Positions 1 to 64,000 of a stretch of 64,000 nucleotides of DNA are shown here, piece by piece. The position numbers and the translations under genes were made by a program. This DNA comes from Zymoseptoria tritici IPO323 (taxonomy: Eukaryota > Ascomycota > Dothideomycetes > Mycosphaerellales > Mycosphaerellaceae): positions 620,001 to 684,000 of the forward strand of contig NC_018218.1 in the NCBI RefSeq assembly GCF_000219625.1, read 5' to 3'. Below the pieces are notes generated by a model that had not been told where the DNA came from, made no database searches, and saw only the letters and a list, made by a program, of their open reading frames with translations. Within the stretch, counting starts at the first letter, position 1; each line of letters starts with the position of its first letter.

Positions 1-485
1 TGTATCCTGCGGACATTGGTCGTCTGACGAGGGTAAGAAAGTAAGGACGATAACATGAGGAGCACACCAAGAAACAGGTCTTCTTCATTGAAGCCGGGTT
101 CTGCCTCGTAACGGAGCCGGTAGAGAGTATATCGCGGCAGCCTCGATGATGGTACCCCTACAAAGAGTGCCGGCTCAAATGGGCAATAAGGTATGGACGG
201 ACTTTTGGCAACATCTTATTACGAGCCAGGGCTACGGCTGCGACGGACAGTGACTCTCTTCCTGTTTAGTAGAAATAGATTGGCCACGCCACCTCCTTAC
301 ATACATTCAAGACCAACTTCAGAGCTCGATTGTACGTGCAACGGGAGTGAACGGCGACTTCGGCACAGGTACGCTTGTGCTGCTCGTGCTCACTCTGTAA
401 GAGCCATGGACGTATACATTACTGCTATTGCTCATGACACGGCTCTGCTCTCATTTCGATAGATACCACTCTCCTCCAATCGTCC
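1..485. other. Intergenic, no gene seen
   Basis: Left edge of the window, downstream of the minus-strand epimerase gene. The only open frame of note (193-462, + strand) has no recognisable domain, no signal peptide and no splice context. I see nothing else here; it presumably holds the epimerase 3' UTR. Confidence 0.5.
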
Positions 486-1771
486 CTACTCCACAAGACC
501 GAAAGAGAATTTCGACCAGCTGACGGCAGGCTCCGTAGTACGGGAGAAGATCTGGAAGTCTTCACGACCCCACTGAGGCTGGTTAATAGCATCGATCCAC
601 TGCAAAACGATTAGCTTCTCATATAGACGCGTCCTTTAACAAAGCAACACTCACATCCTGCGTCTCAATCACCAAACATCCATACTTCTGCAAGTACGAC
701 GTCTGGCCCTGGACATGCTGCTGACTCTGCTTCAACGGAATGCTACCGTTCTGGCCGCCACACGAGTACAGCTGGATACCACCCTGGTTCGTCTGGATGG
801 TCAATTCAATCCCAGTGCTCGCCGAGGAGAGCTTGAGGACTTCGAGGTATGGATCCTGTTGAGCAGCATACGGCGAGCGATCGGTGATGAACGCGTTGTC
901 GATACCGACACAGCCGCTGCCGCAGGCGTCGAGTGTGTTGTTGATGTTCTGGCCGATGGTTGTGCCTTGCTTTGTGAAGTCTAGTCCGGTGCCGGCCACC
1001 AACTGAAGTTCGCCATTGGGAACCAGGATACCATCCGTTCCAATTCGGCGCTTCGCGTAGGGCATGTAGAGAGTGTGGTTCAGGATTGTCTCGCCTTCCT
1101 CATCGACGAACGCGCCCAGGTTCCAGTACACGTGGTTGGACAGCATGACCGGCGTGGCGTCGTTGAGTGGGATGGAGACAATGCGGGAAGTCCACGAAGC
1201 GTCGTCTTCGAGGGTGTAGGTCGCGTAGTTGAGGAGGTCGCCCGGGAAGCCCTGATCGGCGGCATCGTAGTGCATGAACGTGATGCTGCTGGAGCTTTGC
1301 GCCACGACGGTCCAGTTCTGTTGGTCGTAGCCGATCAAGCCGCCGTGCAGAGTGTTCGCGCCCTTGTGCTCGTTGGTTGGGATGTGGTAGGTCTGGCCGT
1401 CGAGCTCGAATGTGCCGTTCTTGATGCTGGAGTTATGTGTCAGCGACGTGCTCCATCTAGTTTGGTTCTCCATTGGCATACCGATTCGCATAGCGTCCGA
1501 CGAGAGATCCAAAGTTCGTGTGGTTTGTGAGAGTGTCTTGAAGATATTGGCTGCCCTCATCGTACCCAATCGCCACGTCCTGCCAGTTGCCATTCCTGTC
1601 GTGGACGCACAAGCTCGTCAACCGCGCGCCATATGGGATGAACGATGCCGAGATGCCGTTCGCGCTGAGAGTGTATTTCTGAAACGGATCGCCAGAGAAT
1701 GCCGGGAATGGCGAGTCTGCTGCGGCGACCGCAGCAGCCGCGATGAGCACTGAGAGCACCGAGGAGATCAT
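486..1771 (-). CDS. Secreted aldose 1-epimerase (galactose mutarotase family), 3 exons
   Basis: Interconverts the alpha and beta anomers of aldoses such as galactose; the signal peptide suggests an extracellular or vacuolar enzyme. Exons on the minus strand: 1771-1482, 1426-655 and 599-486, giving 391 aa. Both introns are 55 nt: one joins GRYANR to IKNGTFELDG, and the other joins VIETQD to WIDAIN. Without the second splice the frame ends in an unrelated tail, so the third exon restores the family C-terminus. Residues 1-19 are a hydrophobic signal peptide. Family landmarks are visible: NTLHGG with the His near residue 124, NHVYWNLGAF holding the second His, and the VIETQ Glu near the C-terminus that acts as catalytic base in this family. 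The length is slightly above the bacterial norm because of the secretion signal. Family assignment is firm; the sugar substrate is not shown. Confidence 0.93.
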
Positions 1772-2733
1772 GATGTGGAGAGCTGTGTGCTAGAGAAGTC
1801 TTGTTTCTTGCCTTCGCACCGTGAAGTGAGAGCGGTCAACAGCAAGACCAAGAGTGAGATTCAAATGCGAAAGTGAGAGGCAAGGTCAATCTAACAACAC
1901 AAACATCCTGGCCAAACCTTTAATAACACAGCTCCGCTTCAGACCTTTACCCTCGCACATGCAGGAACCGAATCGAAAAAGCATCACCCATGGTCATCAC
2001 CGCCATTCGCGTGCAGCTATGCTGTGAGCATATACCCGGATAGGTGGACGGGAGAGAAGATCCCCGGCTTCTCCACCTGAGCATCGTCCGTGCCATGCGA
2101 GATGAAGCGGAGAAACAACGTGGAGAAGCGAGATCGTGTCTGTGCGTGGGTCATGGCGAGCCTTGCAAAGGTTTGTGATGTAACGAAGGATCGGTGGTCG
2201 GACGGAGTATGGCGGAGAAACTGATTCGCACGAATTGTGGTGGAGCCGGTTAATCATCAGGTGGCAGCCCTGGGCGACCACGGGTGAAATGAGGGGAAAT
2301 GATGCTGCTTGCTCCCATGGAGATCCTTCAATTTATCCATGCTTCACGAGGATTCTACAATCGTCACTACTGGAGGCACAGCATCGCGAAGCTACTGTGA
2401 GCATGTATACGAACTACAACAAGTGCTCTGCTAAGCATTCAGCTGCTGTGCGACGGTGAAGCCTGCAATTTGCGTATACATGGAAGTTTCCCGTCTTGCT
2501 GCAGCCAGAAGTTTGCAGACGCAACGACACCTCTCTGCTATCGGATTCATCAAGAGTTGTTTGCTTGTTCAAGTCGTGCAAGAAGATCTCGCTGAACGGA
2601 CGTCCACTGGGTCAAGGAACGCTGTGAAAGGCGGCCGTTTTCTCGGTCTGCACTGCGTTCATCTAGATGCCGGAGCCGGGCTTCCAGACCATATGTTCAG
2701 TTCTATTCCAAGGCCGACAACGGGATTGCGGCC
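1772..2733. promoter_or_regulatory. Intergenic: epimerase promoter side and 3' flank of DUF3431 gene
   Basis: Contains the upstream region of the minus-strand epimerase and the downstream flank of the next minus-strand gene. Short open frames here lack ATG starts or domains. No repeat, tRNA or convincing TATA element was recognised. Confidence 0.4.
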
Positions 2734-3916
2734 TCACAGATTGGGTCCATACTCCGTGTCGAACTTGAGCCTCAACTCGTCGGAGTTACGCGAATCACCG
2801 GTCCAGTCGACGTCTGGCCATCCTTCCGGAAGAGAGGAGAACGGCGGTAGAGTGTACACTGCCTTACATCCTCCGTCGTCTTCGCACGGCAAGTCGCACA
2901 TTCCGTATACTTTGCAATAGCAATCTTCGGCTCTCGGACAATGCACTGGTCCTTTTCCGAAAATGACTAGACACTGGTCAGCGGCCTGCCGCAGAGCGGA
3001 GAAATTCGGGCAACTCACTATGCCACAAGTACTCCATCATCCTTCCACTAAGATCGTCATTCAATTCAGTCCTCACAAGCCAGCCTCTATAGCGCTGATA
3101 ATCTTCCACGCTCCTCGACCGAATAGTGTCTGCCGAGACAGCGAATTGCGCACAGCAGCCAACACCAATGGCGTCTGGAACCGGTGTGTCTGGGAACATA
3201 TCCTCAAACGCTGATTTGTAGAAGCTGCCAGCCTTTGCGTGTTCGGAAGTTGGATCCGATGCCGGAGCAGGGAGTTTTGCTTGCTCGAGAGGGCGGATGG
3301 CTGCAGGACAGCCCAAATGCCATCCACAGCGTAGGCTGACATAGCCTTCTTCGCGGACGTAGGTCGTGTTCAACCTTGCCAGGACGGACTGCCCGTCGTA
3401 TAGAGGGTCATCGTTGTGCCACTGATATCTCTCAGAGTGGGTGAATATCACAGTCGACGGGAGGTGGTCGTAGTTATCGATGATGTAGCTGCGTCGCAAG
3501 TCAGTCAAGTGGTTTGCCGCGGGTTTGCTGGATACGACGTACGTGAGGTACACCATGCCTTCGCGGCCTTTATTCATCGGCACCGTGAGAGCCGCCGTCG
3601 GATCATCGGTGACATAGATCGATCGTGTCCATTTCGAGAAGGCATCAAGCCATGCGGTATCGTCCCCTTTTTGACTGGCAACCACAAGCGCGACCTCGTC
3701 CTCCAGATGTGCGTGTGGTTTGAATAGGCGAACAAAGCTGATGCCGGCAGCAGAGCCGTAGAGCACCGTCGTTGAGCAGTAGAATACGGTGGCACCAATG
3801 GTACAGCAGACCAGGAACAACCATATGCTTCTCGACTGCCGTGCAATCCCACGTTTCCAGGTGTTCATGCTTCTGGTCGCATCCAGTGTGCGCTTCATGA
3901 GGCTGTCAGCGCGCAT
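2734..3916 (-). CDS. DUF3431 family type II membrane protein, 2 exons
   Basis: Exons 3916-3019 and 2966-2734 on the minus strand, joined across a 52-nt intron (GTGAGT...TCTAG with CTGAC branch site), encode 376 aa. A basic N-terminus is followed by one hydrophobic segment at about residues 32-55, as in Golgi or ER type II glycosyltransferases. The lumenal part matches the fungal DUF3431 family: VASQKGDDTAWLDAF, VYLTYVV, an IDNYDHLPSTVIFTHS stretch, YQWHNDDPLYDG, and Cys-rich segments. The second exon contributes a Cys-rich tail (CPRAEDCYC, CDLPCEDDGGC). DUF3431 proteins are usually annotated only as uncharacterised or glycosyltransferase-like; no catalytic role is established. The ATG at 3916 is the first in frame and leaves the membrane anchor intact. 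Confidence 0.88.
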
Positions 3917-4361
3917 TCAGCAGTTCCACTCTCTCTGATACTCTCGTGGAAGGCCAGTGGCGTTGAAGCCGGCAACGTCGCGCGATGATGAGGAGATGCT
4001 CAAAGCTTTGCGCACTGGAGGACTCGGGTCAGAGTCGTTGATAATAATGCTCTCCTTTCGAGGAACATTTCGCAATCTGTAAGTTCAACGCGCGAGTTGC
4101 CGACAATCCTGGATGCTTGATCGCCACGGACCCATGTCGCTTCGAACAAGCGGCACAGGCCTAATAATAAGAATCGCAACCTGGGCCGGCGCGCACTTCA
4201 ATCGAGGGATCTAAAATTGGATCTCTTGATAGCCGAGACGACAGAGAACGTTTACATTGATAAGACAGTCTTTCACCAACCAAACATCTCCTCATGCAGT
4301 CCCGTCAACTCCAACGTCCGTCTCGTTTTAGACATGGATGCTTGGCCTCAACTTGAGATGC
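3917..4361. promoter_or_regulatory. Intergenic: promoter side of DUF3431 gene
   Basis: Lies between two minus-strand genes and holds the DUF3431 upstream region and the F-box gene 3' flank. No recognisable element beyond short A/T-rich runs near 4160-4215. Confidence 0.35.
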
Positions 4362-5705
4362 TCAGCTATTGTCCAGCACTTCCTCATCGCACCCATGATC
4401 GTACTCCAAAAAGTGCTTGCGAGTCCGGAAGCCAGGGAAAACACGATGTCCAGCAACATGCGAGACTCCGGTGAAGTCGAAGTCATGATATCGTGTGCCT
4501 GTCACCAGAGCCTGGATCTCGTCGATATGGGGTCTGGCGGCCGGGTGTTCTAGCACGCAGAAGCCCTCGAAGTTGCACTCACCCAAGTTTGGAAAAGAGC
4601 ATTCAAGGAGCGTGTTCATGATCGCTTTCAAGAAAGAAGTCGCCAATCTCCCGCACCATGAGAAAAAGCTTTCTCGGTTGCGCATACTGTGGGTTCCGTA
4701 TCGCTCACTCCGAAGATTGTACAGGTAAAGCGACTCTCCGAAGATGATGGTCAGAGACTTGAGAGTGCTCGAAGCATTGCGAATCAGGCTTGCTGCTTGA
4801 CGGAACAACGTATAATAGTTGCGTATGTCGATCTCGCCATCAAAGGGCGAGACCTTTAGTCGTATGGTCGACAGCGAACCAGAAGTGGCACTCGAGAGCA
4901 CTCGCAGTGGAAACCACATGGGTCCTGGGAAAATCGCTGCAACGGACTGCTCTTGTCGTTCGAAAAGATCATCGTCGATAACGAGCTCTTCGTACACCGA
5001 GATGAGGCCTTGGTTTATATTCTTCGAAAAGTAGAAAGCTGTCCCTTGCTCAATGGGCCCGCCTCCAGGAAGAGCGCCTTCGTCATCCAGGGAGTCCAAC
5101 TTCAAGCTATGCAATTTGGAGGTATCGATCGAATCGAGAATCGCTCTGACCAGGCCACGGTGCATCCATCCGCAGAGACGAAGGTCTCTCACGCTAGGGA
5201 ACAGACATGGAGGACTCTGCCGTATCAGCTTGTCCTCCCATACATCGTGTATCGATGCCAGGTCCAGCGTCGTGACATTGATAATTGCGGAGAAAATGTT
5301 CCACGTTTGCCGATCAATTGGCAGGAGGGTCGGTTCAGCTTCGTCCTCTCTGTCAGTCCTCTTCGCCCCTACGTGTCCCCATACCAGCGTCCACGTGAAC
5401 GACTTAACATGCTTAGCCAGCGTAGGTCGGTCCGTAATCAGCCGAAGAAAGCTGCGCTGTCGAGAGACCAGGCTCGGAGGAGCAAGTTTTGCATGAAGCT
5501 GTGGATAAACGACCTTCGTTTCACCCCAGTCCATTTTCGTGAGGCGGCCTTCAACATTGTGGCAGCTCAAATCAACGATTTGAAGGAGGTACGGCTGTGA
5601 CAAATCATGCCAGGAACGGCAGACGAGACTGGTATTGAGGAGCGTGGCATGGTCATCGACAAGTTGCTCGAAGATATGCATCCATATCTCTGGAGTGTGG
5701 AGCAT
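4362..5705 (-). CDS. F-box domain protein
   Basis: Single-exon frame of 447 aa when started at the ATG at 5705. The protein opens directly with an F-box-like motif: LHTPEIWMHIFEQL, then a SLVCRSWHDLSQPYLL stretch at residues 2-50. F-box proteins link substrates to SCF ubiquitin ligases through Skp1; the substrate is unknown. The rest is leucine-rich, with repeated LRLCGW, LHSLKLDSL and STLKSLTII strings suggesting an irregular leucine-rich fold, common in fungal F-box proteins. The frame stays open upstream to 6128, but that extension is low-complexity, basic and unlike the family, so I prefer the internal ATG. A spliced 5' exon cannot be excluded. It is divergent from the secreted protein gene at 6217. 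Confidence 0.72.
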   Translation of the reverse strand: MLHTPEIWMHIFEQLVDDHATLLNTSLVCRSWHDLSQPYLLQIVDLSCHNVEGRLTKMDWGETKVVYPQLHAKLAPPSLVSRQRSFLRLITDRPTLAKHVKSFTWTLVWGHVGAKRTDREDEAEPTLLPIDRQTWNIFSAIINVTTLDLASIHDVWEDKLIRQSPPCLFPSVRDLRLCGWMHRGLVRAILDSIDTSKLHSLKLDSLDDEGALPGGGPIEQGTAFYFSKNINQGLISVYEELVIDDDLFERQEQSVAAIFPGPMWFPLRVLSSATSGSLSTIRLKVSPFDGEIDIRNYYTLFRQAASLIRNASSTLKSLTIIFGESLYLYNLRSERYGTHSMRNRESFFSWCGRLATSFLKAIMNTLLECSFPNLGECNFEGFCVLEHPAARPHIDEIQALVTGTRYHDFDFTGVSHVAGHRVFPGFRTRKHFLEYDHGCDEEVLDNS

Positions 5706-6216
5706 CGTCGCCAGACCAATCTGTGATGTTGATGTTTTGTGGAAGAAGGATCCGGACGTCGATCTGCTGCCTGAAATACGGCTGGCGCTAACCCAAGAAG
5801 GAAGTCGTGGACTATTGTAGCTGGGTGATCTGCGGCCGTACCGGCACGGCATGATGCAGCTATGCCTCGCTCGGTGTGCTCGTTTTGTTGACGAAGCGAG
5901 TGGCATGTTCTCGCGATGAGCAACCGTGGCATGTCGCAGACCCAAGCGAAGTCTGGACCTTTCGTCCTGGAAGCTTAAAGGAAGGAAGCAAACACATGCT
6001 CCATCGTGTTCCCTATAAGTCGTCAACAATCTTCTAACACCAGTCTTCTCCATCCACCACCTCCACAAGCCAGCACCAGAAGACTCCAAGTCCTTCTGAT
6101 CAGCTGACACAGACTCAACCTTCCACACAACAAAAGCAAAGTAAGAATTCGCAAGATATCGGTCAACCTACGACCCCAACACTGACTCGCATACAGACAC
6201 AAACACAACAACAACC
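5706..6216. promoter_or_regulatory. Divergent promoter with TATA-like box and a 5'-UTR intron for the 6217 gene
   Basis: A TATA-like CTATAAG lies near 6014, followed by a pyrimidine/CCA-rich leader. A candidate 5'-UTR intron spans 6141-6196 (56 nt): donor GTAAGA, CTGAC branch site, ATACAG acceptor. After splicing, an ACAAACACAACAACAACC leader runs into the ATG at 6217, a typical fungal start context. The minus-strand F-box gene shares the region. Confidence 0.5.
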
Positions 6217-6465
6217 ATGCGTCTTCTCAAGATGAGCCTCGCGACTCTCGCCGTCATCGCTCCAGCCATCTCCGCCGGACCAGCAGCCTACGGAGTCTGC
6301 CAGGCCGGATGCGCCGGCGTGGTCGTGGCTTGCTATGCGGCTGGTGGCTTCGTCTTCGGAGCCGCGGCCCCGCCTGTCCTCCCGCCAGTGATCGTCGCAT
6401 GCAACACTGCGTTCGGGGCATGCCAGGCTGCTTGCTGGGCGGCGCTGATGATGCCAACGCCCTAG
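6217..6465 (+). CDS. Small secreted cysteine protein with CxxGC repeats
   Basis: Encodes 82 aa in one exon. Residues 1-20 form a signal peptide ending in ISA-G. The mature part is small, hydrophobic and Ala/Gly-rich, with two related halves: YGVCQAGCAGVVVACYAA, and ACNTAFGACQAACWAA. This arrangement resembles a widespread fungal group of short secreted or surface proteins sometimes labelled zygote-specific class V-like (PANTHER-type name, from memory). Its role is unknown; candidate functions include effector-like or cell-surface protein. Six cysteines in the mature part could pair. The ATG has a strong ACAACC context and follows a likely 5'-UTR intron. Confidence 0.8.
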   Translation: MRLLKMSLATLAVIAPAISAGPAAYGVCQAGCAGVVVACYAAGGFVFGAAAPPVLPPVIVACNTAFGACQAACWAALMMPTP

Positions 6466-6688
6466 AGTGCGAGTATCGATTCGACGGATGGCGTGGGAAT
6501 CACGGGTGACAAGAGCAACAGGGTCGGCAGTTTCATACTCAGCGATGGCCGCCGGATGGACTGGTAGCGCAGGAAGTCATAGCATTTGAATTGAACGATT
6601 CAAGGAAAATCTCTTGTGGTGACTGGTATCGCTCAAAGTGTCTACGTGATGTATCAGTGACTCATTACGACAATCGTACCTCATAGCC

Positions 6689-8516
6689 CTAGAGCACCTC
6701 CAAAAGCTGATACTTCTCGCCTCTTGACTCGAGCGCATCTTCCAATCTCTTCATCACAGCCAGGACCTTCTCTTCTTCCAGTCTTCTCCCAACGACTTGC
6801 ACCGCAACCGGCAAACCAGCCATCGTGGCCGCATCATAATGCTTGTACGCACCCCTCGCAACACCATTCATCTTCTTGACGTTGACACTTGCGGGCAGCA
6901 CATCCCTGTTCGCATCCACATGCGTAACCGGCAAGATACCACAAGTGTAATCCAGCAAATTGAACAAGAACGTGTATCCACAGCTCGACGCAGCGTCCTT
7001 CATACCATCATGCGGCACAGCAGGCGTAGCATTCGGCGGCGTCAACATCACATCCATGCCATCGCCTTTGGTTCCAAACTCATTCCACCAAGCGTGGAAC
7101 TTGGCTTTGTAGACTTCCCGCTTGTAGACCCATTGCCAGTTCTCGTACGCGGACTTCTCATGCCAGTGTTCGAGGAGACCAGCCCAGATGAAATCTCGCT
7201 TGATGTATTTGACGTAAGCATAGTAGAACCATTTCAAGAATCGTGGGAGTCGCATGTATCGGCCAAATTCACGGGCACCAGCGTCGTCGGTCTCGCCGGT
7301 GCGGAAGTAGGAGCGGAATGTTCTGGTGCCGTCGGCGTTGAGGAGATTGCTGGCGATGACCATTGCTTCGTAGGGGCTGGGAGGAGTGACGTCGAAGACT
7401 TCGTGGCCTTGTCCTGAAAGGGCGTCAGCGGCCATTTGAAGGGCGCGGGAGCATGCTGGAGCAGGATCGACGACCTCGTCGGTTCGCATGATGCCGATCT
7501 TGAGCTTCTTCTTGTCGAGAAACTCGTGCTCGGTGTCGGCATTCCAAGGAATGGGGTGGACGGATTGATCGTATGTCCATGGCTTCATCTGAATGAACGA
7601 GCGTGTGAAGTAGGTGAGATCCAGAAGTGTGCGAGCCATTGGCGAGAAGACGGATGGGATACCTTCTTGTCCAGGCATGGATGTTGAAACTCCCAGCTTC
7701 GGCCATCTTCCAGTACTGCAGCGAATACTGTAACATCCCGAGAAGTGTGCTGGAGCTCGTACTGAACCAGCGACGTCTGAGCCAATGCCTATCCTGCTGC
7801 CACCAAAGGCAAGGATCGCGCCCTCTCCACCTGTACTGCCACCTGGAGAGTACTTTGGGTTGTGTGGATTCAGACACCGACCCCAGACATCGTTGAAGCT
7901 CTCGAAGCTCAACAGAGTGATGGGCAGGGCCGTCTTGACGAAAGGCACGGCTCCAGCATCCTTGAGCATGCGAACAATAGCTCCATCGACTGGCGCCGGC
8001 TTGCCCACATTGCAAGAATATCCAACAGTAGTATCAAAGCCTCCGACTTGAATGCTGTCCTTCAGACTCACGGGTATACCAGCAAGGGGTCCCTTCAAGT
8101 TGATGTCTCCACTGTTGATCCATTGTTCCGCTTCTTTCACCATCACCTCAGTAACGCAGTTCGTCTTCTCTTGTGCCTTGACCGCCGCCTTCCCGTACGC
8201 TCGTAGGACATCGACGGCATTGGTGGTGCTGTTTTGGACATTCTCGACGAGCTTATCGATGGATTCGTTCAAGATCTCTCGTTCAACGGTCGACAATGGC
8301 GTTTGGTAGGTTTGTGGGAGCGTTGCGATTCGACTTGAGCGTTCGTGTTGTTTCTGCTTGCTATTGTCGTCGCACGTCGTCAGTTCAAGCTCTCCCACAT
8401 GTGTAACGACATCAAATCATGTTTCAAGTGACGAGGCGTGGGATGCGAGTGGGGAACCGTGGGAAGCTTTCGTACCATGCCGAGCGATGCTCAAAGTAGT
8501 CGAATGGAGGGATCAT
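6689..8516 (-). CDS. Amidase signature family enzyme, 2 exons
   Basis: Hydrolyses C-N bonds of amides; the natural substrate is unknown. The main exon (8360-6689) carries the whole amidase domain with the Ser-cisSer-Lys machinery: Lys in GIPVSLKDSI near residue 100, the Gly/Ser-rich SPGGSTGGEGA loop near 190, and the nucleophile region GIGSDVAGSVRAPAHFSG. This exon has no usable ATG at its 5' end; its first in-frame start-like codon is GTG at 8398. I therefore propose a 5' exon, 8516-8476, starting MIPPFDYFEHRSA. It is joined by a 115-nt intron (GTACGA donor, CTGAC branch site, AATAG acceptor), giving 570 aa. The upstream frame stays coding-like further 5' (acidic, EEEE stretch), so the real start may lie in yet another exon. 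Family certain, N-terminus uncertain. Confidence 0.88.
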
Positions 8517-9245
8517 TCTGCCGATTCTGTCCCGTCGGACTTGCTCTTGTCCAAGTTTGGCTCGATGCTCCAACGCTTCCTCTTCCTCTATTGACCTCTT
8601 CCGATCGTCAGTGAGTTTGAGAGATGGAAACTGACCATCTTAGTCCGGATAAGATGGTATATAGCGGGGAAAGCTCCACGCGTGGACCTGCCCTATCCGA
8701 TAGGTTCTAGGGTCGCGGATATCAACGGCAGGGCGCGACGGCTTGTTGTACATTCCCCTTTCGCCATCGCATCAATTTGCAAAGACGGACAACATTCATC
8801 AGCGTCACGACGAAAGAGAGCTGGCAGCCAAAGTTGAGGCCGCGATGTCTGATGAGCAATAACAGAACTGCCTTACTTCGACACAACGATTTTCAAGTCT
8901 CCATTCGAGGGCGATTCACCACGCATCCCGTGCTCGATCCAGAGCGACACAACTTGACGAACGGGCAATGGCTCTCAAAGTTAGAGCCCACGCTTTCCAT
9001 CGACTCTGACCGGTTCGCCACTCCAAGTATGAAGCCAATGGCGTAGACGAGGGACCACAAAATGGAGAGCAGCAATGAATAGATCGAACAACAGCACATA
9101 TACACTTCGAAAGGCAAGTCTCGAGTATCTCAACTTACTATCAACACCTCTTCCTTTCCCTCGACCAGCGAGCCCCATCTCCACCCCGTGTACTTCACCT
9201 CGCTCCAAACCCGCCTCTTTCCCATTTCTCATGACCGAGTTTCAC
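8517..9245. promoter_or_regulatory. Intergenic: amidase promoter side
   Basis: A TATATA element lies near 8660 on the minus strand, upstream of the amidase exons. The rest holds one weak small open frame (8893-9099, listed separately) and the 3' flank of the short Cys-rich gene. Confidence 0.4.
8893..9099 (-). CDS. Possible small membrane or secreted protein (weak)
   Basis: ATG-started frame of 68 aa beginning MCCCSIYSLLLSILW, a strongly hydrophobic first 28 residues that could be a signal or anchor. A hydrophilic tail with three cysteines follows. No family recognised and no intron or promoter support. It could equally be a chance open frame; listed because it is the only ATG frame with a plausible targeting segment in this interval. 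Confidence 0.2.
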   Translation of the reverse strand: MCCCSIYSLLLSILWSLVYAIGFILGVANRSESMESVGSNFESHCPFVKLCRSGSSTGCVVNRPRMET

Positions 9246-9413
9246 CTACTTCTTCATTCCCAAACCCTGAAACATATGCAAAATCGGCTCAATGAACACT
9301 CTCGCGTACGCGAAACACTCGCGGCAGCCACGGGTGTTGTGTCCGCAAGCGTTGCACCAGGTCGCGACAATGCCGCCTGGGTTGGAGGCGGAGCAGCTGC
9401 AGCAGGACCACAT
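9246..9413 (-). CDS. Very short Cys-rich zinc-ribbon-like protein (55 aa)
   Basis: ATG at 9413, stop TAG at 9246-9248, 55 codons. The protein has three CxxC pairs: C4/C7, C20/C23 (WCNACGH) and C30/C33 (GCRECF), with Trp at 2 and 19. It ends in an amphipathic tail. The spacing is what one expects of a small zinc-ribbon or treble-clef fold rather than a random frame. The 5' leader is the CCACCACCAACACC type seen before other starts in this window. Short proteins with repeated CxxC near an N-terminal MW are common in Dothideomycete gene sets, without known function (general knowledge). No signal peptide, so probably intracellular. It is short enough to be missed by standard gene callers. Confidence 0.62.
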   Translation of the reverse strand: MWSCCSCSASNPGGIVATWCNACGHNTRGCRECFAYARVFIEPILHMFQGLGMKK

Positions 9414-9896
9414 CTTGGTGTTGGTGTTGGTGGTGGTGAGATTGGCCGGTTTTTCTGGGTGAAGTAAGTGCGCTGTAGTCGGAGTGAGTGAAACTGGTTC
9501 GTGTGCTAATTGGCATTGGCTGGACGAGCGCGCTGGTTGGAAAGATATAAGTGAGGCATGTTGGCGGGACGAAAGAGGTTGCCTTTGTTGGTCGTTTGAT
9601 TATTGTGTGGTTTGTAAAATTCATTGTGGACAAAGGGAGTGAATGAGAACTATGCTCATTGTTCGGAGATTCGGGCTATAAAAAGAGATTCAGCGCAGAA
9701 GGGACAATAAGAAAGGTTGAGGAATCACTCCATGAGGAAGTGAGGTCAAGCAACCGTCGTGAAAGTCGTAAGCTTCGTTCTCGTCAATAATGCTAATACT
9801 CACTATTTACGCCTCATCGCTCGCCTGTGCATCGTCCGATATCGATAGCATGGAGTCGTCACTGCCGCTCTAATGCTCCGCCCTCTTAGGGAAAGA
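9414..9896. promoter_or_regulatory. Intergenic: promoter of the short Cys-rich gene; 3' flank of the Zn2Cys6 gene
   Basis: A TATAAAAAG-like element lies near 9677 on the plus strand. The CAC/CCA-rich leader directly before the minus-strand ATG at 9413 is the clearest signal. Nothing else recognised. Confidence 0.35.
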
Positions 9897-12295
9897 CTAT
9901 CCCTGCCAGGGAAGACCGAGAGTATCCGTTCCACCGAACAGTCCCTGACCAGTGAGCCCGAGATTGCCGTCTAGAGCCCAGCTAAGGGTGTCAAAGACGG
10001 CATTGCCGCCGAAGGTCGCATCCCACGACGCAGCCTCGAAATCGGTGCCGGACACGTCGGGCAAGCCATGACTTGGAGCCATTGGACCTCCGAGGCCACT
10101 CGGTGGCTGCGGTGTGTTGCGGGAAGCAGTTGCGTCCGTTGGTAGGGCGGTGGGATTGGTGTCTGCCGTGATCAGGCTCTCACGACCAGCCTGACCAGCA
10201 CGCTCTCGCCATCGCCAAATGGCATCGTATAGGACGGATAGTGAAGAGCGACAGCGGACTTTGAGTTGCAGACTGTCATCTGGTACCAAAGTGCCGGTTT
10301 CTTCTCTCTTGACCGCGCCGTGGTCCGCGGCACCGCTGGTCTGCCACAGTTGCGCCATGACTTCGGCCAGGCGTTGAGGAAGGTCGTTGGAGCGTACGCT
10401 CAACTTGCGGAGACTCGTAATTGTGCGAAAGAAGAGGGTTCTGCCGTGTACAGTATCGACATGGACGGCGTAGAAGGAATTGAGGATTTTGAGCAGCGTT
10501 ACAGACGCGGCGAGCATCATCTGTTCGATATATCGCGGCACATAGGTGAATTGCTCGGCTGGCATGTCGCTTGTGTGAGAAAGAAGTGCCGAAGCTGCGA
10601 TGTAGACGTTCCGCAAATCGGCTTGGTAGTTTGGCGATGTGGTCTTGTCGAAGAAGGCGGCTAGACGGAGATGTAAGGCAGCGGCCTTGAGAAACAGTAC
10701 TTGGACGGCTGCGATGAAGTTAGTTGAGGTAAGCATGTCCACGAGAAGCAGGAATGCTTACGAGAAGTGTTTGTCGAAAGCACAGTGACTTCCAGCTCTC
10801 CAAGCTCTCGAGCGTACATGTCAATCTGAAGACCACGCTGAGCCTGGTCCACTTCTACAACGTGGTCTCGCTGCATAGTGAACAGGGTTCGGGTCACTGT
10901 GTCGCAGAACTTCTCTACTTGACATCGAACCTGGAGCTCCTTCTTCATGCTGTCCAGATGCAGTCCGTATGTAAACCATGCCCAGCGAGCAAGTGGAGGT
11001 TGGCCGTTACCAGTGCTGACGTTCTGAGCGACAATATTGATGGTCGCCCATGTATTCAGTCTGTCGGAGATGTCTTCGTCGCGGAGATCAATACGGAAGC
11101 GGCTAAAGTCTTGCGCATGCGACGGTCTATGCAGACCATATTGCATTGCAAGCTGGAACATGACACCGCATAGCATCATAGTGGGCTCTTGCGAGGTTGA
11201 AGATGTCGGCAGAGGCCATGTGCATAGCAGCGCCAAAGCCTTGCAGACATGGTACGTTTGAGGGACCTGAGACAACGTCGTCCAGAGGATCTCCTCCAGA
11301 GGTCGTTGCAATTCCATGAATAGACCGGGCTTCGCATCGTAGCGTCGAGCAGCAATAGATATAATCGTCCAATGCAGCAAAGGATGCTCGCTGTAGTACT
11401 CTTTGTAAGAAGTGGCCGCGTTGAGCAGCGGCAGGAAGGGGTGATACGAGCGGAAGTAGATGCCGTACAACTCCAGAAGCTGCGGTTCTGACAGAGTCAC
11501 ATTTCCGAGCGTCGTATGCGATGTGCCAGGAGTTATGGACGGATAGCTCGTCGGTGCCAGTTCGCGGTAACCTTGACTCAGGTCCAGCAGACTTCTAGAT
11601 GCTGCCGCTTCGCTCGCTCCGAGAAAGGCGTTGCCAGCAGCGGCAGACATCGGTGCGACGGGTGCTCCGGCAGCTGGAGAAGTTTCGTAGCTCGCACCGT
11701 ATTGAGAGGTCGGTCGTGGAGTCTCGGCTGGAAGTTGTATACCCAAGCTCTCGTATTGTGCCAGCCTTGCTCTGCATGACTCCAGCTCCCTGACCATCTC
11801 TTCATGCGCCGCACGCTTGCCCAATCTCTTGAAGTCATTGTCGATGCTGCACTTGAGGTTGTGCTTAATACATCGATCGCACGGTTTGTAGTAGTCTCCA
11901 GGGCCAGCAATAACATTGCACCGTAACTGTGAAAAAGTCGTTAGTGTGAGGCAAGTCTAACCCAGGAATACGCGACGAAGAACCTGTCGCTAACCACAAT
12001 GCTGTCGTCGCAACAAACGAACCTTTTGCTGCCTGCAGTCGTTGCAGGCTCTCTTCACACCTGGTTGATGTCTTCCTTTGCTCCCGTGCGTCTGGCTCAT
12101 GGGACTGCCCTCGTACCCATGATCGGGCGTCCCTCCAAGGTGGTCTGCGACGCCATTCTCAGCCGCGGCAGAGCTCCGCTTTCGTTTCCTCGCAGGACCA
12201 TCGATGGAAGGCGATCCGGCCAGCGGCGACGTCTGTTGTGGAGAGTTGAGCTGCGACTGTTGTGGGTCAAAGGCAGTGCCTCCATGCCAGGACAT
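9897..12295 (-). CDS. Zn2Cys6 transcription factor (LEU3-like zinc cluster), 3 exons
   Basis: Exons 12295-12023, 11926-10762 and 10708-9897 encode 749 aa. Introns are 96 nt (GTTCGT...TTCACAG) and 53 nt (GTAAGC...ATCGCAG). The first intron splits the zinc cluster between RACNDCRQQK and LRCN. The cluster reads C84-x2-C87-x6-C94-x12-C107-x2-C110-x6-C117; the 12-residue loop is longer than the usual 5-9. Upstream is a basic RKRKRSS patch. After the cluster, the FKRLGKRAAHEEMV segment and a short coiled coil (VRELESCRARLAQYES) resemble LEU3-type regulators, which control branched-chain amino-acid genes in yeast. The middle has the fungal-specific TF domain (LELYGIYFRSYHPFLPLL). LEU3 relationship is inference from the cluster flank only; targets are unknown. 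Confidence 0.87.
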
Positions 12296-13096
12296 GGCTG
12301 CTCACAAGTTTTGGCTTTGGCTTTGTTGACGTTGTTCCGGTGTCGGGAGCGGACGAACTGCGAAATCGCTGATGGCAGACATGGAGAGTGACTCGAGCAG
12401 ACTTCCCCGCATTGCGTGAGTGTGAAAGCGTGAAGCCGTCACGTGGGAGGAGAGGCAGGAGCCTTGTATTGTGGGGTCTTGGGGATCAGCCTTGCTCTCC
12501 TCGACAACCTACAATGACCAACACATAAGGTATCTGGTCGGTTCGAGTGTGACAACATGGGCATTGTTCAGAATCGGGCAGTTGGTCCTCATCACATCAA
12601 TCCTACTCATCGCATCGGCGCGAAGGCTCCAGGACATGGGACTGTCGAATGGGAGTAGGAAGTCTATTTTCGAAGGGCTTCGTGTCGTTGCAAGCAGCTC
12701 TTCAACAAATTTGCTACAAGTCCCCTGACTTTGACTCCGGGAACGCAGTGTTGTGAGGTTTCGTTGCAGGACATCTTGAATGGTATTCGTCCCGAAACAT
12801 TTCCGAGCTGCAGTCTCAAGCTCGAGAGTGGTACCACGAAAGTGTTCGCAACCTGGTTTCTTTGGAGCAGACCATTGGCGATCCAATTAACATCTCCCGT
12901 ATTTGTGAGCAGAGGACGGATGAGAAAGATCAATGACGGAGTGTCTTGTGGTGAGAAGCGACTTTGAGGCAAGGTCATGTTCACTTTGAGACCGGAGGCA
13001 ACTCCGTGACTTCCCCTGATGCCTGTACACCGTGCTTGACAAGCACGGCCAACTTCGACACGCCGGAAACCTTGAACACCCCACGATAATGTCTCC
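12296..13096. promoter_or_regulatory. Divergent promoter between Zn2Cys6 regulator and Ted1-like gene
   Basis: Separates the minus-strand regulator from the plus-strand phosphoesterase. Short frames on both strands lack domains. No repeats seen. Confidence 0.4.
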
Positions 13097-14596
13097 ATGC
13101 GCCTCTCTGGTATCCTTCTCGGCCTCTTTCGCCTCCTGGTGCCATTTGCCTTAGCGGCCACGTTCTACATTTACTTGTACCCGGCGTTCAAACAATGCAG
13201 CTTTCCCGAAGCTCGCAACTCTTCTCTAAACACGCACCATGATGCCGCCTCAACATCGAGCCACAAGGCACCATTTCGCCTCCTCGCCCTCGCCGATCCG
13301 CAGTTAGAAGGCGACACTTCGCTTCCCAGTTCCGATTCGCCGGCATTTCCGAATTTTGAACGGCTGTTGAAAGATGTCGAAAAAGATGGGCTTGGAGTTT
13401 TGTCTACGAGCTGGCGAAGCAGGATAGAGGACTTGCTGCATGAGGATATAGTCCGGACAATAAGAGGATATCGAAAGCGTCTGGACCTCTGGGGTAATGA
13501 CAGATATCTGGCGCATATCTACAGGGCGATGCACTGGTGGTCGGATCCTACCCACATAGTTGTGCTGGGAGATTTGCTTGGAAGTCAGTGGATCGACGAC
13601 GAGGAGTTCTCGAGTCGGACTAGAAGGTTTTGGAACACAGTCTTCAAGAGCGGGCATGTCGTTCCTCGGGAGATCACGGATGCGAATGAATATCACGCCG
13701 AAGTGCTTGGACAAGATCCGACCTGGAAGAATAGGATCATTGCTGTTGCTGGCAATCACGACATAGGATATGCTGGAGACATCACATTGGAACGCATGCC
13801 TAGGTTCGAGGATGCCTATGGAAGAGTGAACTGGGAAGTCCGCTTTGCGTTGAACAAGCTTCCTGCCGCTCCTGAGCTTCGTTTGGTTATTCTCAACTCG
13901 ATGAACCTGGACGGGCCCGCATACGAGCAGGATCTGCAAGCGGAAAGTATGGAATTCCTCGATCGGCATCTGCACAACGGAGACCTTCCTCCAAGCACAG
14001 CTACCATCTTGCTTACGCACATTCCGCTATACAAGGAAGAGGGTGTCTGCGTTGATGGACCGTTCTTCGATCACTTTCCCGAAGGCAACGGTAGAGGAAT
14101 CAAAGAGCAGAACCATCTTAGCAGTGCAACAAGCGAGAGAATCCTAGAGGGCTTGACCGGACCGAACGGAAACGGTAGTGCCATCGTCTTGAACGGACAT
14201 GATCACGAAGGATGCCTCGTCTACCACGCAAGCCTGAAAACGGGTATGGAGATCATCAATGAACAGACGCCAATATGGGCAGCGTACGAGTATCACTCTC
14301 CTGAAGGTGCACTAGCTCGCCATCCTAGCCGGACCGGCGTGCGAGAGGTCACTGTACGCAGCATGATGGGAGATTTCGGCGGCAATGCCGGTTTAGTCAG
14401 TGCATGGTGGGATGAAACGGCCGGACAGTGGCGATTCGAGTATGCAGACTGTCTGTTTGGAGTACAGCATATCTGGTGGGCGGTGCATGTGTTTGACGTT
14501 GTTGCTGCTTGCATTGGGTTGCTCGGAGCGCTTGCTTGGGTTATTGAGTCTGCATCGCGAAGACAGACGACAGATATACGGAAGAAGAACGTATAG
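13097..14596 (+). CDS. TED1: Ted1/Cdc1-type calcineurin-like phosphoesterase (GPI-anchor remodelling)
   Basis: Single exon, 499 aa. In yeast, Ted1 removes ethanolamine phosphate from the second mannose of GPI anchors in the ER, aiding exit of GPI proteins; Cdc1 acts on the first mannose (family knowledge). Seen here: N-terminal membrane segment (residues 5-28), metallophosphatase motifs DPQLEGD (D67), GDLLGSQW (D159), GNHDIGY (219-225), THIPLY (307-312) and GHDHEGC (367-373). There is a second membrane helix near 462-484 and a basic cytosolic tail. The two-helix lumenal layout and complete metal-ligand set indicate an active ER enzyme. DPQLEGD followed by GSQW favours Ted1 over Cdc1, but that call needs a tree. 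Start chosen at the first ATG, which gives the expected anchor. Confidence 0.88.
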   Translation: MRLSGILLGLFRLLVPFALAATFYIYLYPAFKQCSFPEARNSSLNTHHDAASTSSHKAPFRLLALADPQLEGDTSLPSSDSPAFPNFERLLKDVEKDGLGVLSTSWRSRIEDLLHEDIVRTIRGYRKRLDLWGNDRYLAHIYRAMHWWSDPTHIVVLGDLLGSQWIDDEEFSSRTRRFWNTVFKSGHVVPREITDANEYHAEVLGQDPTWKNRIIAVAGNHDIGYAGDITLERMPRFEDAYGRVNWEVRFALNKLPAAPELRLVILNSMNLDGPAYEQDLQAESMEFLDRHLHNGDLPPSTATILLTHIPLYKEEGVCVDGPFFDHFPEGNGRGIKEQNHLSSATSERILEGLTGPNGNGSAIVLNGHDHEGCLVYHASLKTGMEIINEQTPIWAAYEYHSPEGALARHPSRTGVREVTVRSMMGDFGGNAGLVSAWWDETAGQWRFEYADCLFGVQHIWWAVHVFDVVAACIGLLGALAWVIESASRRQTTDIRKKNV

Positions 14597-15922
14597 TTTT
14601 CTTGAATTGAGACTTGAATGATGATAGCCATTTTGTCCAAGCTTCTGTCGACTGATTCGAGGCCTGGTTGCACAGCATGTCACAGAATGATCCGTGACGG
14701 CCCAACGACCAGGTTCCACGTCTCACACTGGTGCTCATGGTGCTCATTCCTTACGTTTCGGGAGCACGACTATACGGTTCAAAATGAAGTGCCGTTGCTC
14801 GAGCGAATCGGAGGTCCACAAGCACATAGGACGGAACGCCTTCGGCTTCTATAGAACCACTGTAGAACAACCCGACGTACCTTACTCAAGTACCTGTCCC
14901 TTCGTGAGACACCCTTCAAGTTTCGTCCCTCTTGCCAGGCTATCAGCAGCGACCTCGATCTTCGCAGCAAATGGTCGTGCATTCGGTTTCAGACCATTCT
15001 GTTCCGCGATATGCACCGCACCGTTGCTCATGTTCGAGCCGACGCAGTACACCGCCGTGATTGGAGCGCGGAGGTCGAATCCAATGCTAGGCCGTGCATG
15101 TCCACATGCGCCAAGTGCAGAGTGCTTGCATGGACTTGCGCAAGAAGAGCCGTTCATCACTTGCTCCCTCGCTCCCTCGTTCTCTGCGTGACCTCCTTCT
15201 TGTCTCCTCGACTTGCTTCGCATCGTTTCGTCAATCACCGTTGAATCGGACAGATGACCATATTTATGGAAGAACTTCTCCTCCCAGAGTGAGAATCGTG
15301 AAGAAATACATCACCCCCGCTAGAACTAAGCGAACCTTACTTCGCGTGAACGTGGGCAGAGCGTTCCCTCGCGACGGCATCCGTTGCTGGCCTCCTCCGA
15401 CTGGCCTCCACTTTCACCTTCACACCCTCCACTCGACACGACACGACTTTCACGGCCTATTAGATATTTCACCGTTCTCCTCGAGCCGGACAAGCCATAT
15501 ACGAACATCAATATCCTCGCAATAGAACGTCAGGCCTTCCCCACCACCCAAGCGTCCGCGAATCGTCACCACATTTCGTTCCCCTCAACCCAAAGCCCTG
15601 GATCCCGGCGCATAATCGTCTGTCAATTTCCGCCTCTTCGGATTTCCAGCTCCTGTGAGCACGCTGTTCATATTGGCCACCGCATCAGCCATCGTGCGAC
15701 GACCAGCCAAGCCACCATCGACGACCGCGAAGCGATCATCTGTAATGAGCACACGGCGTCCGAAGACACGCGTGTGGTGAATCTGTGACTGCGTTCACCG
15801 CGATCGCGCAAAAGAGCTGTGCTGCATATGGAAAGGAGTAATTTCGTAGCTCGCGAACTTACTGGGTCAACGCTGCTCGCATAGCGCGGTGGGATCGGAG
15901 GTGTAAATGCTACACGCAAAGC
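14597..15922. promoter_or_regulatory. Intergenic: long C/T-rich leader of the 15923 gene
   Basis: The stretch 15370-15700 on the plus strand is pyrimidine- and CAC-rich, with many TCC/CTC runs, typical of a fungal promoter and 5' leader. One possible minus-strand small frame (14882-15223) is listed separately. No TATA box or repeat was firmly recognised. Confidence 0.4.
14882..15223 (-). CDS. Possible small protein, hypothetical (weak)
   Basis: ATG frame of 113 aa. The last 65 residues read smoothly as protein (IGFDLRAPITAVYCVG, AAKIEVAADSLARGTKLEGC) with mixed hydrophobic and charged positions. The N-terminus is Arg/Glu-rich and could be non-coding, in which case a spliced 5' exon would be needed. 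No family recognised, no signal peptide. Could be a chance frame. Confidence 0.22.
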   Translation of the reverse strand: MRSKSRRQEGGHAENEGAREQVMNGSSCASPCKHSALGACGHARPSIGFDLRAPITAVYCVGSNMSNGAVHIAEQNGLKPNARPFAAKIEVAADSLARGTKLEGCLTKGQVLE

Positions 15923-18724
15923 ATGTCTGTGGAGGAGATGGACCTTCCAAGCGAGGCTGGCAAGCAGCGAGACTGGCATGAAAGTGTACAAGAGACGGAG
16001 GTGGAGCATCAGGCAACACTAGTTGGTCTTGCAAAGAGCATGGACGAGCTGAGCGTCACTGAGAACGATGCCATCGATGCGGAGACTGTGCTAGTCACTC
16101 CTCCACCTCTGCCGCACCCTTTGAGCAGACACAACTCGGGTCTGCCGCCAACACCGCCAACGATGACGAACAGCGAGGTCGCCGCGACTCAGACCGAGCG
16201 AGCTCCAAGTCCTCCTCCACAAGTCTTCGCCGATCGTGTACGCAACGCCTTGGAGTCTCGCAAGTCTGGCATCATAACTCCGGTCGGCGAGAGCCAGAGT
16301 CCACCAACGCCAGACATTTCTCCACGCGGAGCGATCCAACATTCGCGGCCTCCGCTGAGAAATGACTACGCTTCGTTCACGGAGTCGTTCCGCACCGCGA
16401 GAGAAGGTCTCAGTGGTAGCGGCAGCAACAGCATGATCACATCGCCCGTTGGAGAGCCAGATCGCTCGCCCGATTGGCTCAACATACCTAGTACAACCCG
16501 ACTGGCTGTGAAGAGAACTGGCAGCGATGATAGTGGCACGATTCAGAATGAGGGCTCGGACGTTGGCGAGATTCGGGTGAAGAATTATCAGGTGGAGTCG
16601 GATAGCGATATGGACAAGACTTCGAGCCTGCATGCCAACAGCGAATCGCCGACTTCGCCGTTGATGGAGACAAATAATCGAATACATCGACTTCGTGCGC
16701 CCATCAAGCCTGGAGACGATTTAAAGCGGGTTGACAATGCTTTGATCTACGGCACGCCGTTGTGGAAGGCCGCTCCGAAGAACCCGCTCTTTCGCAAAAA
16801 GGAGGTGAAATTGGAGTCAACGGCTCGGCTCGAAGACATTACTTCACTTCTTCCAGCAGACGATACTCAAGAGTCGATCTCTGCACCGCAACAGAAATTG
16901 TCGGAACACGATCAGATGCAGCAGATCGAATCGCCCCTACAGCTGACCCTCCCTGCCGAGGGATACGCTCCAGCTGATGTTGCATCGCCATCTACACCGC
17001 CGGTCAATGAGGTGTCTCTTGAAGGCAACAACATGGCATACCGAATGATCCAGGAGGAGAACGTGAAGCGTTACAGCGCTATCAGCGACGGCAGTGGCGT
17101 GCAGGCTGTCGTGGTCGCCACTCCGGAAAGGCAGCGGACTTTACGGCACACCTCCAGGTGTGAATCGTTGCGCGGCGCCAGCACTCCAGCCAGCAGCAAG
17201 CGACATAGCGTGGAGAGCAGCCACAAACTCAAGCACAAGCATGGCAGGGCGTCTATCGGAAGCGAAGGGTCTCCAAGTGTGCGTCCGGACGACTTTTACG
17301 CTGACAGCAAGATCGTTGCGAAACCATACGGACAACTCACCAAAAGCTCGATCCGTGTGGTCTCTTCACCGTTGAACGACCGACCGATTCCGATTGCAAA
17401 CATGAAGCTGCCCCTTGCTGGCGATGCAGCCAGGCCTCACTTACGATCGATCTCCGAACAACAACCGCGCGCTCTCAGAAGATCGAAGCGAGACTTGCGT
17501 CTAGATCGCGTGAGCTCTTTGCGTACCGACTCACCAAGTCATCGATTGAGGAGAACCTCCGCGGACCAAAGGCTGGATCGAGACAACAGTGTGCGTCGCA
17601 CAAGTCTAGGATCGGACTTCCAAGTTGAAGAAGTCAATCCTTCACCAAAATTGAGACGCACTTCGCACGAGCGAAGACTGAGTCTGAACAACGACGTTCG
17701 CCGTACCAGTATTCCACGTGCTGAGGAGATTCCCGATGTCAAGCTACCTTGCGATACGATTCTGGAAGTGCCGCAAGGAATGCCCGAACGTCACTTGCTT
17801 CCCAGTAACACGCCGATGTCAAACTTCTCTGCGGTGACTGAAGATGAGGTCTGCGTGGCGAGAGGGATGGAGATCTACCCGCACAATAATAGCAGCGTGA
17901 TTATGGTACACCAGGTCTCACGGGAACTTCAAGGCTTGGGTGTGAGCGGTGCTCACATTGAGGAAAAAGAGCACATCCTTCACGACGGACCTTCTCCTGT
18001 CTTCGAGGCTTATGTCCAAGGACCGACAACGTCTCAAAGCGCGCTTGATGAGCCGAGCCACCATGTCGACAACCAGCTTGATGATCCGCGCACAGCACCA
18101 GAGCCTCCGCAGCTCGTCTTCATCCCTCCAACGCCGATCGATGACCCAGACCGACAGATGGTTCCCCCTGACACTCTGGATGATCAAGTTCAAAGACGAC
18201 CGAGTTTGAGGGACCGCGTGAAACGCTACAGTGAGAGTCTCATTCAACCGATCCCGTTTGGCCGGTCAAATAGCTTCCGTCGGTTCTCACTTCCGCAAGG
18301 TCGACCGCAGACTACCCCGGCAGCGCGACCAATTTACCTTTCATCTTTCTGGCAGCCTCGGGAGTTCTGGGAGGGATATGACAGCAGTGATGACGACTTC
18401 GAAGACAGCGACGGCCGACTACCTCCCGGCGGCGACACTTCCGAGGTGGCTGAACGGCGCCGCTCTGTATTCCCTCGTATGATGAGCGTGCGTGAGAAAC
18501 GCAATCAAGCGCGGAATGATGAGCCAAAACCTCGCCGCATATTTACGCTTCCCTTTACAGGTGGCAACCAGGTGGCGTACGTCGGTCTGTCGGGCGTTAG
18601 CAGCAAGCTCAAGCAGCTCAAGGCTCGACGTTATGAGCAAGTTCAGGAGAAGAGGCGTGAGAAGTTGAGAGGACAGATCAGGTTTCCGCCAGGTGATGGC
18701 ATTGTTGGGGTACATGAAGCTTGA
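15923..18724 (+). CDS. Large disordered Arg/Ser-rich protein, conserved C-terminal motif
   Basis: One 933-residue exon with no recognisable enzymatic domain. It is Pro/Ser/Thr-rich and probably disordered. Residues about 505-600 hold related blocks with LRRTS, VRRTS, LRRTS, RRLS and VRRTS, i.e. five RRxS sites of the kind phosphorylated by protein kinase A or bound by 14-3-3 proteins (inference). Near the C-terminus are an aromatic/acidic stretch (SFWQPREFWEGYDSSDDDF) and a short conserved-looking ordered segment (LPFTGGNQVAYVGLSG). A basic helix follows, rich in KLKQLKARRYEQVQEKRR. Proline-rich PPTPP and SPPTPD motifs near the N-terminus could be SH3/WW ligands. I do not recognise the family; a signalling or scaffold protein is plausible. 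The reading frame is intact, and the ATG at 15923 is the first in frame. Confidence 0.8.
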   Translation: MSVEEMDLPSEAGKQRDWHESVQETEVEHQATLVGLAKSMDELSVTENDAIDAETVLVTPPPLPHPLSRHNSGLPPTPPTMTNSEVAATQTERAPSPPPQVFADRVRNALESRKSGIITPVGESQSPPTPDISPRGAIQHSRPPLRNDYASFTESFRTAREGLSGSGSNSMITSPVGEPDRSPDWLNIPSTTRLAVKRTGSDDSGTIQNEGSDVGEIRVKNYQVESDSDMDKTSSLHANSESPTSPLMETNNRIHRLRAPIKPGDDLKRVDNALIYGTPLWKAAPKNPLFRKKEVKLESTARLEDITSLLPADDTQESISAPQQKLSEHDQMQQIESPLQLTLPAEGYAPADVASPSTPPVNEVSLEGNNMAYRMIQEENVKRYSAISDGSGVQAVVVATPERQRTLRHTSRCESLRGASTPASSKRHSVESSHKLKHKHGRASIGSEGSPSVRPDDFYADSKIVAKPYGQLTKSSIRVVSSPLNDRPIPIANMKLPLAGDAARPHLRSISEQQPRALRRSKRDLRLDRVSSLRTDSPSHRLRRTSADQRLDRDNSVRRTSLGSDFQVEEVNPSPKLRRTSHERRLSLNNDVRRTSIPRAEEIPDVKLPCDTILEVPQGMPERHLLPSNTPMSNFSAVTEDEVCVARGMEIYPHNNSSVIMVHQVSRELQGLGVSGAHIEEKEHILHDGPSPVFEAYVQGPTTSQSALDEPSHHVDNQLDDPRTAPEPPQLVFIPPTPIDDPDRQMVPPDTLDDQVQRRPSLRDRVKRYSESLIQPIPFGRSNSFRRFSLPQGRPQTTPAARPIYLSSFWQPREFWEGYDSSDDDFEDSDGRLPPGGDTSEVAERRRSVFPRMMSVREKRNQARNDEPKPRRIFTLPFTGGNQVAYVGLSGVSSKLKQLKARRYEQVQEKRREKLRGQIRFPPGDGIVGVHEA

Positions 18725-19434
18725 AAACAATCTCTCGCACTGATCGGACCGGTTAGAATTTGAGTCTCTCCTTGCAGGTCGAAGGACTCAGCCGATAATG
18801 GCGGCGCCGGCAGCATGAAAGAGGAGGCCCGCAAGGAACTGCCCCAGGGCATTGTGCAAACGAACACCTCCTTACGGACAACGAATATTGTGCTACTTGG
18901 AGGAGCATTGGAGTTTTGATTATGCGTTCGCGTATCGATGGACAGCCCGTACCAGTCTGGCTGTCCATACCGGAAATGGCGAAAATACCATGATGACGAC
19001 GAGTGAAAGAGCAACGAACATGAAATGCATTGCACTGGGATTCGAAGATGCGGATCGCAAGCAAGCGGCGACGCTATGAGATGAGACGATTACGAGAGAG
19101 ACGAACGGCATTTGCATTTGATTGACCATTTAGGCACATAATAAAACTTCAATGATTCCGAGAGTCTCTATATCTGTGCAGGTCAGACTGAGGCGGGTCA
19201 CGTGGATAAAACTGACGAGATGACAGAGGCGGAGCACGAGGAGAGCAGGACGGTGACATGAATGAGACGAGCACAGTGGTGTATCAAGAAGATACAATGT
19301 CTATCTGAACGAAGATCATGCTAACGCCATGTGGTTCTGCCTCTGAGACTAAGCTCACCCTCAAGACCCGATCAACTGGTCAAGCCGGCTAGAATACCAA
19401 ACACAAACTTTCCTCGCGATGAAACGCTCATCCC
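18725..19434. other. Intergenic between convergent genes
   Basis: Holds the 3' ends of the plus-strand disordered-protein gene and the minus-strand Myb-like gene. No terminator-like structure, repeat or additional gene recognised; the short open frames are not credible. Confidence 0.4.
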
Positions 19435-20370
19435 TCATTGCTCCCATGGGCGACCGTGAGGCCCGAACACGCGGAAGCGCGCCACCTCGTCGGCCCTCTC
19501 CCTCTCGGCCTCCTCCATGGAGACGCGGGAGCTGACTCCCATGGCGTTGCCATTGTTGTTGGAGCCGGAGTTGATGTTGACCTGGCCAAGCATCAACAAG
19601 CCACGAGCAGCGGAAGCGGTGGCATCCATGGTGGCCATGGATGGCGGCTGGTAGGCTGGCAGCCCAAGATAGCCCCCACGGACCTCCGCGCCGGTGTACT
19701 GGCGGGAGGTGATGGGGTCGACCCACACGGCGGAGTCGGTATTGGCCTCGCGGAGAGGCGAGGCAGGGGCGGCGGCGACGACAGGAGTGGCGGTGCTCCT
19801 CTTCCTGGTCGGAGTCTTCTTGCCGGCAGCCTTCTTGCCGCGAGTCTTCTTCACGCCGAGAGCTTTGGCCTTGGTGGGGAGAAGACCACGGGTATTGCCC
19901 TTTGGGCGAGGGTTCAGAGCCAAGCGAACTTTGGTCTCGGCAGCCTTGGCCGCCTCGTAAGGCGCCTCGCGCCAGAGATGCTCTCTCAGAGCATCGACGG
20001 GGACCCGAACGCCAGGGATGATGACCTCCTTGGTGGGACAGGCGGCCAGGTCGAGGTTCTTCACCTGCTTCTTGAACTTGTGCTCCCGGTTGCGCAGAGC
20101 CTGGTAGGAGCGTCCAATGGCCCAGGCGATGGCCCATAGCCCCGCCTTGCCGTACCAAAAGTGGACGAAGATGAGCTACAGAGGCATGGTCAGTGAGGGT
20201 TTCGGAGAGAGGGTTGGGTAGGGGAGAGGGAAACTTACCTCGTTATCAGTCCAGGTGGCTTTCGCCCTGCGGCGGGGAGCGTCGAACACGAAGGGGAGTT
20301 GTTCCGCCCAGAGCTCGCGGAGGGTCTTCCCCTCAAAGGTTGGCTCAAAAGTGCGGGTGGTGTTCGACAT
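19435..20370 (-). CDS. Myb/SANT-like single-repeat protein (Myb cluster gene 1), 2 exons
   Basis: Exons 20370-20239 and 20175-19435, joined by a 63-nt intron (GTAAGT...CTGTAG, phase 0), encode 290 aa. The spliced region reads ATWTDNE then LIFVHFWYGKAGLWAIAWAIG and SYQALRNREHKFKK, a helix-turn-helix pattern with Trp spacing like a Myb/SANT repeat. The intron falls five residues after the start of the WTDNE motif, exactly where the two Myb-like genes at 23263 and 27260 are interrupted. Downstream is a basic, Lys-rich AT-hook-like stretch (KKTRGKKAAGKKTPTRKR), then a Gly/Asn-rich tail. Probably nuclear and DNA-binding (inference). It has only one repeat, while its neighbours have two. No named family recognised. 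Confidence 0.7.
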
Positions 20371-23262
20371 CTTGGCGTTGCTGTGGTAGACTGTTTGCTT
20401 GATGTGAGTCTGGGTGATGGGAAAAGAAACGGCCTGGTGGGGGGCGGAGATGATTCTTTTGAACCCTCCTCCTGCCATTTTTCCACGCCCGGAAACCTTG
20501 AGGGCGATGATGCGCACACAGTACCATACAGAGCCATGGTACCATTGGGACGATGGAGAGAGTCGAGAGCAGAAAGCGACATGCTCCAATTCGGTGGAGA
20601 GAACCATTGGAACTGTGGGACGGAGCAACATTGGACTGGACCAGCTTTGGAGACAGCGTCGAGCCGGGCTCTCATTCAACAAGTCGCATCAAACACTCTG
20701 CTTGCAAGAGTCGAGGTCTGCTGGTATACCGCGGTTCGGCTCTGGAGAAGGAGTATGACTGCTATAACCACCGTATCGGGAACCTCAACCGTTTGCTGCT
20801 CACGGACCTTGCGGCGGCCTCGCGGCTGCACAGCGCTCCTTGCACATGCTCAGGTCGCGCAGCCAGCATGTGCAGTGGGCGGCTATCAATTCGCTCCCTC
20901 CGCTGCACACCATGCGTTGGTCACAATGCGTCGCGCGCTGCTTCCGAAAGTTCTGCCGTCGGAGCAGCAAAGCGAGCCCGGCAGAGCCTTCGCTCGTTGA
21001 CCTACCCACTCGAAGCGGTGGACATCAGCATGCCAGGCGCCGCAACGAGCGTCATCTAGCCGCAGCGGTGGTTGAGCAGTCCGGCGTGCGTTGCAAACAT
21101 GGGACGAAGACAATGTCTGTGACTCTTGACTTGATCAACAGTACGTCATAACACAATCACATCAAGGTCAATCCGTACGAATCTTCCTCCTGCGAAATTT
21201 GGTGCTGGTGGGAGGCAGCTGAGGCGCCAGGGAGTGGAAAAGCTATGCTGCTCGTCCCAGTACATGCATTGAACCGCCTCTCTTGGCGATGCTGGTTGAT
21301 TGTTGTTACGATTTGTTCCACCCACTCCTGAGCCCCTTTTCTCCGGGCGCAAACGCATTCGCTTTCGCCAGCAATAGCCGCAACTTGCAGAGATTTCACT
21401 GCTCGACCGCGCTTGTGCGCTGCTCCCTCCGTCTTCCATGGCAATGCTTCGCCATCTTCGACGCACACTCGTCGCTGCTGTCATCGTCGTTCCACGGGAG
21501 GAAACGACGAGACTGGACGACAGAACCACAGGTCTGCTGGCAATCCTCTCGATCCAATCGATTTCCAGCGATGAGTCCTACTGATGCTAGCGCAGTCCTG
21601 AACGGCTTGTCATTTGTCCGATTGTTCCTGATCGACAGTCGGAGAGAAATGGCAGCAGCAAATCCGAAGCGCCTATCGCCTTAGACCCGATGGCGACCAC
21701 GATCTCGCATCGCCTCTTGGCACCAACCAGCCACAAGCAAAAGGCCAGGCCCGAGTCTTCCAGTCGTCCAACCAGCACGCTCCTGGAGTCAAAACGACAC
21801 TGCAAAGACACCAAAATTGCGACTTGTCGTTTCTCATCTGGATAGGTGGAGTCCGAATTTCAAGGGCCTTTACACACGTGAAGCGTGGCGATAAGGGTGA
21901 TTTCCAACACTTTTCACCCACGGCAAAGGTACATTCCGCTTTGCGCTTTGCGAACTCTGCCGCGTCAATGCTGCCTGTACAATTGGTCACTGGCACACTG
22001 GACTCTTGGTAGGACAGAAGTTTCGCAAAAAGCTAGAGTGATCGGGAGTGGAGACTTTACAGATTCCCGAACCACGGTTTTGCTCCCCGAGACTTTCGGG
22101 AACGTGGGAGGGAGGTGTGATCACTTCGCGTACCACTAAATTGCATGGCTTGCATGTGATGACCATCTTTACGAGACGGTGGGTCCGGGAGCTGTTCAAC
22201 GTCGATGATGTTGGCCAGTGGGCATGTAGAGACGTTTCGGAGAATTCGAAGAGGACATATGCTGTTGGTTCGGCCATTGGGAAAAGTCAAACAATCCGAG
22301 AGTTCGTTGCATTACGCCTTGCCGATTCACTGATAACTGCAGCCGGAGTTTGAACTCCGCCTCGATTTTGAAGCTTACGCACCAGTCACAGGACAACATC
22401 GAAGCTGCAATGTCTTGCTTCGGGCCTCACCGACGATGCGATGATTCGGGGGATTAGCCTCCCGTCCGAAGACACCTCTTGGACGACACGTTCTTCGGAA
22501 CAAGAGAACTCGGTGTGATGATGTGGCTCTGCTTGGGTGTCCGTGCATCAACTGAGGTGTACCTGCATTGGGCGGGTCTAGATCACGCCGGCGAAGAGTA
22601 ATGACGACACAACTGACTCTCGTGCCAGAGTGCGCACGGAGGCCCGAGCGGTGCCGGCGAGCTGTCGGGCGACGCTTTTGTGACGGGGAAAATGCGAGTT
22701 CTGGGGGGATCAGCAAAGGCTCAGAGGACATACAGATGACGTGTGAAGCTCATTGCGACATGTCAATCAGGAGAGCAGCCATGAGCCGGAGTAAAGCACT
22801 CGACTAGAGTGAGAGAATCAAAGATAGTGGAACAGGAAATGGGGTATCTCATTTCAACCTGCGCTGCGCTTGCTTGCTTGCTTGCTTGCTTGCTAAAAGT
22901 ACAAAGGATTTTCGCCGAAACGCGCAACTCCTTCTGCGCCAAATATCATACAGTCCTGATCTCTCCATCTGTTCTTCTTCGTATGAGGCCATTATATGTC
23001 TTTCGTTGTCGTCATGTGTGTTGCGACCGTGTCCAGCACGGTTCGCGTTGGGTATATTAAAGGAGTGTGTGTGTGTCGAGGGTATAGGTAAAACGCCTTG
23101 CCCAAGGCTATCGCTATCAGGTGGGTCGACTTTCCGTCCAGCAGTGGTGGTAAAGGTAGTAAACAGCAGCAGCAAATGACAAAGGAAATTCGTCCGGGGT
23201 ATCTCTCGGTCCAGGAAATGCAAAAGCAAAAAAGCCATCCAAGGTGTGAGCAGAAAACATGA
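20371..23262. other. Long gene-poor intergenic stretch
   Basis: About 2.9 kb between two Myb-like genes. Many overlapping short frames occur on both strands because the DNA is GC-rich, but none has a domain, a good start or splice context. Apart from the GCTT microsatellite near 22868 and a short GT run near 23065, I see nothing. Confidence 0.45.
22868..22894. repeat. (GCTT)n microsatellite
   Basis: Six complete GCTT units plus a partial one, in the intergenic stretch upstream of nothing recognisable. Confidence 0.9.
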
Positions 23263-24448
23263 TTACATGTCCTCGCTCATGATCGACTCCCGGGACTGTG
23301 GGAGCACATTACTCGCTGTCGAAGGGCCGTATAGTTCTGTGTTGGTGCTGTCCTCGACTTCCAGGTCGAGTGCCTTTTCGCGGCAAGCACCGGCCGAGAA
23401 GCCGTTGCCGACCTTGGTAGAAATGATGCGCCAGCGATCATTATCGTACTCTTGGATTGCAGTGCGAAGCTTGAGGACCTGAAGGTGCTGTTAGTCAAGC
23501 TGTCAACGACGGCGTGAGTGGGAAAGAACATACCATATCATCTGTCCAGATGGTGGTCTTGGCCTTCAGCTTCGTACAGTACCTGACCTGTAATGTTCCG
23601 GAACTTCGACCAGGGAAGAAGTCCGCGATTTGTTTCCAGGTGAGGTTCTTTGTCTCCTTGAGTTCCACCAGTAGTGCGTCGTCTTCGGGTGTGAATTTGA
23701 GCTTCGGTCCTTTCGGACGAAGTGCAGGTTCAGGCATCCCGGGTTGGCCGACCACGCTGGCAGGTCCGAGGTCGTTGTCCTCATCGTCATCAGCCGGCGA
23801 ACCGCTGAAGCGTGGCATCTTGTTCGGCGGTTGTTGGTTCGGCAGACGGTGGTGGTGATGTTGCTGGGACGGCTGTGTTTGAGGTGGCGGCAGGGATTGC
23901 GTCGAACGGTTCGAGTGTGAGTTCTGGGTAGAAGGTCTCCGCGAGGGTGGATACTGGAACTGCTGGAATCCCTGCTGGAGCTGCGACGGTCCGGCCGGAG
24001 CAAAGTACTCCACGGGAGTGTGTCGTCCTCCACCTGCTGGAAGACCTTGAGTTTGCAATTGGAGCCCTTGGTAGTCATAGTCGAAATCCTCGTGGAAACT
24101 ACGTTTACGAGCGTTGTGTCCCGGATGTTGGTACACCGTCGCTTGCGGGCTGTGATACGGACTTGAGTAGTGTGAGGATGCCACTGTGGAGATCTGTCGA
24201 GGTCTTTGCATGGCCAGCATTTGATTCTGATCGACACTGGGCGCAAGAGTGTACTGCGGCTCTGCCGCAGACATCTGCATTGGGAGGATGGGAGAGACGC
24301 CATACTGCGGGTATTCCTGGGTGGTTTGCTGCTGCTGGTGTTGTTGTTGCGGTTGTTGATGCTGGGACGGCAGGTATGGTGGCGGATATGACTGCACGAG
24401 AATCCTCTGGTATTCCGTGCTGGTCACCTGTGGGACCTCATGGTTCAT
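23263..24448 (-). CDS. Two-repeat Myb-like DNA-binding protein (Myb cluster gene 2), 2 exons
   Basis: Exons 24448-23534 and 23478-23263, joined by a 55-nt intron (GTATGT...CTTCAG), give 376 aa. The long N-terminal half is Gln/Pro/Ser-rich with QQ and HHHH runs, typical of an activation or disordered region, and includes NARKRSFHEDFDYD. Repeat 1: KFTPEDDALLVELK, then LTWKQIADFFPGRSSGTLQVRY. Repeat 2: TIWTDDM-intron-VLKLRTAIQEYDNDRWRII, then a GACREKALDLE end. The frame extends 5' to a GTG codon at 24538, but the first ATG is at 24448, so I start there; an untranslated or coding 5' exon is possible. Likely a nuclear regulator. Related to the gene at 27260 by architecture, intron position and N-terminal composition. 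Confidence 0.82.
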
Positions 24449-27259
24449 ATGTTCATTTCCTTGGCCACCGAAGTCGAAGGAAAACTCCTGGAATGGACGC
24501 GCCACAGCTGCCAGCGTGTCTAAAGGCTGCCGGAGCACTTTACTCGGGCAGCGGGGCGGACCGGTTGATTGGAGTATAGCGATAGCGACTGAAAAATAAC
24601 GACAATGAAGTCGTTCCGGGCAAGAATGTACGTGTGCTAGACACGAGTAAGTGAAGTGTGAAGTGGTAATACAGGCAGAAGAATATATTAAACAATGTAG
24701 ATGGGCAGGGCGTTAAAGAGAGGGTCGTATGGTCATCAGACAAGGAAAAACAAAATGGCACTCATAAGATGGATCTGTCCCGCGCGCAGAGAAGCAGGCA
24801 TGCCGCTGTACTTAAACCGCATTCTCATGCGGGACGCAGTTGCCGTCACCGATTCGCAAACTGTGGCCTCCGCCGAATCCTCGCAGATCGCCACCAACCC
24901 GAGTGCACTTCCGCGGAAAGTCCTCTTGGGGGCCATTGCGCATGGATTCGGGCGTTCGTTAGCGTGACATGGGCTTGCCCTGGAGCAGCAGCAGGACGGG
25001 CAATCGGAACCTGATACACTCCACATGCAGATGATTGCCACCTTGGGCGTGATGTTCGACGTCGTGTTGTGACAACCTTCGTCACTCGTCATATGCAGGT
25101 ACTGCTTAGCAGGCCCCACTCCGTTGAGCAGTGCGGTCAGAGTTTGGAAAATCTTTCACCAGGCCCGACAGGCATACTCCAAGCAGGGCCGGGTCAACGA
25201 AGCCGAATCACCCTCAATATACCATGGATCTATCATTTTGTCCGTGAACCAATCAGTGCCAGGCTCAAGGATGTATGGTTGGAATGCGGATGCGCAATGC
25301 CAGACCCAGAGGAGCCATGGTGAATCTGGCGAGGCGAGGCACTTCCAGATTGTCCGTGCTCTAACGGCGGAGGATACGAAGAGCTGCAATTGCAGGACCC
25401 TTCATCAGCGGGACGGGAGGCTGGCCAGAAAGTTCACCGTACAACAGCCCCGACAGCAGCGGCCCGTCGGTCAACTTTGCCCTCCTCACGCGGAGATCAA
25501 GACCAGCCGACCAACTGGGCAACAAATGCGATCCGAATACGTGTGAGGTAATCGCGGGGTGACGAGTGAATGGGTGGCGACCATCATCATCGTCAAGCGA
25601 ATGCGTGTGTTCGTGCTCAGGGCCCATGTCGATCGATGTCGTATCCAGCACTATAGGGCAGGGATCAGGCACATACCAGAGCGGCCGACAAGCGTGGAAG
25701 GATAGAAGCACGCCAGAAAAAAACCGGGTAAAGGCACCGCCGAGGATGTTGGGCGTGGTCTGTGGGTCGAGGAACGTTTATCCGTCGTCATTTGATCCGT
25801 CCATGGTGTTAGTATATGCCGTCGCGCTGGTCCCTTTGAAGTCGCAGGAGCTTGCTTCTTGTTCGTTCTCTTGCGCGAGGCGGAGGGGTTGGCAACTTCA
25901 TCAGGATCATGCTTTCCATTCCAGAGTCAGCGTCCGCAACATGAAGACTTGTTCGAGCCCACTCACGCCGTCGGAAAGCAGAGTTCTGATCACGACTCAT
26001 GGACGTCCACGATGATGTCTGGTGATCGACAGTCGAGCGGCGTCGAGCTCGGAAGAAGAGAGAACAGTCCAGGCCCTGAGACGAACGCCCAGCCGCTATC
26101 GCCGAGAGGCCGACGGCAGGGCATCAGTCAGCAGAGTCATGGCCCCCACGGACGAATGAACAGGCGCGGGAAGACTGAAACGAACGCTTTTCGTTCCAAG
26201 GACGATTCCATTTTAATCTCAAACGCGGAGGGGGCGAGTACAGCCTTCTTCATCGTCGGACGGCACTCTATGTGTCAGGTGCCGTGAACGTATACCTCTT
26301 CCGGGCATGGCAAACGATTCTTGCTGATAGACGTTGAGCTGATGCTGTGGCAGACCGCCCGCTGTCTTCGTTTCGAATCGATGTCTGCTCGGTGTTGTGT
26401 TTGAGTGTTGGCGAAATTCGCGCCAGTCACGTTCGTGAATGTGATAAGACTGCGAAGATACGGTGAGAAAGAGGACGAGAGCATGTTGTGTTGCAATTTT
26501 GACATGGGAGTCGCGGGTCTACCTCGGAGCGCCCTGAGAGGCATGCAGACCGCACGCTCCAACCGTTCGGATATCATGTTCCACAAGGCATACCATGGAG
26601 CCCAGGGAGCCCAGGAGCCTGGGTAGCAAATGTAGAAGGTACCTCACATCCTGGATCAATGTTGGCCGATGGGATCCACGCGATCACAACAACCTTTCTC
26701 GCAACGTCACCTGGTCTCAGACCTGATTCCACTCCATTCAATGTATAGCAGAAGACCGTCCCTTCAATGTATAGCAGAAGATCGATATGCCACAACGTCA
26801 ACGGGCTTCGCAATCATTTCCAGTTTACAGCTCGATACACCGACACCTTCGCAATCGATCGATGTGAGCCTTTTCCCATGAGGTCTCCATCCTCTGTGCT
26901 CCTCATCATTCCCAAAAGCCGTTCGTGATTTTGATCGCCTGCGGTCGTCCCGTGCCATCCCATGTGATCCGCGGCCTATCCTCGCGTGAATGAACTGTAC
27001 AACTCGACCTCCTCGTTTGAGGCGACCCAAAACGCCTCGCTCGCCCCAATGAGATGCGATGCGATTCCCGTCATCGCTTGCCCAATTCCTTGCCTTCCCG
27101 TCCTAAGTGGCGAGAAGACACAAGGTCTCGACGGCGTGTCCAAATCCCAAAAAGTCAAAAAAGTCAAAAAGCGAAAGGGTATCTCATTACAGGTGTCGTA
27201 GAGGTGAAAAGTCGTGCGATCGTGATGCGTTGTTCTGGGGATTTGTTGATGGAGACCCA
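24449..27259. other. Long gene-poor intergenic stretch
   Basis: About 2.8 kb between two Myb-like genes. No credible gene, RNA or mobile element seen. A short 26-bp tandem duplication is at 26735-26786. The region 24600-24770 probably holds the promoter and leader of the minus-strand Myb gene. Confidence 0.45.
26735..26786. repeat. 26-bp tandem duplication
   Basis: Two adjacent copies sharing TTCAATGTATAGCAGAAGA at a 26-bp period. Intergenic, no associated gene. Confidence 0.85.
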
Positions 27260-27846
27260 TCAAATTTTCCAGCCTTGTTCTTTGGCGAATTGTTCGCACG
27301 CCTAGCGAGGCACGTCAGTTGGGATTGCGTGACTCGAACGCGGGACATCGTGTCTCCAACATGAGTTCGACATTGAGGAAATGCATACCTTCGCTGGCTT
27401 TCCCACTTTCTGCCCAATGACCTTCCATTTGTTGTTCTCGTAGTCCTTGATGGCCTGCAGCAGTGCCGCGCTCTGTGGATAATGGTCAGCATGCTATCCT
27501 GCGAAGAAGCACGTCAAGTGAGGCGGACGAAATTGCTGACCTCGTCTTCGGCGAACTCTGCGTAGTGCATGTCCTATAAAGACTCATGTCAGCATTTGTT
27601 CGATAGCTGCGGGATACAATGAACACATCTCTGTTGAAGATACGTTCAATGCTTTGATCGTCACGCACTTTATACCAATGCTTCTTCACGCTCCCTTCTG
27701 TCCTCGTCGGGAACGTCTTTGCAATCTCACTCCAACTACTCCCAGCATCGCGCAAGGTCTTGAGTCTCTGCTCTTCTGCTGGAGTCCACGGTGTGTTGGT
27801 CCGTCCCTTCTTCGGTACGACAGGGCTCGGCAGAACTTGCTGCTGC

Positions 27847-27878
<32 letters not shown>

Positions 27879-28325
27879 AGGAGCACCAAGTGCCTGGTCC
27901 AAGTCCGCGCCTGCGGTCATAAGACCCGACGGATGCCCGAAGCCCGTAGCATTGCTACTCGATGAACCTGGTAAATTCGGGTCACCAAGCTCGGACAAGC
28001 GGCGTTTCCGAGAATTTATGGGTGAGTGTTGCTGTTGGTGTTGAAGATGTTGGGGCGGCGGTTGATGATGTTGAGTTTGGATCTGTTGAGGACGTCCGTA
28101 GCTTTGTTGCATAGGAAAACCGAAACCAGATGGATCGTGTGGGCTCGGAAGATAGCCGTATGAGTGCTGATATGGGTTCGGCAAGCCGCCGGTGTGTTGA
28201 AGGTCGGATGAGAGGGTGAGTTGTGAAGGTGAGGCGGAGTAGGCGTTTTGATTCCCCACGATGGGCTTGAGGTTGCGCTTCTGGTCTTGAGAACTGTTGC
28301 TATCAAGGTACTGATTAGTGTACAT
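27260..28325 (-). CDS. Two-repeat Myb-like DNA-binding protein with polyglutamine (Myb cluster gene 3), 4 exons
   Basis: Exons 28325-27669, 27573-27541, 27472-27389 and 27301-27260 encode 271 aa. All three introns (95, 68 and 87 nt) are phase 0. Repeat 1: TPWTPAEEQRLKTL, then SSWSEIAKTFPTRTEGSVKKHWYK. Repeat 2 spans the 33-nt exon and the next: EFAEDE-intron-SAALLQAIKDYENNKWKVIG, then KPAKACEQFAKEQGW. The intron after FAEDE matches the WTDDM and WTDNE introns of the two upstream Myb-like genes. The N-terminal region is Gln/His/Pro-rich, with a run of about 14 Gln at 27837-27878 and an SRKRRLSELGDP basic patch. Probably a nuclear regulator. Unspliced reading gives a false C-terminus, so the small exons are essential to the call. 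Confidence 0.85.
27837..27878 (-). repeat. CAG/CAA polyglutamine tract in Myb-like gene
   Basis: Fourteen consecutive Gln codons, mixed CAG and CAA, between a Gly-Ala-Pro and a Val-Leu-Pro. Likely length-variable between strains. Confidence 0.9.
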
Positions 28326-31300
28326 GGTTCATCGCCCGACAGGATGGCAACAGCCTGGTCGCGACATGTCGGCGCGAGCAATAAGGTAGTGAAGAGGGGT
28401 GGGCCCAAAAGCAAGAAGTGGGTCACTGGGAAGTACGTACGACATGGCGGCAGTAGTGTGCAGTCCGATTGTCGATTGTCTCCCAGGTAGGGCTACTCTG
28501 CGGCTCCTTTGCGGGCGGTGTTGTATCTTGTGACAACTAGAAAGGTATTGTATGCATGGCTCTTTGCTCAGCAAGTACGTCGCGGTAACATTGGCCAGAA
28601 GTGAGCCGAGCTTGTGATCGCGTTCTTAGTTTCGGCGCCGGGTCCCAAGAGGGCAATGTACTGAGGTAGGTAAGTATGCCAGGTAGCTGTGCGGCAACTC
28701 ACGAGATCAGGTTCTCGTGGACGGCGCGGCGGAGTTATGGGTACGATATGAGGTTTAATAAAGTACACGCCTGCAGCGGCGAGTGGGATAGGCACTCAAA
28801 GGCGGGCTTGCTCGTGGACAGCGCGGTGAGGGCGGTGCAGAGTAAAGCAAAGAAACATCAAATGACGAGCGGCACAGAGGGTAAGCTTTCGCAGAAGCGG
28901 AGAGGCAGCATCGATAGCTCCGACTATCACTCGACAGCTGCTGACTGTGACTGGGCAGAGATGCGCGAGCGCCCCCTCTCGGCCACAAACGGTCTGTGCA
29001 GTCGATCAATCATCGTGGGCGGACGCGAATCTGCGAACAGGGAAGCGCGCAGTCCGGGTCGCCTCTTCGTCATCATCATTCGTTTGTCGTGATTGTCAGC
29101 ATCAAATTGAGGCTTTTGCCAGGCTTCATCAAAGACTGTTGACCTCGAGCGACGACTTCACAATAGATTGACCTGCCTTATAGTCCTGTGTTCGTGTCGC
29201 TCGCCCATATGGCACGCAGGTAAGGTAAGCGCATCGGTCTGTCTTGCCGGACGTTGTGGGCGCGGTGATCTAGCGTGTGCGGGGTACGGAGCATGGCGTG
29301 AACCTCCTGGAGCTTGGGGGTCAGAGTCGTTAGAGGCACTCCAAGACCAGCATTGCCCTTTGCGATGCCCGTCGTTAGTAGTATCATGATGAGTGAAAGC
29401 ATCCATCCCAAAGAACATTGGTCGCATTGCCACGGCGGCCGGCGTCAGTGCTCAAATCTCACGCAAGATTCCATGTCCATTGGATGGAACGATGGAGAGA
29501 CTGGCAACATCGTGCTGCACTCGCAACCGGTCAAAAGTTGGTCGAAGGAGGGGCCGTTTGCAGGGTCTGGAGCTCCTCATTCGCTGCGCCGGCAGCAGCG
29601 CACCAGGGCCAAAGACGTTTTATGCATGTGGGCGGCCGTCTGCACATGGCAGCACATTTTGCGCGCGTGACAGCGCGAGCTTGAGATGTGGCCAGGCAAA
29701 GATTGGCTGCACGATTGCCGGACTCGGAAGCGTAGCCGAGGACTTTTTGGCCACGGCAAGATCGCTGACGTAAAGCGAATAAGGTGCTTCTCTCGGTTGC
29801 GTTCGATCTTTCCGCCAGAGCAGTGTGCGGTGCGCCGATGAAAGTGCTCATTCCTTTGGAGGCTGAGGATCCGAAGTGCGCTGGAGATCGAGGGCTGACG
29901 TTGAGCATTCCGCATGGCCGGCATTCGGAATCCGGATGCCTCGCGACCGTTGAAAGCCCAGCTTATCCGCGAGCCGTCTCGGCCGGATAATAGCACGACT
30001 ACTCGCAGTCGAGCACGGCATTACTCTTCACAACATCGAAGAACCATTTGTGCCTGTTTCAGCGATGAGCTTGCGACTTCCGCAATAGGCGCAAGAACGG
30101 ACGGTGCGACTGTGCGAGCCGCGAGGTAAACCCGACTCGTGTCGAAGGCTGAAACGGTCATCACAGAAACTGAACATCTGAAACGATCTCCAGAACCCTG
30201 TAGATCTCATGTGTCGAGCGCCAGGGCAAACTTCTCGCCGCGCTGCACGAACCTTCGGAATGGCTCGATGAAAGAGTCAAGCCGTTCGACACGACACAAG
30301 ATGTCACTGATGAAAGTCGCAACGTCAACAGCTCTGTCGACAAGTTCAGGCTTCTGCAACAAACTGGTTCAGAAGCACACCTTCCGCGTCTCGAACTGTG
30401 TTTGATACCAGGAGCATAGATCCTAGATTTAGAAACAAGATATGCTTAAAGTGTGCTTGAGTCCGGTACATCAGCATTGTGAAACACCTCGGTGTAGATC
30501 GGGGAGCTCTGCTGCCTCAGATGGTCAGGCTGAAAGTGTATGTACTTGGTGAGGTACAGTAAGAGCTACTCCAAGAAGTGACTTGGCCATGGGCATATAT
30601 CGGGCATGGCATCGGGCGTCGAGCCTTCCCAAGGTGGTTGCGGTGTGTTGGACAAATGTGTGTATCTGTCGACGAAAGCGATGGCGCAACGATGAATCTG
30701 ATATGCAAAGTAGACTTGTAATGGGACATGCCTCTGGGACATGAAAGTGAATGGAAAAATTGGTGGCTGCAGCTTATCGATAGGTGACTCAGCATGAAGC
30801 CTGAGGCACGACATTGAGACCACATCACTTCTCGCTGCTGGGCGACGATGCCGTGTTCATTCTTCGAAAGATACAATCACCGGCCGCCTCGAACTTACGG
30901 ATCTGCTTGATCTCGCCGTGGAGCGCGCATCGATCTCAGGGCAGAAGATGGTTCAACATCCTCAAGCATGCATCGTGCCGGCATACCTTGACGATTCTGG
31001 CTTGACTTAACGCGGTCGTCTTCGCTGTCAGACCACGTCGACAGCGTTCATTGCCCGTTGTTCGACTCGGAGACTGCTTCATAACACGAGTCTTGCACAT
31101 GACCCAGTTGAGCGAGAGTTGGAGCGCAAATAATTCCTCGCAGGGCGACGCAAGTCTGACCGATCTAGGACTGGGTCGCCCGTGCGAGTGGGTACGACAT
31201 TCAGTTGCTCGGGCGTCCAGCTGCTCGGGCGTCCAGCGATGACTGAGCAGCTTCAGATCTACTCGTTCTGAGCGAAAGGCTTCTAATCGTATCGCGTTCG

Positions 31301-31682
31301 GTAATGAGTAAAACCATGTCGGTCATTCAAAGCATTGCTGCAGCGCCTTCCGGGGCTGGCTGCTAATCCTTCCTTTCCGTCAGTGCAGCGTGAGGCCGGT
31401 GGTTGTAGACTCGTCGAGGACGATCACTTGTTGCGCATGCTCGGTCTCTTCCGCTCATGAGCGAGGATTTGACCGATGACGAGCATTGCAGCATTTCCGT
31501 AAAGATCATCGTGATTTCAAAGGCGGCAGGTTACGCTCTGACAGGATAGGAAGTCGTTGGAGTAGCGGTGCGAACAATTAATTCATGCGCCGGTAGATGG
31601 TCATCGATCTAACAACGATCTATAACTCAGACCGCCATGTTCGTCCGCATATACACGAAAACTCTGGCCCTATGCCGGACCC
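28326..31682. other. Long gene-poor intergenic stretch
   Basis: About 3.4 kb. The part next to 28326 is the promoter side of the polyQ Myb gene. The remainder shows only short overlapping frames without domains or splice logic, plus a 16-bp tandem duplication near 31205. No tRNA, mobile element or terminal repeat recognised. Confidence 0.45.
31205..31236. repeat. 16-bp tandem duplication
   Basis: Two adjacent copies of TGCTCGGGCGTCCAGC. No associated gene. Confidence 0.85.
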
Positions 31683-32414
31683 TCACTTTCCCTCCACCCA
31701 CCCAATTGGCACCAGAGCAGCGGCGATCTGTTGTACGCCCCGCTCCGTGGCCAGCATATTGTACTGCGCCGCCGCATTCCTCGTATCCTGGACTTCAATC
31801 CTCACGCCCAGCTCATTGATATCTGCTCTTGTCTGCGGGCTCAAAGGCAACGTCCGACTGCCAGTGCCAACGATCAATAGATCTGGCTTCGGCCAAGCTA
31901 AGTCCAGAATTCCCCAAACGTGTCTGTCCACTTCCCATTGTCCTTTTGCGTTTTGAAGCTTTCCTGCCATGCTTGAGACACCTTTATCGTCATCTCCTGC
32001 TGCTCCTGCGCCAATTGTACCCTCTTTCCGACCGTCTCGAACCCACGGCCGCCACTTGAACGCTTCTCCGCCTACAAGTAGTACACCAGCGCCGGAGATC
32101 CTCAGACCAGAGTCGAGGGCGAAGCCGTCTTCTATGCAAGCGTCTACGGCTGTTGTGGGAGGAGGCGTATTTGAGAGAATGTCCATGGCGGAGAAGTCGG
32201 TCTGGGTGTCTTCTTCGCTCTTGGGTCCACGATCTTTCGATTTTGGAGCGGCGTATGAATGTCTGCTGGATGTGTGTATTGTTCTGTCTCGAAATGAGGA
32301 ATATTCCGGTATCCGTTGGCGTCTTGTCCTCTGCAGGCACAGTGGCGCCTCTTGTCGTGTCAATGCCGCTCTAAATGTGCTGCGAAGCATTGGGCCGGCA
32401 TTTGGAGGAGGCAT
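31683..32414 (-). CDS. Mitochondrial complex I assembly factor, NDUFAF3/Mth938 domain
   Basis: Single exon, 243 aa. The family helps assemble the membrane/matrix-arm junction of NADH:ubiquinone oxidoreductase in mitochondria. The first 50 residues are basic, with many Arg and no acidic residues until late (RSTFRAALTRQEAP, RTRRQR), as expected of a mitochondrial presequence. The Mth938-like domain follows: DFSAMDILSNTPPPTTAVDA, GFALDSGLRISG, GVLLVGGEAFKWRPW, LAWPKPDLLIVGTG, DTRNAAAQYNMLATERGVQ, and AAALVPIGW at the C-terminus. These strings are diagnostic and complete. The gene is divergent from a small frame at 32693, sharing a 278-bp promoter with a telobox-like motif. Confidence 0.92.
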   Translation of the reverse strand: MPPPNAGPMLRSTFRAALTRQEAPLCLQRTRRQRIPEYSSFRDRTIHTSSRHSYAAPKSKDRGPKSEEDTQTDFSAMDILSNTPPPTTAVDACIEDGFALDSGLRISGAGVLLVGGEAFKWRPWVRDGRKEGTIGAGAAGDDDKGVSSMAGKLQNAKGQWEVDRHVWGILDLAWPKPDLLIVGTGSRTLPLSPQTRADINELGVRIEVQDTRNAAAQYNMLATERGVQQIAAALVPIGWVEGK

Positions 32415-32692
32415 TGTGCGTTCCGTTGATCTGTTGAGGTCAAAGTGCTTTTGTGATGTCCGTCCAGCTGCGATGAATATCTCTCGTTGAATCGCTGAAT
32501 GTCGTGACGATTGATTTCGATTGTTTGCAAATGGCAGATGCCAAAAATGTTCGCGTCGAGCTTCACAACGACGTCAGCACTTCGTCGACCCTTGAGCCAT
32601 CCTTCTCCACTACCCAAACCCTAACCCTACGGCATCCGCAAAACATCCCTCACATCTTCACAAACTGCACATGCTCTCAAGCGATCTTCAAG
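32415..32692. promoter_or_regulatory. Short divergent promoter with telobox-like motif
   Basis: CCCTAACCCTA at 32619-32629 equals nearly two units of the TTAGGG telomere repeat. Such teloboxes are bound by Tbf1/Teb1/Rap1-type factors in fungal promoters of housekeeping genes (general knowledge). It lies on the side away from NDUFAF3, close to the ATG at 32693. A single interstitial copy, not a telomere. Confidence 0.5.
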
Positions 32693-32953
32693 ATGCCGGA
32701 GGATGCTCGCAGAAGTAGCAACAAGATCACAATTCGAACCCCGAAGCCCAACCCTGCGGCGAAGTCTCACTCTATCAAGTCGCAAGCCGGAGACCTGACA
32801 TTGGCCACATCGAAGTCAAAGCAGAAGAAGGGTGACCGACAGATCACCCCGTTCGACTCATCCTATCTCCCATCGCTGTTTCTTGATCCTAAAGTCATGG
32901 AGCGAAGCATTGCAACGGAGACTCGGAATCAACGAGAACGGGATATGCCTTGA
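32693..32953 (+). CDS. Possible small basic protein (hypothetical)
   Basis: ATG frame of 86 aa: Lys/Ser/Thr-rich, with KITIRTPKPNPAAKSHSIKS and a hydrophobic patch (SSYLPSLFLDP). The frame stays open to an earlier ATG at 32504, but the intervening text covers the telobox and looks like leader. No family recognised. Another coding-like frame (32950-33192) follows immediately and could be a second exon or chance. Promoter context argues for a real transcript; the sequence itself is weak evidence. Confidence 0.3.
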   Translation: MPEDARRSSNKITIRTPKPNPAAKSHSIKSQAGDLTLATSKSKQKKGDRQITPFDSSYLPSLFLDPKVMERSIATETRNQRERDMP

Positions 32954-33918
32954 AGATGCATCCGTATCCAGGGCACTATTCCTGGAACATGGCACGACTG
33001 CTGGAGCGATCGAAACGAAAAGCCTACGAGGTGGCCGGGATTTATCTGCATTCAGCAACATGGCACTCGGCGATACAGAACGAGCGAAGTCGCAGAAGCC
33101 ATGAACAGACGCTCCCGGCCGCATTCACAGTGGCCGAGCGATCCGTCAGCGGGACGCCAACAACTGAAGTTTCCGGTCCATATGGACCATAGCCTGTACG
33201 GACGAGGACCTATGGAGTCGGAGTGGTACCGGTCAACCATGGGAAAACTGGCTACGAGACGTGATTGCCACCACATGCAATTCACCAAAATGTCGCTGGG
33301 CCACGAATGTCGAAAGCACAGCACGAAGGCAGGACGAGTGTGCGGGGACAGCGAGTACTACTACACTATTAGCATGTGCAGCTATGTTACCTGTCCGACT
33401 ATCGAACATGTCTCGCTAATGTACCTGCACGACTACTGAGCCACTCCTGCTAGCTGAAGAAGTGTATGTCTACCTCTACGCCGACATGTGCACGTACTTT
33501 TACGCCTACTTGCACGCCTATTTGGCCGTCTTTGTAGATTACCTGCACGCTTAAATACACGACCACTGGCCTGTCCTGCTAGCTTATCTGCACGGCCACT
33601 TGTACCATTCCTGCTATCGTACCTGGCCGCCTATTTAGCATGTCCTCCCACCTTACCTGCACGACTACTGTGCATGTCTCGTGAACATTGCTACCTTGTT
33701 CACCACGCCATTTCATCTCCGACAAGAAGTTTGTGCGGAGTGGTAATGTGTACATCATGCAAAACTACAATACAACTACCATAACACGACGCATACTCCA
33801 ACACCTTACACCACCGTTCCGGTTTTGTTGTCCATTTCATCGCGAAACCCTTCCGTAGACGCCAATCGCTGATGCATCATTGAACCATCCGCCGTCATCA
33901 AATCCCAATCCTCCTCGC
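32954..33918. other. Intergenic with degenerate minisatellite
   Basis: Downstream of the small frame and 3' of PRP8. Contains the degenerate 34-bp repeats at 33422-33690 (listed). No credible gene; frames in the repeat read as Leu/Pro/Ala-rich nonsense. Confidence 0.45.
33422..33690. repeat. Degenerate ~34-bp minisatellite (TACCTGCACG type)
   Basis: At least five diverged copies of a unit starting TACCTGCACG, followed by an ACTACTG-like block and TCCTGCTAGCT. Copies are recognisable at 33422 and later positions up to about 33690, with irregular spacing. A related degenerate block lies at about 42640-42920. Confidence 0.55.
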
Positions 33919-36900
33919 TCAAGCAAGATTGTCACTCCGATCAACCCACACATCCTCCAACTCCGCAAAGTTCTGAAAGTGAATAGGCCGATGCACATCG
34001 TCATAGAACCTCCTCGGCACACCAACTTGCACCCACACGCGACCCTTCTCACGCTCTCCGAAGCCACTGCCCATGAAGCTCCAGTTCCATCTCTCGTCTT
34101 CTGGTACAAGGAAGTAACCACGAATCTTGTCAGACAACAGCAGCTGACACTTCTCGCCGAAGCCGTTCTGCGGAGAGAAGCCGGCGGGTTGGTCGGAGCC
34201 GAGATCCTTGTTCTCTGCGCCCCATTGGTAGCCTTGAGGTGTAAGAGACCATGCGCTGAGCGAGACGGATCCGGGCGTGAAGTTGACAGTCATGGTCACG
34301 GTCTTGCGGTCCCAGGTCGGGTGTGCTGCCATGAGCTTCGCGTGCTGGGTGACGTCTTGAGCGGTCATGTACGTCGTCTCGTTGCCGGCGCTGGTGTGGA
34401 GGATACCAAGAGGCTCGAGACCGTTCAGCATCTCATTCTCCGGCAGACTGCGTGGCAGCTGAATGTCGCGAGTGCTGCCGACTTGAGGCACCATGACGAT
34501 ACACTTGATCTCCTTGACTTGCTTGTTGTCTGGAGGAGAAGACCCGTATAGGTATCCTGCAACCTGCACACGAAGATCGGCCACGGCGATGAATCGCTTG
34601 AGGATGTTCTTCGGCATGACGTATGTGAAGTGGTGCTCATCGTCGCGGATGTCCTCGGAAGAGATGTATATGTTGTTGGCGCGGGTGCGCAAATTGCTGG
34701 TCGCAATGGCACGGGTACGCCACTCGGTCTTGGATGCGAATGTGGCCTGCTCATAGGCCGTCGTGGTGGTCACGATCATGTCCTCGCCTTGAGCATTGAC
34801 CGTCTTGGTCGTGACGGCAGTCAATTGCTGTTGATCCTGCTGTTGCTTCTCGATCTCGGCGGCCTGTTGACGCTGCATGCTTGGTGCACTGATCTCCATT
34901 CCCAGGATGATGTCTCTGATCTCGGAGTTGGTGAGGGACGACGTGTTGACATTGTTCTTCTTTCCGTAGTCGTTCAAGATGAGATCACGCAACTGCACTT
35001 CGACCTTGACCCAGTCCTCATCTGAGAGAGTTGGCCAGATGTGGTGCTCCTGAGTGATGACGGTCTTGTCTGGTCGCAAGAGCAACTTGGTCTTGTCCTG
35101 GTTGACATGGAGTGCACGAAGGATCAAGATCAGACGAGAGAAGGCCGTGTAGGAGGAGATACTCTTCAACCACTCGTCGTAGAGGTTGAAGAGCACCATC
35201 TGAGGCTCAGTCGCACGCAGAATCATGTCTCCGAGTTTCTCGACCTTCATCGCAGCCTGGAATGGCAGCTGAAGTTCAGATGCGCGAATGCTGATGTTGG
35301 GGAAATCAAGCAAGTGCACCTCGAGCGGATCAAGAAGACCCTTTCGTGTGACGATCAACTGCTTCGGCTGCTCTTCAACGGGCAGCGATCGAATGAGCGC
35401 CGCCACTTCTTCAGCAGTCTTCCACTTCGCCAGTTGGCCGAGACGCTTCTGACCGGCCCAGACGCTCGTGTGAATGATCTTGAGGAAGAGTTGACCTGTG
35501 CGAGGATTGAAGATAAAGATGGCGCCGTTGATAGGCTTGGTCGTCAAATTGCCCTCGAACGTCTTGTGGATCGTCACTCGATAGACGTTGGTGTCGTCGA
35601 TGAAGAGTTGGATCTGGTTGCTGAACAGCTCGGAGTAGTTTTGGGAGTTGAGGAACTCTTGGTTGCTCTCCGAAGCGTACAGCTGAAGACCCTTGCGAAT
35701 ACGCTCACGCAGGACGTACAACGCGGGGTTGGCCTTCATGACCTTGGCCATGGCTTGCTGCACGAGCTGCTTGAGACCTGGGAAGTACTGTCCGTACGCA
35801 GAGTACAAGTTGTAGGCAAGATCGACACCAATCATGAGACCAGTGGCCGATGGGTAGATGGACATGCTGTCGGTTGTGTAGTCCAGGTACTTGGCACGCA
35901 CATATCGCTCGATGTCGTGCGAGTCGTAATCTCCGTATCTGAGCTGCACATCGACCCAGAACTTGTTGGTCGAGGTCAGGCCCATGTTGTCCTTCGTATC
36001 GTAGAGCAAGCTGGGATTGCTGACACTCCACTTGTGCGAGGCGAAGAGGAGGATATCGGCGCAAGAAGAATTCATCTTGTACGACTTTCTGGGATGGATC
36101 GTCTCCTTCTGCACAGTCTCGATGCCAAGCGCTTCGAGTTCCTGGTCAAACACCTGGCACAGATCCATCACGACGGACTCGTGGATCTTCTGCCACAGAT
36201 GGGCACGGAAGATTTGGATGAGAGAGATCTTCAATGTCGGAATCTTGCCGTGGAGGAAGATGCCAGTCAGATCAAGCTGGACCTGGAAACCAACGTAGAC
36301 ATTGGCACGGTTGATGGTCGGACTCCACCAGAGCGTGAAGCGACGGTTGGGAATCTGGTTGAGACCCGAGCGTTGGGCGTTCGTGAGCTAAACAGAAGGG
36401 CAGAAGGGTTAGCGATAGTTCGGACAGGGTATAAGGACAGACCGAGACCTGCTGGCATAGCCCGAGAGATAATCTCGGACAGCTTGCAGGCGTTCACCCC
36501 TTCAATTTTGACTTGCCTTCTTGAACTTCATGCTCTCTTCAAAGCCAGATGCTTTCTCCCCTATAGATTGGTCAGTATTGGCACAGTCATGGTTCGAAAA
36601 AGCGAGTCACTTACAGAAGAGGCCCTCCCAGCTCGGAAAAGCAGTCGCTTTGAACACTATGAATTGGTCAGTATTGGCACAGTCATGGTTCGAAAAAGCG
36701 AGTCACTTACAGGTATGCTCTAGAATGGTCTCCACACCGCCGAGGGCTTGAATCACATCCGTACGGTAAGCCTACAGAAAGGTTAGTACGATGGTAACAC
36801 AGCAAGCGTGGCAAGAACTTTGCTTACATTGAGTTGCCAGAGTTTTCCGTCATGTCGCTGTGAAGTCCACCAAAAGGGATTGCTCTTCATGTGCTGGTAA

Positions 36901-39900
36901 AGCTTGAACTCGGTCCGGGCTCGGAAACCCTTGTCGAACGACAACGTGGAGCGATCCTTTTGGAACAAGGTGTTGATACGCGGCAGACCACGATCCCAAG
37001 AGTCCTCGAGATCTTCCAGCGTAAGCCGTCGGTTCTGCTGATTAGCTTCAAGGCGCTTCTGGGAATATTCCGTCCACACACGCTGGGAGTCGATGAACTC
37101 GGCCTCCCACGGAATGATATATCGGAAGATGTTGGGGATGAGAGTCTCTTCGTCATGGCTCATACCAGCGCGGAAATGGGAAACACCGCTGTCGGTCTGC
37201 TTGCTCCATCGCTTGTCGGAAGCTGGGATGAGAATGTGGGATCCGGAAATCATGCCGAGACCACCCAATTCTTTGGGCGTATAGAACACGGCAGGAGGGA
37301 AACGGGAAGGCATCTTGGAGTTCAGACCGATCTTGACACGAGTCTGGATCTTGGTCTCGCACTTGACGATCGTGTCCAACAGGTTGACGGTGCTGACGGC
37401 GGCTTCACGATAGTAGGTGAAGAGAGCGATCAGGGTCGTATTCCACTTGTTCGCGATCTTGGTGAAGGTCGTGCTGCCAGAGCTCATCAGGATCTGACGA
37501 ATGCGGTTGTTGAACTTGGCGATGTCATCTTCGGTGACTTGGAGGAAAGCGTGTGCTGTCCGCTCCTTGGTCTGGTTGTCCACAAGCGCCCAGACGGAGT
37601 CCTTGGTGGGGAATTCGTCGTTCAGGTTCCTGGACTTTGGTAGAATGCGAACCTCGAAACCGTTCATAGCGAAAAGCAAGTTCGGGTTGTCACGACTGTA
37701 GACACTTGCGAAGGTATCATCCCACTCGACCGTGGTGATGCTGCGCGGCAAGCGGTTCTTCATATCCCAGAAGACGGCCCGTCCGAGGTTGACATCGTGC
37801 CTCATGAGCCTCATGCGCGAGTCGCGAGGCCAACACTTCTTGTTCTTGTAGCCGATGACATTTTCGAAGTTGGGATCAGGCTGCTCAGTGAGGAAGCGCT
37901 GGATGAGATCTCTTGACTCGTCCGCGCTGAAGCGGAAGAAGACCCAGATCTTGTCGATGTAACGAGTGTACAGTCTGATTGGGTGGCGAGTCTCTGTCGC
38001 TCGATCGCGGAATTGCAAGAAGTCGTTGGGAGCATTGGGCGGACCGGCCATGTCTGAGGCACGTTGTAGACCAAGCAACAGCAGATCAATAATCAAACCG
38101 TAGTATTGGAATACGAAGGCGCTGAACTGCAGACCACGGATCATACCATATGCGTTGGTGTGGTTCATGTCCTTGTAGTTGAGCTGCACATTGTTCTTGC
38201 TGGAGATGTAATCTGCCAAGTTGTGGTCCATGATCAGACGGAGCAGTCTGTTGAGCAGAGTGATGTCCATCTTCTCGTAGACCTTGTCGAGTCTGGTCTC
38301 GATCATGACGTTGCATTCTCCCTCATCAATACCCCACACGTTCGAGAGGTTGTTGATTCCCTGAGCCCACTTGTAGGTGAGAAGTGGTGGCACCTCAGAA
38401 TCGGAGGGCTTGATCCATGCTGGGAAAAGCTTGCGCTGATCGGCTTGGTACCACAGATACTGGTCGAGGTATGCGTCCGTAATCTTCTCAATTGGCTCAA
38501 TGTCGTAGACTGGGTTGATGGTGCTGTAATTGTCGTTCATATCGATTCCGACCTCCTTGAAGGAGCGCTGCGTGAGTAGGAAACGCTTAATGCGGGCGAG
38601 CGTTGTGCCAGGGCTGTCGTATGCCTGCTCAATGAGCGCGAGCTCTTCACGCTGGCTCTGGTTGAGACGTCCCTTCACAGAATAGGCCTCCCGAAGTCTC
38701 TCAAGTGCCAAGATGAGAATCTTGGTATCGTGCTTGTAGCTGACAGATGGAAAGGGAATCGGCTGGAACTTGCGGCTCTCAAGCCAGTGCACCGCCGTGG
38801 TGAAGATCGCGACACCTTCTTCGGTGCTGACGTACGGACCGTCCTTGAGGTAGTTGTGTTGACGCTCCTGCTCAGCCTTCAACCACAGTCGAGTCAGACG
38901 TCCGAGGTTCTTCTTCGCCACAGTCTTGTCGACTGTAGCGCCTCTCCTGATGCGCTCCCGGTTGTAGTGTGCAACAGACACCCACCAGTCGGCCTTGGAC
39001 TTCACATATCGGAGGATAATATCCTCGATAGGCTTAGGTAGACCTGGCACCTTCCATGGGATGTTCGACTTCCAGCATCGCCATGCCTCGGACAGATGCT
39101 GCAACACGGTGTTGACCTTGCTCTGCTTGATACCTTCGGGCATCATGTCCATGAGATCCGCCATGACGGAGGCACGGAGTTCAAGATCGAAGTGAGACTC
39201 GACACGCTGCTTGGTAACAGTCTTGGCTACACCCTTTGAGTGACGACCCTCGAACTGTCTGCTGAGCAAGTTGCCCAGCCAGCGCTCCAGAAGTGGGATG
39301 ATTCCGCGGAGGAAGAAGAGCCACACTCGCCATGCAGGCGCCCAGAAACCACAGCCTGGTCCCTTGCCGACTGGCCCGGAGTTGAAGCGGTAGTAAATCA
39401 AATGCTTCAAATCCTTGCAGGATCGAATCTGATGCATCAACTTGTATTTGTAGCGGTACATACCGGTCAGTTGACCGACGTGGTTGAAGGCGTAGAGAAT
39501 GCCGTCTGCGAGCTGGAAGGCATCGATATTGCCCAGGCGATATTGAACTTGAGCATCCACGATGAGCTTCGTCAGGCGAAGAATCTCACGCATAAGATGG
39601 AAGGCGTTTCCGAATCTGCTCTTCTTCCGCTCCTTGGTCGTCAACGTCTTGATGGGCTTCAAGTTGAAGTTGTAATCGAGATGGAGGTAGGTGAGATTCT
39701 TCCTGTGGATCAACAGGTTCAACATGTTGAAACCTTGACGACACACTTGAAGACCAGCCTCGACCCAGTCGATGGTGGTCTGCTGGAAGAACTTGGTGCT
39801 CTTGAGACTTCTGCACAAGTTCTGTTTGTTTTGCGCCTTTGGAGGCTTCTTGTGCAGCTCATTCAAGACGTACGTCTTCAGGAGTTTTTGGTAAGACACC

Positions 39901-41312
39901 CGCACCTTCACAGGCTGGCCTTGAGGAACGTGCTCGAGGTACCACTGCTTGACAAGCGGCACATCTTGCGCTCGCACCATCTTTCCAGATCTCCGGTCGA
40001 ATGGGTATGGCGCCCACCACAAAGCAATGGCAGAAGCTGTGTCGTCGTTGTAGAGTTCTTCGTCCTCCAAGAAAGGCTCGACTTCTTTGGGCAGACTGAA
40101 ACCACCTTCCTCCTCATCCGCCTCCTCATTGTTCCCGGCGCCAAAGATCTCATCCTCGAGACTGACCGACAAGTTCTTGGGGGCAACAGATCTTGAAGAG
40201 ATTGGGTTGATGACGGGGTCGAAGTAGAATGGTGGAAGGTTGGGGTCCTCGGTCTTGACATAGACCGTCTGTGGGGAGCTGTACTTGCCGAGCTTTACGC
40301 TGCGAGGCAAGCTGTTGTACAAGAATGGGAATGCGACGCGGTACTCAGTCCGGATCGGAGCACGGAAGATGATGCGGTCGATGGCATTGAATTCACCAAA
40401 GTCCTCATCGTTCGGATCGATGTCTTTGTACAAAGGCTCAAAGCGAGGGCCACCGGGAATGGCGACGTTGAGCGCTTTTGCTGTGGCGAAGGCGGGCATC
40501 TCGAATAGGTGAAAGTAGTTCTGATCGGTGATGTCTGACAAGAGGGGATTGCTGAGACGGTGCAGGGTGGCCATCTGCTGAATCGTCATGTTCCACTCCT
40601 TGTAGCTTGGTCCATTGACGTGGCTGGTATCCGCCAAAGGTCTCGGCTCGTAGAACCACTCGAAAACTGGTCCGTCTTCATCCTCGTCCAGCTCCATCTG
40701 AATCGGCTCAAGCGGCTCCACATCCTCAATGTTTTCACTCCATGAGAGTGGCGGCTCCTCATCGTCAAAGGGCGGGAATCGCATTCGCTTGAAATGTCTC
40801 CGATCGCTCTTCTCTCGCCTCATCACCACCCACATGGTCGCCCATTGCGCGTGGAACACCGGCTCGATGACTCGTGGAATCTCGTTGACCAGTGTCAGGC
40901 AGCCATTGACGTGGTACAGGACTTTCACTTCTCGAGCACTCTCCCACGGCATAGGCATGTTCTCCAATAGCTTCAGAACGGCATGCGGCATGAACTTCAA
41001 TGCACCGAGATAGCTTCTCTTGTCGGCACTGAACTTCTTCTGAGAAACATCTCCAATATCCTTGACGATTTTCCGCAGATGCTCAGGCGGCATGTCTGCC
41101 TTCTGCGTCTCCACAAAACCACCCTTGCGCTTCTCCCCAAAGCGCTGCTTCTGCTGTCGTATCCATTTCCGCTTCTTGTCTTGCAGCTTCGCCGCTTGAG
41201 GATCTGCAGACGGATTGTATCCAGGTGGTGGAGGCGGTGCGGATAATCCTGGCGGCGCACCTGGGGGAGGTGGTGGTGCCCAACCAGGCGGTGGAGGTGG
41301 TCGTCCCGCCAT
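33919..41312 (-). CDS. PRP8: Pre-mRNA-processing-splicing factor 8 (Prp8), 5 exons
   Basis: Core U5 snRNP protein that holds the spliceosome's catalytic RNA. Exons: 41312-36828, 36771-36711, 36656-36615, 36560-36517 and 36387-33919; they give 2366 aa, normal for the family. The start [11 protein letters not shown] and Pro-rich leader are typical. Seen in order: N-terminal Prp8 domain, PROCN and RRM-like segments, U5/U6-contact regions, RNase H-like domain ([36 protein letters not shown]) and C-terminal Jab1/MPN domain ([25 protein letters not shown]). Three tiny exons of 61, 42 and 44 nt are clustered after KLWQLN. Their introns are 56 nt, 54 nt, 54 nt and 129 nt. The two 54-nt introns are near-identical, and the 129-nt one uses a GC donor. 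No intein is inserted. Divergent from RPL34. Confidence 0.97.
36388..36516 (-). other. PRP8 intron 4, non-canonical GC-AG
   Basis: 129-nt intron between MKFKK and [11 protein letters not shown]. The donor is AAG|GCAAGT and the acceptor CTGTTTAG|CTC. No GT donor near this point keeps the conserved protein frame; reading on from the exon gives ASQN and a stop. GC-AG introns make up about 1% in fungi and usually have an otherwise perfect donor, as here. Confidence 0.85.
36561..36614 (-). repeat. Introner-like intron copy B (PRP8 intron 3)
   Basis: 54-nt phase 1 intron, donor T|GTAAGTGACTCGC, branch region ATACTGACC, acceptor ATCTATAG|GG. It differs from copy A at two positions near the acceptor only. 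It splits the Trp codon of [15 protein letters not shown]. The exons on either side are unrelated to those of copy A, so similarity stops at the splice sites. Confidence 0.9.
36657..36710 (-). repeat. Introner-like intron copy A (PRP8 intron 2)
   Basis: 54-nt phase 1 intron, donor T|GTAAGTGACTCGC, branch region ATACTGACC, acceptor ATTCATAG|TG. 52 of 54 bases match copy B, which lies 42 nt downstream in the gene. It splits the Leu codon of [16 protein letters not shown]. Near-identical multicopy introns of this size are known as introner-like elements in Dothideomycetes. Confidence 0.9.
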
Positions 41313-41693
41313 GATCAGTACTGTGATGCTTTGCTCAGATTTGACTCGGAGGTCTCGCTGCGGCTCTCGGCGCCGAGCTCGCCGTTATTCGCTCGTGTTC
41401 GGTCGTCCTGATCACACAGAGCGCAATCAGATATCCAGTGAGGAGATCGAGATGGCTCGGGAGTTGCGCTGTGGCCTGCGCGGTCGTTGTGATGGATGAA
41501 GTCCTCTCTGGTGTGGCGGCTCTCAGTCGCGACTCCCATAGAAAAGTCCACTAGCGTGGCTGCCGGCGGGATTACCCGTTGCATTTCCGCCAAGCACACA
41601 CTCACTTCGAGAATTTGACCGGAACTTTGATCACGACAACGTCGACGACGAACCAGCCAAACATCCACCGGACACCCATACAATACCGCCAAA
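41313..41693. promoter_or_regulatory. Divergent promoter PRP8 / RPL34
   Basis: 381 bp separate the two start codons, so both housekeeping genes must share it. I see CGxCG-rich blocks but no definite TATA box or telobox. Confidence 0.5.
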
Positions 41694-42263
41694 ATGGTTT
41701 CCGACGCCCGCCTCACCTACGTACGTTCGAATGCGACACCGAAACGATGCTCCCAATGGATGCAGCAACCTTCTGGAGGACATTGACTAACAGCTATGAT
41801 ATAGCGCCGCCGCATGCCCTACAACACCAAGAGCAACAAGGTCCGCGTTGTCAAGACTCCAGGTGGCGAGCTCAGATACCTTCACTTGAAGAAGCGAGGA
41901 ACTGCACCAAAGTGCGGTGACTGTGGCTCCAAATTGGCTGGTGTACGTTGAACCATCCCACCATCCCCGAGATCGAGAACAGTGCGATTGGACATGGATT
42001 TGGAGGCGTGAATGACATGGACATGTGCGAGAATTGAAGGAGAGGAAATTGTCCGCTGACACGAATGCGAAATACAGATCCCAGCCCTCCGCCCTCGCGA
42101 ATACGCTACCATCTCCCGACCCAAGAAGACCGTCCAGCGCGCATACGGCGGCTCGCGCTGCGCCAACTGCGTCCGGGACCGTGTTGTTCGTGCTTTCCTG
42201 ATCGAGGAGCAGAAGATCGTCAAGAAGGTCATGAAGGAGGCCGAGAAGAAGCAAAAGCGATAG
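41694..42263 (+). CDS. RPL34: 60S ribosomal protein eL34, 3 exons
   Basis: Exons 41694-41720, 41805-41942 and 42078-42263 encode 116 aa. Introns are 84 nt (GTACGT...GATATAG) and 135 nt (GTACGT...ATACAG). The protein begins MVSDARLTY and continues [20 protein letters not shown]. It then has CGDCG, and [20 protein letters not shown] leads to the family signature [12 protein letters not shown] and the C-terminal helix [12 protein letters not shown]. Four cysteines form the expected zinc site. Start after a 5-residue N-terminus, as in fungi. An early first intron right after the N-terminal codons is typical of ribosomal protein genes. Cytosolic large subunit; no anomalies. Confidence 0.97.
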
Positions 42264-43730
42264 ATGTTTCGATGCAGGAATGAGCGAGCATGGACGGTGC
42301 GATGGGAAGATTCGGAATCTCGGCGCAACATGGCAGGCAGGTTTGATTCATCTTGATCGACGAGATGCCGTTGTGTAGTTTTCTGCTGTCTATACTGCAC
42401 TGGGCGCAAGATCTGCTCCCAGCTGCGATGGCAAGAGCCGCTGAATGAATTCAACGTCGACTGACACGATCAATACCCGTGTCTGTGCCTCAAGCATGCG
42501 CAGTTTCAACGAGTGGAGGACCTGCGGTCAGCCCCACAGTGTACCTGTACAAAAGCTGCTTGGTCAAGGTCCGTCTTGCATGGCAGTGGTTCTTCTAGCC
42601 AGCCACGATAACATCGAGACAGCGAGGATCACCGGCATGCACAATCAGCAGGTGGTACTTGTTGATCTGCACGACGACCCTGCACATTGGAACCATCTGG
42701 CCGTCTTGCTTACTCAAAAGCACTTTCTGCCAACTTCCCTGTGCGACGACCAGTACGACTGCCAGTTGCCAGTACCCTCTACGATGTTCTGCTAACTTAG
42801 TGGTATCTGCCTCGCTAACTGTTTTACACGAATATGAGCATGCCCTGCTATTTTCAATCCCACTTCGTGCCTATCTGACATGTCTGCTGACTTGCCCGTC
42901 CGCCTAGTACCTCTACTTCTATTCGGCGGGGACAAACAAGGCGAGACAACGAGCCTCGTTCCAAGCTGCACTTTGGCCTAACCATTCCGCGTGGAATATA
43001 TAACATGGACTGTATACCATGGACTTTCTGCCAACAACAATGCTTCTTTATTTAAGGCTTCAGCCGAGCTTGGATACATACAGGCATACCTTTTTGTCTG
43101 AAGTCCGTCGATGTGGTCCAGTCGCATTCAGCCGATTTGGGTCATGTAGAACTGCGTGGGCTGATGTGGGCCAACATCGGACACAATTTCTTATCAACGT
43201 GCAGCCAAGAGATCATTGCACCTGAGATCCATTGACCAGGTCGTCGGAAACGCACCGCGGGCCTGCCTGCGAACTCGGCTCTACCTCAATTTAGACAGAT
43301 CCTTCCTCACTGTGTCACTCGAATGTCGGCTTTCTCCCAACGTCAGGCTGTGCTTTCATCGTGTTCGTGATCACTCTCCTCATGCCCACGAACTTCTCCA
43401 GCTCGCAAATGCCAGGATTGTACCAATTGAGCGATTGCACATTGACCCCAACACATTGATTGCAACACGATAGTATCGTTGTCCTCCAATGCATTCGGAA
43501 GATGCCGCGGTATGGTGTTGTGTGCAAAGACACGGCACGAGAGGAAAGAGTGAGACCAAACCAGTAAAGTCTGTTCATTGGCCAGTCAAACTCGCCTTGT
43601 GGCTGTGGGAAGCTTTCATGGTCAACCGCAGCGTACCACACTCTTGTTCTCGCAGATTCTCCACCATCAACTCCACCTCTCTCATTCTCGCCTCCGACAA
43701 ACCCACCATGATCTTAAGGGAAACGTCTAC
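42264..43730. other. Intergenic: RPL34 3' flank and upstream region of the chimeric zinc-finger gene
   Basis: Contains a degenerate repeat zone (42640-42920) related in wording to that at 33.4 kb. The 43600-43730 part is C/T-rich leader. A TTG-initiated open frame from 43578 is in frame with the regulator, but the first ATG is 43731. No other gene seen. Confidence 0.4.
42640..42920. repeat. Degenerate minisatellite-like zone
   Basis: Irregular repeats of CTGCACGAC-, GCCTATCTGAC- and TCTGCTAACTT-like words resembling the 33.4-kb repeat, more decayed. Listed with caution. Confidence 0.35.
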
Positions 43731-46236
43731 ATGTCTTCTCTAGGCGTATTCAAGTGCACCCAGTGCGACAAGGTCTACAAGACTCGGACCTCTCTGACTC
43801 GCCACGCCCACAACCACTCCCGCGGACCGCCTCAACATCAGTGCGATACTTGTGGCGTCCTATTCGCCCGGCGCGACATTCTGAACCGCCATGTGAGCAA
43901 CGGCCATTGCGCGAATTCAAATGCTGCCAGACATCGGTGCCATACCGCGTGCGAGGCGTGTCGCGGAGCCAGGATCAAATGCGACGGCCAGGTTCCATGT
44001 CGCGCGTGTTTCGAGGGTCGCCGAGAATGTAAATATCCTACCACTACGGGCAGGATCAGCCATGCGAGCCGGGCACCTAGGAGCGTGAAAGCGGAAGGGA
44101 GTGGAGAAGTGGATGAGAAGTCAGTGGGCTCGCCCTACGCCGATGCTTCCGATGAAGGCATGCATGGATCTGAGGACCGAGAATCACCTGAAGAGAGTGT
44201 CCATGGACCACGTGCGAACGAGCGGACCCATAGCCAGGCCCTGATGACCCCGACTTCACTTTCTCCCGCGATCGGATCTGTAGCGCCATATAAGGAAATG
44301 CTGACTGCAGGCGCTGCCGACAGTCATAATTTGAGGCTGGCCGGAGATGTACATGAGGAGAAGGCCTGGCCATGGCTGCATGAGAATTTGTTTTTATTGA
44401 ACGGCGGGAAATCACAAAGCCGGAAACCATCACTACATCACCAGAACGCACGACCAACATCGACAGCACAGGATGCCAAAGGCTCGAGCATCTCATCTCC
44501 AACCAGCAATAATACGCACTCTCCTCTCTCGAACACCATCGAAAATCTCGTTGCGTATGCGGCGAACACGGCCTTCTCGCCCGATGACCGCGGAATCAGA
44601 CGGCGGTATTGGGAATCCGTTTCACTACAACTGGCCGACATATTCCAAGACGCCAGTAAAAAATCTGTTGTTGATCCACATCGCACTTTGTACCAGCTCG
44701 CCGAATCCTTCCTCACCAACTTCAATTCTGGATGGCCCATATTGAACCACGAACAGCTGGATCCGGATACACATCATCCTGTGCTATTCCTGGTAGTTGG
44801 TGCGATCGGAGCGATGTTCGGCGACGCATTGCACAGACAGTATGGCACACTGATGCACGAGCGCCTAAGACGGCTTCTCAGTGCAAGTCTGTATGATCTG
44901 GAGGGCCCAGATGAGGATCTGGTCTGGCTGGCGCAGGCCCGCCTGCTCACCCAGACCGCGGCGCTATACTTCGGCCAACACCAAGGCTTCTCCTACGCAC
45001 AGGTTAGTCTCTCAGAGCTTGAGAATTACCTTCTAAGCAATACTAACAATCTCTCAGCATATTGCTGCCATTACAGTCGCACAACTCCGCCGCATGGGAT
45101 TCTTCCGCGAGCCGAGTCCTGACGGTCTTCTGATGGCGAAGCTGGCCAAAATGTCCAACGAAGCAGAGCTGGCACATTACAAGCAAGCTGAGACCCGCAG
45201 AAGAATAGCTTTTGGCATCCTGCGCACGGACGTCTACACCAGCGTCCTGCTCAGCACACGCCCACTCTTATCAGCCGACGAGATGAAATTGACCTTCCCT
45301 AGATCCGACTCATTGTGGATGAATCTGGAAGGACTGTCGCCAGAAGCCCAGCTCCAGGCTCACCAGATCGAAAACGCAAGATGCCTACAAATGCCCTTCT
45401 CAGACCTCATACGCATCTTTCTCGACAAGGCCGAGCCAAACCCAGAGCTAGGAGCTCTCGGTTACGAACTCACCATGTTCGGTCTCCAAGATGCCGTCTG
45501 GAAATTCACACAAGATCCCGAGCTCTTCCCACGCTTGACCGGTCACTGTCTAGAAGAAATCGACATCGCAGTATCCGAACACCGCGAAAGCGTACCTCGT
45601 CCCAACGGCGAGCGAATCATCCCCGCGCTCGCCGTCGGCCAGATCCGGCGACGCATGGACGAACTTTACGCCGAGCGTGCACGTCTGCTGCACGCTCTCG
45701 ACTCTTGGTCGCACGCCGTGAACATTGCCATCAACAACGGCACCTTCATGTACCATCGTGGTACCCTCCTTTCCTGTCTCATGCTCTACCACCTCTCCCG
45801 CCTTCGACTCACTGCTCCTCTCGAATGGCTACACCACATCTCCTACCGTGCCGCTGAGCCGCAAACAGTCGACTGGCATACCCACCGCAAAGTCGAAGGC
45901 TGGTTACGAAGTGCGTTCGCTCCGCAAGCGGCTCAGCAGGCCTGGGACGTGAAGTGGTTAATCGAAAGCGAACTTCAACGGCCGAAAGGCGACCGAGCTC
46001 ATTTCAATTTCCTGGCATTTTGTAGTCTGCACCACGCGGCTGTGGTATTATGGACAGTCGCTGGGTCGGGAGAGATGAGACCGTCGACGATTCCGAAGGC
46101 AGAGATTGAGACGTTTTTGACGAATTGTCCGAGTTTATTTAGTCAGTTGAGTTCGTTGGGTGGGAACTCGTTTGAGGTTGCGGCGTATCGGTTGGCGGGA
46201 CATCGGTTTCCCACGGTTGCGGAGGTTGGGAATTGA
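43731..46236 (+). CDS. Chimeric C2H2 + Zn2Cys6 transcription factor, 2 exons
   Basis: Exons 43731-45002 and 45058-46236, joined by a 55-nt intron (GTTAGT...CTCTCAG, phase 0), encode 816 aa. Two C2H2 fingers come first: C9-C12-H25-H29 and C38-C41-H54-H59. A Zn2Cys6 cluster follows at once: C74-x2-C77-x6-C84-x5-C90-x2-C93-x6-C100. The remainder matches the fungal-specific TF domain (VLFLVVGAIGAMFGDALHRQ, ETRRRIAFGILRTDVYTSVLLSTRP). Such two-type DNA-binding proteins are a known minor class in Pezizomycotina and presumably bind composite sites in the nucleus (inference). The frame upstream of the ATG is open but starts only with TTG. Acidic Ser/Pro-rich linker at 110-200. Confidence 0.9.
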
Positions 46237-46908
46237 ATGAATGTACACACAGCTTGAATAGATTTGAAGAGCAATCTGCTTCTTATGACTACGAGATGAT
46301 CTTTGTTCAATCGTCCAGCAACCGCAACATTTCGTTCTCCGTCGCCAGCATGAACCCCCGATGGTCGATCGTTGACAGCAGCACCGCACAGCGGTTTTTT
46401 TCACATAGCAGCGTGTTCCCCTAAGCAAAGAAACGCCAGGTCTCCAAGCAGTCTTCCTCCTTCCTCGGCCTGTACACCTGAGGTTCGATGGCGAATATGA
46501 GCAGGGTAGACTCCGACCTGCTAATAGAAGCATAACTCTTCGGACTACAGAAGACTCCCATCCTTGATCGCACTCCTCCCTCCAAGCGTAGGAACTTGAC
46601 AGTCTCTCAAGGAATCGAGTAGCACGGAAGCGCCTCGCTCTGTCCAGATCGAATATTAGCACAGTAATCAACGAATGTCAACTTATGGACCGGAACCCGG
46701 GCCAAGCTGTTTTCGAGCAGCTTATCTTCGAGCCATCGTTCTTGACTTTGGCTGCGGCGTTCCATAAGACGCAGTCCCTCTGCGTTTCTCTCCCCGTCGC
46801 TCGCACCGGGCATCTGAGGCCGATCGATATTATCGGACCGCGTGATTACGACTGTGTTTCGATCTGCTCCCATAAGAAAACCCGCCTGGCGAATGGCCGG
46901 ACGCACGT
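46237..46908. other. Intergenic, 3' flank of the chimeric zinc-finger gene
   Basis: Frames on the minus strand (46607-46912) partly read like protein but start without ATG and overlap the next doubtful locus; they might be its last exon. Nothing else recognised. Confidence 0.35.
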
Positions 46909-47620
46909 TCACAACACCGCATCCTTCACCTCCGCAGCTCTCTCATCAGCCTCTGCTCTACCCAGACCATACCCCACGTACTCGTCTGCCGTACCGAGAT
47001 GCACGATCAGATGGACATCGCGAATCCGCCACAACAATCCCAACCGCTTCACGACCGCGATCCACTCTCTCAGAGCATACCAATCGTGCGCGAGGAAGAC
47101 ACTTCGCCTACCGAAGTACCACTTCACCATCGCATCCTTCTGCTCCGCGGTACACCCTAGATTCACAATCTCCACCGGAATCTCCGTCTCTTTTCAGCAT
47201 CCGAAGACACTGTGCAACGGCCATGGCTTTCCGATCATGAAGAAGTCGCCCTCCTGCCCAGCATCGACTCCCATCGTTAGCTTCATTTCGTTCGGGAGAG
47301 AGTCGATCATTTCGCGCATCGAACGTCCAGGGCCAATACCGAAGGGGTTCCGATTGCTGCGGTGGAGGAGAGCTAAGGGCACGGTTGGACTGGAGAATTT
47401 CGGAATCAAAGCCTTCGATGCTGGCCAGAAGGGCGGTCGCAAATGGCAATTCCAGTGTCAAAGTGTCATCGTCGCCAATATAAGACTCGAGCAACTCGTC
47501 GATCCGCAGCATAATCTGACCGACAATAGACGCGTTGCTATCTGGCTTGGCGTCGGCAAAGGACTCGTGCATGTCGCCGTCCAGTGGGCCTGAGGTTGGC
47601 TGGCAAACAGCAACTGGCAT
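46909..47620 (-). pseudogene. Doubtful protein-coding locus with in-frame TGA or hidden intron
   Basis: Two coding-like minus-strand frames overlap. One starts at ATG 47620 (MPVAVCQPTSGP; QIMLRIDELLESYIGDDD). The other runs from about 47451 to 46909 and contains PGRSMREMIDSLPNEMKL, then TGA at 47194-47196, then EIVNLGCTAEQKDAMVKWYF and HDWYALREWIAVVKRLGLL. The second half resembles the C-terminal part of uncharacterised Dothideomycete 2EXR/F-box-like proteins (impression only). A 54-nt intron (GTGTCT...ATCTAG) would remove the TGA in frame. So it could be an intact spliced gene or a decayed copy. Function unknown. Confidence 0.35.
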
Positions 47621-48102
47621 AGCCGGAGATTGCTCTGTCGAGACCAATCAATGGATGCACCTCAGTCGACAGGCGTCAGCTTCTTTACACTGAGTGCGAA
47701 CATCTTGCCCGCCTCGCCGGCACGACGTTTCGCTCTTCCTGACATGATCCCTTCTTTTCCGCCCACGCCTCCCATCCCGTTCTCCTTCACATCCTCTGCG
47801 TCATCTTCTACTCGTCGAGGCGTTGCAGTCATTCTGCCGACAGGACGTTTCGCAGGAGTCGTGAACAGCATCGAGAATGTTTTCTTCGGTGTCGGTGTCG
47901 GACGGGGAAGCCGGTCAAACAGGGCCAGCACAGATACCCACCACCCTCGCGGAACGAAGAGCCTCAAAGGACAGAGATCTCACAACCATTCTTCTCCTTG
48001 ACAGCACAGATTCTTGAGACCAGATCATCGAGATCAGCAGCAGAGACACACTCCACTCGCGCTGAGAGCGGCGGAGAGCTTCGTTCGATTCATACGTAAA
48101 AT
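47621..48102. other. Intergenic, weak coding-like frame
   Basis: A minus-strand frame (47662-47967) reads PTPKKTFSMLFTTPAKRPVG, which is protein-like, but it has only a TTG start. No acceptor could be assigned with confidence. Might be an exon of a gene I could not assemble. Confidence 0.3.
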
Positions 48103-48353
48103 TTACGAATCTGCAACCACAAAAGTCAGCAATCGTTCACCCACCATTAACAACCTCCACAGGATGTGTACATACCTTTCTCCTTCTTCTCCTCCTTCTT
48201 CTCCTCCTTCTTCTCCTCCTTCTTCTCCTCCTTCTTCGCCTCCTTCTTCGCCTCCTTCACCTCCTCCTCTCCACCACCGCCACCACTCACCCCCCCTCCC
48301 TCCTCCCCATCCTCCCTCGCCACCAGGAACCAGCACCACTCCATCCAATCCAT
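48103..48353 (-). CDS. Small low-complexity EEKK-repeat protein, 2 exons (tentative)
   Basis: ATG at 48353; exon 1 to 48176, intron 48175-48111 (65 nt, GTATGT, CTGAC branch site, TTGCAG), then AT-TCG-TAA, giving 61 aa. It starts MDWMEWCWFLVARED, passes a Gly-rich spacer and ends in repeated EEKK encoded by the 12-bp microsatellite. A 129-nt 5'-UTR intron (48511-48383, GTAAGT...AACTAG) supports transcription. Another frame through the same DNA gives EEGG repeats, so the frame choice rests on the ATG and splice sites. No family recognised; a charged low-complexity protein. Could also be a non-coding transcript. Confidence 0.32.
48181..48260. repeat. 12-bp (TCCTTCTTCTCC)n microsatellite
   Basis: Six 12-bp units, the last two with a G variant, then a partial unit. 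On the minus strand each unit reads Glu-Glu-Lys-Lys or Gly-Gly-Glu-Glu depending on frame. Confidence 0.9.
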
Positions 48354-48826
48354 CGTCGCGCGCGTGGAGGTCGTTGGTATGTCTAGTTATCGATGCGTTA
48401 GCTTAGTCGGTTGACTGGAGGACGGAGAGCGACGAAGAGGAGCGATTGGAAGCAGAAGGTCAAGGAGGAGTTGGGAGGGAAGTGAACCAACGGTGGAGAC
48501 AACTTACTTACGTTGATGATGATGATGAAAACTTTTCTAGTAAGGTGAGAAAGCGCTTTTTAATGTGAAGCTTTGTTGCGCGTTGTGGTGCGGGCGATGC
48601 TGTTGTACGTGTGGTGGTCGTCGTTCGAATTTGAAGAATCGGAAAGTTGTAAGCAAACGGCGTTTGCACGGGGAGATTTCGACGATCCGATCTCCTGTTT
48701 CGATATGGAATACGATGGTACGACAGGGAGATGAGCAGCACAGTCGCTTCTTGATGCGTGGAGAACGATGAAGAGAACGATGAAATCGAAGATACTCACT
48801 ACGTTGGAACGATCGATCGTTTCCCT
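48354..48826. promoter_or_regulatory. Leader region of the EEKK gene and 3' flank of the hydrolase-phosphatase gene
   Basis: Contains the candidate 5'-UTR intron 48383-48511 and a short ATC/GAT run near 48515-48530. No other gene seen. Confidence 0.35.
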
Positions 48827-50700
48827 CTATCCCTCATACCGCACGTACAACTCATCCACAAAGAAGTCATGCTTGATGCCCGGCGGTTTGGCCTTTGCGA
48901 ACGCCTCCACTGCATCCTTCACGTTGTACTCCAGCCGCTCGACGAGATAACACACGACCAGATATCCCGTGCGGTTGTAGCCATAATGGCAATGAACTCC
49001 GATCGTTGGCTTCGACTTCTCCCCTATGCTTTCACCATCTCTCGCCTTCACCACCTCTTCCAACTCTTCTCGCAGTCGATCGATCGTTCCAATAAATCCC
49101 TCGACATCGTCCGCGCTCGGCGGCAGCTTGCTCACAGTCGGGAACTTGACGTACTTGACGCATCTGCTTTCTAGACCTTGTGGATCATACACCGGCGTGC
49201 CATGAGAAATATCAACGACCGCCCACACGCCGTCATCTTTATTCTTCCAACCAAAACGTTCGACGAAGCCTTCAGGACAATGCTCGTCGTCGAGTTCCCT
49301 CATTGTCTTCATCGATCGGAAGATGTCTGCGATGGGAGGCGAGCAGGGGAGGACTTTTCGCCACTTTTCGAAGTTTTTGACGTCCCATTTGCCGGTTGTG
49401 GTAAGGAGTTGAAGCTGGAGACCTGGGTTGAGGGACTTCGAGACATGATGGGAGAGGAACGATTCGATGGTGCCGGCGAGGAGGCGGAGGGATGGCGGAG
49501 TGTAGGGTAGGGCGTGTGAGGCGGGTGAAGCGAACGTGCGGACTTGGAGGTGGGCAGGTGGCGAGACGGTCGGTGGTGTGTTGAGGTCAGAGGTGTCATT
49601 CGCTGAGTCTTTGCGGGTGAGCCAGGTAGTAATTTGGGCGACTTCGGAGGGAGGAGTGACTGTATCGTCTTTGGCGGTCAGGAGTAAGAGGGGAACACGA
49701 ATACCGGACCAGGTTCGTCTGCTGAGGAGGCTTTCCTCGTTCTTTGATGCGGTACACTGCTCTTGAAGAAGCATTGCAGTAGTCATAGCGCGATATGTTG
49801 TTGAGCGGGATTGCTGGTTGAAGCGGAGTTGGAACTTGCGCGTCTCTGCGTCGGCTTGTTTGCCTGCCATGCGAGCGACCGACTTACTGTGAATGCCGCC
49901 ACGGCGATCGAGAAACCTCATGAACTCAAAGACTGGCAGAGGCAGCTTGCTCAAAAAAATGACCCCTTTCTGTTCGTGCTCGGAAAGAGGAGAAGATCGT
50001 GGACACATTGCGATCATGCCGGATATGTGGTCTGTGCAGAGATGTGCCAATGGCGAGCTCCAAGACGCAAGAAGAGCAGAGATCGAGCAGCCCATGCTGT
50101 GGCCAATCAATACAACCTTTTGGTTGTTGCCTTTGTCGCGGAAGCGCTCAATCGCCGTGTAGAGCAGTTCTGCCAGTGCGGTGGTCGTGTAGGCCTCCAC
50201 CGTCCTCGGCTTGAAGTCTGAAAGTCCACAGCCAGGCAAGTCGATGGCAAGGCATGGCGCGATGTTGACGAGGGAATTGAGTAGTAGTGCGAATTGCGCA
50301 GCAGATCCACCCAGACCGTGTGCGAAGACCAGGAGAGGGATGTCTTTTGGTAGCTTGTCTGCGTTTGGATGAGGATGGAAGAATGTTCGGATCTTTGGGT
50401 AGACATGGCCGGAGGGTGTTTCGTAGCTTTCGAACGTTGTGCCCTTTCTAAGGACGCCGGGATCGGTTGAGGAGGCTGGCGAAGATATCAGTAGATGTAC
50501 AGTGCAAGATGCAGGTGCTACCTACCGCTGTTTCTTCGCAGTCGCCGCGAGAAGTGAAGGTTGTTCGTCCACCACGCTATTGTCATAACGCCGATCATGC
50601 TGGAGACGATACTGGCGAAGGTCCATCTGAATGTCAATGAAGAGTTGCTGAACGAAGCAACCCAGCTAGACGGCAGCTTGCCAAGTACTGCGCTGGCCAT
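48827..50700 (-). CDS. Alpha/beta-hydrolase fused to dual-specificity phosphatase, 2 exons
   Basis: Exons 50700-50526 and 50475-48827, joined by a 50-nt intron (GTAGGT...CGCCAG, phase 1), encode 607 aa. The N-terminus has a membrane-like segment (FASIVSSMIGVMTIAWW). An alpha/beta-hydrolase domain follows: oxyanion region LVFAHGLGGSAAQF, nucleophile elbow GHSMG with Ser near 185, and LLLLTAKDDTVTPP carrying the likely acid. The C-terminal third is a dual-specificity phosphatase domain with the P-loop HCHYGYNRTG (Cys554, Arg560: CX5R). It is preceded by FPTVSKLPPSADDVEGFI, where the general-acid Asp is expected. Both domains look catalytically intact. Without the first exon the frame has only a TTG start. 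The combination occurs in other fungi (memory), with no known pathway; a lipid or mRNA-cap-like substrate is speculative. Confidence 0.88.
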
Positions 50701-51464
50701 TCTGAGCGATCTGATCACGGTCCAGAGTTGCTCGCGAACACAAAGCAACGATCAAGATCGGCGAAGTACGATCGGAACGTCACCTTGTTGTGACACAAGT
50801 GCGCGGAATGCTCATCCGTTTTGATACATCGTTGGCCTTAGTATGATGGAATCGTGCTTTGAAAGACAACTGCATGCGATCGAAGGAGTTTCGCTTGGGC
50901 AGGTCAAGGAGATGGACGAGCTCGAGAGTGCAACTTGAATTGATATGTGACTCAATTGTTGGAAAGGAGTCTCGGATCGTCCGGCTTTTCTAGCAATCCC
51001 AGAACCAGCGAGTCTAAAGATGCAGGATGCTTTATGTGTGGTCTTTTGCGATATCGATGGTTTAGCCAAGTTCCAAGTTATCGTTGAGAAGTCGCGAAGC
51101 GAGTTGCGGAATGTTGCGAGCTCGACCCGTAAGTAACGACCGGACTCTCTGCACCTTCACGCTTCGAAAGCAACGGGACACTCGATATCGCCATGCAATT
51201 GACAGACCGAGAACAAATTCGAGGCGGTGCAATATATATAGCATTCTACGTTTTTATACACCGCCAAAGTCACCCGCGATCCGCAATGATCACGTGCAGT
51301 CGTCGGATTTCTCGAACTAGTGGCTTGGCTTCGGATCGCACTCCCACACCACCAAGGTCGCAAAAACTTTGACTTGAAAGAATCGCGCATAGGATCAATC
51401 ACTCTCCTTCACCACCCACGACCTCACCTCTCCACCGACACATACCGCCAATACCACCGTCAAC
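50701..51464. promoter_or_regulatory. Divergent promoter: hydrolase-phosphatase / RPS19
   Basis: A TATATATA run at about 51232-51240 lies 225 bp before the RPS19 ATG. The RPS19 leader (51400-51464) is CACC-rich, as usual for highly expressed fungal genes. Confidence 0.45.
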
Positions 51465-52129
51465 ATGGGAGGAGTTTCCGTCAGAGATGTCCCTTCGGAC
51501 AAGTTCATCGCCGCCTACGCCGCCTTCTTGAAGCGTCAGGGAAAGCTCCCAATTCCAGGTCCGTGAACACCAGAAAGAAGGAGGAAAACACACACAAGCA
51601 AGATATCGCACACCACGATATGGATACAATTCTTTGAAAGAGAAACCTGAATCCCGTGTGGAACGGGGGGCAAAATGTGTCAGCGCTCAAGTACTGACAT
51701 GTGAGTCTACAGGTTGGTCCGACACTGTCAAGTTGTCCCACGCCAAGGAGCTCCCACCACAGAGCCAGGACTGGTGAGAATATGTCCATTCGCTCCTGCC
51801 GTGATCGCAATTCCTAACACTTGATTTCCAGGTTCTACATCCGCGCAGCCTCCGTTGCCCGCCACGTCTACGTCCGCAAGACCGTCGGTGTCGGCCGTCT
51901 CCGCAAGGCCCACGGTGGCACCAAGAACCGCGGTTCGCGTCCATCTCACCACGTCGATGCCTCCGGTGCCGTCGACCGCAAGATCTTCCAGGCCCTCGAG
52001 AAGATCGGTGTCCTCGAGACCGATGAGGAGAAGGGTGGCCGCCGCATCACTCAGTCCGGCCAGCGTGATTTGGACCGTATCGCCCAGACCACTCTTGAGG
52101 CTGAGGAGGAGGATGAGGACGACGAGTAA
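51465..52129 (+). CDS. RPS19: 40S ribosomal protein eS19, 3 exons
   Basis: Exons 51465-51558, 51713-51773 and 51832-52129 encode 150 aa. Introns are 154 nt (donor GTCCGT, acceptor CTACAG) and 58 nt (GTGAGA...TTCCAG). The protein starts MGGVSVRDVPSDKFIAAYAA and has LKRQGKLPIP-GWSDTVKLSHAKELPPQ. It then has DW-FYIRAASVARHVYVRK, the family signature region, ending in RITQSGQRDLDRIA and an acidic tail of Glu/Asp. The first donor (GTCCGT) is unusual, but the protein frame on both sides fits the family exactly. Cytosolic small-subunit protein; the acidic C-terminal extension is common in filamentous fungi. Confidence 0.96.
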
Positions 52130-52576
52130 ATGCGAAGTTCGAAAGGATAAGCGTTTGATCAAAAATGGCTGGCACATCTGATGTGTTGCTGGTCGGGTTG
52201 ACAAGACTGGGGAGGAAGTTCGAGGTGTAGCATCGAGTTGGGCGTTCGGGCATGACAGGTCGTCGTTTTCCGGAAACAGGAAAAGTGCGCCGCCGTCGGG
52301 CTGGAGTCGACTCGTCATTTTGAATGAACTCAGTTGATACCCATTTTACGAGTTTATGTGCAGTCCTGCCTTCCACTCCAATTTTCACCAAGCTTGACTA
52401 CGACCTGATGTGCTAGTCCTGCCTGCGTGTGAAGTGCGTCCGCGACTCGGCGAACACACCGAGCTCCCACAGACAACGGAGGGGAACTCGTCACGACAGT
52501 AATCCTTGACAGAACTTGCCGACATACTCCACGCTCCAGCATTACACCGAGCCCATCCCCTCCCATACAAATCACC
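52130..52576. other. Intergenic between convergent genes
   Basis: 3' flanks of RPS19 (+) and the MDR gene (-). No gene or repeat recognised. Confidence 0.4.
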
Positions 52577-53847
52577 CTACCTCTCCATCCCTTCCGTCTG
52601 CCCAATCTCAAAACAATACTTCACAGCCCTCGCCTTCCCTTCCTTCAACCTCCTCAATCCCTCCTCCACACCCCCCAACCCACCCTCCACAACCTCATGC
52701 GGCTGCGGCTTGAACCACCCCTCCTCCAACCCCTTCCCAATATACCTCATCGCCACACTCCCAAAATCCCTCAAATCGTCCGGGAAACCATGAACACTCC
52801 CCACCGTCGTGACGCTCTTCTCGATGCCCTCCGGAATATCGGCGTACTTCTTCCCCGGCAGGACGAGGGTGATTTTGCCGGTGGAGGGGTTGAGGACCTG
52901 GCAGATGGCTTGGTAGGAACCTTTTTCCGAGACGGCGTCGAAGGCGTATTCAATCGTGGTCCCTCGAGCGGCATCTTTGAAGCCTTGTACGATTGCGTCG
53001 GGACCAGAGCGATAGTCGATTATCGTATCCCCCTTTGAGCGATCGATGAGGGACTCCACGTGTGCGGCGGACGCGCCAGCGACGCAGATGAGAGGGTGGA
53101 TATTCGCTCGACTCGCCAGTTGGATAGCATATGCGCCTACCGCGGATGCCGCACCGTATATGATCAGAGGGATCGGTTTCGTAGCGGGTAGCCAGGGTGG
53201 AGGTAAGCGCAAGCGCGCGAACAGACCTACAGCCGCGGTGAGGGCTGCGAGAGGAATGGCGGCTCCGGCTTGGAAGGAGATGTTGGAGGGCAGGTGGATC
53301 GTTGTGTGGGCCCAGCTGAGGGCGTATTCGGCGTAGCTACCTCCTGGCCTGGAAGCAAAGTATCAGAGTCAGCGCGTGGTCCTGAACGGAGTGATGGACG
53401 AGACGTCGAGGCACAGCTCTGCGTCGATCGTTTTAGGTTTTGCGTACTTCATCATTTCATGGAAAGCGATGACACGGTCGCCGGGTTTGAATTCGGAGAC
53501 ATTTGATCCGACTTCGTGCACAATGCCGGAGATGTCGTCGCCTTGGTTTACCGCTTTGGAGACATCCGGTGCAGCTTCGGCTCGTTTCCTGTGGCTTGTT
53601 AGTCAATGGGAGCTGGAATTGGGAGGATTGGGAGGGATTACCAGTCTTTGGGATTACTACCGCTGTAGATGACTTTTGTGACGACCTGATATGGACCTGG
53701 AGTGGGAACAGGAACGTCGCGAATGGTGACTTTGGGACCTGCGGATACGATTGCTTCTTTCATGGTGGTTTTGGAGGAGGAATTTCTTGTTTGGTTTGAG
53801 AGGGCGGAGAGGCGTCGTGAGGCGGACATTTTGATGGTATTGAGCAT
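52577..53847 (-). CDS. Quinone-oxidoreductase-like MDR enzyme, 3 exons
   Basis: Exons 53847-53642, 53588-53448 and 53348-52577, with introns of 53 and 99 nt, encode 372 aa. Medium-chain dehydrogenase/reductase (enoyl-reductase-like) fold. The GroES-like part has VPVPTPGPYQVVTKV, then YSGSNPKDW-KRAEA, GDDISGIVHEVG, KPGDRVIAFHEMMK and PGGSYAEYAL. The NADP-binding Rossmann motif is IYGAASAVGAYAIQLA. No zinc-ligand set is evident, as in quinone reductases and trans-enoyl reductases. There is no cluster context for a metabolite role. The start is uncertain: ATG 53847 gives a basic Ser/Arg N-terminus like a mitochondrial presequence, while a later ATG (TTMKEAIV) would give a cytosolic form. The longest open reading starts only with GTG. 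Confidence 0.92.
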
Positions 53848-54624
53848 TGCAGGAGGAGAAACCACTGGGTTGGTGAGCTATTGGAGGTATATGTGCTTGA
53901 CACGCGAATGGCGACAGCTTCGTGCTTGATGCCCCTCCAAAGTATATCCGAGTGCCGTGGAGGATCGTCATCGCTCATTCCCGTTGTCGTGGTTCGCCTG
54001 TATGGAGTCGATATTGTCTGCTGAGACTTGTGTACTCCGTCCAAGCTTAAGTCGAGATCGAGAGAGCCCAGATCATCTCACAGACTCAAGGTGCGATCAA
54101 AGGAGCTTGGACGGCCGACGTTCAATGCTTCAAATGCTTCGGGAGATGTCGGTCTCGAATCTGGAGTCGCCATGGCGAAAACAGCCGGACACACTTCTCC
54201 GAAACATCCTCGAAGCACCAGAGAGATGTGAGAAGATACCTTAGGTATGTCAACCTCCGACAATTTGCCACTATATGTTGCGATTCCAAAGAGAAAGTAT
54301 ATGCTCTTTGAAGATGCTATGCCACGAGACGAGGTCACCGTCAGAGATCTCGGGACGGGTGTTGCTATGCGGTGAGGCTTGGCTGAAACTGGCACCAAAA
54401 TGGACACGCGAAGACCAACAAACGTCGGATCTAGCGAGAGAGCTTTGTCCAGACTGCACTAACAATTCTATCGACGGCATAGTACTCAACGACCTCACTC
54501 CTCACGACATACTCTTTGCGGCGCAGGACTCTCGGCCCTGGTGGTCGATTCTGGAAATCCAACTACTCTCCCTCATCAAAACACAGCATCAACACATTGG
54601 CATCCACATTGAACCAAACAAAAC
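53848..54624. promoter_or_regulatory. Divergent promoter: MDR enzyme / kinesin-8
   Basis: Leader of the kinesin gene near 54560-54624 is CAACAC/ACAAAACA-rich. Short frames between 54028 and 54500 have no recognisable domain. Confidence 0.4.
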
Positions 54625-57600
54625 ATGGCTGCGACGGCCACTGCCAACAAGGATGGCGCGTCCAGCATTTCCGTCACAGTTCGAGTGCGCCCTTTCACAA
54701 TACAGGAGGCCGCTCAGCTCACAAAGACCGACGATGGACCTCTCTTCCTGGGCGATGGCTCCCTGGCAGCTGTCGCGAAGCCCAAATTTGGACAGAAGGG
54801 TTTGAGGCCGGTGATCAAAGTGGTGGACGAGAAGTGCTTGTATGTTTGGCAAAAAGTGCGCAGGAATTCCTTGTCCATCACTGACTATGCGCAGAGTGTT
54901 CGATCCTCCTGAGGACAACCCCGTCCAGCGGTTCAGCCGCGCCGTCCTCCCTCAAGGCAAGCGCGTAAAGGATCAAACATTCGGTTTCGACCGAGTTTTC
55001 GACGAGAACACCACACAAGCCGACGTCTACGAAGCCACCACACGAAATCTGCTCGACTCAGTCTTGGATGGATTCAATGCGACAGTGTTCGCCTATGGCG
55101 CAACAGGATGCGGAAAGACACACACCATTACTGGAACTGCGCAGCAGCCGGGAATCATCTTCATGACAATGCAAGAGCTGTTTGAGAAAGTCGAGGAATT
55201 GAAGGAGACGAAGGAGGTCGAGGTCTCACTATCATACTTGGAGATCTACAATGAGAACATCCGCGATCTTCTCAATCCGGACATGGCCACGGCGAAGCAA
55301 GGTCTGATGCTACGAGAGGACTCCAACCAGGCTGTGTCCGTCTCAGGCCTCTCCTCCCACAAACCGCAAAACGTGCAAGAAGTCATGGATATGGTCATTC
55401 AGGGAAATTCGCAGCGAACACAATCTCCCACAGCAGCCAATGCGACATCTTCGCGATCCCACGCGGTGCTGCAGGTCAATGTCTCCTCGAAAGACAGGAA
55501 CGCGGACGTCCATGAGCCGGTCACATTTGCTACGCTGTCAATCATCGATTTGGCAGGATCTGAGCGCGCGAGTGCTACCCTGAATCGCGGCGCTCGTCTA
55601 CTCGAAGGTGCCAACATCAACAAATCACTTCTCGCTCTGGGATCCTGCATCAACGCTCTTTGCGATCAGAGGAAACACAATCACATCCCATACCGGAATT
55701 CGAAGTTGACAAGACTGCTGAAATTCAGCTTGGGCGGGAATTGTCGGACGGTGATGATTGTGTGCATCTCCCCCAGCAGCCAGCACTTTGACGAGACGCA
55801 GAACACTCTACGATACGCCAACCGAGCGAAGAACATTCAAACGAAGAGCGTGCGCAATGTCTACAACGTGGACCGCCATGTCAAGGACTACCTCAAGAAG
55901 ATCGACGAGCAAATGGCGCGGATCAACGAACTCACAGCACAGCAGAAGCAATTCGAGGAGTTGGCTTTTGTCAAATTCCGCAAAGCTGAGGTCAAGCGGC
56001 AAGAAATTGCGCAAGATGGTATGCAGCGGATTCGTGCAGCGTTTGAGCATTCTCTGGCAGAACGCAACGAGCGGACGCAGAATACCCGTAGACTTCGCCA
56101 CACCGAGCGTCGCATTGCTGCGATAAGTGGCTGGATCGGAGCTTTCGACCAAGTCTGCGAGACTCGTGAGGATGAGGAGCCATCAGCAGCGCTCACGTCG
56201 ATGCGGAAGACGGCGACTGGCATTCTTGTGGAGTTGGAAGGAAGTCGGCAACACTACCACCAGCGTCTCGCAAAGAACAACTGGACTCGAGCGATTGACA
56301 CAGCGCTTCAAGATGGGCTGCGTCAATTGCAGAACATCGATGGAGCTGTTCCAAACTCCGCCGAGGAGATGAGTCTGCGCAAGGAGGTGGAGCTGCTCAA
56401 GGGCCGCACCGATATCGAAATGCATCTTGCTGTTCTGGAGCAGGATAAGACGGGCGATGCTGGTCTGATGCAAGTGATGCTTTCTGCTCACTTCGAGACC
56501 ATTGCCATTCTCAACCAAATCGCACAAATGACCGAAGAGGAAGCTATGGCAGCTGGTCGCAGTGTTCTCGGCAAGCTACTGCAATCCTGCACTGAAGCCA
56601 CCGGCCAAGTCATCAAGCCCGATGGGGGCCTGCAAATCACCGAAGCCATGCCACCGACAAAGAGTGGAACTCCTCGCAAGAAGAAGCAGGTTCCTCTGAT
56701 GGGACCCAGTCCCTTGAAGAACAAGATCCGTCCTTCACTCGCTCCAGCATCGGCCTTACCACCACGAATCGCCGCAGAGATGGAGCCTCGTTCATCATCA
56801 CCACATATTGGCCCAAGTCCAAACCGCGGAGCAACAGCGAGTCCTAGAAGGCGGCTGAAGCCCGGCGGTACTGCGCGCAGTAGAGTCATGTTCAACAGCA
56901 ATGGCACACCGAAGAGGAAGTCTCCATCAAAGAAACGTGCTGTGAAGTGGAAAGACGAAGACGTTGATGGTGGCTCTCTGGTCGAATTCCAGCCGACGCC
57001 GAAGCCCATCGAGAGCTCACCTGCCGACTTCGCGGACACCGAGAACAACCCTCCGCCACCTCAATTCTTCACGGACATGGAAGGCGAGGACTCTTTTGAC
57101 TCATCGCCGCTTCCCAACCTCCCAGCTCCCAAGTCTGGCAACGGCCGCTTTGCAACCGGCTTCCTCGCTGCCAAGAAATCGGACAACTCCTCACCTACAT
57201 CCACAGCGCCAAACCTTTCCCTTCCAAGCATCCTCTCCTCCGACTCCGAGACATCTCCTCTTCGTGAAATTGAAGCAAACCGCGCTCCTCATTCATCAAC
57301 AACTCTCACCCACCGCCCCAAATCCCCAGACTCATCCTCCGACTCTGGCGCCAGCGACACAAATCCTAACAATCTCGACAAAGACACCGCTCTCGCACTC
57401 CGCTCCGCCTTGATCCAAAATAAGAAGAAACGCTCCTCCTCCCTCGGTGGCTCAGCAAACCTCACCAACGGTCTCGGACGCCGCGAGTCCTCGACAGCAT
57501 ATAACAACGCCTCCGCAGCCGCGCACCGTCGCCGATCGCCGACTGCTTCACAATCCACTTCTCCCACGCAATCTACCGAGGGAGCAGCTCAGGGTATCTT

Positions 57601-57859
57601 CTCAGCAAGTCACGCGAGGAGGATGGTGAAAGCGGAACATCTACGCGACGATGCGAAGAGTGTCCTGAGTCCGAGGGGTATGAGCGTGGGCAAGAGTGGG
57701 CCGGGCTTGGCGGGGAGGAGGAGTATGTTTGATTTGCATGGTGCGAGCGCGAGGGATAGTATGAGTGGACCGCCGGTTGTGGCGGCGAGGCCGGGAGGAG
57801 TGAGGAATAGTGTTGTTGGGACGAGTGGTGGGATGGGCGGGAAGGCGGCTTGGAGATGA
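54625..57859 (+). CDS. Kinesin-8 motor (Kip3-like), 2 exons
   Basis: Exons 54625-54839 and 54895-57859, with a 55-nt intron (GTATGT...GCGCAG), encode 1059 aa. N-terminal motor: VTVRVRPFT, a family-specific DEKCL-VFDPPEDNP segment, P-loop GATGCGKT (about 140-147), switch I NATSSRSH and switch II DLAGSERASAT, then the neck-linker-like YANRAKNIQTK. A coiled coil follows (KDYLKKIDEQMARINEL, QQKQFEELAF). The C-terminal half is disordered, Ser/Pro/Arg-rich and basic, as in kinesin-8 tails that bind microtubules. Kinesin-8s walk to plus ends and depolymerise or stabilise microtubules, setting spindle length and nuclear position. The loop/neck sequences and DEKCLVFDPP support Kip3/KLP over other kinesins (memory). 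Intact. Confidence 0.93.
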
Positions 57860-59299
57860 GGACGAGATTGGCATGGGTGAGATTTTCAAAACGGCTTCTC
57901 TGAGTTCAGGACTATGGTGTTGGTGTGGCTAGACGTTGAGCTTCTCTGGGCTTGTGTCTGCTGGATGTGAATGGTGTGCATTGGCATGGCGTATTTCCTT
58001 GTCAGCGATTTCGTCGGCGATTGAGCGTAGCTGAGCGGTGTTGCATAACGACTTTGTACAACAACACCTCATGGATTGACATCTCGCACACTCTATCGTG
58101 ATTTACATTTGAGTATCTTCGTGAGTGAGAAAACACATTGACTCGCTGAATTACCTTGTTTAATTCGTCTGGTGCTCCTGCTGCTTACACACGCCCTGAT
58201 CAGACAAGGAGGCAACGTCGACAGAGCCTCTCCTCGCTGCCGACCAGTCCGCATCGTTGTTCTATGCGAGCTTCCTTCTGCTTACTGCAGCCTTTCTGCA
58301 TCTGAACTCCTTCTGCCATGTCTGCGTCGCCGTCACCAGCTCGTGATCCCGCTTTAGAGTGCAATTCCGAGCGGCGAGATTCTCTTGACGGTTTCTGTAG
58401 GCCACGAGATAGTCCTCTTGTCATTAGATGCAAATTGATGCTCACTGGGAGGGAGGGCAGTCACAAAAGGGAAGTGAGGTCGCCTGAACCAGCGGATGCT
58501 CGCGGATGTGGTCCGTGCGTTTTGTTCACTCTTCTTCCAAGTCCATCCCTCGACCACTCCCTCGACCCTCCAGATTCACGTCCCAGCAGCACGTCCCAAG
58601 TCAGTATGCGCTTTGATGAGATGGCAGCTGTCAAGATGGTGCAGACTGCTGTTGGAGCCGTCGAGCAGGAGCCGGGCTGAAGAGCCGGCATGCTGCTTGG
58701 ATTCACACCTCCGAACATCGCCGCTGCTTGAGACAAACGCAAGGGCGAGGCGTGATGGAGAGAGCATTGAGAAGTGCCACTGGCCAGGCGTGACTGCCAC
58801 GGCGGCTCGTGACTGATGGATATGCTGATGGATTTGTGCTGAATGAGGAGCGAGGTCGACAGCAGATCACCCTTACAGCAACGGCGGGCATCGGAGCAGC
58901 CACCTACTTATACCCGCGGGAGAAGATCGCACTCAACTTGAACGGGAGTCAAGACGAGCACCGCAGCTTGCCTTCGCGAACTCTGGCTCACCACCGCCCA
59001 GATTGCAGCGCCGGCAGCAACGGCATCGCTGCTGAACACATGAAGCCTGCACCATCGACCTCTGACTGTGGTGGAATCTGACACGGCGGTAGACGTCCAG
59101 GCGAGGAAATGTTCTTGATCAATGGTATGCAATACTTGATTATGATATTGAGTATCATCTGTTCCACCGGCGGAAAATCTGGCCTCAGCTTGCCGTGTTC
59201 CGGCCCATCATGAAGAATCATGAAGGACGCAGGTCGGGAGGTCGAAACATCGTCACAGCCTGACGCCAAGGCAAATTCCACTCGCCTCCACTTTTGCTT
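57860..59299. other. Intergenic, no gene seen
   Basis: Kinesin 3' flank and featureless DNA. Short frames around 58172-58900 are basic and low-information, with no splice or domain support. Confidence 0.4.
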
Positions 59300-60003
59300 C
59301 GCTCGTGGCCATATCACCTTTGGCGGTTTCCAAATCGAGCCGACGTCGGGCTTCGCTTCTCGCCAGGACGGACGTATGGGACGTCAGCCTGGATGGTCGG
59401 CGCGGCGGCGACATTGACACAACCAGAGACAATCGCAGTCTTGCTGGTGAGGGTGAAGTTCTTGATGGTAGTGGGCAAAGCCTCACGGACCTTGGCCTGC
59501 AACCAGAGGCGATGTATGGTACATCAGCTGGGACGGTCGGAGCGGCGGCGCCGACATCGACTTCCACGTTCTCCTGGACACGCTTGCCGTCTTCGAAGTG
59601 CGTGACCTTGATCTCAGGCTGGGCCGCGGGCTCCGCATTTCGTGGCGGATCGAGTCAACCTTCACGTGCTGGCCCAACTTCTGCGCCAACTTTGCCGGCT
59701 CCTTATAGGCCTCCGCCCACCCCTCAGGCAGCTTCCTCCGGAGAGGGGTCGCTGTGAGTCCTTCCTCGGGGCGGACGGTGTGCTTGAGGGCGGTGGTGAA
59801 CTGAGTGCTGCTGCCGTGTATGCTGGCCGAGGGCAGGCCCAATTTCTGCGCCAACTTTGCCAGCTCCTTACACGCCTCCGCCCACCCCTCAGGCAGCTTC
59901 CTCCGGAGAGGGGTCGCTGTGAGTCCTTCATCGGGGCGGACGGAGTCGTGAAGAGTGACCATTCCGTCCTTCTCGTCCATTGCTCCAGATCGCACACGAC
60001 GGA
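59300..60003 (-). pseudogene. Decayed coding-like DNA with duplicated block
   Basis: Minus-strand translation shows protein-like fragments in changing frames: [57 protein letters not shown], and two versions of a short motif ([16 protein letters not shown] and VNVAAAPTIQADVPY). Frame changes between them are not explained by good introns. I do not recognise the protein. Either a broken gene, or a multi-exon gene I cannot resolve by eye. Confidence 0.4.
59671..59946. repeat. Direct repeat of ~111 bp, 165 bp apart
   Basis: Blocks 59671-59781 and 59836-59946 are near-identical, with a handful of substitutions. On the minus strand both read the same segment ([19 protein letters not shown]), so the duplication covers coding-like sequence. 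Confidence 0.85.
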
Positions 60004-60013
60004 GCTCTTGCAT

Positions 60014-60700
60014 ATGTCCTCCCACTCCCAAACACCATCGACCGGGCCTTGAACTGGGGAGCTCAGCGTCCCACGGCAATAAATCTTTGCCGTGTCGACT
60101 CCCACACACCACACCCGATTGGGCCTTGAAATGGGAGCTAAGCGTACCCACGGCAATGATGCACGTGTCGACTCCCGCACACACTCGACCGGCACGCTCT
60201 TGAGGACTTTCTTCTGGCTCTTGTCGTCGGCCAATGGGTTCGCGAAAGGTACCAACGCGGCGAGAGGAATCGCGAGGACAGTCTTCTTGTCGTCGCAGTT
60301 CTCAACGTCTTCAACGCCCGGGTGGACGAGGAGCTACGCGTACCCACGGCAATATCATTCTGCACGTGTCGACTCCCACACCAGTGTTGTAGCGAATCTC
60401 TCCTTCGCCGCGCCAGAAAGTTTTGAACGCCCCTGAGGACGGGGGAGCTACGCGTCCCACGGCAATGATGCGCCGTGTCGACTCCCACACCAGTGTTGTA
60501 GTGAGTCTCTCCTTCGCCACGCCGGAGAGTCTTGAACGCCCTTGAGGATGAGGGAGCTGCGCGTCCCACGGCAATGATGCGCCGTGTCGACTCCCACACA
60601 TGTCTTGTATCGGATCTCTTCTTCGTCGTCGCCGGGAAGTCTTGAACGCCCAAAAGGACGAGGAGCTAAGCGTACCCACGGAATGTTACCTCGTGTCGGC
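60014..60700. repeat. Tandem array around GTGTCGACTCCCACA (109-bp units)
   Basis: Three consecutive units of exactly 109 bp begin at 60365, 60474 and 60583, with a fourth start at 60692 that has one change (GTGTCGGCTCCCA). Each unit has a constant head CGTGTCGACTCCCACA, a diverged middle, and a constant tail (GGAGCT, CGCGT, CCCACGGCAATGATG). Related heads at 60091 and 60164 and a weaker one near 60014 have shorter spacing (73-77 bp). 60200-60340 is a non-repeat insert that reads as protein on the minus strand. Confidence 0.85.
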
Positions 60701-61120
60701 TCCCATACACCAATGTCCAATTTCTTCGCGAGATGGTGTCGCCGAAAGAACACTTTCGATTGCCGATCTCATGAGCGTCAGGCCGACACTCCACATATTG
60801 CCCTCGACCGTATAGGGGCTTCCATGTATCCGCTCAGAAGCCATGTGCGTACCATTTCCCACAAACGTGTCGGCAACCTTGTTCTCGAGCTCGGAAGATA
60901 CACCGAAGTCACAAAGCTTGATCTGGCTCTTGCTGTTGACAACCACATTGGATGGCTTGATGTCGCGGTGCATGATCCGATGTGCGTGGTATAGGTACTT
61001 CAAGCCGCCGAGGATGGCTTGCAGGAGGCGGTTCTGCATGACCTCACGGACGATGCCGTTATGTTGGGCGTTGGTCAGGGTCACCCCGAGAGTGGCGGAG
61101 CTGATGGACTGGCAGTGACG
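60686..61120 (-). pseudogene. Truncated MAP kinase kinase-like fragment
   Basis: Minus-strand frame showing kinase subdomains VIb-IX: LLQAILGGLKYLYHAHRIMH then RDIKPSNVVVNS (catalytic loop intact), IKLCDFGVSSELENKVADTF (DFG intact), then VGNGTHMASERIHGSPYTVE, where functional MAPKKs have a GT-x-YMAPERI segment. Here the conserved Tyr-Met-Ala-Pro-Glu has become HMASE, and the following SDVWS has become GNMWS. The text then runs into the repeat array and stops (GADTR). Upstream there is no N-lobe in frame, no P-loop and no ATG. It is therefore a broken, duplicated C-terminal kinase piece, probably a partial copy of a MAPKK gene elsewhere in the genome. Confidence 0.7.
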
Positions 61121-61921
61121 GCGAAAGATCGAACGAGCGCATCTGATGCCAAATGAGTTCTTGCATGTGCCTTGAAGAATTTTCGCTTGCGATGACAGAC
61201 GGCTCCTTGGATGTGATTTGGACGTTATCGAAGTATTTGTCGTCGCACATGGCTTCAAACGAACCGCCGCCTAAGAAAGACCATTTCGTTTGTGATTGGA
61301 GGTCGGGACAGAGGTCGATGCAGAAGATCTTTCTCCTTCGGGTTGGCGCGGAGAGTCTGGTCGACCACACAAGATGGCTTGACGTCTTTCCCGAGAAGCC
61401 ACATGATGACGCGAACGATGCAGGAAGTGAGCAGCTCGGAAGCCTCGTGTTCGAGCGCCACAGGAAGTCATTCGCGCCGCAAGAGGTGTCCGGCTCACCA
61501 GGCCTTTTCACCATCTGCCGAAGCTTTTGCTGCCACAGTGTCTTGAGTGATGGTCGAGTGAAGGTCAATCAATGATCGACGCTCGAGGTGGTATTGATGT
61601 GAAGTGAGGGACCGCCTTCTTTGATGAGTGAGGTCGAGTTCTGTCACTGCCATCTCTGGGAGCTTGGAGTCCATCTTGATGTCAAAGGTACTGGCCGGAC
61701 GGTCCATTTGCTGAAGATGGAGAGCATCGATGACTCTGTGGCATCGCGGTCGAGTGTGCGGATGTCATAGCCATCGATGGCATGGTTTGGGTGTCGGCGC
61801 GGCGAACGATTTTGACGGACGCTTCAGGAAAGTCTAAGAAGGCAGAAGCTGTTGATGAAGGTTAGCAATCGATGCAAAGATTGTGGTGCTACGGCGGTGA
61901 AGTAAGAGCCCGCGATGCCGT
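61121..61921. other. Unresolved region upstream of the kinase fragment
   Basis: Several minus-strand frames overlap (for example, KYFDNVQITSKEPSVIAS and QKLRQMVKRPGEPD), partly protein-like, none with a recognisable kinase N-lobe. May be the decayed 5' part of the same locus. Confidence 0.35.
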
Positions 61922-62215
61922 TCAGGTTGATCGTCTCACTGAGTGGTGGGCATACGCACCAATTCCTTCCGCCGCTCGTCGAGGCGGTTGCAGGCAGGAC
62001 CACCACCGCCGTCTCCATCGTCGAAGAGCCACTTGAGGGCACATCTTCGCTCTTGATGCCGCTGCTGCTCTGTCGTATCGATGGATGTCACGTTTCCGGC
62101 GTCGTCGATTCAGCGGCACTGGGAGCTGGAAACGGATCTGGAAGAAAGCGGCGCGCAGGTCGGCCTCGAGTCTGGCGATCATTGCCCAGGGATCTTCTCC
62201 ATGTTGGAGATCCAT
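61922..62215 (-). CDS. Possible small protein, hypothetical (weak)
   Basis: ATG at 62215 follows an A/C-rich leader (TTAACAATCACACACTCATC), a good fungal start context. The first 35 residues (MDLQHGEDPWAMIARLEADL...) look like real protein, then the reading becomes Arg/Trp-rich. Another frame becomes protein-like from there (CALKWLFDDGDGGGG), suggesting a frameshift or an intron. No family recognised. 97 aa as read. Confidence 0.25.
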   Translation of the reverse strand: MDLQHGEDPWAMIARLEADLRAAFFQIRFQLPVPLNRRRRKRDIHRYDRAAAASRAKMCPQVALRRWRRRWWSCLQPPRRAAEGIGAYAHHSVRRST

Positions 62216-64000
62216 GATGAGTGTGTGATTGTTAATCACTGATCGATGATCAATGTGGTGTGATGTGTTGGTTGAGTGTGGAGGGTGAAGGAAGCTGAGC
62301 GTTGAACGAAAACAAACGAGCTTGAACGAGTGCTCAGCTTTTGGCAAGAACTCCGGCGACCCAGACTGCAGGCAACATACTCCAGGGATTGATCAGGATC
62401 GAGCCGTACGGCTCTACTGGAATAACATGCCTGTTCGACATCGAAAATGGCAACGAGAGACGGGGTAGAGAAGAAGCACCTACGAACATCATACACGCCT
62501 TGCGGCGGTAGCAAGCAATGCTTCAGTTCGAGCACTTGGGCAGCGAATACGTTCTACTTTGACAATACGGTACTACAACGAACGCCTGGGCTGCTGTCTT
62601 TACCGACTGAGACCGAACTCACACCTTTGCGCCATTGTCATTCAGCTTGCAAGCAGACCGTTGTGACCAAGAGTCTGTTCTGTCTCGATCCTGTCCGAAA
62701 GTTCGCGCCCTTGGAATGTTACGAGCGTGCACTCTCGTAAGCCTGCAATAGCGAACAGAGCCGGCAGCGATATCCACAGTGCCTTGTTGGGTTGTCCTTC
62801 ATGTTCACTGCTCGTACCCACTGCTGCGCTCCTCCACAGCGGCACGCGGCCTGATCTGCGGTACGCTCAGTGCTCGTTCTCCTCAAAGGACGCCCTGCCG
62901 CGCCTCGACATTGTCCATACATCGTACTCCTCTCCCGTGTCGAAGTCCTGCTCTTGCTCTGCGCGCAGAGTCCATGCTCTTTCATGTGGTGTCTACCGAC
63001 GGGCCATACAGAGCTCGCTGTCTGTTCTACGCTCGTTCGGAACGCGTTGTTCGCTGTGTGATATCGCTTTGCGTTGGGCCAGCACCGCCTAGCAAGGTCG
63101 TGGCAGCTTATAGGGAAGCGGAGATTGAGGTTGCGATCGATCTGCTCCCAGTGCATCCTCAGCAAAGTGTCTCGACGCTCGGCTGCGTGTGAGCGAGGCC
63201 CGCTCGCTGTGTGGTCAAAGGGCTCCGTGCTCTTTCGCTCCATCTCATCGAAAGAGAGTGTACCAACTCAGTCTCGATGTCCCACGCTGCGTTCGTCTTG
63301 TTCGCCAGAACCTATCCGCTCCTGCTACGTCCCGCTACGTGGACACTCCATCTATGCATCGGGTGTCCGAAGGCTCTTGTCGTTCGATCTTCAAATCGAT
63401 CGATCCCCATTCGTCGGCTGAGCGACTGCATTCGAGCCTGCTGTAGCTGCTCCGATGGATGTATGAGCTTCTTCAGTTGCTGCCACGGTTGCTCGCTAGG
63501 GTGGTAGTCTGACCTAGGAGCTCAGGAGCGTGGTCCCTGGGAGGCAATCGTCGAGGTAGCGTGGAGGTTTGTGTCAATTGCGGCATGACTTCTGCGGCGT
63601 ACAGCAGTGGAGGAAGGGATGAGGAGGCTCGGCGGTGATGGTACCTCGTAAGAGTCGAGAACAGATGAGATGGGTGTACCCGCGAAAGATGTCACGAAGA
63701 TTGGGTCAAAGCCATCGATCGAAGCGGAAGCCAGCCCGGTCGCAGACCAGCGATTGCTATCCAAGGCAGCACGCAATGCAAGTGTTACGAATGATCAAAG
63801 CCACTTGGAATGCTCTCGTACACACTGGCAAACGATCGAACAGTAGGCCAGGCGTGTATCGCCCTTCGTCCAGCTCTGGTGTTCAGGCTCGTGGTCCGGC
63901 TACGTTCTGGGCTGAGCCTGAATCCTGCCCGGTCGATCGACGCTGGCGCTCTCTGCAAGGCAAACGATCGAACACGATTACAGGATATCAACGTGCTTCA
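62216..64000. other. Right edge: no supported gene
   Basis: Open frames here (longest 62719-63243, minus, 174 codons) are Arg/Cys/Ser-rich without motif. A 14-bp perfect palindrome, GAGCCGTACGGCTC, is at 62401, and an 18-bp direct repeat word (GGCAAACGATCGAACA) occurs near 63827 and 63957. Nothing else seen. Confidence 0.4.

Follow-up and report, generated by a model that had tools for sequence, protein, structure and literature searches.

Two neighboring introns of the PRP8 gene of Zymoseptoria tritici IPO323, here called B and C, are each 54 nt long and identical at 52 of 54 bases. We consider them copies of one ordinary short intron known from a single locus, with C likely copied 42 coding nt upstream, recently and via RNA, a reading to which we assign a probability of roughly 0.55. 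RNA-mediated transposition is the leading, if unproven, mechanism, ahead of DNA-templated repair. Both copies belong to a cluster of four introns surrounding the empty Prp8-a intein site.

Structure of the PRP8 gene and its introns

The stretch of DNA analyzed (the window, 64,000 nt) corresponds to positions 620001-684000 of contig C1 in a genome assembly of 39,686,251 bp and 21 contigs. Joining the five PRP8 exons, with introns A-D removed, gave a coding sequence without internal stop (Table 1). The product contains seven Prp8-type Pfam domains (PRO8NT, PROCN, RRM_4, U5_2-snRNA_bdg, U6-snRNA_bdg, PRP8_domainIV and PROCT), besides a marginal JAB/MPN match. The donor of intron D is of the GC-AG type, and the close protein relatives P0176 and P0177 read through its position. 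A 560-aa open frame, probably a shadow ORF, runs antisense to PRP8 (window 35041-36723, plus strand) and spans introns B and C.

Table 1. Features of the PRP8 locus, in window positions
Feature	Position	Strand	Description
PRP8 gene	33919..41312	minus	2366 aa, 7101-nt CDS, four introns; single open frame after exon joining
Intron A	36827-36772	minus	56 nt, GTAAGC...GTAG, phase 0 after aa 1495; borders from frame and splice consensus
Intron B	36710-36657	minus	54 nt, phase 1, interrupting codon 1516 after its first base; probably the new copy
Branch-site-like ACTGAC of intron B	36667..36672	minus	from sequence
42-nt exon between B and C	36615..36656	minus	codes for conserved 14-residue stretch
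Intron C	36614-36561	minus	54 nt, phase 1, interrupting codon 1530 after its first base; probably the source copy
Branch-site-like ACTGAC of intron C	36571..36576	minus	from sequence
Empty Prp8-a intein site	36549..36550	minus	between A1533 (codon ends 36550) and S1534 (codon starts 36549)
Intron D	36516-36388	minus	129 nt, GC-AG, phase 0 after aa 1544; borders from frame

Introns B and C are near-identical

The initial annotation, which reported a pair of near-identical introns here, described their coordinates, length and degree of match correctly. Both introns run from GTAAGT to TAG, and their sole differences are at the adjacent intron positions 49-50 (TC in B, CT in C). With the GTAAGT and TAG consensus set aside, the introns agree at 43 of 45 positions, for which the chance probability is ~5.5e-23 given the introns' own base composition. 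This bears out the earlier view that both come from one recent source; with differences confined to one pair of adjacent bases, the copying would be recent. The start-to-start spacing is 96 bp. Identity begins 2 nt 5' of the donor, both upstream exons finishing in CT; apart from this CT the flanks are unrelated, as had also been noted for the neighboring exons. No microhomology was seen at the 3' junction.

Both introns interrupt the frame in phase 1 after a T, at cumulative CDS nt 4546 (B) and 4588 (C), again in agreement with the initial annotation. They carry canonical splice signals (GTAAGT, ACTGAC and TAG, of which we take ACTGAC to be branch-site-like), lie in sense orientation in the gene, and restore the frame on removal. 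The pair of introns in PRP8 with a 42-nt exon between them holds up, with an intact spliced frame of 2366 aa. The 14 residues encoded by this exon are collinear with Prp8 of solved structures and conserved there, so the exon is not itself a duplicate. The restored frame and the conserved protein suggest that both introns are spliced in vivo.

Read from the sequence, retention of either intron would introduce TGA as the third codon, and splicing from the B donor directly to the C acceptor would skip the 42-nt exon, with in-frame loss of 14 residues. Mis-splicing of B or C would therefore be consequential for Prp8; a regulatory role, such as the self-limiting feedback suggested earlier, would be a proposal only.

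Intron C is probably the source

The comparison of PRP8 intron positions among relatives that the initial annotation had called for was made with proteins, and came out in part: one putative intron was found at C, and none exactly at B. Three protein searches (best 120 of 777, 489 and 702 matches) yielded 248 different proteins. The B site is read across by 180 of these (181 with a looser motif that admits the scrambled P0163); P0146 ends one codon short of the site, and the rest do not show the stretch. None of the 248 proteins, many of which are spliced models, ends exactly at B. Reading through B does not always mean that the intron is absent, because many models are annotated and perhaps spliced.

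P0130, an NCBI gene model from Aureobasidium subglaciale, reads ...SWEGLF|CKL and ends soon afterwards, as an unspliced intron exactly at C would predict. No other among the 248 proteins has this sequence at C, and the position in P0130 was read by hand. The A. melanogenum models P0010, P0016 and P0017 read across C; as annotated models, they too may be spliced. Because P0130 fits an intron at C and none was seen exactly at B, C is probably the source and B the copy, as judged from proteins and one hand-read model. The P0130 match could alternatively represent parallel gain in a hot region.

Possible routes of intron copying

In the preferred reading, excised intron C, in or near the spliceosome, would insert by reverse splicing into PRP8 RNA near its own junction. 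The intron-bearing RNA would then be reverse transcribed, and a short cDNA tract would recombine into the PRP8 locus, adding B and leaving A and C in place. With donor, branch site and acceptor present in each copy, B and C would be spliced out and Prp8 left unchanged. An intron-based process fits because the copied segment coincides with the splice sites at either end, bar the 5' CT, and RNA-mediated local transposition explains these exact borders without extra assumptions. Intron transposition would place a copy of an existing intron at a formerly intronless position; the copy is evident, and in the proteins collected no intron was seen exactly at B. Intron transposition is listed for Mycosphaerella (PMC3443670; this and the other articles below are cited from excerpts).

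Three points weigh against the RNA route. The cDNA tract would have to be very short, because A and C were kept and the exons beside B are 61 and 42 nt; arms of at most 61 and at most 42 nt are short for homologous recombination, unless intron A arose later or part of the RNA remained unspliced. Reverse splicing is described as shown only in a mutant background, and into the original site (PMC3443670). Finally, a DNA copying tract could have had its edge at the two adjacent differences near the 3' end.

A route through DNA would account for the closeness of B and C. Here a break at the B site would have been repaired by templated insertion copying intron C from ~100 bp away, selection in an essential and conserved gene keeping only an insert whose splice borders were exact. 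The 96-bp distance, the 2-nt CT common to both 5' junctions and the failure to find another genomic copy fit such an event, and the repair of double-strand breaks has been proposed as a way of gaining introns (PMC3443670). However, both ends of the insert must meet the splice borders by chance and selection, with no microhomology at the 3' junction, and we regard templated repair as unlikely, while the most credible of the alternatives.

Gene conversion between two older, unrelated introns would produce the same likeness, and the identity, which starts 2 nt into the exon and lasts to position 48 with differences only beside the 3' end, does resemble a conversion tract with its edge. Unrelated introns, however, would offer little homology for conversion to start, and an older intron exactly at B finds no counterpart in the protein collection; we consider this origin quite improbable.

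Search for further copies

The initial annotation had classed B and C as introner-like elements, an assignment that a genome-wide copy count did not sustain. Scans of the 39.7-Mb genome with three intron pieces (22, 22 and 32 nt, up to 3 mismatches each) found only B and C and no third copy, and blastn with the 162-bp B/C pair at E up to 10 returned one candidate, the pair itself. As a control, another short repeat of 175 bp (L026:4588-4762) gave 40 scored copies among 165 candidates; sensitivity for a 54-nt element may be lower because this query is longer, and a strongly diverged intron family could escape both kinds of search. The control repeat itself (C1:1154588-1154762) is an element of ~170 bp present on many contigs and both strands, and looks like a small non-autonomous repeat.

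The 13-nt 5' end of the intron has a third genomic match on contig C3, which was rejected as the sequence diverges past the 13-mer; in 2 x 39.7 Mb a 13-mer should match about once by chance. Of the 23 short repeat pairs listed from a 264-kb sample (the window and 200 kb of C1), one is B/C, and no second near-identical intron pair was recognized by eye. Separately, window positions 59668-60716 contain internal direct repeats, including a 114-bp pair of 94% identity and a 300-bp pair of 82% identity at an offset of 113 bp.

Introner-like elements have a stable predicted RNA structure. For B and C, folding against shuffled sequences gave z values of +1.35 and +1.27 for the introns alone and +0.23 and +2.11 with flanks, each less stable than the shuffle mean. 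Introner-like elements are also described as having hundreds of near-identical copies and as long relative to ordinary introns of 50-55 bp (PMC4457414), and at 54 nt B and C have the length of the latter. Set against these traits, the short length and two copies favor copying of an intron within a gene over membership of an introner family. Family membership, with other copies lost or too diverged in this genome, would suit the canonical splice signals and sense insertion in a gene; such families are described in Z. tritici itself, and element pairs 145-626 bp apart occur in single genes of Passalora (PMC4457414). Given the absence of a third copy within the mismatch and blastn limits above, the length and the lack of a stable fold, we place little credence in it.

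Tandem duplication of a 96-bp intron-plus-exon unit, to which the regular spacing might point, can be dismissed, since the exons are unrelated, no duplicated exonic segment flanks or forms an intron, and the protein has no repeated stretch.

Introns surround the empty Prp8-a intein site

Beyond what the initial annotation had recognized, introns A and D lie in the same cluster as B and C, and the cluster surrounds the Prp8-a intein site. The site falls at 1533|1534 in all 12 intein-bearing homologs among those listed (P0054-P0060, P0062-P0066). Along the CDS, introns C, B and A lie 11, 53 and 114 nt upstream of it and intron D 33 nt downstream, so that all four fall within 147 nt of the 7101-nt CDS (~3.5e-5 for four random positions). 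The site has been assigned to the 1585 loop, near the catalytic center (PMC6805012). P0176, 96% identical over residues 1534-2366, carries an intein with a homing-endonuclease domain; its frame starts ...TTLQ|EKA, placing a putative intron end at residue 1530|1531.

Metagenome proteins (lgn, jgi and ena entries) were taken to be unspliced ORF calls that stop in introns. From the best 120 of 489 matches, 35 such ORFs were picked by hand and the distant P0161 and P0175 dropped, leaving 33. Seventeen of these stop between residues 1526 and 1545, three at 1481 and the other 13 elsewhere in 1496-1751. The tails of 12 of the 17 fit a GT donor, at 10 distinct positions (P0155 and P0158 being ambiguous), and those of the other five (P0134, P0136, P0138, P0141 and P0150) do not. 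Further positions read by hand were 1528.33 (P0139), 1530.0 (P0176), 1529.33 (P0130) and 1533.67 (P0148), P0130 and P0148 being NCBI models. The binomial value of 7e-12 for the cluster of ORF ends is not a valid probability, because the ORFs share ancestry and their selection involved length limits and choice by hand.

These ORF fragments suggest that introns occupy some ten different positions in a 20-codon stretch around the Prp8-a site. An intron just downstream of the site had been noted previously, in some species with and without inteins (PMC1508164); to judge from the excerpted account, the addition made here is that many different positions, on both sides of the site, appear to be in use.

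Several other observations concern this part of Prp8. A second apparent intron cluster (P0123-P0126, P0133, P0142 and P0143) lies at residues 1563-1571, ~30 codons downstream of the intein site. The ORFs ending at 1481 (P0156, P0159 and P0171, two of them 95% identical to Prp8 here) appear to be exon-1 ORFs and suggest an intron at 1480.67 instead of A. In P0172, a distant Prp8 fragment (74% identical), an insert at K1532-A1533 looks like an in-frame unspliced intron, a position that may also apply to P0147. No PRP8 DNA of relatives was found in the viral contigs searched. A eukaryote-type Prp8 fragment in the Rickettsiaceae-binned contig JALZUG010000054.1 (L031:2904-3494) is probably contamination.

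Intron gain and the homing endonuclease

We hypothesized that the intron cluster is causally tied to the homing endonuclease. Repeated cuts at the Prp8-a homing site would drive local intron gain, break repair creating or copying introns there, and the introns would serve as escape alleles. This idea is a long shot. If it is true, such an escape allele would come at almost no cost: an intron within the long recognition sequence would break the DNA target and leave the invariant protein untouched, and the B/C pair and the many intron positions near the site would be traces of homing conflict. PMC3229294 deals with escape alleles at homing sites and with what it costs to alter a conserved motif; its excerpts make no mention of introns as such alleles. 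A link between homing sites and intron gain was not found stated in the titles and abstract openings among the literature matches listed, which is not proof of its absence.

The notion that introns simply guard against the intein was considered and found no support: P0127, P0139, P0151 and P0176 appear to carry both intein and neighboring intron. By our hand count from the tables of PMC1508164, 5 of 16 Pezizomycotina species with inteins and 6 of 15 without have the downstream intron, four entries marked '?' being left out. Pointing the other way, the four intein-bearing ORFs among the 33 (P0062, P0075, P0135 and P0143) all end past 1545, a comparison biased by the length limits of the protein searches. 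The second cluster of apparent ORF ends, at about 1563-1571, would argue against the intein as cause; we know of no intein site at these residues. In other host proteins, inteins are reported to prefer conserved sites and spliceosomal introns not to do so (PMC2814812).

Relation to known systems and implications

Gain by copying an existing intron has been described in the same fungal group, as intron transposition in Mycosphaerella (Torriani et al. 2011, via PMC3443670 and PMC4457414). B and C differ in being a single pair in one gene, PRP8, beside an intein site, with no wider family found. Duplication of an intron within the same gene is also known from Z. tritici (PMC4457414), where duplication types other than introner-like elements, including tandem ones within a gene, make up <1% of single intron gains; as far as the brief descriptions allow comparison, the B/C repeat is distinguished by excluding the exon. 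Introner-like elements of Dothideomycetes resemble B and C as near-identical introns with full splice signals, with same-gene pairs in Passalora (PMC4457414), whereas here two copies of 54 nt without a stable fold were found. As for the intein site, the intron recorded just downstream of Prp8-a, with and without inteins (Butler et al. 2006, PMC1508164, Tables 1 and 4), contrasts with introns on both sides in Z. tritici, including a copied pair, and with the many positions suggested by the metagenome fragments.

With B and C within 150 bp in one gene, population sequences could show the order of gain, and joint change of A, C or D with B in populations could separate the RNA from the DNA routes. 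In an essential gene, introns crowding a known homing-endonuclease site offer a way to test whether natural homing drives and intron gain are connected.
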